A stretch of 64,000 nt of DNA from Voacanga thouarsii (Eukaryota > Streptophyta > Magnoliopsida > Gentianales > Apocynaceae): the NCBI GenBank assembly GCA_026120185.1, contig JANUWF010001938.1:992001-1056000 (forward strand). The letters are read 5' to 3'. The notes under the pieces are model-generated. The model ran no database searches and was not told the DNA's origin. It saw nothing but the letters and a program-made list of their open reading frames with translations. The first letter of the stretch is position 1. Each line of letters starts with the position of its first letter. This document shows positions 1 through 64,000 of the stretch, piece by piece. Both the position numbers and the translations under genes were made by a program.

Positions 1-2099
1 CCTGCAAAGAAAAGGACTGATTGAAAACCAAAGACACGAAGTGATATTGATCGTGTTAGGAAGACTTTGGAGCTCCGGCAGCCCCTCCCCCACCGCCATG
101 TGTGGCGTTAACACCAAACAAGTGTTCCGTCATCACCACACAATCGTGTGTGTGGGCTTCACTGCCAACTGTCTGTCCTCGTGTATGCATTCTCGCCTTT
201 CTCAGAAAACGTTAGAAATGGGTCTTCCTCTTCCTATACTAAAACAAAATTTACCACTTTCGAACAAGAAAAATCCATAAATGAGCCCCAAAAATTTTCC
301 AGTTTTGTTAGTGTAGAGAAAGAAATTATAAATAGCAACTTCCAACTTCCATTATTAATGTTATTTTAGTACAGTATCTTTTTGTTTTCTTCCCGAAACG
401 TCCGTCATTAATGGATTAGAGAGAAGGGCTTGCTGCTGATAAATGCTGAGACATGGAAATGGTTTGGTTTGTTTCTACTCTTAAATTCCAGAAAAAGTAG
501 GTCGTAAGCTTGGGCCAATACCTTCCTTCTTTACAGCTCTCCCAGCCCAGGGCTTTCAGGCCCTTTGGGCACTCAATGGGATTAGATCAGCCCGTCGAAT
601 CTCAATTCCAAAACTATCTTCATGTTCCATTTGTTACTTTGCTCCTATATATATATATATATACACATACAACTCACGCTGTTAGATTGAAATAAATATG
701 ATAAAACTTCTATTAATATGAAGTTTAATTATTAATAAATTTATTAAAATTAATTATTAATAAAAATAATAATATATTATAAATATATGATTATTTTTAA
801 AAAATAAAAATTATTTTTAATTAAATTGAAATTTTAAATGGAGTTTAAAAAATAAAAACATATTTATTAATAATGAAGTAGGACAAATGATGATTCCAGA
901 TCATCTTCCCCTCCTCTTCTCCACCCTCAAACCTTTCTTTCTCTCTTCTTATTTTTTTTCAAATAAATTATTATTATTAACTTAACAATAAAATAATAAT
1001 AATAATAATTTAACAGTCTTCTTTCGTTTTAAATAGTACAAACTTAAAAGAATTTGTAATAATAATAAAACTTCTATTAAAAAAGAAAAATAAAAGAGAA
1101 GATGCGAGAGCGGTGGAGATGGGCGTAGAGATTCTTCCCTGTTTGACAAAGCTTATCTCTTTAGAGAATTCCTCGTCTCATCAATGCTCTTCAAATAACG
1201 GTTCAAACCCAATGCCAATATTCTAAGAATTCAGCGACGAGTGCAAATTCAGAAAAGATAAATCAGGTTTTGCGTGTTGAAATGACCAGGATTTTTTTTT
1301 TTTTTAAAGGGCTTTAATAGGAGGCATCAGTTTTAAAAAGCTCGAATTTTGGAGCTTCACGGTTAAATCAGCCCAAAAATATGAGTTTATCATCATCTGC
1401 CTCCAAACCGACCCCAGGAAAGAAAGATAAGATTAAGAAAAGAAAGGAAAAGAGAAATGATGAATGTGCCGGATCGAGACAAAAGCGAGGCCAATAACAA
1501 AAAGAGCCCGCTTGGTCAGATGATCGACGCAATTTCATCTTGCTGATCTCAGGAAGGAAGCATCTTATCATTTGCATAATTAAACGCTCAAGACGCCACT
1601 TAACCAGCCTTTTTCCCCTTGCTGTCATGGTATGGGTTCGAAACTACATTTAGGTCAGGAACAGGGAATGCAGTGTTCCTAACCCTCAAACTGATTCAGT
1701 GAGAGATTATTCATTCAATTTGATCGACGAAACTCCGATAGGCAATCAAATCAAATCAAATATCTCCATTGATTTGCGCCTCCGTTTGAACCGGAGGGCG
1801 TGTGTGTTCCAAAGTTCTCCTTGCTTCCGGTTTATCTAAAGGCAATTACAAGGTCGAAACAGAGAAACAAAAACAGAGAGAAAGAGATTGAGCTAAGCTT
1901 CTTGCTTGGGTTGGAGGGAGAGAGTGAGGTATGCCATCATAGAAGAAGAGATGGACCGTGTGCTGCTGAAGACGAAGGGAGGCCAGGGTTTTAAGGGTGC
2001 TGTCGTGAGGGATTAGGGTTTTCATAGATGGTTATATATCCAGAACATTCAGCTGCTAAAAGTACAATAATGCGCCACGCCCTTTTTCTCCCCTAGGTG

Positions 2100-2139
<40 letters not shown>

Positions 2140-2429
2140 CTTTTTAACAAAAACTCCCTCAAATTTTTATTTAAAAAAACGAAGCAAACAAAATCTTTTT
2201 TTTTTTTACTTTCCTGAATTAATAATATATCTATTTTTTGAAAAAAATATAAATATAATTTTAAGTTTTATAAAGAAAAATAAATTCAAGCATTAATATT
2301 ATTATCTGTTTGAAATAAATACTAAAGTTGTTAATATTTTACAAATAAAAACAATATATATCATGTCCATTTTGTTGTTCAAGTAAAATAAAAAAGCCTT
2401 TGACTTTTCTTTCTAGGCCAAAAAAAGAT
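1..2429. other. Intergenic, no secure gene
   Basis: I see no convincing gene here. Positions 690-1080 are very AT-rich. A minus-strand ORF (1368-1628, 86 codons) begins with basic residues (MTARGKRLVKWRLERL) but matches no family I know, and its tail is low-complexity hydrophobic. A telo-box-like TTAGGGTTT lies at 2013-2021 (AAACCCTAA on the minus strand), which is common near promoters of growth-related plant genes. A small or non-coding minus-strand transcript running from about 2030 towards 1100 is therefore possible but unproven. An (AT)n microsatellite occupies about 2101-2138. Confidence 0.3.
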
Positions 2430-2434
2430 GTTAG

Positions 2435-2792
2435 TATTATAAAATTTGGGTAGTATTAGAATAAAATCTACCAACTATACACTAAGAAAATTATAACTAT
2501 TCTTTGTACAAAAATTTCTTCAAACTTCTCTCTTTCTTTTCTCTTACAATTTTCTCTAATCTTTCTTTCACTAATCTTTTTTTTACAAAAATAATGGTGT
2601 ATTACAAACTTAGAGAATAACTTTATTTATAGAGCTTTAATTAGTGGAATACATCATGACATACATCATCTTCCACTAATCTTAATTAGTGGTGTCTCCA
2701 TTAAATGGTGGACACCCATAAAAATCTTCTCTAATAATTCGCATAAATCCATAATTAGTGGAGTCTCCAATAATTTTAAGATATTCATAACA
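2435..2792 (-). repeat. 3' LTR of copia element A
   Basis: 358 bp. It reads TGTTATGAATAT at its 5' end on the minus strand. The other terminus has decayed from TGTTATAAAA to TATTATAAAA (plus-strand reading), and the GTTAG target duplication lies immediately outside. It contains the family TATA region (CTATAAATA) and the A/G-rich U5. Confidence 0.88.
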
Positions 2793-2916
2793 CTCCCCCT
2801 TGAATGTCCATCTATTACATAAATAATATGCCTCGTTAAAATCTTATTAGATAAAAATTCAGTGGGAAAAAAATCTAATGAAAGAAAAAGAGTACACTAT
2901 TCTATATGTCTGTTTA

Positions 2917-5900
2917 TTACTCCCCCTGATGAGATGATTCATTTAAATCTTTAAACCGACGCATACTGCTTTTATATCTCAACTTTTCAAATGTTGCAGT
3001 CGGTAAAGTCTTCGTGAAAATATCTGCAAGGTTGTCACATGACCGAATTTGTAGCACATCAATTTCACATTTCTTCTAGAGTTCATGAGTAAAGAAGAAT
3101 TTTGGTGAAATATGTTTTGTCCGATCTCCTTTAATATATCCTCTTCATAATTGAACTATGCAAGCTGTATTGTCTTTATAAAGAGGAGTTGGAATATCTT
3201 TGATCGATGATAATTCACAACTTTCTCGGATATAATGAATCACGGATCTTAGCTATACACATTGTCGACTTGCTTCATGAATGGCTATAATTTCAGCATG
3301 ATTTGAAGAAGTAGCTGCTATAGACTGCCTTATAGAACGCCATGATATAGCAATATTTTCACGTGTAAATAGATAGCCCGTTTGAGAACGTGTTTTATGT
3401 GGATCAGATAAATAACTAGTATCTGCATAACCAATCAATGTTGGGTTAGTTTTATTTGAATAAAATAATCCGAAATCAATTGTACATTGGAGATATCGAA
3501 TGACTTGTTTAATTCCATTCCAATGTCGTCGTGTTGGTGAAGAACTAAAATTTGCTAATAAATTGACAACAAAAGCAATATCAGGTCGTGTATTATTAGC
3601 AAGATACATCAATGCACCAATTGCACTGAGTTATGGTACTTCAAGACCAAGGAGTTCTTCATCAGCTTCTTGAGGTCGAAAAGGATCTTTATTCACATTT
3701 AATGATCGGACGATCATTGGAATATTCAATGGATGTGCTTTATCCATGTAAAATCTTTTTAGTACTTTTGCTATATATGTTGATTGATAAATTAATGTTC
3801 CACTTTTCAAATGTTCAATTTGTAAATCAAGACAAATTTTGGTTTTACCAAAATCCTTGATTTCGAATTCTCTTTTTAAATAATTAATTGTTTCTTGGAG
3901 CTCTTCAGGAGTTCCAATAAGATTAATATCATCAACATATATAGTTAGTATCACAAATTTAAAACCAGATTTCTTAATAAAAATACATGGACATACCTGG
4001 TCATTTTTAAATCTCGCTTTCAATAAATATTCACTAAGACGTGTGAACCACATGCGCCTAGATTTCTTCAGTCCATATAATGATTTCTGCAATTTGATGG
4101 GGTAATTTTCACGGGGATAATGTTTATATGCTTCAGGCATATGAAATCCTTTGGGAATTTTCATGTAAATATCATTTTCTAAATTTTCATACAAGTAAGT
4201 AGTGACAACATCTAATAGGCGCATATCTATCTTTTCATGAACTGCCAAACTGATAAGATATCGGAGTGTAATACCATCAACAATAGGAGAATAAATTTCA
4301 TCATAATCAATACCTGATCTTTGTGAAAAACCTTGGGCTACTAATCCCACTTTATATCGAACGATTTCACTATTTTCATTGCGCTTTCGCACAAAATATC
4401 CATTTGTAGCCAACAGGTTTTACACATTCTGGTGTTCGGACTGCAGGTCCGAAGACTTCACGTTTTGTCAGTGCATTTAACTCCGATTGAATCGCATCTT
4501 TCCATTGCAGTTCATCTTTTATATGTCGACATTCATCAACTAATATTGGTTTAGGATCATCATTATCCTGTGTAACATCAAGAGATATATTGTATGCAAA
4601 TATATTATTAATAACAGTTTCTATCCTATTACAACTTTTATCGGAAGTGGTATAATTAATAGAAATTTCAGTATTACTTTCATCAACTTCTGGTTCTTTG
4701 TCATTAGTTCTCTCTTGGCCTTTATCATTTCTTTTTTCAATATGATCTTCTTGATCATTTAATCTTCTTTTATTTCGATGATTTTTATCTTTAGAACCAA
4801 GAGGTTGGCCACGCTTCTAGCGTGTTTTTGACTCAGCAGCTATAGGTATAATATTTTGTTCTGTTGGAACTTCAATTCGAATAGGAGTATTTATAATTGG
4901 AATATGCTAGTTTGTAACTATTCTGGAGTCAACAAAAGCGTCTGGCATTTGATTTGCAATGCTTTGCAAATGAATTATCTTTTGAACTTCAAGTTCACAT
5001 GCGCTTGTGCGCGGATCAAGATAATTTAATTATGTTGTCCAAGTAAGATCATTTTTATACTGTTTTGGTTCTACCCCTAATTTAGGGAATAATGATTCAT
5101 CAAAATGACAATCAGCAAATCTTGCTGTGAATACATCTCCTATCAGGGGTTCAACATACCTGATAATAGAGGGAGAATCATATCCAACGTATATCCCATT
5201 TCTTCTTTGAGGACCCATCTTTGTACGTTGATTTGGTGCAATTGGAATATATACAGCACGCCTAAAAATTCTTAAATAAGCAATATTTGGTTCTGACCCA
5301 AAAGCCAATTGCAAATGAGAGAATTTATGATAACTAGCTGGTCTTATGCGTACAAGTGCTGTAGCATGTCCCCAGGCAGATGTTGGGAGATTTATTTTCA
5401 TTAATAATGGTCTAGCAATTAATTGTAATCGTTTAATCAAAGATTCAGTAAGACCATTTTGTGTGTGAACGTGAGTTATAAGATGTTCAACGTTAATCCC
5501 AATTGACATGCAATATGCATCAAAAGCATGTGATGAAAATTCACCAGTATTATCCAAACGGATATTTTTAATGTGATGGTCAGGAAATTGTGCTCGTAAT
5601 TTAATTATTTGAGTAAGTAATATCGCAAACGCCAGGTTGCGAGTAGATAATAAATATACATGTGACCATCGGGATGATGCATCGATTAAGATCATAAAAT
5701 ATTTTAACAGTCCACATGGTGGATCAATAGGTCCACAAATATCTCCGTGAATCCGTTCGAGAAATGTATGACTTTCAACTCCTACTTTTATTTGTGATGG
5801 TTTAACAATTAATTTTCCTAGGGAACATGCAGTACATGCGAATTTTTCTGATGTCAATATACTTTTATTTTTTAAAGGATGACCATGTGTATTCTCAATG

Positions 5901-6399
5901 ATTCTTCTCATCATGGTAGATTCCAAATGACCCAACCGGTCATGCCAAATGCTAAAAGTAATAGGATCAGTAAATTTCTAATTTACTAGATGATGAATTT
6001 CAATTGTACATATTTTTACAAAATATAGGCCAGTAGAAAAAGACGGCAGTTTTTCTAATACAGATTTCTTACCAAAATGTATTTGAGTAATATAAAGATG
6101 CTTAATCCCATTTTCCTCATTTGTTTCAACATGATACTCATTTCTGCGGATATCTTTAAAACTCAATAAATTTTTTTTCTGAATTTTGAGAAAAATAGTG
6201 CCTTATCAATAATAATTATTGTTCATTTATGCAACTATATATTAGCTCTTCCGAAGCCCTCAATCACATTTGTACTACCGTTTATCGTATAAATATTTAT
6301 TTCTCCTATTTTGAGATCAGAAAAACATTTCTCATTTTTTAGTATGGTGTGTGTAGTTCCACTATCAATAATGCATACATCATCATTAACAACAGCCAT
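2917..6399 (-). pseudogene. Broken pol of copia element A
   Basis: The pol reading starts at the ATG at 6399-6397, 81 nt after the 5' LTR. Recognisable pieces in order: a protease-like DSGTTHT near the start; the GAG-preintegrase/integrase part (open 5935-5030, with HGDICGPIDPPCG and the DASSRWSHVYLL core); reverse transcriptase (open 4413-3631, with LLDVVTTYLYENLEND and an intact YVDD); and RNase H (open 3612-3253). Several stop codons and frameshifts separate the pieces, so no full polyprotein can be made. No gag sequence lies between the leader and this ATG. The last codon is the TAA at 2919-2917, inferred by alignment with the other copies. Confidence 0.85.
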
Positions 6400-6480
6400 T
6401 TGTCTTTTGGCTTTGGTAACGGCAGAAACTCGTGCTTAGTCTTCTGGCTTTTGTAACGATAGAGACTCGTGTTGATAACG

Positions 6481-6767
6481 TGTTATAAAATTTGAGTAGT
6501 GTTAGAATAAAGTCTACACACTAAAAAAATTCTAACTATTATTTCTTTCACAAAATAATGGTGTATTATAAATTTAGAGAATAACTCTATTTATAAAGTT
6601 CTAATTAGTGGAATGCATACATCATCTTCTATTAATCTTAATTAGTGGTGTCTCCACTAAATCGTGGACATCTATAAAAATCTTATATAATAATTCATAT
6701 AAATTCATAATTAGTGGAGCCTCCACTAATTAATAGAGCTTTCAATAATTTTAAGATATTCATAACA
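6481..6767 (-). repeat. 5' LTR of copia element A
   Basis: 287 bp, shorter than its partner through internal deletion in the A/G-rich part. It is flanked outside by GTTAG (6768-6772) and inside by the primer-binding region (6467-6480). The unequal LTR lengths and the mutated terminus of its partner mark A as the oldest of the three copies. Confidence 0.88.
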
Positions 6768-6772
6768 GTTAG

Positions 6773-7926
6773 GCTTTTTTTTTTTTCCCTCTCCCTTTTT
6801 TTGGAAGAGACGTTAGACCACGCCGTGCTATTTTATGTGAAATTATTTGATTGAATAAAATATTTAAAAATGTACTAAAACAAACCGGCTAATGAGCATT
6901 ATATTATTATTATTTGAAATGATTACACTGCGGGTAATGCTGATTTAAAATTTGAAAATTCAAAATTTTAAGATTCAAAGAATGGTGTAACGTCACTTTC
7001 AAATGAGGAAGAAAGTAACATCACCCGCATATTATTTCATCACCTACGCGTTCCAAAATAAGTATGCAATTTGCTGCCGAGGGGTTGGGTTTTGGGACCA
7101 AACACAACAATAACCAATCCAGCTGGCACAAGCACCTAATCATCAAATTTTATAATATTTTAATTTTATTTTAAAATATAAAATTACTAATTATTTTTTT
7201 TATTTCTATTTATTTTAAATTAATTATATAATTTTTAAAATTTTTATCGATTAATAATTATCATATTTTTAATATAAATAAAATAAAATTTTTTATTTAA
7301 ATTATAATATTATTTTTAATAAAGACTACTCTCCCTCACCCTCTCTCCTGCCCTTTTATTTGTTTTTTTTTCCATTTTCCTCTGTTTATAAAACATAGTA
7401 ATCCCTTCCACCGACAAAATTGCCCAACCCCAGCTCTGCTGCTCTCAGTGCATTGCAGTTCCCACGCCTATTTTGCCCACTTTCTTATCTTTTTATTTTT
7501 AATTAAAATCAAAGCTCTAGCTGAGTCTAGCTACCACTATCCTTTCATTCTGTGCTTTGATAGGGGGGGAGGGGCCTCGTTATAGTTATTCCATGGCTAA
7601 ACAACAATGTGCCGGAGGAAGAAGATTCAGCTGTAAAGAATCACCACTGTTAATCGTAATATGTATACAACAAGAAAACAAAAATCAGAACAATGGCGAG
7701 ACAAATCGAGTACAACAAATAATAACAATATGTCCAATAAACAAATATCCATAAATGAGTAAATAAATAAAACAAAAACATCAAACAAAGAATCTCGATC
7801 CACCTCTTCTCATCCTCTACGCACCAGGCTAAGAAGAAGACCGAGTCAAAAATACAACTCTACAGCAATCTCATCTCGAAAGAAAAAATTATGCAAAGCG
7901 GTCCCCATCAGAGAAAGATGGTTCAC
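6773..7926. other. Intergenic and 3' UTR of the AGP gene
   Basis: AT-rich spacer (about 7140-7320) without a coding signal. The part from roughly 7560 to 7926 is probably the 3' UTR or downstream flank of the minus-strand arabinogalactan peptide gene. Confidence 0.4.
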
Positions 7927-8112
7927 TTAGAAGAGCATTCCCATTGCAAGAGCTGCCAGAGATGAAAAGACGGCGGGTACGAAACTGCTGGCGTCTGAGA
8001 CCGGTGCCGGAGCTGGGGCCTCCGCAGCTGCCGCATTTTGAACGCCCGACAAGGCCATCAACATCATCATCATCATCGCTGCAACCAAAAGCTTCATCTT
8101 CATTGCCTCCAT
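7927..8112 (-). CDS. Arabinogalactan peptide (AG-peptide)
   Basis: A 61-residue single-exon precursor. I chose the ATG at 8112-8110, because it gives a compact signal peptide (MEAMKMKLLVAAMMM..., residues 1 to about 28, ending ALSGVQNAAAA). A longer in-frame ORF reaches to 8313 but would put the signal peptide in the middle of the protein. The mature part is only about a dozen residues with the glycomodule EAPAPAPVSDASS, where alternating Ala-Pro is the classic signal for proline hydroxylation and arabinogalactan attachment. A C-terminal hydrophobic tail (residues about 44-61, ending AALAMGMLF) fits a GPI-anchor signal. This is the layout of the AGP16/20/22/41 class of AG-peptides, which end up at the plasma membrane and cell wall. 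The run of five Met in the signal peptide is unusual but still hydrophobic. Confidence 0.88.
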   Translation of the reverse strand: MEAMKMKLLVAAMMMMMLMALSGVQNAAAAEAPAPAPVSDASSFVPAVFSSLAALAMGMLF

Positions 8113-8245
8113 TGCGATAAATGCACAAGGAAAGGGAGAAATTGCCTGGGAACAACAATGGCAAATTGGCAGTAGAGAAAGAGAACCGAGGAGGAGGCAA
8201 CGAGCAGAAAATTTCAAGTGGTTCGCAGTCGGAGGAAATGGTTGG

Positions 8246-8252
8246 CTATATA
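8246..8252 (-). promoter_or_regulatory. TATA box of the AG-peptide gene
   Basis: TATATAG on the minus strand lies about 135 nt upstream of the chosen ATG and would give a leader of roughly 100 nt. The motif is nearly symmetrical (CTATATAAAAG on the plus strand), so orientation is taken from the gene. Confidence 0.5.
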
Positions 8253-8729
8253 AAAGCGGGACAGGACGGGCAGGGCAGGTGCTGCCCGAAGAGACCGTTG
8301 GCAGGGAAAGCACACATGGGAAGGGAGCTTTTAGTTTTGAGGCTTTTGCTTTATCAAGGGCTGCCCGTTCGTTGACAGGGTGTCCTCGAGGTTAGGTGCC
8401 GCACAGCTGTCGCCAACGGTTTCGTGGCTGTTTTGTGGGGTCCATCCATTTTGGACTGTCTCCTCGACAACCACTCTTTCAGATTGGGAGCCTTTGAGTG
8501 GGGGACCTGTAGTTTTATCATTTTATAATAATAAAATTACAGAGATGGGTTTTATGGAGTTGGACGATTCTGCACTCGCGTTTGGGCATGTTCTGAGGCT
8601 CTTTTTTGCCAAGACGAAAGGCAATATAGACATTTAAATCTGTAGATATTTTTGTGGGTGAAAATTATGCGGAAACAGGTAAAAGAAAAAAAAATGTTGA
8701 AATAATTCTTGGCATTTACGTTCCTTTAG

Positions 8730-9177
8730 GGTGAGTTTGGTTTGCAGAGAAGAAGGGGAAGGAAAAATAGGGACGGAGGGTGGAATATTTTACTTCTATT
8801 AAAGGAAGTAAATGTAATTATTTTCGTCCTGATTCGTTAGAATAGAAGGTAAGTAAATATGATTTATCTTTCGTTGTTTAGTTGTAAGGTATATAGGGAG
8901 GAAATAATTATTAAATTATTATTATACCCTTAAGGCTAATTTATAAAAAATTACAAAGTATGATAGAATTGCAATAAAATAAATATCTTAGGATAAGAGG
9001 GTCTTTTCACCCTCATTTACTTCCCAAACCTTCCAAAATGAAGAGGAAGAAAAATTTGACACACATATACTTCCCCTCCCCTATTCACTCTAACCAAATT
9101 AAGTAAATCACCCATTGACTTCTTATTTTACCTCCCCTCCTCTTTTTATTCTCACTTTCACTCCAATCAAACACACC
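8730..9177. mobile_element. MITE with GGTGNGTTTGRTT termini
   Basis: A 448-bp non-coding element. The left end is GGTGAGTTTGGTTTG, and the right end reads GGTGTGTTTGATTGG on the opposite strand. A TTTAG direct repeat flanks it (8725-8729 and 9178-9182). There is no transposase. The ends resemble the widespread plant ends with GGTGTGTTTGGTT, often assigned to hAT-like MITEs, but hAT elements normally make 8-bp duplications, so the superfamily is left open. Confidence 0.6.
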
Positions 9178-9182
9178 TTTAG

Positions 9183-11098
9183 GTTTATTCTTGTTGCGGG
9201 TGCTTTGGTTCAATTATTGATCAGTGGGATTGAGCTGAATTGACAAAACGCATTCAGCAATAAAAGAAGATTCTTTTTTTTTTTTTTTCCAATAATGAAA
9301 ACAAAGTACTATGTGAAGGGACAACTCAAAATTCTTGAATTTGCGCGGGGAATCAGCACTCTAATGGCCTAACAGATTTGGCTTTGGCAATAATTCGAGG
9401 ATGGCTAAATGCGACAATGCACATTTATTGATAAAACCTACTACTACGATTGTATCAATCTAGTAGAATTAAAGTATAGTAATAATAATATTATTATTTT
9501 TTATAATTATATATTGTGTGGTAATTATGCAGAGGATAAATTATCTCATTTTACAAAAATAATTGAAAAGAGAAAGAAAAAAAAGATAAGATAAAGATCG
9601 GTGAGTGAATGTTTTTAATAAAAAATTTAATAAAATATTATTCATTGTAAGTAAATAAAAAATAAAAAGGAATACACAAAATTAGTTGAAAAAGATTGCA
9701 CGCAAACTTTGAGACGAACAAGACTAAAGAAGAGGGTAGATTAGAAGTAAGAAAAAAGATACCATTGAAATTGGCGACCAAGAAAATGGCCAGAATCTGC
9801 ATATATAATATTGGTGGAAAAGGTCGTTCGTGACATCTTCTCAAAATCAAAGGACTAAGAAAAACACTCATTTAGCATAACTAGCCTTGAGAGTGAGATA
9901 TCTTTATCATTAGTTGGATATTTTGTACGTATTCGAATTAATAATTACACACACATTTAACAATATTTGACTCCTTAAATTCCAAGTACTACTAATCAGG
10001 AGTAGCAGTGAAAGGTGAAAGAATTTCGATTTATGGTCTAAAATTCAAGGAGTGATATGAATATGAAGAGAAGTACAAATGGTTGGAAAGGTTTGTGAAC
10101 CGATTTAGCGAGGACTCAATAGACAGACAGTGCACCACAGCGGAACTTCCCTTCAATTTGGGTTGGTTTTGGTTTTTCTTCTGCACATGTTACATATGCT
10201 GCTTGAAAATTAGACCAAGGGAAAGATATGCAATAGCAGCAAGAAAGTAGTATGGTGTACGTTGTTGGTTCGTGACATTCTGCTCCAGAAAAACCATTTT
10301 TGATGGGGTGGTAACACTGGACAAACACGAAGAGTTGTTACCAAGAAAGTGTTGTAGTGAGGCAGGTCAAGATACTTCACTCACTCGGTAATGCTAGTAG
10401 TTGAAACTCGTTTACACCCCTAGTACGGGTGCATGATGCAATGATACCACAAACGAAGGGAGGGATTCGTCACAGCGCAGTAAAAGCCCAAAGCACTAAC
10501 ATTCGTCTTTGCATTGCGTGAACATATCTTAGCGATATCTTGATACTCAGCAATCTAAATTGATAATTGCCATATCAAATCTTGTTAAATTTAAAATTAA
10601 ATACATCTCATAATTTATTTTATCTGCTGTATAACTAAAAGGAATATCTTCCCAAGAAGTGGGAAAGAAAAAAAAAAAGAAAAAGACATTTGCATTGTGT
10701 GTAATGGGTATTGGGCCAAGTTGATGATCTACTAGTGTCACCTACGCCGAGTCCAAAACGGGACAAGGAAAAAGGATAGCAAAATCCAAAAGATCCAATT
10801 GTGGCGGTGACATAGTAAGACCATTTAAAAGGGTCGTGGGACTGTGGGCTAATAATAATCTCTCTCTCTCTCTCATCCTGCTTGACAGAAAAAAGAAAAG
10901 GACAAGGGCCCATCTATCAGACCCGCACCGCACTCCTCCCTTTCTTTTGGACTTTCTGCCTTTCAATTGCCTACAACTACTCTAAAACGACGCCGCAAAC
11001 ATGGTTTCCTCCATAACTCCATTCCCGCTGGCTCCGCCTCCCTCCGTCCCAGCGACGACTCCATTTTCCATTTCCTTTTCCTCCCCACACAAAAAAAA

Positions 11099-11138
<40 letters not shown>

Positions 11139-11280
11139 TATTTATATTTTTCTTTCCTAAGGGTAGTAGTACTCGAACCAAAGGGCCTCCAATGTCTTTG
11201 TTTCGCCACATGCATGAACCGTTAGATGGAGATCCTACGGCTACGATTTATGGTCGGTTATCTGTTGGAGAGAGAGTTGA
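9183..11280. other. Intergenic
   Basis: No gene supported. ORFs here are short, biased to low-complexity AT and run through microsatellite-like tracts (CT-rich 10861-10874, (AT)n at 11107-11133). Confidence 0.4.
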
Positions 11281-11285
11281 GATAG

Positions 11286-11292
11286 TATAAAG
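11286..11292 (+). promoter_or_regulatory. TATA box of the DUF1639 gene
   Basis: TATAAAG, about 620 bp upstream of the start codon. The leader that follows is pyrimidine- and purine-rich and seems to hold at least one small intron (11768-11881, GT-AG). A further GT-AG pair at 11587-11712 is possible. Short upstream ATGs exist in the leader, and which of them survive splicing is unclear. Confidence 0.45.
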
Positions 11293-11911
11293 GAGGAGGC
11301 AAAGAAAGGAGTAGCACTTCGTTTCAATATACTACGAAGAACACAACGGAGACTCACACGCACGCGGAGCATCAAGAAAAGGAAGAGGAAGACGAGACAA
11401 CCCAGAAGAAGCCTTCCCTCAGAACCAAAACCAAACCTATCTAAAAACTCTTGAAGATTTAGGCCCAGATATAGAGTGTGGAGATTTTGATACCTGACTC
11501 ATCTTTGTATTCAACCAGATAAAGTCTGATAAAATCATTTCAATTTTGCCTTCTTCCCCATGAGAGTGAAATTTTGCTATTGTAAGGTGATTTTTTCTTC
11601 CATATTATTGCTTCTTTCTCTTTGCATTCTCATCTTTCTTCTTCGCCTTCTGCGTATGTACTCATACATGAAATGGCATCTGACAATTCTTCGTCCTCCG
11701 GGTTATTTGCAGGCTACTTTTTGAAGGATTCTCTGCCGAATTCTTTGTCTGGACCGCAGATCTCGAGGTAATTGCACTTTATTCTTCCTCTCCCGCACTG
11801 TTCTGGAGTTTTTCTTCATCGGATTTGCTGGAATTATGCTAAAAATCTCATCTTTTCCGACGGTGTCTTTTCTTTTCACAGTGAGGCACATACAGACGGA
11901 AAGAGGGAGAG

Positions 11912-13434
11912 ATGGAGAAGGAAGACATGAATCAGAGGGCATTGACTATGACGAGGCCACCGGAAGCAGAATTCATCTTGCGGTGGGGTACAAGGAAGAG
12001 ACTCCGATGTGTGAGAATCAGAAGCAGCAGCAGCCCCCCTCACCTTCTCTCGCACTTCTCATCTGATTCTTCTGACCCTTCTCCTAACACTAGAATTCGC
12101 CGCAAAATCAGTTCTAGGTTCCTATCCGTTTCCAATCAAGACAAGCAATTTCCAATACCTCTACCACCCTGCCGACTGACCAGGTACGTACTAAATTTCC
12201 ACGCAAAAGATTACGCCGTGGACAGATGGATGAAAAGAGGGAAGGAGGAACCTCTTTAAAGAAATCAGTTTGATGAGATGTTTTGGTTTTTTCCCCCTTC
12301 TTAACAGGAATTCTGAAACGGCGGCGGTGTTGAGATCCGAGAACCGTAGAGGGTCACCGGAGAAAGAGGAGAGGTCATATACGACGAGAGGGTCAGTATC
12401 ATTTGTGGGGAATTTGGAGGAAAATGGCAAGGTTTATCAGTCGGATGGTCACGGCCATGGTGTTGCAGGAGGGGATGAAAATGCTAATATTAACAATAAT
12501 CACAGAGGTGGTGGCCTAGTATGGCCAAAGCTTTATATTACCTTGTCCAGCAAAGAAAAAGAAGAAGATTTTATGGCCATGAAGGGTTGCAAGCTACCTC
12601 AGCGACCGAAGAAGAGGGCTAAAATCGTTCAAAGAACTTTACTTGTAAGTCTCCTCCAAATTTGGTTTCTTTGAAATAGTTTTAACAATTTCTTCTTGGT
12701 ATTTTGAGGTTTTTGTCCAATCTTAGAAGTATCGACTGTTAAATTTTCTCCATTTTGATTAATCTTTGCAGTTGGTGAGCCCTGGGGCATGGTTAACAGA
12801 TATGTCGTTGGAGAGGTACGAGGTGAGGGAGAAGAAGACTTCTAAAAAGGTACTATTTGCCGAAACTTATCTTCTGCTCCCCCTTCTCGTCTGGTGGTGG
12901 TTTTGGGCGCTGGGGAGTTGGGCTAGCGCAGGAAGGGGTAGTGGCGGCTGGGTGTCTTTTGGAACTAAGTACCATGTTGGGGGGAAGACGTGTTCTTTTC
13001 TGTCTAAAGGAAAAGGAAAATTTGGTAACACTGTCTGCACAGTGTACCCCTTAATTAGTTCAAGCAGATCTGTTTTTGCTACTCTAATCCCGATTAGAGC
13101 TCGTCCTTAATTACTAAACCCACCCCACCCCCGCCCCCCCAAAAAAAAAAATGGAAAACACCAGTGGAATAGGGGATGAGAAAACTCTAAAGGGAAAGCT
13201 AAATTAGTGGGGTTGATGAAATTACCAACTGAGCTTCGGTCCCTCGAATCTGGGATTGCTTTATTATCTGTTCTTTTTGTTGGTGCCCTCTGAATTTTGA
13301 GAGGGGCTGATTGGTGTCGAAGCCATTTGTTCTTTTATCTGTGTATGTGCTAATAATAGGGTCTGCTGGTGTGGTTTTGGCAGAGACCTAGAGGGTTGAA
13401 GGCCATGGGCGGCGTCGACAGCGATTCGGACTGA
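11912..13434 (+). CDS. DUF1639 family protein
   Basis: Four coding exons: 11912-12183, 12308-12644, 12772-12849, 13384-13434 (245 aa). All borders are GT-AG and the frame is kept. Two conserved islands identify the family. Near the N-terminus (residues about 20-34) is FILRWGTRKRLRC, matching the family's 'LKWG...RLRC' block. At the C-terminus is the DUF1639 block: QRPKKRAKIVQRTLL, then PGAWLTDMSLERYEVREKK, then RPRGLKAMGGVDSDSD to the stop. The middle is poorly conserved, rich in Ser, Asn, Gly and basic residues, and probably disordered. The many Lys/Arg suggest nuclear location (inference). Biochemical function is unknown for the family. The start was chosen because it precedes the first conserved block and follows the likely leader intron acceptor at 11881. 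Confidence 0.9.
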
Positions 13435-15171
13435 GGAAGGATTTGGCTGTTGTTCCTCCTCTTTATCAGAATTTTGATGGCGAAGCACAGGGATGGATCA
13501 GAACATATAGACTAGGGGCTGACTCCCTTGTAATGAATGAGGAAGTCTTATATGGAATTTATTGGCTAAAAATCTCAAATTCTTTTTGTTGGCTTCTGCG
13601 CTACACAAATTCTCTACTCTCTCTACCAAATGTTTATTAGTAGTGAAGAATGATGAGTTCGTTCAAAATTATCGGTAGACGAAACAAAAGAGCGCATCAA
13701 TGGGGATTAAATATGTAGAGAAAAGTGTTTTGGTTGGCTCCTCACCTCACTACCATACATGTATGGCATTTGGTGGTTTGGTCTTGGTTGCTGACCATAT
13801 ATATCCACTCCTCTCATCAAATGGGCTAGAATTGGACGGTCTTTATCATAGTAGACGTGACTACAGGAGAGGACAGGATAGTAAGCGCTTACTATTTCTA
13901 CGCGCACACACACGGCACGGCTCGGATGCTTGCATAATACTAGCAGTAATTAAGTAAGTTCATGTATTGTTTTGTTCAAAAATGTGCACACACCTCGAAT
14001 CTCTGACCTGCCAAAACATGATCATTAGATCCATTTGGGATTCATTCAAGGAGCTTCTTTGAAATCAAATTATGAGTGCCATCTTCTACGTGCCCAACGT
14101 TATTAACACAGAAAAAACCACAAAAAAAAAAGCTGTGTAAAAAGTGACCGGATGGGAAGCGGGGTGGGGGAGTACCAGTAAAGTTGTTCCCATTTTTGTA
14201 CGAACTAAACTTCCCTTTCCCTTTATCGACAGGGATAAGCGACTTTGTCTCCTACTAACATGTACACACTTTCTATTATTAAGATTAAGATCTCCCACCA
14301 GTATAATTTTTGTAAGCAACAAGCACTAGACACGAAACAATTCTGTAGGAAAACACTGAGAGAAACCTCCCAATACAAATCTATCTCTGTTTTATTACTG
14401 TTACAAAAACCACAGAAGTCATAAAAGGGCCTTGGTTTCTTCTTTTCCCATTTCCCCACATCACAATTTAGATACTTGCGTCCCCCTGCAGAGAAGGAAT
14501 ACTACAGCTGAAATCAATCAAAAGTTATACTATGGCTTCAATGTCTACTTTTGCTGAGCCAAATTGCACACTGTAAAACAATCACTTCTGGTAAATTAGC
14601 TAGCCCCAATTCCAGAAAATGGTCCAAAAGTAAATAATGTTAAGGACTGTCTATTCAAAATATCTAGAGAAGCAACCATAATTCGAAGCACATATACCAG
14701 ATGGGCATAAGTTTCATGTGTAAATATACTAGCACAGGAAAAATCTGCACAAGTAATGCTGAATTTATTATGCACACCATTTTGTCTCACAAGCATGCTC
14801 CACGCAAAAAGCATGCTCATCCACATTCAATTTTTGTTAATTTTGTAAATAATCAGCATTGGATCTGCAACAACGTAAATTCAGAAAATTTTACTCTCTG
14901 GATTGAAATGCTTCTGAAAATTGGGAGGAAGATTACCTATTTGGAAGGGCAAGTTTTAAAATAATATATTTCTTTTCAAATACTTTGTGAGCCATTTTGC
15001 ATTTCAGAAATCAGCATTTCCAGTCACAGGATGCAAAGTGACTTCTGATTTATTCACAGCGGAATAGTGTTTATGCATCGCAGTTACACAGCTTAGAAGC
15101 CCTCAAAGCCACATTATTAGGCTCACTAATTCAAAAAACTCTACCTTTTCTTTACTGTATTGCTCTTAGGA
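13435..15171. other. Convergent 3' ends, no further gene
   Basis: The 3' UTR of the DUF1639 gene (plus) and that of the FMN-binding gene (minus) face each other here. No ORF or RNA gene is supported. Confidence 0.4.
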
Positions 15172-18100
15172 TCACTTGGCTCGAGTCCTAGCAGCTTCAA
15201 GCATTTCAACTATGAGAGTTTTCACATCCCTGAAAAACAGAGGATCAAATGTTAAAGAACAAAAGACCAACAATATAAGACGGGTTTGGTGGACAAGAAG
15301 TATGCCAGAATAACCCTGCTTTTCCAAATTAAAAAGATAATAGAACATAACATTGGAAACAATGGTAGCTATTCGATCAAATTCTGCCTATTAGGACTTA
15401 AAACAAGTCTGCATATTTTTCTTTTAGTATTCAAAGGGGCACAAACATTGGTGTCAATTCTATAATCAATAGCATTTTATTGATATGTAAATCACTCACT
15501 TTCTCTCAGCTGCACGTCTTGTAAAAGGAATTCGAAGCTTGAAAGTGCTCCCTTGGTAGCCAGCCTAAAGAAATCACAAATGAAAAGAAATTAAAAATAA
15601 TCTAACATGGTGTTTCGGCAAAATAAATGTTAGATTTCCTGAGATAACATTCAATCAGGTGGAGCAAATTGGAAAGAAGACACAAACACCTTGACTTCTA
15701 CATTTTTTCCTCAATACAAACCAGGAAATGAAGAAATTTTATAAATGTAGATGGAATAGAAGATTATCACATCAACCTCACCTTAACATTGAATCCAAGG
15801 CTGTCCACATCGAGCATGTAAGCAAATTCAACCTGGAGAACAAAGTATACATAAATCCAGAGTTATATTCATAAGATGTACAGCATTGTTTAGATAAATA
15901 AAGGAATTAATACACCAAGACAACTCTAAAAATAGGAAAAAGGGGGGGGGGGGGGGTGGAAAAATCATTCCAGTAGCAAAAAGCAGGACCTTTATACCAG
16001 CCAACCCATCTCTGCAAGGATTTACTCTCAGCCACAAGTACTGATCTTGAAAGCATGCCAGGAATAGCAAAAAACAGAAATTCATTGAAATTTGTGTTCA
16101 TAACTAATGCTGGACCTAATAGAGTCATCAATGCATGTTGATTCATAGCTGCAACTCTCATTTATTCCTCTTCTTTTTTACTGGAAATTTGCTCGGGTAC
16201 CATAATTGTGCTGGATTGAGATATGGTGATCACATGCATAGTTACAACCAGCAAAGTATGTACTAAAAAGAATTTCAGATTACCGGGATAGATGTTGCAT
16301 GCTGCACAATCAGTTTTGTCTCTTCTGCATGATCCTTGTTCATGTGGGACTGAAAAGCACACTAATGTGATAAAATTGCACAAACAGAAGACTAAATGAA
16401 GAACTGGACTACATAAGGACCGTATTAGAAACTTATACCGTAATAGGCTTTGAAAACTGATATATAGGATCCACTTTAGCTACCCTAAATTCTTCCTTGC
16501 TAAATTCTGAAAGTAATTATAGAGGAGGACGAGCAGTGGTGGTGAGAATTGAAACACAACAAGACACTTTACAAACCATGTCCCAATAAGAGACCAAATA
16601 ATTCATCTTTGACAGATTATTTGTGCGTGCATGTGTGAATAAAAGAAGAATAGGCAGAAAGAGGAACACAGGCAGAAAGAAAATAGGAAAGAAAAAATTA
16701 TGCAGAAAGAAATTGAAGCTCAATTATGTATGAACCTCCTGATCCCAATGTAGCAGTTGCAACACCAGACACATATTGTACAACTTTGGGTTCAATGCGC
16801 AAAAATTGGAAATCACCAAAGTCCACCTTGTAGAGGTTTCCATTACTAATAGTCAGTGAACAAGTGATATTGATCAAAAGGAAATAACATGTTTCAGGAT
16901 CAAAAGTGAACAAATTACCCAAAATGCATCTGGATGCCTGGCCAGGTATGCAGTACGAATAGCTTCTCTATCTTCGTCACCTGCCTACATTATTGGTCAC
17001 AAAAAACTTCTAAACTTTTGCTCTAATAGAGCTAGAATCAGCAATTAGAACTTTAGAGCAAGTCAATAAGTGAATAAGTGAAGAAGTGAAGTTGTAGAAC
17101 GGATGAATCACCAAGCTAAAGTTATCACTTACAGGAACAGCATCACCTTGCACTGTGATAACTAGATCAGTCCTATCCTCAGGATCTTTTGCTACAAGCA
17201 ATGAGCATTTTGGGTTTGCCAGGAGGTCCTGCACCAAGCAGCAGGGTTTAACATACATGTGGCAGACAAAGTCCTCAAGGTTCTGGCTTCCACAGTAAAC
17301 CAGGTAACATTATTCAACAATTACCTGAATTTTGCACCTTGACAGAGAAAATAACAGTACCTCAGCCGGACATTCAAAGTTAGCAAACCAAATTCATATG
17401 TGAACAAAAAGACAAGTCTTTACACACTACTACAGTCATTCTTCAGATACTGAGAAGAAATTGCAAAACTCCAGAGAACTAGGTATACACCTTTGTATGA
17501 ACTGCCAAATCACTCACTGCAAGGATTGGAGATCCATAAGCATCGCAGGCGAAGTCAACCATGGAACCAGATGGATAACCTTCATGGTTCTACACATGAT
17601 AGAAAGATTATGATTATTAAATAATCCAGAAATTGTACAAAAAAGATCATTCCTGTTGTGACACTACACGATTAAGTGCATTTAGAATGCTTTTCAGCAT
17701 TAAGAACCTAAAAGTTCATGTCATTGGGCTTTGGCTATTTCACAGGACAAAACAACCTTTTCTAGACGGGTTAACCAATGCTGCATGTGTTTCTATTTAG
17801 AGAATCTAGAATGGATAAGACACCCCATTGGCTCCTATGCTCAAACTACCGGGCCAAAATTGTGTAACTCAAGATGCATAAGAAATAGTATTTACAGTTT
17901 GTAACTCAGAATCAAGTAAGAAACACTATCATACATCCTAAGGTACCTTAGGTAGTCAAAATTAGAACTTGTGCAGATTGCAAGTGCCTAGGAATATCAA
18001 GTGCAGATGAATATACCATTAAAAAAATCTGAAAAGTTAAGAATGCATATACATCGTCCCAATGAATCAGAGTGTCTGTCACTATAATGGTAGTGGAATT

Positions 18101-18961
18101 ATATGTTATCTTGTCATATTTCGTATATAGCCCCTCAAATTCCACTACTAGCAGTACAGCTCACTTCAACAATCACAGAGAGAGAGAGAGAGAGAGAGAG
18201 ACCCAACATCTCAAGTTATTGCACTTATTTGTCTAATCTTTATGTGAATTGATGCAAACCAAAAACAAAATTAGAAAAGTACTGGTGATTCTGTACCAGA
18301 GAGAAAGTTGAAAGCATTCCACGCAAGCTGTGATCAAGAACCGTCCTAATTTCCTCAATTGGAGGCAGCCTGGCAGCCTTTTCCTGCGAGTTTTTTGTAA
18401 CATAATTGCTTGTAATCAAATTGTAAACTAAAGAAAAAACTCCTAATTACATACCAACAAATAAATTTGAGTCATACAACAACCATATCAATAGTAGTGA
18501 TACCTGATGAGCCTGAATTAATTGAAAGACAATCGCTTCACCACTAGCATCAGCAGCTGATACGTTCTAAATGGATAAGAAAGAAACGAACTTTCAGCAA
18601 TCCCAGAAAGGAAAAACCAAAAGTCCATTGAATACTGAGTATCGTACTAGAATTGGCCTATGCCTATGCAAGAAAAAAAAATTCAAGAAAACAAGAACCG
18701 TAAAAAATTCTGAGTTAGGGGTGTCGACGAGAAGACCTTGGAGAGTGAATCAATGGTAGAAGAGGCCATGCCAAACACGGTACGCCGACGAGGTCCCGGA
18801 GTAGGATAGACGATTGAGAAGGGAAAGAAGGCTGTTGATTTTAGTTGAGAAAGGAAACGGAGCGAACGAGAATTGGACGCGAGGGTATAAAAATTGGAAA
18901 ATGGAGACAGCGAAGAGCAGCAGCGGAGAGTGAAATTGGGAGCTACTAGAAGGGTCTTCAT
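15172..18961 (-). CDS. Plastid FMN-binding split-barrel/DUF2470 protein (HugZ/GluTR-binding type)
   Basis: Twelve coding exons in transcript order: 18961-18737, 18566-18504, 18383-18297, 17589-17491, 17228-17133, 16984-16919, 16826-16736, 16506-16439, 16349-16284, 15832-15782, 15564-15500, 15229-15172. They give 344 aa with every junction in frame. Residues 1 to about 70 are rich in Ser, Arg and hydrophobics with few acids, as expected for a chloroplast transit peptide. The pyridoxamine-phosphate-oxidase-like split barrel follows (RTVLDHSLRGMLSTFS, YPSGSMVDFACD, DLLANPKCSLLVAKDPEDRT, FWVDFGDFQFLRIEPK, SGVATATLGSG). The C-terminal DUF2470-type domain starts at SHMNKDHAEE and ends AARTRAK. The family includes bacterial HugZ haem-degrading enzymes, Arabidopsis At3g03890 (HugZ homologue) and the glutamyl-tRNA-reductase-binding protein; overall it looks closest to At3g03890. 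A role in plastid haem/tetrapyrrole metabolism is inferred. A TIR element begins 108 bp upstream of the ATG, so little native promoter lies next to the gene. Confidence 0.9.
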
Positions 18962-19068
18962 TTTCGTTGCTTTTCTTGCTTCCCACACAGGCTGAGACAC
19001 CCACGCCTCCCCCCGTTTTTTAAAGTTCGGGTCCCTGCGCCATAAGGAACGGTAGCCAGTAGTAGTTA

Positions 19069-19746
19069 GGGATGGCAATTTTCTCGTTTAAATAGGTGAT
19101 CGGTCCGGCCCAATTTGGTTAGGTCGAAGATTCCTTAATTTAAACGAAAATAGATTAGGGACGAGTTTCATTCATCGGCCTGCCAACCGATGATAAGAAT
19201 TACATGATCTTCGTCCTCGACCTGGCCCACTATTCACACATATATATTGGTGAATTATATATGTATAGTATATATATATATTATATAAATTATATATACA
19301 TATATATATACATACATATCAATATATATATGTAAAAGTAGATTATATATGTATATAAAATAAAATAAAATAGAAAAGAAGATAAAAAATAAAAAAAATT
19401 ATCAATTATTAATTTTACTCTTACTAATCTAGTGATATGATAAATACGTGAATTATTAAAAACCACTACAGAAGTTTTCTATATGATTAAAAATTTTTGA
19501 ATAAAAATATATTGGAGGCAAATTTTTTTTTTAAAAAAAATCTTTATAATTATTTTCGGACTCAAATGGGCCCCCACTTCCCCGTTGAGCCGAGACCGAT
19601 GATTATTTTGTCTCCGGTGGGCCAAGGGCGAGAATCCCTGCCTTTTCCCGTGGTAGGGACGGACCGAAGATAGAGATACAGGAACATATGCGGGAGTGGG
19701 GCCGGGATTTTTAGTCTCCGATCCGACCCGACCGCATTGCCATCCC
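19069..19746. mobile_element. Non-autonomous TIR element (GGGATGGCAAT ends), copy 1
   Basis: 678 bp with perfect 11-bp terminal inverted repeats GGGATGGCAAT...ATTGCCATCCC and TA on both sides (19067-19068, 19747-19748). The interior has GC-rich shoulders with repeated CGGxCC-type words around an AT core, and no transposase. The same family forms the outer shell of the nested block at 48471-56131. The superfamily is uncertain. The TA flanks would fit a TA-targeting group. Confidence 0.7.
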
Positions 19747-19877
19747 TACCAATAGGAATGTATATTGTTACAAAAGGAGTGGAAATAAAAAGAAAATGAT
19801 ATGATATGTTATAGCTCACCTCGACCTCATTTCAATTTTGTCTCTTACAGTAAATTACGTATCTGAACTTTGAATTA

Positions 19878-20157
19878 CTCTCTCTAGTTCTTATTAAGTG
19901 TCACATTTTAAATTTTCACATAGATTAAAAAAATACACACTCGTATATAATTCTTTAGTTAAAAACTATTTATTGGGTAATTTTATATTAAAAAATAATA
20001 CTAATTTGATAAATTTTAAACCAATTAATGTGAGAGTTTAATGGATCAATAAGAAATAAGGGTAAACTTGAAAAAAAAAAGTAATAAATAGCTTCTTAAT
20101 TTCACAAAGTGACAAATAATTTAGATTAAAAAAATGATAAAAATTTAACAGAGGGAG
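19878..20157. mobile_element. Degenerate Stowaway-like MITE
   Basis: Left end CTCTCTCTAGTTC and right end GAGGGAG with TA on both sides (19876-19877, 20158-20159). Inner parts GTGTCAC and AAAGTGACA are also inverted. No coding capacity. Confidence 0.55.
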
Positions 20158-20615
20158 TATTTTCCTATCTGCTTACATTCACTCATTCAGCATCCATAGA
20201 TGGAAATTACTCACTCGATGGCATTGTGGAATTGTGTTCTTGGCCCTAAGTGCACGTGCGTGGTTAATGAGGCAGTTAGAGGGAGAGAAAACCGTGTAAT
20301 ATTATCCAGAGCCAAGTCCTCAAGCGGAGCAACTGATCGTCAAAAGTTTAAGTTGTTCAAATTGTTTCGTCTCCAAAAGACTTAACTTTTGGAGAATATG
20401 GGTGGAGGGGTACTTAATGCATGTAAAATAGAGAAATGGACTCCTTTATGAAGGGGCACGCTTATCGCCTAAATGAAAAAATGGCAAACATGGCAAAACA
20501 TTACCTTCTCCACCTTATACCTTGAGGTTTGAGGCTGTAAGAAGGTTGCCATATTAACAGGGAAAGATTCTAAAAAAATAAATAAAAACTGACAAAAATG
20601 AGTGTGTTCCCTCAC

Positions 20616-20620
<5 letters not shown>

Positions 20621-20674
<54 letters not shown>
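20621..20674. repeat. (AT)27 microsatellite
   Basis: 54 bp of perfect AT dinucleotide, likely length-variable between individuals. Confidence 0.95.
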
Positions 20675-20677
<3 letters not shown>

Positions 20678-21995
20678 CCAAGTCTGAGTTCCAAAAAACC
20701 AAGCAATCCGTAAAGGAAAGCAAGAAAGAATGACTGAATGACAACACCATCACTACATACCAATGCTAATATCGCACATGAATAACGAAATAATCAAATT
20801 ACAAACAGTACAAAACAATAACAAACTATGCATTATATATGCAAAAGAAGAGAAGGGAATGCTACGTTCAAGCAGACAAATCATTGCTAAGGCATATACC
20901 TTCAGAGCTCGAGGGGGAATGAAATATCATTGTAATATCCTCAGAACAAAAAAGACTATCACAAGAAGTTTGGACAAGAATCCATCAAAAAGAACTTCCG
21001 AAGCACACTTAAGCAAATCACTTTACAAAGGCACAAGCGTTGTGCAGAGCTCTCTACATAGCGAAGGGTAGTAAAAAGGTTGGAGTTTTTTCAGAATTTT
21101 TCTAAATCTTAAATCTTAATGACCAATAAATGGTGACAACATCACGTTCACTCCTTCTTCCCACCCGCTACCTCTTACCCTTTCTAAAGGAAAAGGGGAA
21201 GACCAATGTGGTGCCTAGCTTGGCTTTAAGTATCGTAGGATAAAACTGAACCAATCTAGGTGCTCATATCTATCCTGCATCAAACTACTAATGACGTTCA
21301 GTTGCCAAAAATCATTTGCATCTCCATAGAGGAGTCAAACAAACTCAAAAGTACTATCATTAATGAAACACAAACAAAACCATTCGAGTAAAAGAAAAGT
21401 GAGCCAAGCAAACATGCATACAATCAGCCAGAGTATATCGCAGCTACAGTAATCGACATCTGACCAACAAAATCAATCTCAAACAGTTTCCTTTACCGTC
21501 TTTCATGTTTTTCGTCTATCTAGCAATTGGAAAACACAATGTCACTGCAATCTTCAATCACAGCTTGGATACAAGCATTACTACAACTCCAACAAGTTAT
21601 ATAAGATAACACATCATAATTCTTTATCCCATGTCTTCAACCATAAAATCGGCCCGCAGATTCGGAAGCATTAATAATCAAAGCAAAAACTATGAAAAAG
21701 ACAAGAAAAGAATAGCTAAATGAGGCATGCAACAGATCCGCACAACCAAAATCATTAAGCAACAACGATCGGAAACCAATCACCCCACCAACACAAACAG
21801 AAAGGTCAAATCTTTGACGGATCGTGATATGGAAAACTCACAATTTTTACAACTCAGTAAGATTATGAAATTACCCCCAAAAAAAATCAATATTAAGCTT
21901 CTCTGTAACGAAAAGAAAGAGTCCGGGTCCGGGATACTGAAAATACTGTACATGGGTGGCTCTGTAAATAAATGCCTGTAGGATCAGCCAATCAA
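20675..21995. other. Spacer, possible 3' flank of the 98-residue ORF
   Basis: No ORF with coding character. It may hold 3' UTR of the minus-strand ORF at 21996-22292. Confidence 0.35.
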
Positions 21996-22292
21996 TCAAC
22001 GAAGGTGTGGATGCAAATCGTCGATGTCAGAGCCGGAAGATGAAGATGCTGTTGATGATGACGAAGAAGACGATGGTGAGGAGAAGACATTCAATAGCGA
22101 AGGGTCCGGCAGAGGACAGCAAAAGAAAGTCCAGAGACAGAGAGCAAGGCGGCGGATCTGTTGAAAGGGGAAACAGAAGAGAAGATACAGGACTTGGTCA
22201 CTGGGCAATCTCTCCGGATTGCAAGCTATGTATTGGAAGGCATTCGCCGAAACATTGGCTACCCGCACAACCAGTGGGCTATTGAACACCAT
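21996..22292 (-). CDS. Hypothetical 98-residue protein
   Basis: An intronless ORF with plausible codon use. Residues 1-50 are mixed (MVFNSPLVVRVANVSANAFQ at the start), then comes a hydrophobic, Cys/Trp-rich stretch (LALCLWTFFCCPLP, about 51-64). The tail holds long Ser runs followed by acidic SGSDIDDL. I do not recognise a family. The serine run comes from a (TCN)n-like tract, and the opposite strand is also open here, so this may be chance or a small secreted or membrane protein. No TATA box is evident upstream. Confidence 0.35.
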   Translation of the reverse strand: MVFNSPLVVRVANVSANAFQYIACNPERLPSDQVLYLLFCFPFQQIRRLALCLWTFFCCPLPDPSLLNVFSSPSSSSSSSTASSSSGSDIDDLHPHLR

Positions 22293-22734
22293 GGCTCACT
22301 TTCTCCCTCCCTTTGGCTGTCCTCCCCTGTCTTAACTGCTCCAAAGATCAGCAATTCTTGTCTTTAGTTTTGTCCTCGTCCTCAAGGCAAAGATGTTTCC
22401 TGGGTAGCGAAGATAAATGGACACTAATTATACTAGTCTGATTATACAAGTTAGCCATTTCGCGGGGGTGGTGACGGATGAAGTCAACTTGTGGGGGGCG
22501 TGCGTGAGTAGACTTGCGGAATAAGACGAGGATGTCACGTCACCGGCTTCTTGGGGCAGGGCGGAGACGGCGGAGCTTTTGACCAAATTGGCTCAATATA
22601 CCGCTGAGATTGGAATGGGATATTGAAGTATCGCCGTGCGAAGTGTTAACCGATTTGAGTTAGATATTTGGACTTGGACCTCGATCCCACGATTCGAGGA
22701 GGTCCGTCACCCATGATAAAGAAAATAAAATTAT

Positions 22735-23003
22735 ACTATCCTCATTTCATAATATATATTATTTTAAATTTAAATTTTTTTTATTATATAAATTATTTTA
22801 TAAAATTTTATAATTATTTATTATTTTTTTCACCTTTATCTCTCTTCAATCTCTTTATTTTTACTAATTATGACTCAATTTTTTTAATTATTAAAATAAA
22901 TAAAGATTTAATTAAAAGTATTTTTAAAATTTTAATTTTAAAATTATATAAAATTTAGAATCCTTAATTCTTATATATAAGTCTAAAACGATTTATATTA
23001 TGA
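22735..23003. mobile_element. Probable MITE relic
   Basis: The ends TACTATCCTCATTTCATAATA and TATATTATGAAATAAAAA form an imperfect inverted repeat around an AT-rich core. This is the pattern of decayed Stowaway elements whose ends read CTCCCTCCGTCNCATAATATA. No clear target duplication. Confidence 0.4.
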
Positions 23004-23779
23004 AATAAAAATAATAATAATTATTGTCGGTGTCATATTTAATAATGATTTTTCAAATTTGAGAGTCAATATTGTCCCGATTAACTATTACAAAAAAGCA
23101 AAAAATAGATTCTTTTTATACAAGAAAAGTGTCTTTTTTTTATTATTAATTTTAAAAATCATTCAACTGGTTTCAATTTCTTTTAGCACATTCACTTGCA
23201 CTTTTGTTTTCAATTCTTTGTCTTAACACGAACTTCAAAATGTGGTCCATATTCGAATGAGTGTACTTAAATAGACCAAATATACAATCAAATATGTGTT
23301 CAGATTTAATTAAAAATTTTTAAATATTTGAATTCAATTTTGAAGCTAAAATTTAAATTTAAATTAGAGCAAAGCCTGAATAATTGAATTACGACTATAA
23401 ATGTACTTAAATTGTGAACGCATTGAGTTTTTATTATTTCAATTAAAGTATAGTTTTTAATTTTGTAAAATTAAAAAATTATGAACCTAAAGATCAAAAT
23501 TGTTATTTGTCTGAACTGAATAAATAAATTATTAATATTTTACAAATAAAAATTTATATTAATTTATTTTTTGTCAAAAACAAATTTATATCAATATTTT
23601 ACTAATCTAATTTTACTCTAATTAACTAATTCACGCGTCCATTTTGATCTATGCACAAATGAAAGAATATTGTTTCTCACTTCTTTCTTTCTTTTTTCCC
23701 CTTTTGAAAAGTGCCATCTAGTATTTTGACTGTTTTCCATCCTTGAATATGTCACAAATAACAATTATTGCAGTTTTTA

Positions 23780-24112
23780 CTTTCTTGTCATGAATATAGA
23801 TCGAGGGATTTCCTCGCGTCTAGCCGATCCTATTGGACCTCACATTTGACAGTTATGAGATCAAGATTCAAAAATTTGATTCAAATAGACTTAACACTTT
23901 TCAGCTTAATCTTAATATTAAGAGTGAATCCTTTATACGTTTACCGGACGCAAAGTATTAGGACACTTCGTGGTGCGACAGAAGGGTGGGCAGTAGGTTG
24001 CAAATTTCCGGGTCATTCTATGTGATCATGGGGAACTACTTCGGTCCCCCATTCAAATCCTGTACCAAGTGATGGGGAAAATACATGGTTGAATCATTAT
24101 TTAATCAAAAAA
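23780..24112 (+). mobile_element. SINE-like relic with poly(A) tail
   Basis: A moderately GC-rich island in AT-rich DNA containing internal-promoter-like words (GATCAAGATTCAAA; CATTCAAATCC near 24052) and ending in a poly(A) run at about 24109. I could not define a target duplication, so limits are approximate. Confidence 0.3.
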
Positions 24113-25058
24113 AAAATCAGATGTCAAATCAAAACAAAAGAAAAAGAGCGAGAATAGGGTGGCCTTCCCTAAATGGGCACGACCCTTGGGATTATTGGCC
24201 ACCCAAAAAAATCACTGCAACCATTCTTTGTTATGTTTACATATATTTATATCTCAGCTTTATCTTATCCAGTTTTCATGCATTAAAAAACCAAGATAAT
24301 GTGAGATTGGCGAGAAACTAGCGTTAGCGGCACAGTAATTTCGAGATACCAAAGTTTGATCTGGCAGGATGTTACTTGCTCTGCTAGTAATGCCATCGTC
24401 AAGCCAGAAGAAAAAGGAAAAGAATTGCTTAAGCAGATGACTTTGACCTAAAATCGCGGATGAATTATGAAACGTTATTTAGGTACCAATCTCACCAGCT
24501 GCTTATTTGGCTTCCAGTGAATAAGCCCTCTTTTATGAAAAAATGGAGATAGGCATTGAAACAAGACCTAAGGCCCAGTAGCCATCAACTTTTGACAAAC
24601 TGGCCTTTTCATTTTTGTTTCGAGTCAAAAAATTTGCTAATGGCGATCAAGAAAAGCAATCAGAGTACTAATCCTCAAATCAAACTGCTGCATTTGCACA
24701 TATAGAGAGACAGGAATCTACAGTTTTAATTTCCTTCTCAATTGATGAATGGAGAGAGACATCAAACTACAATTAGGCAAACAACTCAACTCATCAGCTT
24801 AACCTATTTAAGCAGGCATCGTCAAAGGTCTAGTAATCACACTGCACTTTCTCTTTCATGCGAGATCAACTCCTTACTGTTGGTGCCAATTTGTCAAAGC
24901 AGCCACCAAATCTGTCCCGGCCAATCCAGCATGCTCTGGGCTGAAAAACATAAGGAGACAATTTTTTTTTTTTTTTCTGTACCGTGTTAAATTAACAACC
25001 TTCCTAATTAAGAATAACCATTATGATGGATCCAAGAGAAGAAAACTCTAGTGAATCA

Positions 25059-26947
25059 CTAAGCTCGTAGAAACCCTCTATTCTCCAAGTAAGATACGAC
25101 TTTCCCAGCCATCTCATTTGGAGGAGGGCAAACTCCATTTTTCTGCTGTATCTCGATCTGCAAAAGGGAGGAATGTGTACCATCACAAGGTAGTTGATAA
25201 AAGTTCAGAGGGGACACAATTTCCTCATGCCTCAAATTCTAATATCATAGTTAAATCGGTTCATCATTTAAAGAGATATTATCAATGGTTCCCTCATAGC
25301 ATTCCACAACAACGCACCTCACAATTCAAAGGAGGTTCATAAGGATCATCTATTCCAGTAAAACCTGCAAGATAAGCATATCAGTTAGAGCTAGATGAAG
25401 TTTCAAACTTATGCCATAAAATTAATAAAAGTTTCAAACACTAACTGATTGATTAAACCTGACAAAAACCATCCTGTTATCATAATTGGCATGTGTGGTC
25501 AGCATATAGAAAAGTGTTGGATGTATTTTAATTCTGTTATTAAAAAAAATAATACAAAAGTTCTGTCTGCCAATAAAATGTACTATTATATACTTAGAGA
25601 AGCACACAATCCTTGTTTAATGGCTTTCAAAAGTAATGCTTTAAAAAACTACAGTTGCATGTAACGCAGGGACCCTGCCACCACAATCATGTCCCAGAGG
25701 TGAGGAGAGCAAATGTCCAGCCATCATCCTTTGAACACAGATTATTGTATTTGTCTTTTCATTTCTCCATTCCCTTCACGGGACTGGTGGACATTTAATG
25801 TTTAAAAATTATAAAATCTAACAAAATTTAAGTAGCCCGTAGCAATGACCCCATGCAGAAAAAGAAGAAAATATACCTTTAATCTTTCCAGAGCGTGCAA
25901 GCTTGTAAAGGCCCTTAGGATCTCTTCCCTCGCACAATTCTAGAGGCATATTCATGAAAACCTACAAGTATACAAGGTTAAAACAGTAAGATGCAGCACA
26001 AGTAGTCCGACAAACTTGAGGAGTACAATGATGACGAAACCACACCTCAATGAAATTTGCATCTGGCAGCAATGCACGGCAAGCATCCCGGTCCTTTCTA
26101 TAAGGAGATATAAGACTAGCAATGCAAATCAAGCCAGCATCTGCGAATAGCTTTGCAACTTCGCCTAAATAAATGGTAAAAAGAAGTTACAATAAAAACA
26201 CATACATGGTAACAGAACAAACATTTTGATTATTTAAAAAATAATAATAAAAAAAATCCCAAGAGAGAGTGTGACTATCTGTCTGACCAAAAGGAAAATC
26301 CTTCCTAATTCCTTTTCGTTCTTTACCATCAATAAGTTCAACTTTTATCCAATGCAAGCACATCAAGTTTTGAAGCAATTATTAAGAGAAACAAGTTTCT
26401 GTGAATCTTTAAAGAACAATCCAGAAGCATTTTACCTCTTGTCTGAACAATGAAGAATCTGGATCAATTGAATTCATTCTATGAAAACACACTTACCAAC
26501 CCTACGTATATTTTCCGTCCGATCTTCTGGCATGAAACCAAGATTCTTGTTTAAACCATGGCGAAGGTTGTCTCCATCAAGAATGTAGGAAAGTTTTCCT
26601 CTAGAATGTAGCTCTCTACCAAGAGAATATGCAAGTGTGCTTTTACCTGCATGTTTTGAGAAAAGGCATTACACACTTTAGAGAGGCAGCTTCAGACTAA
26701 GACGTCAATCCCATTAAAGATTTAGACAAAGTTTATCTGAAGATTAATTGTCAAGGAATCTGGAAACTAAACAAATGGACATTTAAACACAAAATGTTTC
26801 AGAATGTAACAAGTAGTAGTGACCTGATCCACTGAGACCTGTGATCCATACAACACATCCCTTTTGATTAAGTAGCTTTTGCCTTTCTTCCTGCCCAACT
26901 GGACATTCATGCCAGAAGATGTTTGTTGAATTGCCCAAGGTGGACAT
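25059..26947 (-). CDS. APK3: Adenylyl-sulfate (APS) kinase, cytosolic type
   Basis: Six coding exons in transcript order: 26947-26824, 26646-26497, 26164-26046, 25961-25877, 25364-25318, 25157-25059 (207 aa, all in frame). The enzyme transfers phosphate from ATP to APS to make PAPS, the sulfate donor for sulfotransferases. Motifs seen: the P-loop GLSGSGKST (residues 38-46, split by the first intron), [64 protein letters not shown] and [12 protein letters not shown]. All are characteristic of the family and intact. The protein starts [12 protein letters not shown] with no transit peptide, like the cytosolic Arabidopsis isoform rather than the plastid isoforms. A non-coding first exon probably ends at 28317 with a donor GTACTC, so the leader carries an intron of about 1.35 kb. 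The gene is head-to-head with the J-domain gene. Confidence 0.95.
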
Positions 26948-28316
26948 CAAGACACAATACTCTAATCTTTCCTATTGAGAAATAAGCAGTCAGACTCAAC
27001 CATTTTAACTAGGTAGCAAAAGGAGATCCTAGATGTTTTTCAGAGAGAGAACCTCAGCTAAGAAACTTCATAATGATGGAAAGCAAATTAGAGATAAAAT
27101 CTTACTCAGAGAAGGATAGGACCTTGGGCTAAAAATAACCAAAAAGTAGTGAGAGATTCTTTTTATAGTACCTCTTTCCTCTTGAACAACTTTCAGGAAA
27201 TATTAGACCACTTTTCAGCTGTACATCTTAGTCCCGATACTCAGTTCGAGATTGATTGTAACATAATTGGAGTTAGCTGACTTCCAGGGTTCCAAGTGAA
27301 AATATTTCTAGATGTTCCAGAAACTTGACTAGTTATATAAGATTGGAATTAAGTAGCAGTGTCACCACAACAACAGAAATACCCATAGAATAACTATATG
27401 ATAGTAGTGCATTGCAAAGAACGATAGAATATGATATCTTTGTTGCAAATAGACGCTAATGTTAGTACCATATGACTTTGTTATCCTACGATCTGAAAGA
27501 GTTCCTTCAGGTATCTGACAACACTCGTTAGGTTCCAACAGTACAGCTTGCTGGTTTTCTACTTTGACATCTAGCTCAAACCTTTAGATTATGAAAAACC
27601 ACAGTGACAATCCTCCAATGCTTTTACAATATGACAGTGCAAACAAAATTCATCCCTTCCTTGTACTCTGAGAACAACATTACATGGTGAAGATCACCCT
27701 GATCTAGCATGCAAAATGCCAATAGTTAGCTTGAAACCTTTGATAAACATATCATGGGGCTCCTCAAATGTTAAGCTATTGAGACAAAGCTTCCCCGCAG
27801 TTAGCCATTGTTTGGGTAGTGTTCAACAGCAAATATAGAACAGCAGGTTTCACATTTGAATTTTGTATCTATTGTAATGTTCTGCAGAAGCTCACATTCT
27901 ACAAATGAAAAGTTCTCCACAACTATAGACAATCACGAACAAAAGGATTAAAATGCAGCTATTTTTCAAGTCTAAATCCACAATGTGATCCATATTCCAA
28001 ATGAAACCGGGAGAAATGCCATTAGATCATAAATCACTTCGGCATTGCCAAAAAACCAATCTTTTTCATTGAACAGCAAAAAAAAAAAAAAAACCCTTCA
28101 AAACACCATATATATTTTCACAATAAAATGGAATCCAGCCAGGTACCACAAACAAGCATAATAAACATGCAAACCAACTATTTAGAATCACAATGGATAA
28201 ATGAAATAAACCTCCAGACACGAAAAAGGATCCGAGGAAACAGCTATGAGCAAATGCAAATGCATCAAATTTCCTACAACACAATCAAAATAAATTTTAA
28301 AAAAAAAATCGAGTAC

Positions 28317-28500
28317 CTTTTGAAGCGAGAGAAAGGATGCAAAATCCCAAGTTCCAGTACACAGGGGCGAAGAAATCCCTTGTGCCTCTTTATGCAAGAG
28401 AAGAAATGAGAAAACGAAAAAGGGCAGTCTGAAATGGGAATTAGTGGTCGATTTTCTCGTTTCTTGAATGTGGACGTTTTTGTGGAAGGGAAGCTGTGTG
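28317..28500 (-). other. Probable non-coding exon 1 of the APS kinase gene
   Basis: On the minus strand a pyrimidine-rich leader ends CTTCAAAAG|GTACTC. The matching acceptor is CAATAG just upstream of the coding exon, near 26973. The 5' limit is a guess. Confidence 0.45.
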
Positions 28501-29004
28501 ACATCATTAGTAGTTAGTGTACTGTTCCATACTAGGAATTAGAGCGAAGCGTGCAAACTACTTTTCCTCGAGTGTGTGCGCCCATTTACTGACGCATTTG
28601 ATTTGCCTTTTCAGTTTTCACCGACCCACTACTACAAGACTAGTAACGGAATCCCGCTGACGACTGCCGGGTGATGCTCGATCGGCCAGCTGGGTTGCCG
28701 CGTGCAAGAGCCTCAGAAGTGAATGCCCAACGGCAGAGTCCCTTTCTCGGTTGTCCAGTGATCTGGCGAATTGCAGTTTGGGTTTCTTGGACATAAACGC
28801 TGGATATTGTTAATTAGCCCAAATTAAAAATTGGGCCAAAGTCATTAGGCCCAATCCGTATGGCATGATTTGCTCTTTCAGGTCCAGGTTCAGGGGAAAA
28901 AAAAAAAGTTCCAAGTTTTGACTCCTCGGCCTCTCCGCTGCAGTGAGCTCCAGTGCTCCACCATCCGCAACACCTCGAGGCCAGGTCTGGCATCCAAGAA
29001 TCAA

Positions 29005-32000
29005 ATGCAGGCATTTATTTTATTGGGGCCTACTGCGATTGACGGCGGTGGAAGCTCCCCCAATCGAAATCTCTTGATTAACCCATGGTCCTACTGCTGC
29101 TGGGGATTCAACTGCCGAAGTGGCCAGCCAAGGCTCAGTCGTCGACCTTGGGGCTCAGTTACTGCTTCAGCTGCCGTGAACGGCCAGCAGCAGAATCACT
29201 ACGCCGTCCTTGGCGTCTCCTCAAATGCTTCCTCGTCCGATATCAAAAGAGCCTATCGTCTTCTTGCTCTTAAGGTATCTACCTTTACAGACGATTGTCT
29301 TTTGTATCTGTGAACTTTGGTGCGGGACAGGTGATAAATTATTGTCTTTCTGATTTAGATATTTAAAATTTTTTGGCCTGCTATATAAATCCAATACTAT
29401 AGTTCGTGAATTAAGATGGAACACCCTAAAAAAGTTTTAAAAAACTGATCTTGTGATACTTCAACTAGCTCTCTGGTACTTTATTTGGTTGCTGATATGT
29501 ATTATCAATAATTAATGATTTTTTAGTGATAACGTACTCTAAGATAACAGTGGTGCAGGTTGAAGCAAAGAAATATGTACTAATCTGATAGACTTTAAAG
29601 GTTAGAGCCTTTTTAAAGAAATTCATCTATCGCAAAATAAGTTGCTATAGGATGTAGAGAAGAGAAGAAAAGTGGTGGGGGAGAGAAAAGAGAAAAGGCA
29701 GAAAGCAGTAAGAAATTTCTCCTGAACTGACGTTTTCAAACATTATTTCAATAATGTACAAGGATTGTGTAGCAGATTTTGATGGATGTATCTTACGGTT
29801 AGAAATTCATAAAGAATGATCCCTTGATGGTAGAGAGCATGAAAATGTGAATGGATTAACTGCCAACTTGTCAAGATCATTTGAAATTTATAGCACCTAG
29901 TGCAGAAGCCAAGGAGCACAATCAGAATTCGTAGTGTCTATGCTGGTAGCACTGTTAATAGTACGATATAAGAGATCAAAAGAAAGCATATTAAGGTAGA
30001 CAGACACTATTGAGATCATGGAAGTCATTGTGCTCAGCCCTTTTCTTTCTCATGATGAGTAAAACTATTGATCCTTCAGTGGTCTAAGAGCTGCATAAGT
30101 TTTCTCCATTTTGTGCCAGGATTTCTACTGGGTGCTTCTGCAAATCTATCTTGGTTGATAGAGTGATAACATTGTAGGAGAACTTGGAAGCAACCAATTT
30201 ATAGATCAAGGAAGACCAATCTCGACTTAAAATACCGCAAGGAAAAGAACAAAAGGGGAACACGAACTTTATCAGACTAGTAATTAACAAAAATAAAATT
30301 CTAATTCTTGTCCATTGACATGAGAATTGGCCTGTAATTAAAATGTTGGAGATATATAGGCAATCTTAACTTTTTGAAGAAATTTGTGCATTATCTAATA
30401 TTAATTAAGACCACAAGGCCTGAATTTACATGCTTTCACTTGGAAGAACTTGCTATTTTCGATTCAAGAAAGTGAAGGAGGCAATGAAAAATGTGTAGGA
30501 AAAAGTAATTGAAAGGTACTTACTTTTCAGGAAACAGGCATGAAAGAAATGATATATTATCAGGGTTCCTAACTTTTATTGTGTTGTTTTCATTTCACAT
30601 AGTTGTTGCTGTTTCATGTTAATATTGTGCCACGTAATAATCATGATAATAACCAATTTGCATAATGGTCATTTTCATAGAGTTTTCAGTATGAATGGAT
30701 TTTTTAAAGTTTATTTAAAGCCTTATTGAAAGAAAATTGGTAAATGTCTTTGTTCATTATTTTTACCGACTTGGTGGTTCTTAATTTTCTCTGTACTTAA
30801 AATGCACGAATCCATGAGTTATGTGGTTGGTGGAACTATGAAATTTGAGAATTGGGACCTTTTGAAAGTGGACTACAAGAGAAGGGTGCAAATTGCGTGA
30901 TCTCCCACAGCGGTCATGCTCTACATTGATGCTAGAAATTTTCAAAATTTGACACCTTCAGATACCTAACGTGTCATTCATTCCTTTGACCTGAGATTTG
31001 TTCTATGAATGCTCTTTGTTAGGATTTGTACTCATTTCAGATAATCATAAGCAATGCAACTGAGACTACTGCTAACAGTAAATAGATTGCGACTGCAGTA
31101 TCACCCTGACGTTAGCAAGGATTCAGGTGCTGATGAGACTTTTAAGAGCATCCGTCTTGCATATGATGTGAGTGACTTGATTCCCTTTTTAATGTGACAT
31201 GTGGACGTTTTTTTCAACCAACTAAACATAATTACTTGACCTGGTCCATATCCTTCTTATCTCCTTTTTTTTTTTCCACTTTATTGGGTAAATAAAAGCT
31301 AATAATGAAGTTAACTGTAATATTTTCCACTGATTGCAGGATTTTAGAACTAACTGCAGCATTTTAAAATCTTATGACCAGAAGAAATTCTTGGTTTTAT
31401 ACTTTCATGGCTCTGAATCTATAGAAATAGCTCTGTTCCTGCTTGCTTTCCATTTCTTGGACTTGGAAAAAAAATGCACTACTATTACTTGCATCCTGTT
31501 GCAGAAAACTTTCTCATGGCGATATTTCTGAAAACTTGGTTAGAAGCTGCAACAGTTTGCTGAAAATTTGTGATGGCAATTGGAAATCTGTGTTGTTGCA
31601 GATATTGTCCAATGAGACGTCAAGAGGTCAGTATGATCGAGCACTTCGGTATCAGAGGGAGCATAACAAGCCCTTGGCATGCCAGAGCTCAGATTATGAC
31701 GGTGAATATGAAGATGAATTAAGGATCTATAGATGGGCATACCTTAGGCGAAAAATGCAACATGAAAAACATTGGCAACAAAACCAGCAGAGATATTCCT
31801 TTTATGATGAACCAGACGAGGCATCAGATGATGCTACTGAGGATGAAGAGCGAGGCTCTTTTGTGGAAGTCCTTAAATCAGCCTTTCTGACCTTGTTTCT
31901 AATGCATACTGTCGGTATACGGTTATCGCTCACATTTTGTAGCCTTTTGGCCTTTGTTGACAGAAAGCTGGACGCTGGGTACAAGATTGGTTATTTAATT

Positions 32001-32213
32001 GCTTGGATAGTTGGAGGAAGAGGTGGCATTTTACTTACACTGTGCCTTTCGTTTGCAAGTTGGGTTTGCGGTAAAACCAGCAGCAGCCTGGTTGCTCTGA
32101 TAGTCGTGGCCATGTGGTTTGGCTCGAACCTGGCAAGATTCGGTCCACTTCCACAAGGTGCTGTCCTTGCATTGTTGTACATGTCCATCAAGCTACAAGT
32201 TGATGTAAAGTGA
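29005..32213 (+). CDS. J-domain (DnaJ) membrane protein, probably plastid
   Basis: Three coding exons: 29005-29274, 31099-31167, 31602-32213 (316 aa, in frame). Residues 1 to about 60 are Ser/Arg/Gly-rich without many acids, suggesting an organellar transit peptide. The J-domain spans about residues 65-130: HYAVLGVSSNASSSDIKRAY, then the essential HPD in YHPDVSK (encoded right at the exon 1/2 junction), then FKSIRLAYD and ILSNETSRGQYD. An acidic linker (DEPDEASDDATEDEE) leads to a C-terminal part with three or four hydrophobic segments (AFLTLFLMHTVGIRL, GYLIAWIVGGRGGILLTLC, SSLVALIVVAMWFG, AVLALLYMSIKL). J-proteins recruit and stimulate Hsp70. Here the J-domain would be tethered to a membrane. 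No zinc-finger or DnaJ C-domain is present. The first intron is large (1.8 kb). Confidence 0.85.
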
Positions 32214-32733
32214 TTTCCGTTGCTTCTGTTAAGGGGATCTGTTCTTTGTGTCTGTAAATATATTCCTCATAAGAAAAGCAAGGTCTTTGATGATTCGTTC
32301 AGAATCCTGAATGTATTGGAGGATAATCGCTTGTTCCTCAGCTGTACATGCTCTAGTGCATATTTAAACTTGAGAATTTCTGATCCGGCTTAATTTGATG
32401 CAGTTAATAAATGGTCAAGAATTCTACACCATGTTGAGATGATCCAAATTCCTGCTGTACATACAATTTTACAGATGGGCATGTTTGGGTTTGAAACATC
32501 TTGTGATTTAATTTCTATTGAATAATTATCAATGTTCGACATGATAATTGTATGCTAAGCTACACATTGCAGTCTGAAAGTGCCATCTATATATTATTGA
32601 ATGGTCAATTGATACCCGAAGGAAAGAATCAATCCAATAATGTAATATCTATAAAATTTCATCTATTCTCTTGCATTCTATCCACCGCCAATTATAGAAA
32701 TGGAGATACATACTAAGAATAATTCCATAATAA

Positions 32734-32985
32734 CTAAGTGCTCTTTGCTTTCCGTATCTCTTTGACATTCCTCCACAAGTATCTTCCGCTGGCCATGTCA
32801 ATGAATAGCCAGAAGCCATTCTGCATCGTCTGGAACGTACTCTTGGTAGGCAGAGAATCATGAGAAGGCGGGAATGGAGTACCTTGTATTTCTTGTGCTT
32901 CTTGGGAAGAACGAGCCGTCCTCCAGGCAACATAGGCGGCCAATAGAGCAGAGAAAAAGACCAATAGGAACCTCATGGGACACAT
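32734..32985 (-). CDS. Small single-pass membrane protein (83 aa)
   Basis: A single-exon ORF. An N-terminal hydrophobic segment (RFLLVFFSALLAAYVAWRTA, residues 5-24) acts as signal anchor. A Ser/Pro-rich linker is followed by a well-structured C-terminus (NGFWLFIDMASGRYLWRN) and a basic end. I recall similar short plant proteins with this C-terminal block annotated only as 'methyltransferase-related', but no methyltransferase domain is present, so I give no function. The start could also be the second Met (residue 4). Its 3' end converges on the J-domain gene. Confidence 0.65.
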   Translation of the reverse strand: MCPMRFLLVFFSALLAAYVAWRTARSSQEAQEIQGTPFPPSHDSLPTKSTFQTMQNGFWLFIDMASGRYLWRNVKEIRKAKST

Positions 32986-33488
32986 GTTGAGATGAGATGA
33001 GACAGCAAGTGATAGAGATTGTAGGATAGGAAGCCCAGAAAGAAAACAACAATGGAAAGCGGATAGGGTAGAAGAGGGTGTTGAAGGACAAGAAGCCTAC
33101 TTTTTGAGAAGGATTTTCTTCTTGAATCTTGGAAGGAAGAAAGGAAGGAGGAGGAATGGAGGATGGTGTGAGAGAGGTGTTGACTATGGAGGGTTGTTAG
33201 AGGACTAGTTTATAAGAATAAAGAGTGGTAACATGTTTGAAAAATCAGAAGGCGTGTTTGCTTTGAACGAGTAATGGAGTATTGGTTTTAAAGAGTCAAA
33301 GGGGACCTTCTTCACCAATTCTCAAATTCGGCCATTTTGTGTAATTTTGTCATTTTACTCCGTCGTCTTCTATTAGATCAATCAATGACAGCCAAATATT
33401 GGTTGGGCAGAATTTGAACGGGTCCAAAACCATTTTTTTTTTATTAATAGGCTTCTGTTTGTATATATTTATGCATATATATTAAAGT

Positions 33489-33838
33489 TGTTATACAATT
33501 AGGGTAGTGTTAGAATAAAATCTACACACTAAGAAAATTCTAACTATTCTTTGCACAAGAATTTCTCTTCAAACTTCTCTCTTTTTTTCTCTCACAATTC
33601 TTTCTCCAATCTTTCTTTCACTAATCTTTCTTTCACAAAATGATGGTGTATTACAAGCTTAGAGAATAGCTCTATTTATAGAGCTCTAATTAGTGAAATA
33701 CATCATGGCATACATCATCTTCAATTAATGGTGTCTCCACTAAATGGTGGACATCCATAAAAATCTTCTAATAATTCACATAAATCCATAATTAGTGGAG
33801 CCTCTACTAATTAATGGAGATTTCAATAATTCATAACA
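33489..33838 (-). repeat. 3' LTR of copia element B
   Basis: Starts TGTTATGAATTA on the minus strand and is preceded by the polypurine tract (complement of CTCCCCCTTGG, 33839-33849). Confidence 0.92.
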
Positions 33839-33963
33839 CTCCCCCTTGGATGTCCATCCATACATAAAGAATATGCCTCGTTAAAACCTTACTAGATAAA
33901 AACCCAGTGGGGAAAAAAAATCTAGTGAAGGAAAAAGAGTACACTATTCTATATGCATGTTTA

Positions 33964-36099
33964 TTACTCCCCCTGATGAGATGATTCCTTTAAATCTTTA
34001 AACCGACGCATACCGATTTTATATCTCAACTTTTCAAATGTTGCCGTCGGTAAAGTCTTCGTGAAAATATCTCGCGAGGTTGTCACATGACCGAATTTGT
34101 AGCACATCAATTTCACATTTCTTCCGGAGTTCATGAGTAAAGAAGAATTTTGGTGAAATATGTTTTGTCCGATCTCCTTTAATATATCCTCCTCGTAATT
34201 GAGCTATGCAAGCTCGCATTGTCTTCATAAAGAGGAGTTGGAATACCTTTGATTGATGATAATCCACAACTTTCTCGGATATAATGAATCATGGATCTTA
34301 GCCATACACATTCTCGACTTGCTTCATGAATGGCTATAATTTCAAGCATGATTTGAAGAAGTAGTCTGCTATAGATTGTTTCGTAGAACGCCATGATATA
34401 GCAAGTATTTCCACATGTAAATAGATAGCCCGTTTGAGAACGTGCTTTATGTGGATCGGATAAATAACCAAAGATCCGCATAACCTATCAATGTTGGACT
34501 GGTTTTATTTGAATAAAATAATCCGAGATCAATTGTACCTTGGAGATATCGAAGGACTTGTTTAATTCCATTCCAATGTCGTCGTGTTGGTGAAGAACTA
34601 AATCTTGCTAATAAATTGACAATGAAAGCAATATCGAGCCGTGTGTTATTAGCAAGATACATCAATGCACCAATTGCACTCGAGATATGGTACTTCAGGA
34701 CCAAGGAGTTCTTCATCATTTTCTTGAGGTCGAAAAGGATCTTTATCCACATTTAATGATCGGACGATCATTGGAATACTCAATGGATGTGCTTTGTCCA
34801 TGTAAAATCTTTTTAGCACTTTTGCTGTATATGTTGATTGATGAATAAATGTTCCACTCTCCAAATGTTCAATTTGTAAACCAAGGCAAAATTTGGTTTT
34901 ACCAAAATCCTTGATTTCGAATTCTCTTTTTAAATAATCAATTGTTTCTTGGAGCTCTTCAGGAGTTCCAATAAGATTAATATCATCAACATATATAGCT
35001 AATATCACAAATTTAGAACCAGATTTCTTAATAAAAACACATGGACATACCTGGTCATTTTTAAATCCCGCTTTCAATAAATATTCACTAAGACGTGTGA
35101 ACCACATGCGCCCAGATTGCTTCAGGCCATATAATGATTTCTGCAACTTGATGGAGTAAACATTATTTATTGGATGTTGAGAAAAATTTGCTTCCACATT
35201 TTTATTTTTCAATGAAGCTTGATACAATTCAACTAAATGCTTAGCCGTACGACAGTTTCGTGACCAATGACCTTTCATGCCACATCTATAACATATATCC
35301 TCATGCTTTTCTTCAATTTCTTTTTCTTTTCCCTTTTGATCTTTTCTGTTCCACTTCAGGTGGCAAGTATTTCTCACAGTTTGATTATAATTGTGATAAG
35401 AGAAATATCGAGCGTGACTACGACCATAACCACGACCACGGCCACGGCCACGGCCACGACCACGACTATAACGATGGCTTCTGCTGGAGCCAACAGCATT
35501 CACTTCGAGAGTCTTGTAGAGCCGATTGGTCCGGCTTCATGATTTCTCAATAATAACTCATTATTTTTCTCTCGCAATGAGGAGGGCAGTAATTAAATCT
35601 GTAAATTTTGTATACCCCTTTTCTCGATATTGTTCTTTGCAGGACAATATTCGAGGCATGAAAGGTGGAGAATGTCTTCTCCAACATATCTTCATCGATC
35701 ACTTTTTCTCCGCATAATTTTAATTGAGATGTAATTTTATACATTGCGGAGCTATATTCATTCACGGTTTTAAAATCTTGCAACCTCGGGTGCAACCATT
35801 CATACCGTGCGAGTAGGTAGTACGACCATCTTCGAGTGGTCAAATCTTTCTTTTAAATTTACCCACAGGCCATATGGATCTTTTTCGGTAAGATATTCCA
35901 TTTTCAAATTTTCATCGAGATGACGACGAATAAAAATCAAAGCTTTAGCCTTGTTTTGTGCGAGATGCACTATTATTTGCTTGAATAGTTTCACTAAGGC
36001 CTTCGACATTTAGATGCATTTCTGCATCGAGAACCCATGACATATAATTTGTTCCGAAATATCAAGGGCTACAAATTCGAGTTTTGCGATGTTAGCCAT
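33964..36099 (-). pseudogene. gag-RT fusion remnant of copia element B
   Basis: Gag begins at the ATG at 36099-36097 and is broken by frameshifts (open parts 36009-35800, 35843-35547, 35503 onwards). An uninterrupted 284-codon ORF (35503-34649) carries the Arg-Gly-rich box, the zinc knuckle CYRCGMKGHWSRNC and then, after HPINN, switches in frame to the RT part (SIKLQKSLYGLKQSG) including an intact YVDD. RNase H follows in pieces (34752-34447, 34481-34179). A protein uniting nucleic-acid-binding gag and the RT palm would be odd but is probably a deletion by-product. Confidence 0.85.
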
Positions 36100-36197
36100 A
36101 GAGATCAATAAATGCGTACTGTCTTACGGCTTTAGTAGCAGCGAAACTCGTGCTTAGTCTTCGGCTTTTGTACCGGTAGAGACTCGTGCTGATAACG

Positions 36198-36554
36198 TGT
36201 TATAAAATTAGGGTAGTGTTAGAATAAAATCTACACACTACACACTAAGAAAATTCTAACTATTCTTTGCACAAGAATTTCTCTTCAAACTTCTCTCTTT
36301 CTTTCTCTCACAATTCTTTCTCCAATCTTTCTTTCACTAATCTTTCTTTCACAAAATGATGGTGTATTACAAGCTTAGAGAATAGCTCTATTTATAGAGC
36401 TCTAATTAGTGAAATACATCATGGCATACATCATCTTCAATTAATGGTGTCTCCACTAAATGGTGGATATCCATAAAAATCTTCTAATAATTCACATAAA
36501 TCCATAATTAGTGGAGCCTCCACTAATTAATGGAGATTTCAATAATTCATAACA
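36198..36554 (-). repeat. 5' LTR of copia element B
   Basis: Near-identical to its partner. It carries a duplicated ACACTAC giving the 7-bp length difference. The primer-binding sequence CGTTATCAGCACGA follows directly (36197-36184). Confidence 0.92.
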
Positions 36555-37127
36555 AAAGTCAATTATTAAGTTGATTTCATGCCCTTAAATTAAAATTATA
36601 AAACAATTCTTTTTAAAGAATATATAAATATTATTTTTAAATTTTATAAAAATTTATGGTAGTATTTATGAAAATGAAATGCATGAGGTAGGCAAATGGT
36701 GGGTGGCATCTAAATGGATTTCCATTTTTTTTTTCTTTTCTTCCTTTTATCAGGAAAAGATTCCTGCTACGATTACTAGTCCTATCCTAGTGGACATTTT
36801 TGGTGGTGCTTTCTCCTCCAATGAGAACGTCTTCCTTTCTATTGTTTTTCCCAGTCAGTGCCTCAAATTCCTCCACCCCCTTTTTAGAAGGGGTTGGGTT
36901 AATGATATGCCAAAGTGTGGAATAATAATATGCATCCACTTTGATCTACACCTACTCATTTTCGCCTTTTTTTCAATAGTTATTGCCTCTTATTTATATG
37001 CATGAATGATTGAATTAGGAGTTTGATTGTATATAAAGGTCTTGGTTGGGTGCTTCAAGTCATAGCTATACTCTTAATTAATCCCACATCAGTCCAAAAG
37101 AAAGGTCTCAATGCTTCAATTTACTTA

Positions 37128-37385
37128 CTCCCTCAGTCATTTAATATAAGTCGTTAGATTTAATTTCATACATATTAAAATTTTTAAAAATAATGTGACT
37201 TTATATTTTTTTCTTCTTAAATGTTTTGGAAACAAGAGAAGAAAAAATAATACATAAAGATAAAAATATAAAAATAGTTTTAAAACCTTCCTCAAAAATC
37301 CCTAACGACTTATAATTTAAAACAACAAAAGTAGTCCCTAGTAACTTATATTACGAGACTTATATTATGAGACGGATGATGGAAG
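37128..37385. mobile_element. Degenerate Stowaway-like MITE
   Basis: Left end CTCCCTCAGTCATTTAATATA (37128 onward, preceded by TA). The right end ACTTATATTATGAGACGGAT is its rough complement. AT-rich core, no coding capacity. Confidence 0.6.
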
Positions 37386-37722
37386 ATATATAATCAATCA
37401 AGACAAGGTGAAAAAATTTAGAACATCCCTTCCTTGTCTGCCCACGGTCTATTGCTATTTGGTTGAATTACAAATAGCAAATTTGTTTGGAAAGATTTAC
37501 AGATTGGTCAATAATTAGATGGACTGAGTACCTCTTCTCATGAGAAAAATCTATTCCCTGTGAACCAATTTGAAAAGGAGAAAATTCTAAACCTTGCAGC
37601 CATTAATGTGGAGATAGTATGGATGCAGAGATATAGAATCAGAACGGGAGAACAGTATACAATGCCTTGCGAAAAATCCTAAAGAAAGGTAAGCAAAATT
37701 TTAATACAGCATATAGAGAATC

Positions 37723-37941
37723 ATGCAAATTTGGTGCCGGCAATTTGCAGTTGATGGAAGCTTCGCAGCCAAAGCATACACAGCTTTACAAGCCATTCAG
37801 ATTGGGCGCAACTTTGACAATTCAAAAATTATTTTTGAAAGGAATGTTGTCAATTTAGTCTTAGCATTAAAAGGGCATTCATTTGGAGAGGCAAGGAGTT
37901 CATTCAGTAAGGTAAATGTTAAGAGTAAAGCACAGCTTTAA
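37723..37941 (+). pseudogene. RNase H-like (RVT_3 type) relic
   Basis: A 72-codon open stretch reads VDGSF, then AAKAYTALQAIQIGRN, then SKIIFERNVVNLVLALKG. This follows the pattern of plant RVT_3 RNase H domains found in LINE polyproteins and host genes (DGSF, E-A-x-A-L helix, V-x-x-E-x-D-x-x-x-V). The expected catalytic acids in the helix and the ExD motif are replaced (Lys and Asn). It is a fragment without neighbours, so a dead remnant. Confidence 0.4.
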
Positions 37942-40330
37942 TTGAACTAGCATAGAAAGCTGCAGACATAAGTATTAAAGTTATATTTATATGAAGCACT
38001 ACTAATTTATGCCGTCTAGTTTAGGAATTGCCCTTTCTATGTATCTATCAAATCAAGAACTCCCTCAGACCTTAGTTGTGGGCTTTGCACGTAAAAGAAG
38101 GAAAAGAGCTTCCGGGGGTATTTGCCGCAGTGGTGAGGAGATGGTTTCGTTTTCGTGCATCAAATCATATGAACTCTACACTCTACAGAAGCTGGTGGTG
38201 GTGGACTGGTGGTGGTGGTGGGGTTATACCTTTATGGCCCTCCTCCCTCTTCATTGGCCGCCATTCGCAATCCAACTCAATTCTCACCTACGGGGCCAAA
38301 ACTCCAATAATTTTGGAAAACAACGTGAATTGCAAAGCAGGAGTCAGGACCACAACCTCCGTTTCAAAATGGAAGAAGAAAAACTAACGTAATGAAAATA
38401 CTCAACGTTAAACGGCCGGTTTCGATCATGATTTGGCCGTCACATAAGAGGAGGGGATGCCAAATGCCAATAGGGACGGATGGATGAACAATCAAACATT
38501 TAAGGTCAAATTGAATAAATATAAAAAAAAAAAAAAAACTAAAAGAGATAGTAGTAATAATTAATAATATTTTTAAAAAAATTTAATTTTTTTATTTAAG
38601 TATTGAATTTTACACTGACTCCTACTCTTTTTCTTCTTCCTCTTCACCTTTCCTCCCTTCTCCCGGGCCTACCCCCTTGTCCACTCACCAGAGGAGCCTA
38701 ATTGAAAACCTACCTTAGTCTGTGTGGCCGCCGTGAGGGCCAAGGCTGGTTACTACTTGGGAAAAGATTCCATATCTAAAAGCATGATCTTCTTACCATT
38801 TTAAAAAGATCACTGTAAAAGGAGTATGAATCAATTCCTAAAAACGCATAGACTATTTCAGTTGCAATTGCGTACAAAGAATATTGTATGCGTCAGTATC
38901 ACTATCTCTATATATACGTATATAACCAATTTGGATCGGGTCTTTATGTTTTTAAGCCCAGTTTCTTAATCCGTCCGTATATGTGGAGTTCGCGCTGGAT
39001 TCGAACGCTACTTGCAGTCGCTGTGTCTGGGAGACAAAAGGTTTAGTGCTTCCCCACGTCTGAAATTCTTCCCTTGTTTTATGGTTTCTCTCTTGTTTCT
39101 GGGATATTACTAATGGAAGATGATGAGTTTGATCCTGGCTGGTGCTAATGTCGCCGTAGGCCTTATGGACATCCCTCCCCTCCATCATCATATCACATCA
39201 TATCAAATCGGGGAAGGCATGGCATGGCATGGCATCACATTCATATTCTTGTTCTCTTCGAAGATATAACACACACTGATGGATGCATATCCATCCACTC
39301 ACATCTTGTATTTCAAAAGCAGCAGTGATCATATTGTTGTCATAAACATATACATATGTGTGTGTCCAAAAACTTTGGGTCTGCCTACTCGGATTCCTGA
39401 ATGGGGAATTGATTCTGATTCTGTGTCTTGTCTTGCATATAAACCCCAAGAATTGGAGCTCACACTAAGCATAAAGCCTTCGGAGTGCCTGTAACTCATC
39501 AGTCTTGCTCTCCAACTTCTCTGTCCCAACTCCAAGGTATGAGAATTCCAACAATGCCTGCCTATTCTGCATTCCGAAATTTAATCGTTTTTTTTTTTTT
39601 TTTTGGCATGATAGTATGAACTATGTTTCAATTCGTTATGATCCCTATTTCGTTCCTATTTCGTTCCTATTGGGTTCTCAGTTCACGTATCACAAATGAT
39701 CAAGTCCTTTTCCTGTATTCTCTGGTGATAAATTGGACTTTTGCAACCCCTGCTTCTTTTGCCTGAGAAAGCAACATTACTAGCATTGCTTTCTCTGCAT
39801 ACACTTGCAGTGTTATGGATGTTCTACACTTGTATTCCCCCGCTTTCACACAGAAAAATCACAAGGTGGGATCTCCTTTTCTTTGCAGCGCAAGAAATAG
39901 TCTGTGTGTTGCTTTTATGTACATTTTTGGTTCTTATACTAGTACACCTTGCTTCAGTCCGGAGAAGGAGAACCTGTTTAGATGTAACATATTAAGCTCA
40001 CCAAATATAGATAACAAAAGTAAAGAAAGAAAATTAAAGCCTAACAGAAGTTTTTTTCTTGGCCCTTCTTTTCCTCGGGGAGGGAGTAACTAGTGACGAC
40101 TGAGGAGGCATAATGGGAATGAGGTCCGTAAGGAGTTGAAACTGATAAAGCTTTTGCCCAGGGCAGGTATTATACCATGAAAGTGAGACTGTTCTTTTAG
40201 TTTCCGATGGTAGAGTGTAGGGTAAAGTGAGTGCAATTAAAAGTAGGGTCTGGTCTTTGGAATTGACAAGCACCAACTCCAAGTGGTGGGGACTGGCCTT
40301 TCCAAAGCATTTTGCCACTCACCTTCCCAG

Positions 40331-40489
40331 ATTTGTTTTTTAGTGTGAGTTTCGGATGTTCAGCCCGACTAATTCCCTGAATATGAAGAGTTGTCATATG
40401 AAAACCCTTAGTTATTCGCAGCGGGAATTGAACCGGTGACCTTGAGAACTAGAAAAAACAAGCTCACCGACTGCCCCAAGTCCAGCAGG
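40331..40489 (-). mobile_element. tRNA-derived SINE with 11-bp target duplication
   Basis: A 159-bp insertion on the minus strand. The head carries an RNA polymerase III A-box-like TGGGGCAGTCGG (complement of about 40467-40478) and a B box GGTTCAATTCC (complement of 40424-40434). The tail ends in AAAAAACAAAT. It is flanked by the direct repeat CACCTTCCCAG at 40320-40330 and 40490-40500. Length, internal promoter, A-rich tail and duplication together define a SINE. I do not assign a named family. Confidence 0.8.
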
Positions 40490-40500
40490 CACCTTCCCAG

Positions 40501-41660
40501 TTTCTTTAAAAGAGGAAAGGTCGAGTTTTGTGCCCTCAATTTTCCAGAATAAGAATGGGATATGCCACAGTTAAAGGATCAAATCAAGGTTTTCATTTGA
40601 TCAAATGAAGTTAAAGCTAAGGTTGGGTGAAACCTCTCAGAATTCTTTGGTCAAAATTGCTTCCTCATCAAATCAACCAAAGATTGTCCTCTACTACCCG
40701 AATATATAAATTGTGAAATAAGTGTTTATTTTCTAATAATGAACACTTGTGATATCATATTAGAATGCAAAATTAGTTTCAAAATAATGATAATTTTTTA
40801 ATACTTTTATATTTAAAATTATTTGTAATTTTATGAAATTAAGAATATATTTATTTGTTTTCAATTTTATCTTTATTATTTATTACTTCAAAAAATTTTA
40901 CAATCTTTAAAGAGAATAATTTAGTTTTTTATTTAAAGTTTTACAAAATTTGTGCGATTGCTACAATACGAATAATTATTTTTGAAATAAAAAAATATAT
41001 AATATTTAAGAAGTCAGCCATAAAAGAGGCAAACGTACGCGTAAGACACAGGTATAATATTATCCACTATTGTAGTGATTAAAAAAGGTCATAGCACCAT
41101 AGTGTGGCATTCGGTAACCACTAACGAGGGGATTTATGGTGATAGGTTATATAGATTATATTTTAATCAATAAAAATAAAATATTTCTTTCGTCTTAAAT
41201 TATTTATTTTATTTTTTATTTTAAATTATCTGTCTTCTTAAAAAATTAAAATTTAATATATTAAGTTTGTCTTTATTTAATAATACTTTATTTTTTAAAT
41301 ATATTAAATAATTTTTTTCAATAAATTAATTGTATTTAAATAATAGGATAGAGAAACAATGTGGAGTATATTAAAAATTTAAAATTTGAATATTTTTTAA
41401 TAACTAATGAGAAAATAAATTAATTTTTAAAGATAAAAATTTACTTATCTTAATATCTACATAATTAATTAAATATCACAAATAATTTAAAACGAAAGAA
41501 CTATATGAATAATAGATATTAATATTATCATTATTTAATTCATGAATTAAAATATTAATATATATAAATTACTAACCTCTATTATCGTAAACCTTCTCTT
41601 CACGCGGAAACGGAAAAGGGGTGTGAGAAGAAGCAAAGCAGGTTTTTAATTAACGACGGA
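40501..41660. other. AT-rich spacer upstream of GDH
   Basis: Low-complexity AT-rich DNA. A MITE relic occupies about 41185-41501. No gene. Confidence 0.4.
41185..41501. mobile_element. MITE relic (TTCTTTCGTYTTAAATTATTT ends)
   Basis: The left TTCTTTCGTCTTAAATTATT is matched by the complement of AAATAATTTAAAACGAAAGAA at the right end, around a very AT-rich core. A decayed Stowaway/Tourist-like MITE. Confidence 0.5.
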
Positions 41661-41693
41661 CACGTGACTGTGCTTTAATTACTATATATATAC
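41661..41693 (+). promoter_or_regulatory. G-box and TATA box of the GDH gene
   Basis: CACGTG at 41661-41666 lies about 17 bp before CTATATATATAC (41682-41693). A transcription start near 41720 would give a leader of about 570 nt that may contain a leader intron. G-boxes bind bZIP/bHLH factors and could link the gene to ABA, light or carbon signals (inference). Confidence 0.5.
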
Positions 41694-42282
41694 AACAGCA
41701 CCACAGTTGACGAAAGCTGCCTCCAGAAATAGTCATTTTTTACGGTGAGATGCGAATACCGTCGCGGAAACACGCTAGATGGATAAGTCTGCACATACTC
41801 TTTCCCCTCCTCCTACTGATATGAATATTGAATTTGGCCTCCCTTTCTTTGACTTGTTGATTGATCAATCGAGTGTCCGATAGGCCACTCTGTTTATGTG
41901 GATAGAAAGTTTAGATGAGTGTACAAATCACTATCTAATTCACAGTCAAATGTTCCTCCTCGGGTTTAAATCGCGATCGGATTACCAGATGAAGGAGGTA
42001 CTATATTTTATGTCTGCTGAGATCTATATTATGTGTCTTTGGTGCACGTTTTCTTTCAATAGATTAGAATCATTTGCCCTTTTCATAATTCATCTGTTCA
42101 GACCATAAATAGCAATTGACATCCTATTGTTACACCCATTCGTTGCATTTCATTCTTTGTTTTGCGTTTCTTGATTTCTGAGAGGCGATTCAGCATCCTC
42201 CTTGAGTTTTTGATAGTGAAAGTCTGAAAGATCTGATATTTATTCCCCTTTTTCTTTTGAAGTTGTTAAGGTAGCTTTTTGA

Positions 42283-44907
<2,625 letters not shown>

Positions 44908-45758
44908 GAGCTGTTTTTTTTTTTTTTAATAAATAAAAAGAGGCTTGCCCCTTCGAGAGGTCCTTCATTTTTAATTCCGAGTCTTGTCTTCATTACTAAT
45001 TCATCCGTAAGTTTTTTCCTTAGGAGTTTTCCCAAGATGTTTTGCAGTTTGTTCCTTGTTAGCTGATTCACTACTTGTTACTGTTCTTTTTCCAGTAAAA
45101 GAAACGAACCACCACCTACCATAGCTATAGAAAGTGAAACCACAAAGGAGGAGGATTCTAATTAGTCAGACGTTGATGAGAATTTCAAATAAATTACAGT
45201 CTAAATTCACAGAATAATGAGCTTGAACAACTTTGATCCAGAGCTAAAACTTGGGACATATGCAGAACGACCTAGACAAACTTGCTCTTCTTGGCCTGTC
45301 ACTGCATGAAAACGAAGCATCCAAACAACAGTGTACTTCCGGAAACCACAGCAGACTTGGGGATCACAAAGTATTCCCTTCGTAATAAAAAGTAATCTAC
45401 GCTCAGCATCATTGAACGAACAAATGATTGAAAATACCAAGAATAGGACCGTGTGCAACTAAACAATTTTCCTGCAGCGTTCCAAATCCAAATTATAGCA
45501 CACAAACACCACAAGCGAGGACTAAAAGGTACTTTGAATACATGATTGTGGATACAATTTCCACATTCTTTCTCCAAAAGCCAAGGAAAAGCAAAGGCAA
45601 TCCTAAGGAGAGAAAAAATGAATGTATAGCTTACCAACTAGCGCAAAATAATTCCATTTAACAACCAGACAGCCGCCACAATGTTTTTGAATGAGATTGA
45701 AAGCAAAATTTTGGTTAACAACCAAAACCAGAAAACAGCACGTACAAGTACATACTTC

Positions 45759-47367
45759 CTATGATCTACCTCTGCCTCTAAAGCCACCCCCACGACCCCC
45801 ACCCCGAGGACCACCCCTAAATCCTCCCCGTGGAGCACCTCTCCCACGAAAACCACCGCCACCCCCTCGCCCTCCTCCTCGTCCACCACCTCTTCCTCCA
45901 CCACGTCCACCTCTAGCGGCTTGTGTCTGTCCCCTGCAAAAGATTGATCAAGATCAAACTCATAGGAAAGTGTTTCAGACTGTAATTGACTCGGCAATTC
46001 CTTCAAAAACTTGTCAGCCTATTGTCCATCATAGAAACTTGATCACTTTCATGTTGGTTAACTTATTTGCCTACAAGCCCATTGCCGTGCGTAACATACT
46101 CTTGGATGGATGGGGCTGGAATGAGAAAATATTTAATGTATTTGACACAAGCAGAAGCAAATACATCATCATAGTCATGTGCATTAGCAGAACGATGATG
46201 AAACACAACCTTAGTTGAAATATAACTCAATGCTCTTTGTGGTGCCAAAAAGAAACTCGGCAGAATCAATTATCAGGGTCAGGGCCTTTAAAAGTATGTA
46301 GATATGGATTTATATGATAGGAATATTGCTTTGCATCCATAACCCTGATAGCTAAGATAACTAACCATCTAGAACAAAGAAATTTCCAAACTAGAATTAT
46401 GCCTCAATATTTCACTTGCTTGCCTTATAAAAATAGGATAGCACGCTTAAGGCTACTTTATTTCTACACTTCCCACCAATCCAAAAATATATTTAGATGA
46501 TATATGAAATCCTTCTTCCATGTTTATGTGATATTAGAATTAGAGGGTGCTGATAACTTTTCAAATATAATACAATAAACCAGTCGATTATCATATTGGA
46601 ACAAATAACATCACAATTCAGCAGTAAGACCCCCTAATCCTTAACCCCACCCCAGTATAACATATATGTAGAGAAAATGGCACTAGGCAAGTCATATTAG
46701 AAATTAAAGAATTGAAAGGCCTACTTGGGCTGTGGCAGAAATCTGGAGAGTGGCAAAAGCTTGGCTGGATCGATGTAGAACTTATCTCCGGCTGAATACG
46801 ATGTGGCCACGATGCCCTCAAGCATTTTAATTGAGAAATACTACAACATCCCATAAATAAAATATATAAGATGACATCTAGAGAGTAGAAGTAACTACTC
46901 TGAAGCGCATAAATTTGTTTGAAACATGAAGAAAAGGAGGCTAGAGAGCTGACTTACCGACTCGTTAATGGGTCCGAAAATTTCATCTACTTTGCCAATC
47001 TGAGTCTTATTGTGGAGGTAAATAGGAGCATTGAAATATGGAATTTTCTCATTTGTTAGTTTTGTGACAGCATCTCCTTCGCATGCATGAACAAATGCTG
47101 AGACCTCTGCATTATGTGCAAAATGCACAATTAAAGAGATATAAAGAAAAATAAGGTAATTTGAAGGGCATCTGCGTATATGATGCACGGAAAGATAGAT
47201 ATAAACGGCAGAAGAAAGAACTGACCTACGACTTCGGCAGGAGGCCCTTCATCTCGAGGGGGTCCACGGCCACCTCCACCGAATCGACCACCACCTCTGC
47301 CACCGAATCGACCACCATCTCTGCCACCCCTAAATCCGCCGCCGCCGCGCCCTCTGGGAGGTCTCAT
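45759..47367 (-). CDS. GAR1: H/ACA ribonucleoprotein subunit GAR1
   Basis: Four exons in transcript order: 47367-47226, 47106-46958, 46840-46725, 45933-45759 (193 aa, in frame). Gar1 is a core nucleolar protein of H/ACA snoRNPs, which pseudouridylate rRNA. The protein has the classic three-part plan. An N-terminal Gly-Arg-rich domain (residues 2-35, [17 protein letters not shown]) comes first. The conserved core follows ([63 protein letters not shown]). A long second GAR domain (about residues 140-193) ends FRGRGRS. A telo-box sits just upstream, as usual for ribosome-biogenesis genes. The third intron (786 nt) may hold a C/D snoRNA (see findings). Confidence 0.95.
45972..46038 (-). ncRNA. 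Candidate C/D-box snoRNA in GAR1 intron 3
   Basis: Minus strand: a GTTTC stem arm, one T, box C ATGATGG (complement of 46026-46032), about 47 nt, then box D CTGA (complement of 45975-45978) overlapping the closing GAAAC arm. The length (67 nt) and intronic position fit a plant C/D snoRNA. I could not match the guide to rRNA, box C departs from RUGAUGA at the last base, and C' is not clear, so this is only a candidate. Confidence 0.25.
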
Positions 47368-47420
47368 GCTGCTTCTCTCAGTTCAGTAATTGGAAGAAGG
47401 AAAGATGGGACAGCGGAAAG

Positions 47421-47432
47421 GGTTTAGGGTTT
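47421..47432 (-). promoter_or_regulatory. Telo-box upstream of GAR1
   Basis: AAACCCTAAACC on the minus strand, about 55 nt before the ATG. Telo-boxes are enriched near transcription starts of plant ribosomal-protein and nucleolar genes, consistent with coordinated control of GAR1. Confidence 0.6.
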
Positions 47433-48470
47433 AAGAAAGCGGGATGTGCATTTTGTCCCCCGGGTGTAAACTGTAGAAACAAATTTAACTATTTCCTTAT
47501 TTACCCCTGAAAATGCATATTGGTTTTAATTTATTTATTTTATGATTTAAGTCGTGAAATACGAAGCTATTAATGCAATTTACAGGCAAATAGCTTTGCA
47601 GTACATTAACGACTGACACTTTGGGCCATATATATTAGCCTTAACGTGTAATGGCACCATTGGATCCAGCTCTTAAGCCCATGTAAACAACTTTCATTTG
47701 TTCAAAAGTCGTCTGTTGCCTACTGCTCCATATAAAGCGACCCAAAGCCCAGAGCTAAAATTATTTACCGGCGCCAAACTGGGCTGTCAACATTTTTTTA
47801 TTTTTATATTTTACTGGGCTCATATCTTAATACAGTAAAGAAGAATAAAAAAAAGTGTTGATAGGGTCATTTTTTACCCGCCAAAAACTAACTGTGATGT
47901 TTAAGACTTGGTTAAAATCAGGCAAAGGTCACACCCGCCTTGTCGACGTTTGTTTGCTTTGTTTAGAGTTTGTACACAGCATTTGTAATAAGAACAATAA
48001 AAAATGACAATGAATGAAATTTAAGCGATAAAAAAAGTAATAAACATGATATAAATGGTATAATTATTGAAGTAAAGATTAGTTTTCATTTAATAAAAAA
48101 TTTGCAGGAAGTATTTATAATAAGTTTAGGTAAGGGAGAATACCATAGATGATAACAGACAAAGTTTATTTCTATCTAATTTTGTTTTTCTGGTCTCCTA
48201 TAATAGTCGTGATAAACTTTTTCCTTATTACAATAGTAGAAGTTGATTTTACAAATTAGTAAGAAAATTTTGTCTATTTTCTCTACACTTATGTACAAAG
48301 AAATAGTTTAAGAAATTTTATATATATGGCTTTCAAGACCTTAAAAAATTTATAAAAATATAGAAAAAGTCTATTTATAAATACACACAAGAAAACAAAG
48401 GGAGTCGACGTTAGTCACAGCAGACCGTCGACCTTTCAGCTATGCGTGACATTGGACATGGTCTCAGTTA
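47433..48470. other. Intergenic upstream of GAR1
   Basis: AT-rich and without a supported gene. Confidence 0.4.
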
Positions 48471-48633
48471 GGAATGACAATTTTCCCACTTAAACTATGG
48501 ATCCGGGTCGGCCTGGCCCGGTTGGGTCAGAAATTCTCCGATTTAAGCGAGGACGGACTTCATTTCTCGACCCGCCAATCGAGAACAGAGATTGCATGAT
48601 TCCTGCATCCGGCCCGATCCACCCGGCTCGCTT

Positions 48634-48679
<46 letters not shown>

Positions 48680-48685
48680 TATATA

Positions 48686-49054
48686 TGTTATGAATTATTG
48701 GAATCTTTATTAATTAGTGGAGGCTCCACTAATTATGGATTTATGTGAATTATTATAGAAGATTTTTATGGATGTCCACCATTTAGTGGAGACACCACTA
48801 ATTAAGATTAGTGGAAGATGATGTATGCCATGATGTAATCCACTAATTAGAGCTCTATAAATAGAGCTATTCTCTAAGCTTGTAATACACCATTATTTTG
48901 TGAAAGAAAGATTAGTGAAAGAAAGATTAGAGAAAGAATTGTGAGAGAAAGAAAGAGAGAAGTTTGAAGAGAAATTCTTGTGCAAAGAATAGTTAAAAAT
49001 TTCTTAGTGTGTAGTGTGTAGATTTTATTCTAACACTACCCTAATTTTATAACA
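48686..49054 (+). repeat. 5' LTR of copia element C
   Basis: Starts TGTTATGAATTATT, ends TTTTATAACA. A TATA box CTATAAATAGAG lies near position 175 of the LTR. An A/G-rich leader part with AAAGAAAGATTAG repeats follows. The repeated TAATTAGTGGA/TCCACTAATTA words in U3 form short inverted repeats. Confidence 0.95.
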
Positions 49055-49068
49055 CGTTATCAGCACGA
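49055..49068 (+). promoter_or_regulatory. Primer-binding site (possible tRNA-Ile anticodon-arm site)
   Basis: CGTTATCAGCACGA directly abuts the LTR. It lacks the TGG expected when a tRNA 3' end primes. It is complementary to what I remember of nt 27-40 of cytosolic tRNA-Ile(IAU), UCGUGCUAAUAACG, with its C opposite the inosine at position 34. Element B has the same sequence, and A has one G-to-A change. Confidence 0.5.
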
Positions 49069-49134
49069 GTCTCTACCGGTACAAAAGCCAGAAGACTAAG
49101 CACGAGTTTCTACCGTTACCAAAGCCAGAAGACA
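49062..49134 (+). repeat. 36-nt tandem duplication in the copia leader
   Basis: AGCACGAGTYTCTACCG... occurs twice (49062-49097 and 49099-49134), each ending CCAGAAGAC. The second copy ends at the putative splice donor. The duplication is also present in A and B. Confidence 0.85.
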
Positions 49135-49135
49135 G

Positions 49136-50303
49136 GTACGCATTTATTGATCTCTATGGCTAATATCGCTAAACTCGAATTTGTAGCCCTTGATATTTCT
49201 GGAAAAAATTATATGTCATGGGTTCTCGATGCAGAAATGCATCTAAATGCTGAAGGCTTTAGTGAAACTATTCAAGTAAATAATAGTGCATCTGCACAAT
49301 ACAAGGCTAAAGCTTTGATTTTTATTCGTCGTCATCTCGATGAAAATTTGAAAATGGAATATCTTACCGAAAAAGATCCATATGGCACTGTGGGTAAATT
49401 TAAAAGAAAGATTTGACCACTCGAAGATGGTCGTACTACCTACTTGCACGGTATGAATGGTTGCACACGAGGTTGCAAGATTTTAAAACCGTGAATGAAT
49501 ATAGCTCCGCAATGTATAAAATTACATCTCAATTAAAATTATGCGGAGAAAAAGTGATCGATGAAGATATGTTGGAGAAGGCATTCTCCACCTTTCATGT
49601 CTCGAATATTGTCCTGCAGCAACAATATCGAGAAAAGGGGTATACAAAATTTACAGATTTAATTACTGCCCTCCTCATTATAGAGAAAAATAATGAGTTA
49701 TTATTGAGAAATCCTGAAGCCAGACCAATTGGCTCAACGAAGCCTCCGAAGTGAATGTCTGTTGGCTCCAGTGAAAGCCATCGTTATAGTCGTGGTCGTG
49801 GCCATGGCCGTGATCGTGGTCGTGGTTATGGTCGTAGACACGCTCGATATTTCCCTTATCACAATTATAATCAAAGCGTGAGAAATACGGCCACCGAAGT
49901 GGAGCAGAAAAGATCAAAAGGGAAAAGAAAAAGAAATTGAAGAAAAGCATGAGGATATATGTTATAGATGTGGCATGAAAGGTCATTGGTCACGAAACTG
50001 TCGTACGGCTAAGCATTTAGTTGAATTGTATCAAGCTTCATTGAAAAATAAAAATGTGGAAGCAAATTTTTCTCAACATCCAATAAATAATATTGAGGAT
50101 GATGATATTGATCCTGAAGATCTTAATATCAATATTACCCATAAGGATGTCGGATTTTTTTGAACACCCAGACGGTAGGATAGACCATTTAATTGGTGAT
50201 GTCAGTGTCCAGAAGAACTAAAGCCTCACCCTGATATTTTTGTATTTTCATTTTTATTCTATTCTAATAATATTTATGTTTACATATATATATTTGTATT
50301 CAG
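49136..50303 (+). other. Putative intron carrying the whole gag gene (1168 nt)
   Basis: Donor CAG|GTACGC at 49136, branch-point-like TTCTAAT around 50262-50268, T-rich tract, acceptor ATTCAG ending 50303 and followed at once by the pol ATG. Element A has exactly this block missing. The block begins 20 nt before the gag ATG and includes the natural gag stop. Confidence 0.7.
49156..50221 (+). pseudogene. Broken gag of copia element C
   Basis: Starts at the first ATG of the unspliced transcript (MANIAKLEFVALDISGKNY). A UBN2-type gag core follows, then an Arg-Gly-rich box (49785-49850) and the zinc knuckle CYRCGMKGHWSRNC (open 49975-50163). Frameshifts occur near 49400, 49750 and 49940, and an extra T in a T run near 50155 makes an early stop. 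Without that T the frame would end at the TAA at 50219-50221, well before pol, so gag and pol are separate ORFs in this family. Confidence 0.85.
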
Positions 50304-53300
50304 ATGGCTGTTGTTAATGATGATGTATACATTATTGATAGTGGAACTACACACACCATACTAAAAAATGAGAAATATTTTTCTGATCTCAAAATGGGAG
50401 AAATAAATATTTATACGATAAACGGTAGTGCAAATGTAATTGAGGGCTCCGGAAGAGCTAGTATATTGTTGCCTAAAGGAACAACAATTATTATTGATAA
50501 GTCACTATTTTCCTCAAAATCCAGAAGAAATTTATTGAGTTTTAAAGATATCCGCATAAATGGGTATCATGTTGAAACAAATGAGGAAAATGGGATTGAG
50601 CATCTTTTTATTACTCAAATGCATTTGGGTAAGAAATCGGTATTAGAAAAACTGCCGTCTTTTTCTACTGGTCTATATTTTGTAAAAATACGTACAATTG
50701 AAATTTATCATCTAGTAAACCAGAAGTTTACTGATCCTTTTAGCATTTGGCATGACCGGTTGGGTCATCAGGATCTACCATGATGAGAAGAATCATTGAG
50801 AATACACATGGTCATCCTTTAAAAAATAAAAGGATATTAACATCAGAAAAATTCGCATGTACTGCATGTTCCCTAGGAAAATTAATTGTTAAACCATCAC
50901 CAGTAAAAGTAGGAGCTGAAAGTCCTACATTTATCGAACGGATTCACGGAGATATTTGTAGACCTATTGATCCACCATGTGGACCGTTCAAATATTTTAT
51001 GGTCTTAATTGATGCATCATCCCGATGGTCACATGTATGTTTATTATCTACTCGCAACCTAACGTTTGCGAGATTACTTGCTTAAATAATTAAATTACGA
51101 GCACAATTTCCTGACCATCACATTAAAAATATCTGTTTGGATAATGCTGGTGAATTTTCATCACATGCTTCTGATACATATTGCATGTCAATTGGGATTA
51201 ATGTTGAATATCCTGTAGCTCATGTTCACACATAAAATGGTCTTGCTGAATCTTTGATTAAACGATTACAATTAATTGCTAGACCATTATTAATGAAAAC
51301 CAATCTCCCAACATCTGCCTGGGAACATGCTATTCTACATGCTGCAACACTTGTACGTATAAGACCGACTAGTTATCATAAATTCTCTCCTTTGCAATTG
51401 GTTTTGGGTCGAGAACCAAATATTGCTCATTTAAGAATTTTTGGGTGTGCTGTATATATTCCAATTGCACCAAACCAACGTACAAAGATGGATCCTCAAA
51501 GAAGAAAGGGGATATACGTTGGATATGATTCTCCCTCTATTATCGGGTATGTTGAACCCACGACAGGAGATGTATTCACGAGCAAGATTTGCTTGATTGT
51601 CATTTTGATGAATCATTATTCCCTAAATTAGGGGAGAACCAAAACAGCATAAAAAGGATCTTACTTGGACAACATCATTAAATTATCTTGATTCGCGTAC
51701 AAGCGCATGTGAACTTGAAGTTCAAAAGATAATTCATTTGCAAAGCATTGCAAATCAAATGCCAGACGCTTTTGTTGACTCCATAAGAGTTACAAAATCG
51801 CATATTCCAGCTATAAATGCTCCTATTCGAATTGAAGTTCCAACAGAACAAAATATTATACCTATAGCTGCTGAGTCAAAAACACGCCAGAAGCATGGCA
51901 GACCTCTTGGTTCTAAAGATAAAAATCCTCGAAAGAAAATATGATTAAATGATCCAGAAGATCATATTGAAGAAAAGAATGATAAAGACCAAGAGAGAAC
52001 CGATGACAAAGAACCAGAAGTTGATGAAAGTAACACTGAAATTTCTATCAATTATACCACTTCGGTAGAAGTTGGAATCGGATAGAAGCTGTTATTGATA
52101 ATATATTTGCATACAATATATCTCTTGATGTTACACGGGATAATGATGATCCTGAACCAATATCGATTGATGAATGTCGGCATAGAAAAGATTGGTTGCA
52201 ATGGAAAGATGCGATTCAATCGGAGTTAAATGCACCGACAAAACGTGAAGTCTTCGGACTGCAATCCGAACACCAGAAGGTGTAAAACCTGTTGGTTACA
52301 AATGGATATTTGTGCAAAAGCGCAATGAAAAGAGTGAAATCGTTCGATATAAAGCGCGATTAGTAGCCCAAGGTTTTTCACAAAGACCAGGTATTGACTA
52401 TGATGAAACTTATTCTCCTGTTGTTGATGCTATTACACTCCGATATCTTATCAGTTTGGCAGTACATGAAAAGATAGATATGCGCCTATTAGATGTTGTC
52501 ACTGCTTACTTGTATGGAAATTTAGAAAATGATGTTTACATGAAAATTCCGAAGGATTTCATATGCCGAAGCATATAAACATTATCCTCGTGAAAATTAC
52601 TCCATCAAGTTGCAGAAATCATTATATGGCACTGAAGCAATCCGGGCGCATGTGGTTCACACGTCTTAGTGAATATTTATTGAAAGCGGGATTTAAAAAT
52701 GACCAGGTATGTCCATGTGTTTTTATTAAGAAATCTGGTTCTAAATTTGTGATATTAGCTATATATATTGATAATATTAATCTTATTGGAACTCCTAAAG
52801 AGCTCCAAGAAACAATTGATTATTTAAAAAGAGAATTCGAAATCAAGGATTTTGGTAAAACCAAATTTTGCCTTGGTTTACAAATTGAACATCTGGAGAG
52901 TGGAACATTTATTCATCAATCAACATATACAGCAAAAATGCTAAAAAGATTTTACATGGACAAAGCACATCCATTGAGTATTCCAATGATCGTCCGATCA
53001 TTAAATGTGGATAAAGATCATTTCCGACCTCAAGAAAATGATGAAGAACTCCTTGGTCCTAAAGTACCATATCTCAGTGCAATTGGTGCATTGATATATC
53101 TTGCTAATAACACACGACTTGATATTGTTTTTGCTGTCAATTTATTAGCAAGATTTAGTTCTTCACCAACACGACGACATTGGAATGGAATTAAACAAGT
53201 CCTTGGATATCTCCAAGGTACAATTGATCTCGGATTATTTTATTCAAATAAAACCAGTCCAACATTGATAGGTTATGCGAGATCTCTGGTTATTTATCCG

Positions 53301-53790
53301 ATCCACATAAAGCACGTTCTCAAACGGGTTATCTATTTACATGTGAAAATACTTGTTATATCATGGCGTTCTACGAAACAATCTATAGCGACTACTTCTT
53401 CAAATCATGCTTGAAATTATAGCCATTCATGAAGCAAGTCGAGAATGTGTATGGCTAAGATCCATGATTCATTATATCCGAGAAAGTTGTGGATTATCAT
53501 CAATCAAAGGTATTCCAACTCCTCTTTATGAAGACAATGCAGCTTGCATAGTTCAATTACGAGGAGGATATATTAAAGGAGATCGGACAAAACATATTTC
53601 ACCAAAATTATTCTTTACTCATGAACTCCAGAAGAAAGGTGAAATTGATGTGCTACAAATTCGATCATGTGATAACCTCGCAGATATTTTCACGAAGACT
53701 CTACCGACTGCAACATTTGAGAAGTTGAGATATAAAATCGGTATGCGTCAGTTTAAAGATTTAAAGGAATCATCTCATCAGAGGGAGTAA
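50304..53790 (+). pseudogene. Broken pol of copia element C
   Basis: Has its own ATG (MAVVNDDVYIIDSGTTHT), with the protease DSG at residues 11-13. The GAG-preintegrase WHDRLGHQ follows, then the integrase core (HGDICRPIDPPCG, DASSRWSHVCLL), the RT (DETYSPVVDAITLRYL, LLDVVTAYLYGNLE, YGLKQSGRMWF, YIDN in place of YVDD), and RNase H (SWRSTKQSIATTSSNHAE) to the stop at 53790. Frameshifts or stops near 50780, 51085, 51235, 51635, 51945, 52575 and 53410 break it. Confidence 0.88.
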
Positions 53791-53914
53791 TAAATAGACA
53801 TATAGAATAGTGTACTCTTTTTCCTTCACTAGATTTTTTTGCCACTGGGTTTTTATCTAGTAATGTTTTAACGAGGCATATTCTTTATGTAATGAATGGA
53901 CATCCAAGGGGGAG

Positions 53915-54279
53915 TGTTATGAATTATTGGAATCTTTATTAATTACTGGAGGCTCCACTAATTATGAATTTATGTGAATTATTATAAAAGATTTTTATGG
54001 ATGTCCACCATTTAGTGGAGACACCACTAATTAAGATTAGTGGAAGATGATGTATGCCATGATGTAATCCACTAATTAGAGCTCTATAAATAGAACTATT
54101 CTCTAAGCTTGTAATACACCATTATTTTGTGAAAGAAAGATTAGTGAAAGAATGATTAGAGAAAGAATTGTGAGAGAAAGAAATAGAGAAGTTTGAAGAG
54201 AAATTCTTGTGCAAAGAATAGTTAGAATTTTCTTAGTGTGTAGTGTGTAGATTTTATTCTAACACTACCCTAATTTTAT

Positions 54280-54283
<4 letters not shown>
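53915..54283 (+). repeat. 3' LTR of copia element C
   Basis: Same length as the 5' LTR with about eight substitutions, several of them G-to-A as expected from decay of methylated cytosines on the other strand. Confidence 0.95.
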
Positions 54284-54323
<40 letters not shown>

Positions 54324-54765
54324 TATATAAATAGATTATATAACTATATATATATACACATATATATAGGTGAACTATATATAAGTTGTATATGTATACA
54401 TATTATATAGATTATATATATATGTATATATATACACACACACTATATAAATTATTGGTAGATTATATATATTATATATGATTATATATGTATGTAAAGG
54501 TAAATTATATATGTATATAAAATAAAATAAAGTAGAAAAGAAGAGAAAAAATAAAAAAAGTAATCAATTATTAATTTTACTCTTATTAATCTAGTGATAT
54601 GATAAATACGTGAATTATTGGAAACCACCACAAAAGTTTTTTATATGATTAAAAAATTTTGAATAAAAATATATTGAAAGCAAAAAAATTTTTTTAAAAA
54701 AATCTTTATAATTATTTTCGGGTCCAAACGGGCCCCCACTTCCTCGTTGGACCGAGACCAGGGAT

Positions 54766-55370
54766 CACTACTAGAAACTAGGCAATCAGTCACGGAAATT
54801 AACCACAGAAACTAGAGTAGGAGATCACCCACGGATCAACCACGGATTAGCCACAAAAATTTTTAAAAATTTGATTATATATTGATAAAAGATTTTCGTG
54901 GCTGATCACCTGCGAATCAGCCACGAAAATATTTTTTCAATATATAATCAATATTTGATAAAAAATGTCGTGGCTGATTCGTGGGTAAATCAGACACGAA
55001 TCAGCCACGGATATTTTCGTTGCTGATCAGTTATGAATCAGCTACGAAAATCTTTTATCAATATATAATCAATTTTTTAAAATTTTTATGGCTGATTTGT
55101 AGGTGATCAGTCACAAAAAGCTTTTATCAAATATTAATTATATATTGATAAAAGATTTTGTGGCTGATTCACCAATTTTGTGGCTGATTCGTGGGTGAAT
55201 CAGCCACGGACATTTTCGTGGCTGTTCACCTACGAATCAGCCACGAAAATCTTTTATCAATATATAATCAATTTTTTAAAAATTTTTCGTGGCTGATCAG
55301 TCACAAATCAACTACGGATTTTTTTCGTGATTGATCTCCTACGAATCAGCTACAAAAATCTTTGATCAAT
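54766..55370. mobile_element. CACTA-type transposon end with subterminal repeat array
   Basis: CACTACTAGAAA at 54766-54777 matches the plant CACTA (En/Spm) terminus. It is followed by about 600 bp in which words of the type CGTGGCTGAT and ATCAGCCACGAAAAT recur about a dozen times in both orientations, as in CACTA subterminal regions. I find no matching TTTCTAGTAGTG end downstream, so it is a truncated end or has decayed. AT-rich DNA follows to 55900. Confidence 0.7.
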
Positions 55371-55900
55371 ATATATTTATAAATAAATATTTAAAAATAT
55401 TTATATATAAATTAATAATTATTTACATATAACTATTTATATATAAATATATAAAAAATATTTTATATATAAATATAAATATAAATATAAATATTATTAA
55501 AAATAAATATTTTTAAATATAAATATTTATATATATAAATAAATATTTATATATAAATAAAAATGCATATTTATTTTATATATTTTAAAAAATATTTATA
55601 TATAAATATTTATAAATATTTATAAATATATATAAATATTTATCTATATAAATAAATATATTATATATATACATATGTATATAAATATATATATATATTA
55701 TGTATGTATATATTTGAAAAAATTATTTGATAAAAACGATAAAATAATTAACAGTATATAAACTTTTAATTATATAAATATACAAAATAATTTATTATAT
55801 TGAATAATATGGTTTCATAGTAAATTGAGTATAATTGTTGTATTTTGTAATAGTATAAAGATTTTAAAAAAATATATAAAATGAATGTTAGGAATGGTTT
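55371..55900. repeat. AT-rich low-complexity tract
   Basis: Almost pure A/T built from TATAAATATTTATA-like words, probably decayed interior of the CACTA fragment. No coding signal. Confidence 0.5.
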
Positions 55901-55934
55901 AAATGAAAAAAAAAAAAGAGAGGCATGTCCAAAC

Positions 55935-56030
55935 AATTGAACATAGCCCAATTGGTTAAGTCTCAACTTCTCATATGGGAGGTCATGGGTTCAACTCTCA
56001 AAGGACTCAAAACTTTTTTCAATTAATTTA
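55935..56030 (+). mobile_element. tRNA-like SINE or tRNA relic
   Basis: A-box-like TAGCCCAATTGG (55944-55955) and B-box-like GGTTCAACTC (55988-55997) at a tRNA-like distance, inside the nested block. No full cloverleaf and no clear target duplication; extent approximate. Confidence 0.45.
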
Positions 56031-56325
56031 AAGGTTACAATCAAAGTTGCAATTGGTCGATCAACCGCGCCGTATGAGGCAAAATCGAATCGCATAATCG
56101 AAATTTCTAATCTCCGATCCATTGCCATCCCATCCTTCGGTTGGGGGACATCTGGGCGTTCCCAGGCTCAACCAGGCAATCTTGGTAAGAGTACAAAAAA
56201 TCAATCATTTTATTTTTTTTATATAAATTCAAAGATATACAAGCATTTCATTGATCATGCTTACACATGTGTACCACCATAGGTCAGTTTGTGATGGTGC
56301 CAATACAGTAATTAATTCTCACCCA

Positions 56326-56363
<38 letters not shown>

Positions 56364-56585
56364 TTATTTATTTATATATGAGTATTTTTATAATTTCACT
56401 TGCCAATAATAATAAAAATTTCTAGTATAATAGAATATATAGTAGATGGATTGGTTCGTAGGAATTAAACATATACCTTAGATAATTAAAATTTTAAAAT
56501 TGGTCAATCTCAATATATAATTAAGAGGCTAAGAGCTAAAGTAAAATCCCAAGAGACAGTGATCATCCATGGATCTTATTTACTA

Positions 56586-56860
56586 CTCCCTCCGTCTCAT
56601 AATATAAGTCGTTTGAAATTTGTTTTACTGTTCTAAATTATAAATCGTGGGGACTTTTCAAGAATGTTTTGAAACTGCTTTTACATTTTTGTCCTTATTT
56701 ATTATTCTCTTTCCCCGTTTTCTCTCTCATCTCTTCTCTTATTTCCAAGACATTTAAATAGAGGTGTTTTAGAAAGAAAAAACATAAAATCACCTTATTT
56801 TCAAAAATCTTAATATGTGTGAAATTAAATCAAACGACTTATATTATAGGATGGAGGGAG
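56586..56860. mobile_element. Stowaway MITE
   Basis: 275 bp. The ends CTCCCTCCGTCTCATAATAT and TATTATAGGATGGAGGGAG form a strong inverted repeat, with TA duplications at 56584-56585 and 56861-56862. No coding capacity. Confidence 0.88.
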
Positions 56861-56862
56861 TA

Positions 56863-59800
56863 ATGTTATTATTAAAGGCTTCTTTTAATGAAGGGGTTGC
56901 GTCCATCCAACATATTCTCAGCATTCTGTAATTGAACAGGATTTGATAATAATTAGTCAAAGAGTTAACAGTTTAGGTGATTGCTTGCTTTCCCCGAAGA
57001 CGGAGAAAGCTGAGGAAGACAAACTATCAATTTGCATGATGGGAAGAACATGGGAAGCATTTGGAAGCACTTCTAATTCACATACAGTACTGTGCTGTGC
57101 TGCACACAGACATGACCAAACATATCCCCGTGTATATATATATATATATACCTCTGCTACCCTCATCCATGTAGATTCCTGGAAGCTTCACAACAGGAAG
57201 AAGAGAGTATACCCCGGCCTATCTCTGTTTCTATATTTATATATTATGCATACAGCTAAGAAATTGCGAAGACTTAATTTGATGATAAAATTCTATGTGT
57301 CTAGTCTATGTTCAACGCATGTCTACGCATTTATATTACTGTGGTACGTACGGAGTGGGAAGAAATGTATGAAATAAAAGCCAATCACTATTATTAGTAC
57401 ATAAATTTGAAAAACCCAGGACGTTCCAACTTCCACGTGCAGCTCTAGTTTCCAATGGTGCAATGCAATTGAGCTGCTCTCTGCTGCTGTTTCTTTGGTT
57501 TTGTCCTCTTCGCTACGTGCATTTTAATTACTACATTTCAGCCAACGGCTGGCTAATAGCTGTAACCTCCCTCCATTCCCTTCCGCCTTCTTTCTAGCTA
57601 TGGATAATATATTGGACGGATGCATGCATGGTCGGATCATGGATGGATATATATGTAGGAAATGCAGGCTACAGATGCTGAAATATATATATAGTAGAAT
57701 TCAAGAAAGATACTCCTTGCATTGCCCTTGCCCCCTCAATCAGTACTCGTGTCATTCATCACTTAGCTGTTCTTCCTTGTCCTTTTCTGTGTCGTCGATC
57801 GGCATCCATTTACCATCTCAATTCTCAAACCTCAACTAGAAAACTACGCAAGTGGATATAGAACTACTCATTTTAACTTATTTGTTGGCTTTCTCATAGC
57901 TAGATTGGATATGTAGTTACCCTACTCGCTACATAGGTATAAAAGAGAATTTACACCGTAGAAGGGGGGCCAGTAGGGTAACTAGTCAAAGTGAAAAATG
58001 AAGTAAAAGTGGGAGGTAAATCATTGTGATCGGTTAGGAGGAAGAGAAGCATTATAATGCGTTGGGGAGCCCTCGATGCATGAGTCCTTGTTGGACGGAG
58101 CTGATTAAGCTAATCATCAAATTAAGACTACTATTACTAGTAATTCAAAGGAGGCAACAATGGCTGATCACCCAAAGTTCTTCCGACAGCCCTCATTATT
58201 TTTCTTTAATTAATTAATAGCGCTTGCAATTTTAATCCAAAATTAATGTTCCGGACTTTACGTTGCAACAATCATTATTACAACCTTAATTTAACATAGC
58301 ATATAGTAGTAGTAGTAATATTCTTCTTCATCTTCAAGTGGAAGTGACATTATTAGGACATTTTTGGCCGATCAATTTTCATACATTCTTAATTAAGCTC
58401 TTACATCATCAAAAAAACAAAAAGAATTCATACTAGTATTAGTAAGTGCTACGTGCAAAGCAAAAGAGGCCAAAATCTGACGGCTAAGAATAATGGGCTG
58501 AGAGAATCTGATGCCACAGAGAGCTTGTCCGGAAGCTGCACTTCACACCATCCCAACCGGCAATCACTGTCTTCTCCTCCTCATCCTCAGCCATTTTCTT
58601 CAATATCACATTCACACGTGTTACCTCTTTTGCCGCTGCTTCTCAATTCTAAATTTCTCATCATATATAGAAACTCCTTCTAAGTCCTAAGCAAAGGAAA
58701 CTCCCCTTGTCATTGTCCATATATCTATGATCACCTGTCCATATAAGGCCCCCCCTTCCTTTGCATATAATATTAGAATTTCACTGTTTAATTAATGGGG
58801 TGTAAAGATTATTCTATTCGTTAAGAATTAATTCCGCAAATTATTAATTATATAACCATCAGACAAACCACACTATTATATATTAAGTTTAAGTACTAAC
58901 CCCTAAGTCCAATAATTAAAGGAGCAAAGACGTGATTAGGAAAGCAAATGGGGAGTTTAGATTATGCCTCTTTATGTTAGAAAAAGAAAAAGAAAATGGG
59001 AATGGAGTTTGTTCCATCCGACAATGCTGTGTGGGCGACATTGTTTTATGTGGTACGTTTGGACCATATTCAAATAGGATGGGATTGATGGATCAAATAT
59101 GTTTGATTTTGATTCTTTTCTCTATCCCCCTTACCTACTGCCTAATTTGGCTGTGTCCCTACACAAATATCCTGTTCTGTCGAATTCTACTATTGTAAAT
59201 TAGACATAAACATATTTTTTAATATAAATTTTATTTTTTAAAAAACAAATAAATATATATATTTAGAAAAAATAAAATAAATAAAGAGACGTAAGAACGA
59301 ACGAAAGTAGAAGAAAGAATAGTGGGTGTTTTGGATGTTCTGTCGTACAGGTGCAGCTGTGTTGTCGGGGTCAAAGAGCGAAGACTAATACCGTCGGTGA
59401 TCTTTGAGGAAGACACCAGCAAATAAGTAAGGTCCCAACCCTGCCCCCCCTCTGCATAACTATGTCTTTGCCTCAGATATCCTTCCTTCATAAAAAAACC
59501 CTCCAGTTTGCATATGCTCTCTCTCCCGGATGGATCATAAGTACTCTCCATTACTGCCTCTCTTCCTTCTTAACATTGCTTGCCCTACGACTGTTTACTA
59601 TTCTTGTGAGCTTTCATTCTCGTCGGCACCTTTCCTTTAATATGTACTCCCTCCGTCCCATTAAAATTGACATTGGTTGACTTGATACGATATTTTATAC
59701 AAAAATAAAAATTAAAATATCATAATAATATAATAAAAATAATAAATATATAGGTCCCACAATACTTTATGTCAAATCTAAATATATAAAAATAATATAT

Positions 59801-61840
59801 GTGGGGTATATTGATTATTTTATAATAAATTGTATAGTAAAAACTTTCCTTTTAAGAAAAGTGTCAAATTTTTGTTGGGACGGATGGAGTATAATTTAAA
59901 GAAAATAAAAACAAATCATATATAACTACAATGATAATAATATTACTCGTTTTTTTCTTAAAAATTGATTCGTTGACTATGAAAGATACTAGGAATCTGG
60001 ATCGAGTTTTTTCCTTTTATATCTCAAAAAATTTGCATAAGATATTTCTCTAAAAAGAAAGAAAGGAAAAAAAAAAAGGAAATGCACAACTCTTGTTGGG
60101 TTGCATGAGATGATAAACGAGTACGGTAAACATAAATACTTGCCCTTTTGTCCTGCCAACCAATGAAAAGAAAAGTTGAAGAGATTGATCAAAGTCTCTC
60201 AATGTTTCATCATTCTGTCACTGAAGGAAGTCATTCAATTCGAAACCAAATGAAGATGGAATGCATTCATGTTTCAATGGAATCGAATCTAGCCACCTTG
60301 TAACTAACAAAAGAAGGGAAAATGGATAAGCATTTGAAGCAGCATTAATGAGACCTCTGGATTTGCAGTGAAAGTGATCCACTAGTTTCTCAACGACCTA
60401 AACACAGAAGTTGCATCTAAGCTAATTCAGCAATATAGTACCAGCAGTTCTATATAATGTGCTTGTGAGAGCAAAATATCAAATGCAATGGGGTCTTTGA
60501 CATTAATTAATTTTCAAGATTGGGGAAAGATCTACACACATTTATGAAGCTTAGGTTGTGACACATTCCCATCTATCATCTCAAATATATGTAGCAATAG
60601 TACTAGTGGAGCTAAAGACGATCGATCCGTGGTGATAAGAGAAGTGGGGAAAATAATTGACTTGTACATTTTAGGCTTCCTATTTCAATTTCAATGTCGG
60701 TACACGAAGCCGTACCAAGGGAGAGTAGAAACAAATGAATAAAGATGAGGAAGAAGAAGCAAAGCAATTAAAGTCCCACCACATCTCCTACTGCCCTACA
60801 TAGATTTTCCATTGATTGTTACGCCTCAGCCACTGTCCCTCCTCCTTTTGTTTTTTGAATGTGGTAACTTTGACCCATTTAACTTCATGCATGGACATGG
60901 ACTTCTAACATTCTCTATATATGAGTGGTAAATTATATTTTGCATGTTGGATGTTCGAGTGTTGAGAGAAGACTAAAATCTAATCACTTAGGTCATGATC
61001 GATAATGTCAAAAGATAAAAATATACACTATTTTTATAATATTGAAAGGTGATGTATTTATAGGCTTGAAAACTAGTACAGTGCTTTTGTAAGACAAGAG
61101 AATTAGTTTGGAAGCAAAACAAAGGTTTCATTGTGAATTTAAATTGAAGGCAATTGAAACTTGAAAGAACTTTTCTTTCTTTATTTTCCCTCTTTTGTAT
61201 AGGTTGATAAAGAAATTACAGTTGGAAAATTAAACCAACAAACAGCACTTTCGACCAAACTTAACAATAAAGCAAAGGAATCTCTTGAATTACTATAAAA
61301 ATATTAATGCTCATTTTCATATAGGCCCCAGAAGACCAAAATGAATGAGAGAAAAGAAAAGAGATCCAGAAAGGAAAAGGCAAAGATAAAAACCTACTAT
61401 ACCATTCCTAGGGTGGGTTTGAGTTAGAGTAGGAAATAGGGATATACATATACATATAATATAAAGGATGAGCAAAGTCAAATGCTGAAGCCGCCAATAA
61501 GCAGCAAGTAATTGGCCTCCCGCTTCCACTTCTCTCTTTCCTCTAATTCTCTTTCAAACGAAAGAAAAAGAAACTCAAAAGATAATCGCCAAAGGAATGT
61601 TCGTTCCACGTTAATCATCTCTGTCCCACCCTCCAAAGAGGGAAAAAAAATGGAAAAATCATCTCTTGTCCCTCTCCTACCATTCCCACACTGTTAAACA
61701 AAGCAAATACTCCTACCTCCCTTTAATTTTCCGTCAACAAATTAACTAAAAGAAAAGAGCAAACACCCCCACGCATGCAAATTTCCGTACCCACCGCCCT
61801 TCCACCTTCCTTCTGTACTCTCTCCTCCATTACCCCGTTT
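56863..61840. other. Long intergenic region upstream of the patatin-like gene
   Basis: I find no convincing gene in 5 kb. ORFs are short and unconserved in appearance. There is one Stowaway MITE (59647-59889) and several AT microsatellites (57135-57151, for example). I looked for common conserved miRNA sequences and saw none. Part of it is probably regulatory DNA for the gene at 61974. Confidence 0.4.
59647..59889. mobile_element. Stowaway MITE
   Basis: 243 bp with ends CTCCCTCCGTCCCA and TGGGACGGATGGAG and TA on both sides (59645-59646, 59890-59891). Confidence 0.88.
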
Positions 61841-61843
61841 CAT

Positions 61844-61853
61844 TATATATATA
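61844..61853 (+). promoter_or_regulatory. TATA box of the patatin-like gene
   Basis: TATATATATA, 121 bp before the ATG, predicting a leader of about 90 nt that is rich in CT. Confidence 0.6.
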
Positions 61854-61973
61854 ACATGCCACTCCCTTTCCTTTCTTCATCTCACATTTCTGACTATCTC
61901 TTCTTCTCTTTCCATTCTTTCGGCAGTCGCTTCACTTTCAAAGGAATTTACTACTTTTATTAACTGTACTAAA

Positions 61974-63865
61974 ATGGCTGCAGTTTCAATGCTTGATGAT
62001 TTTGACTGCAACATGGGCGTTGACAAGCTCACCTACGAAATCTTCTCCATTCTTGAGAACAAGTTCCTCTTCGGCTGCGATGATCCAAAGCTCTCTCTGC
62101 CCAAAACCAAACCCCACGTGCTAACTTCGTCCCCAGGAAACACGGGAACAGTACGAATTCTCTCCATTGATGCCGGTGGCTCCACCGACGGTCTTCTCGC
62201 AGCCAAGTCTTTGGCCCATTTGGAAGCCACTCTTCGCAGCAAGTCAGGAAACCCGAATGCCCGCATCGCCCATTTCTTTGATGTCGTCGCTGGGGCCGGG
62301 GTGGGGGGCGTCCTCGCGGGCCTCCTGTTTACCCGTGGCAAGGACGGGGAACCTATGTTCTCTGCCGACGAGGCTCTGAAATTTATTATCGAGAATGGCG
62401 GGAAGTTTTCTAAGCCAGCACCGACGGGGATGTTGAGGAGGGTCTTCCGGGCCTCCAACTCAAAGACCGGGAAATTGTTCGTGAAGGTGTTCGGCGAGTT
62501 GAGTTTAAAAGATACGTTAAAAGCCGTTTTGATTCCCTGCTACGATCTCACCACGGGAGCACCGGTTATGTTTTCGCGCGCTGACGCGTTGGAAATGGAC
62601 GGATGCGATTTCAAGATGGCTGAGGTGTGTGGGGCCACGATTGCCAATCGAGCAGTGGAATTGAGATCGGCCGAGGGAAGAAAGAAGATCGCGGCCGTCG
62701 GTGGAGGCATAGCCATGAATAATCCCACGGCCGCAGCCATCACCCACGTGCTCAACAACAAGCAGGAGTTTCCATTTTGCAAGGGAGTGGAGGATCTCGT
62801 GGTTGTTTCGTTGGGCAATGGGGAAATGGACTGCAGTGCTGGAAACCTACACTGTTCCCCGACAGCATACGTCAGAATCGCCGGAGATGGCGCTGCCGAC
62901 ATGGTATGTACATTCAGCATATTCATATACGTATTAAGTATTATTCCCGTTTGTTTTCTTTTGCTTAAAATTTTAAAATTATATACACATACGCACCGGC
63001 ACTGATAAAGTAAAAGCAATAATTGTAACGTTTATTACTTTAATAACGTTCATACTACTACTATAAGATATGCATGGGGATTTTGATCCCACGTTAAAAT
63101 AATTAAAAGCACAAATATAGAGCGGGTGAAGGATATGATAGTAATCATTTTGTTGTAGTAGTACAAAGCAGCAGGCAAGAATAAGGTAGTAGAATTTATG
63201 GTTAAGAAGCATATATATATATATATACATATAGAGAGAGAGAGGGGTCCCAGTATTTATTGAGTGGCATTGAATATTGCAAAGTAGTAGTGGTCATAAA
63301 TGCTCCTCCAAAGGGCCATTCCCTATTCAATCAATGGTGGCAGCCAAGCCCGATACATATTTTCACCTACCGCTAGAATCTTTAATCACCGGCATTTGAA
63401 TATATAATTGCTCCCCCCTCCTAATAAAGTTAAAATTCTTAAATGTAAATTGAGTTATCTATTTTTAGGTTATAATTGCTGATGAATGTACGTGTAAAAC
63501 AGGTTGATCAAGCAGTGTCGACGGCATTTAATCAGGCAAGTAGGGGAGCAAATAACTATGTCAGGATACAGGGAAATGGAGTCTTTGGCAAGAGAATTCA
63601 CCGTAGCTGTAATAATCAAAACATAGACATGCTGGGCGTGGCAGAAGCAATGTTGGCACAAAAGAATGTGGAATCCGTTTTATTTCAGGGAAAGAAGTTG
63701 GTTGAGAGTACAAATTTAGAGAAGCTGGATATGTTTGCCGGCGAGCTCATGAAGGAGCATGAAAGGAGGAAAACCAGCGTTTTACCGCCCGTGATTCTCA
63801 AACAGGCGTTGCCATCGCCGCGAACATCTTCAGCCACCACTCTCTCCACCGTGTCTTCGTGTTAA
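61974..63865 (+). CDS. Patatin-like protein, group III (pPLAIII/PLP6-8 type)
   Basis: Two exons, 61974-62903 and 63503-63865, joined after a complete codon at ...GAADM|VDQAV (430 aa). The protein has the patatin fold signatures: IDAGGSTDG (residues about 65-73, the oxyanion-loop region), the elbow VVAGAGVGGVLAG (about 106-118), and GGGIAMNNPTAAA (about 243-255). In active patatins the elbow is GxSxG and the last motif begins with the catalytic Asp (DGG). Here the Ser is Gly and the Asp is Gly. This is the known group III signature, so the residues were not lost in this copy alone. Group III members influence cell elongation and lipid metabolism in Arabidopsis and rice, and their catalytic mechanism is debated. 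The C-terminus (120 residues) includes NYVRIQGNGVFG and ends in a Ser/Thr/Pro-rich tail. Confidence 0.93.
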
Positions 63866-64000
63866 ATTCCAACTAGTTAGGTTAACACGATTTGTCAAGT
63901 AGCTTAATTAGTTTGAGTATAGAGATATATATTGCCACTCAGCGATGCATTGAGACATCCGAGTTAGGATTTGAAGAGCTACAAAGCTCGCCCCTTTTCC

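Follow-up and report, generated by a model that had tools for sequence, protein, structure and literature searches.

How a plant retrotransposon makes its Pol protein when gag and pol lie in two separate reading frames is the question raised by this locus, where one copy of such an element has lost gag altogether. The Bianca lineage of copia elements is described as having half tRNA-Ile primer sites and two ORFs with a spacer of 172 bp on average, and a unique strategy of polyprotein expression was inferred for it in 2019, with no mechanism given in the accessible portions of the paper (PMC6317226). In 2024, an internal ribosome entry site (IRES) was predicted for Pol in Salsa-1, a Bianca element of tomato, according to the available part of that report (PMC11044480). 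The window analyzed here, a single stretch of 64 kb, contains three copies of one copia-type family, called A, B, and C, and the original prediction from its letters was that A is the retrocopy of a spliced RNA. All genome-wide counts below refer to the source genome of the window (1.346 Gb).

Results

The gag block in elements A, B, and C

Element C spans positions 48686 to 54283 on the plus strand and is inserted in an AT repeat (Table 1). Its domain order, with an integrase-side domain before an RVT_2-type reverse transcriptase, fits Ty1/copia, and its gag carries a zinc knuckle (Pfam zf-CCHC, 25.1 bits). The gag_pre-integrs match in 50304-50780 is weak (20.2 bits, with a cutoff of 28.4), and the Pfam domain search gave no integrase match in the piece 50756-51082. 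The window is plant DNA: the named relatives of the pol piece were flowering plants among the 120 matches listed of 548. A repeat unit of about 35 nt is seen in the leader (for example, in 49055-49135) and is expanded in many copies.

Between the leader and pol of C lies a block that starts 20 nt before the gag ATG and stops one base before the pol ATG. The donor side reads CCAGAAGACAG/GTACGC at 49135/49136 and the acceptor side TTGTATTCAG/ATGGCTG at 50303/50304. By a rough, approximate splice-site matrix, the donor ranks second among the 258 GT dinucleotides of C and the acceptor first among its 329 AG dinucleotides. The spacer of 84 nt from the gag stop to the pol ATG contains 51% T, a higher share than in gag (28%) or the first kilobase of pol (33%), and a CTAAT ends 35 nt before the acceptor.

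Element A reads, on the minus strand, CCAAAAGACAA/ATGGCTG at 6400/6399, with no gag block between leader and pol. The leaders of A and C, both 81 nt long, can be aligned, and their last 11 nt contain two substitutions; the internal regions measure 4,860 nt in C (49055-53914) and 3,688 nt in A (6480-2793). The letters of both elements and the remeasured lengths therefore bear out the original prediction in its description of a 1,168-nt GT-AG block, the direct join of leader to pol ATG in A, the two leader substitutions, the internal lengths, and the T-rich tract before the acceptor.

Table 1. Positions of the elements and their parts within the 64-kb window
Feature	Position	Strand	Description
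Element A, gag-less	2435-6767	-	CTAAC target duplication; pol ATG directly after leader, at 6400/6399
Element B	33489-36554	-	Leader and gag kept; no pol matching C 50095-52596
5' LTR of C	48686-49054	+	369 nt, TGTT...AACA
Leader of C	49055-49135	+	Primer site CGTTATCAGCACG, partly repeated stretch, donor CAG at end
Proposed gag intron in C	49136-50303	+	1,168 nt, GT-AG borders, all of gag inside
gag of C	49156-50219	+	Frame broken in C; zinc knuckle in 49882-50160
Acceptor region of C	50220-50303	+	T-rich spacer, 51% T, TTCAG end, abuts pol ATG
pol region of C	50304-53914	+	Frame broken; runs to 3' LTR; Pol_BBD 50304-50780, RVT_2 52533-53411
Second GT-AG stretch in pol	52707-53148	+	442 nt; missing from 46 genome copies
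Third donor in pol	53218-53388	+	In a few copies joined to AG at 53281 or 53388
3' LTR of C	53915-54283	+	LTR K2P 0.022 (8/369 sites)

Both A and B have two LTRs and a 5-bp target duplication. The LTRs of A (6767-6481 and 2792-2435, flanked by CTAAC) differ at 30 of 268 sites (K2P 0.123), so A is old. Its 5' LTR is without about 75 nt that are present in its 3' LTR, and the 3' LTR is without 19 nt present in the 5' LTR; these unequal gaps are later deletions. That element B might be the complementary product of splicing, with gag alone, was considered and rejected because its join has no GT-AG borders; this join may reflect a template jump.

A caveat to the original prediction is that both borders of the block end in CAG, a 3-nt microhomology, and a microhomology deletion in one copy would thus yield the same product as splicing. 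Viewed alone, A is also compatible with a private deletion, and it is because its junction proved to be the recurrent one that its interpretation as a retrocopy of spliced RNA gained support.

The junction in the source genome

The exact 18-nt gag-less junction is present at 62 places in the genome, and a 32-nt form with at most 3 mismatches is present at 111, while the backward pattern gave 0 in each case. The further gag-less family members that the original prediction had proposed to look for are therefore there, and these exact and near-exact junctions, with a control of 0, decide the caveat of a microhomology deletion that holds for a single copy. Unspliced acceptors, again with at most 3 mismatches, number 2,090, which puts the gag-less share at about 5% of the copies with this pol start (111/2,201). 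The acceptor count was used as the denominator because the donor pattern (4,449 places) does not count complete elements: of the 20 copies with the donor that were retrieved, pol is in its expected place in 8 (for 2 of these, the retrieved stretch begins inside pol), a foreign insert is present in 11, and another sequence in 1. The insert, which replaces pol and contains antisense open frames, is common to the 11 copies (L049, L050, L052 to L054, L056, and L062 to L066), and these are a numerous nonautonomous derivative. That the insert is an NBS-LRR fragment was a guess for which no support was found.

The gag-less copies are real insertions that were made over a long time. In a sample of 40 fetched from the 62 exact places, to which A was added, two LTR matches were found in 35 of the 40, and perfect 5-bp target duplications flank 22 of the 25 whose two ends could be read. 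Their LTR distances run from 0 to 0.11, leaving aside a value of 0.21 for L048 that comes from a 56-nt comparison.

The original prediction held that gag-less copies with ragged, differing breakpoints would speak against it. When the gap was left free (0 to 30 nt), 32 of 33 places had the exact join and the remaining one was 3 nt longer, in a scan whose reach is about 30 nt; under a stricter version of this pattern, all 6 places had the exact join. This uniformity bears on the idea that deletion or template jumping recurred at the CAG repeat with no splicing at all. The shared CAG would suit such an origin, though the splice consensus also gives CAG. However, microhomology pairs of at least 3 nt number 241 in an area of 101 by 201 nt around the borders of C, and 68 of them are longer than 3 nt, yet a single free-gap place is off the exact join; the same donor is, moreover, joined to other AG sites, and we regard this origin as highly improbable.

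Recurrence of the gag loss

A different possibility is that one ancestral gag deletion, by microhomology or by splicing, founded a subfamily that spread while template switching shuffled its pol. The 3-nt CAG at each border would allow such an event, and the gag-less copies L022 and L029, which are sisters on the tree, suggest occasional further multiplication of gag-less copies. However, a tree built from the first 0.9 kb of pol, comprising 27 gag-bearing and 40 gag-less rows, requires 18 state changes (18 to 21 over bootstrap replicates), where shuffled labels gave a mean of 21.3 and were as low in 42 of 500 cases. A topology placing gag-less and gag-bearing copies on separate sides is rejected (approximately unbiased [AU] test, P = 0.00015), and the rejection also holds when 7 gag-bearing rows are used (P = 0.0034); a test on 3' pol that had B and C alone gave a P value of 0.115. 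Most branches of the tree are weak, the 20 gag-bearing rows added for the 67-row tree come from places with 0 or 1 mismatch, which favors younger copies, and L042 and the gag-bearing L061 and L068 were left out of the trees behind the two lower P values.

A single founder followed by template switching would be expected to leave a fall in diversity and a rise in differentiation beside the junction. Mean Fst between gag-less and gag-bearing copies is instead about 0.01 to 0.03 in each distance class, upstream and downstream of the junction alike, and does not peak there. This comparison omitted 3 of the 20 leader stretches, and in it, as in that of diversity, the leader of A was 3 nt too short, which affects no other row. 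Diversity in the first 100 nt on the pol side is similar in the two groups, at 0.0335 for gag-less and 0.0324 for gag-bearing copies. Next to the junction on the leader side, gag-less copies are less diverse than gag-bearing ones (0.069 versus 0.119), at least partly because a fixed leader end served to select them. For two flanking variants, each of the four combinations is present in both groups. The intermixed tree and the lack of a differentiation peak argue that the gag-loss event recurred, and a single founding deletion is, in our judgment, very unlikely.

It is also conceivable that the family was ancestrally gag-less and that some copies gained gag, since midpoint rooting places A and several older gag-less copies close to the base of the trees (an earlier such tree with A near the base left out L021 and L042, and its row for A started 3 nt too early, with no effect on other rows). 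However, the gag-bearing L078 and L080 also lie at the base, and a distant relative, L069, has gag upstream of pol, leaving a gain of gag with hardly any probability. Ancestral absence of the block, another outcome that the original prediction named as contrary to it, is thus at odds with both this relative and the scattering of gag-less among gag-bearing copies on the tree. The recurrent, exact junctions make it very probable, as far as sequence can tell, that the gag-less copies arose by reverse transcription of spliced RNA.

Other joins from the leader donor and losses in pol

The end of the leader is followed by a base other than G at 293 places genome-wide. The 100 of these that were listed comprise 58 extra leader repeats, 14 one-base donor changes, and 28 joins. 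A pol ATG is reached in 25 of the 28 joins (23 to that of this family and 2 to that of a second subfamily), one join leads to a site inside gag that follows an AG in C (49234), one leads to a site after an AG in a captured insert, and one is without an assigned site. A fixed 5' border combined with several 3' borders, each after an AG where the unspliced form was seen, is the mark of a shared donor. The second subfamily, represented by L113 and L114, has pol DNA that is 76.7% identical, and in these copies the same leader is joined precisely to the pol ATG.

Other pol deletions of at least 50 nt in the gag-less copies fall at GT-AG pairs in 7 of 9 cases, 3 of them with small changes at the join. 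A pol deletion in L046 differs from the GT-AG losses in being bounded by direct repeats, which take in the GTATG donor region. The stretch 52707-53148 has the top-ranked donor and the second-ranked acceptor of C at its borders, while the acceptors of the other GT-AG pol losses rank low (51, 112, and 186 of 329), and its loss was counted genome-wide against a control of 0. We expected this loss to be enriched among gag-less copies, and it was not: it coincides with gag loss in 2 of the 46 places, which is the base rate (111/2,201), with positions compared by eye with 100 listed of the 111 gag-less places. The two losses are independent, and at least one of the other places without the 52707-53148 stretch, C188, retains an unspliced acceptor between gag and pol at the distance expected. 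The join from 53218 to 53281 occurs at four places, one gag-less, two gag-bearing, and one with unrelated upstream DNA, and L026 has an altered form of it. Since splicing in pol is also found in gag-bearing copies, some of the splicing in this family is probably cryptic, and the removal of gag could be as well. The acceptor AG is mutated in 2 of 8 gag-bearing copies examined.

Proposed expression of Pol from a spliced RNA

The arrangement in C is like that of a foamy virus, with a donor before gag, an acceptor at the start of pol, and a pol frame with its own ATG. Unspliced RNA would present gag as its first reading frame and give Gag. Splicing from the leader donor, 20 nt upstream of the gag ATG, to the acceptor that abuts the pol ATG would remove gag whole and make pol the first reading frame, from which Pol would be translated without a Gag fusion; a scanning ribosome would thus meet gag first on one RNA and pol first on the other. 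There is no ATG in positions 48885 to 49135 of C, a leader of 251 nt counted from an assumed start site 30 nt after a TATA-like box (48855), as was the case in 61 of 20,000 shuffles. All 8 gag-bearing copies examined have stop codons in the pol frame upstream of the pol ATG, the nearest of them 36 nt before it in 7 copies and 87 nt in the other, which makes a fusion by simple readthrough unlikely. We think it probable that Pol is normally translated from the gag-spliced RNA, with no Gag-Pol fusion, as in foamy viruses.

The spliced RNA would retain the leader, the primer site, and the 3' end, and its packaging and copying should therefore be possible. In this way, gag-less copies would be seeded repeatedly and would need Gag from other copies. 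An open pol frame of more than 780 codons was found in 0 of the 40 gag-less copies examined, and these copies are therefore best seen as products mobilized in trans and not as proof of a working messenger.

This leaves the alternative that spliced RNA does seed the gag-less copies but that the splice is a by-product, Pol being made by internal ribosome entry or reinitiation on the full-length RNA. In its favor, the other splices in pol seem cryptic and are present in gag-bearing copies too. Against it stand an acceptor that abuts the pol ATG, a donor so shortly before the gag ATG, a leader devoid of ATG, and the 25 of 28 joins from the leader donor, among the 100 places listed, that reach a pol ATG. 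We consider a by-product unlikely and prefer the spliced RNA as the messenger for Pol.

Relatives outside the genome

The primer sites CGTTATCAGCACG in C and ACGTTATCAGCACGAG in L069 may be of the half tRNA-Ile type with inosine; no tRNA genes were found in the 64-kb window. Judged by the two ORFs and this candidate primer site, the family fits the Bianca lineage of copia elements. L069, the one match from two scans of genome contigs, is in NZ_QPKJ02000023.1, a record labeled Solirubrobacter, and is probably a plant Bianca-like element that entered the record as plant contamination. It has a similar repeated leader followed by CAA/GTAAGT. At another site in the contig are a gag with a broken frame, a spacer rich in T, and an AAAG just ahead of the pol ATG, an acceptor that departs from the usual CAG. 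The gag, too, is preceded by a T-rich stretch, one that contains TTAG, and the L069 family may have an additional intron in its leader. Scans of viral contigs for related elements gave no matches.

In 11 protein matches with at least 20 residues before the start of pol, one of which (P0010) looks rearranged, the residues F, L, I, Y, and C account for 57% of the sequence upstream of the start and 29% downstream of it, an excess expected of a translated T-rich tract. Together with L069, these matches hint at a possible rule for the whole lineage.

Discussion

The layout of C agrees with that described for Bianca in having a gag stop, a spacer, and a pol ATG and, hence, two separate ORFs. Its spacer of 84 nt is shorter than the Bianca average of 172 bp, and a splice that removes gag is proposed here, whereas the accessible text of the Bianca description offers no mechanism for Pol (PMC6317226). 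Salsa-1 likewise has separate ORFs for gag (352 aa) and pol (1,173 aa), but an IRES is proposed in the part of that report available, where we propose a splice (PMC11044480).

Spliced subgenomic RNAs have been reported from other plant copia elements. In BARE1 (PMC3735527) and EVADE (PMC12786077), as described in the accessible sections, splicing removes part of the protease region and gives a Gag-only RNA, and amplification from genomic DNA did not yield the short BARE1 product (PMC3735527). The family described here shares with them the use of a spliced RNA, but they keep gag, whereas in this family gag itself is the removed block. BARE2 lost its gag start codon by an 8-bp deletion, makes no Gag, and relies on relatives (PMC3735527, in the part available); only the start codon is lost there, in contrast to the whole 1,168-nt block that is missing here many times. 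Ogre, another LTR element of plants, likewise combines two ORFs with splicing that is partial, but, according to the text available, its intron is the region between the ORFs, so that gag is kept and the whole polyprotein is made (PMC6317226).

A parallel in strategy lies outside plants. In foamy viruses, Pol is made from a spliced RNA, apart from Gag, in a manner called unique among retroviruses in the accessible part of a review (PMC7828637). These are animal retroviruses with env, and the likeness is one of strategy and not of kinship. To judge from the title of a work cited there, the acceptor of feline foamy virus lies inside gag (PMC7828637), whereas the acceptor here is at the pol ATG. 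In the open literature, searched by title and the opening of the abstract, we found no report of a plant element that removes gag so as to obtain an RNA for Pol.

We are inclined, with some reserve, toward a broader reading in which Bianca elements across flowering plants would make Pol from a gag-spliced messenger in a foamy-like manner that arose independently, with a leader donor that serves several acceptors and with packaging of the spliced messenger seeding gag-less parasites. If true, this would be a concrete answer, with exact splice sites, to the question of Pol expression in Bianca that is raised in the available parts of the earlier reports (PMC6317226, PMC11044480). It would be the reverse of the splicing in BARE1 and EVADE and a plant parallel to foamy viruses, and it would provide a simple and recurrent origin for gag-less retrotransposons through reverse transcription of their own spliced message.
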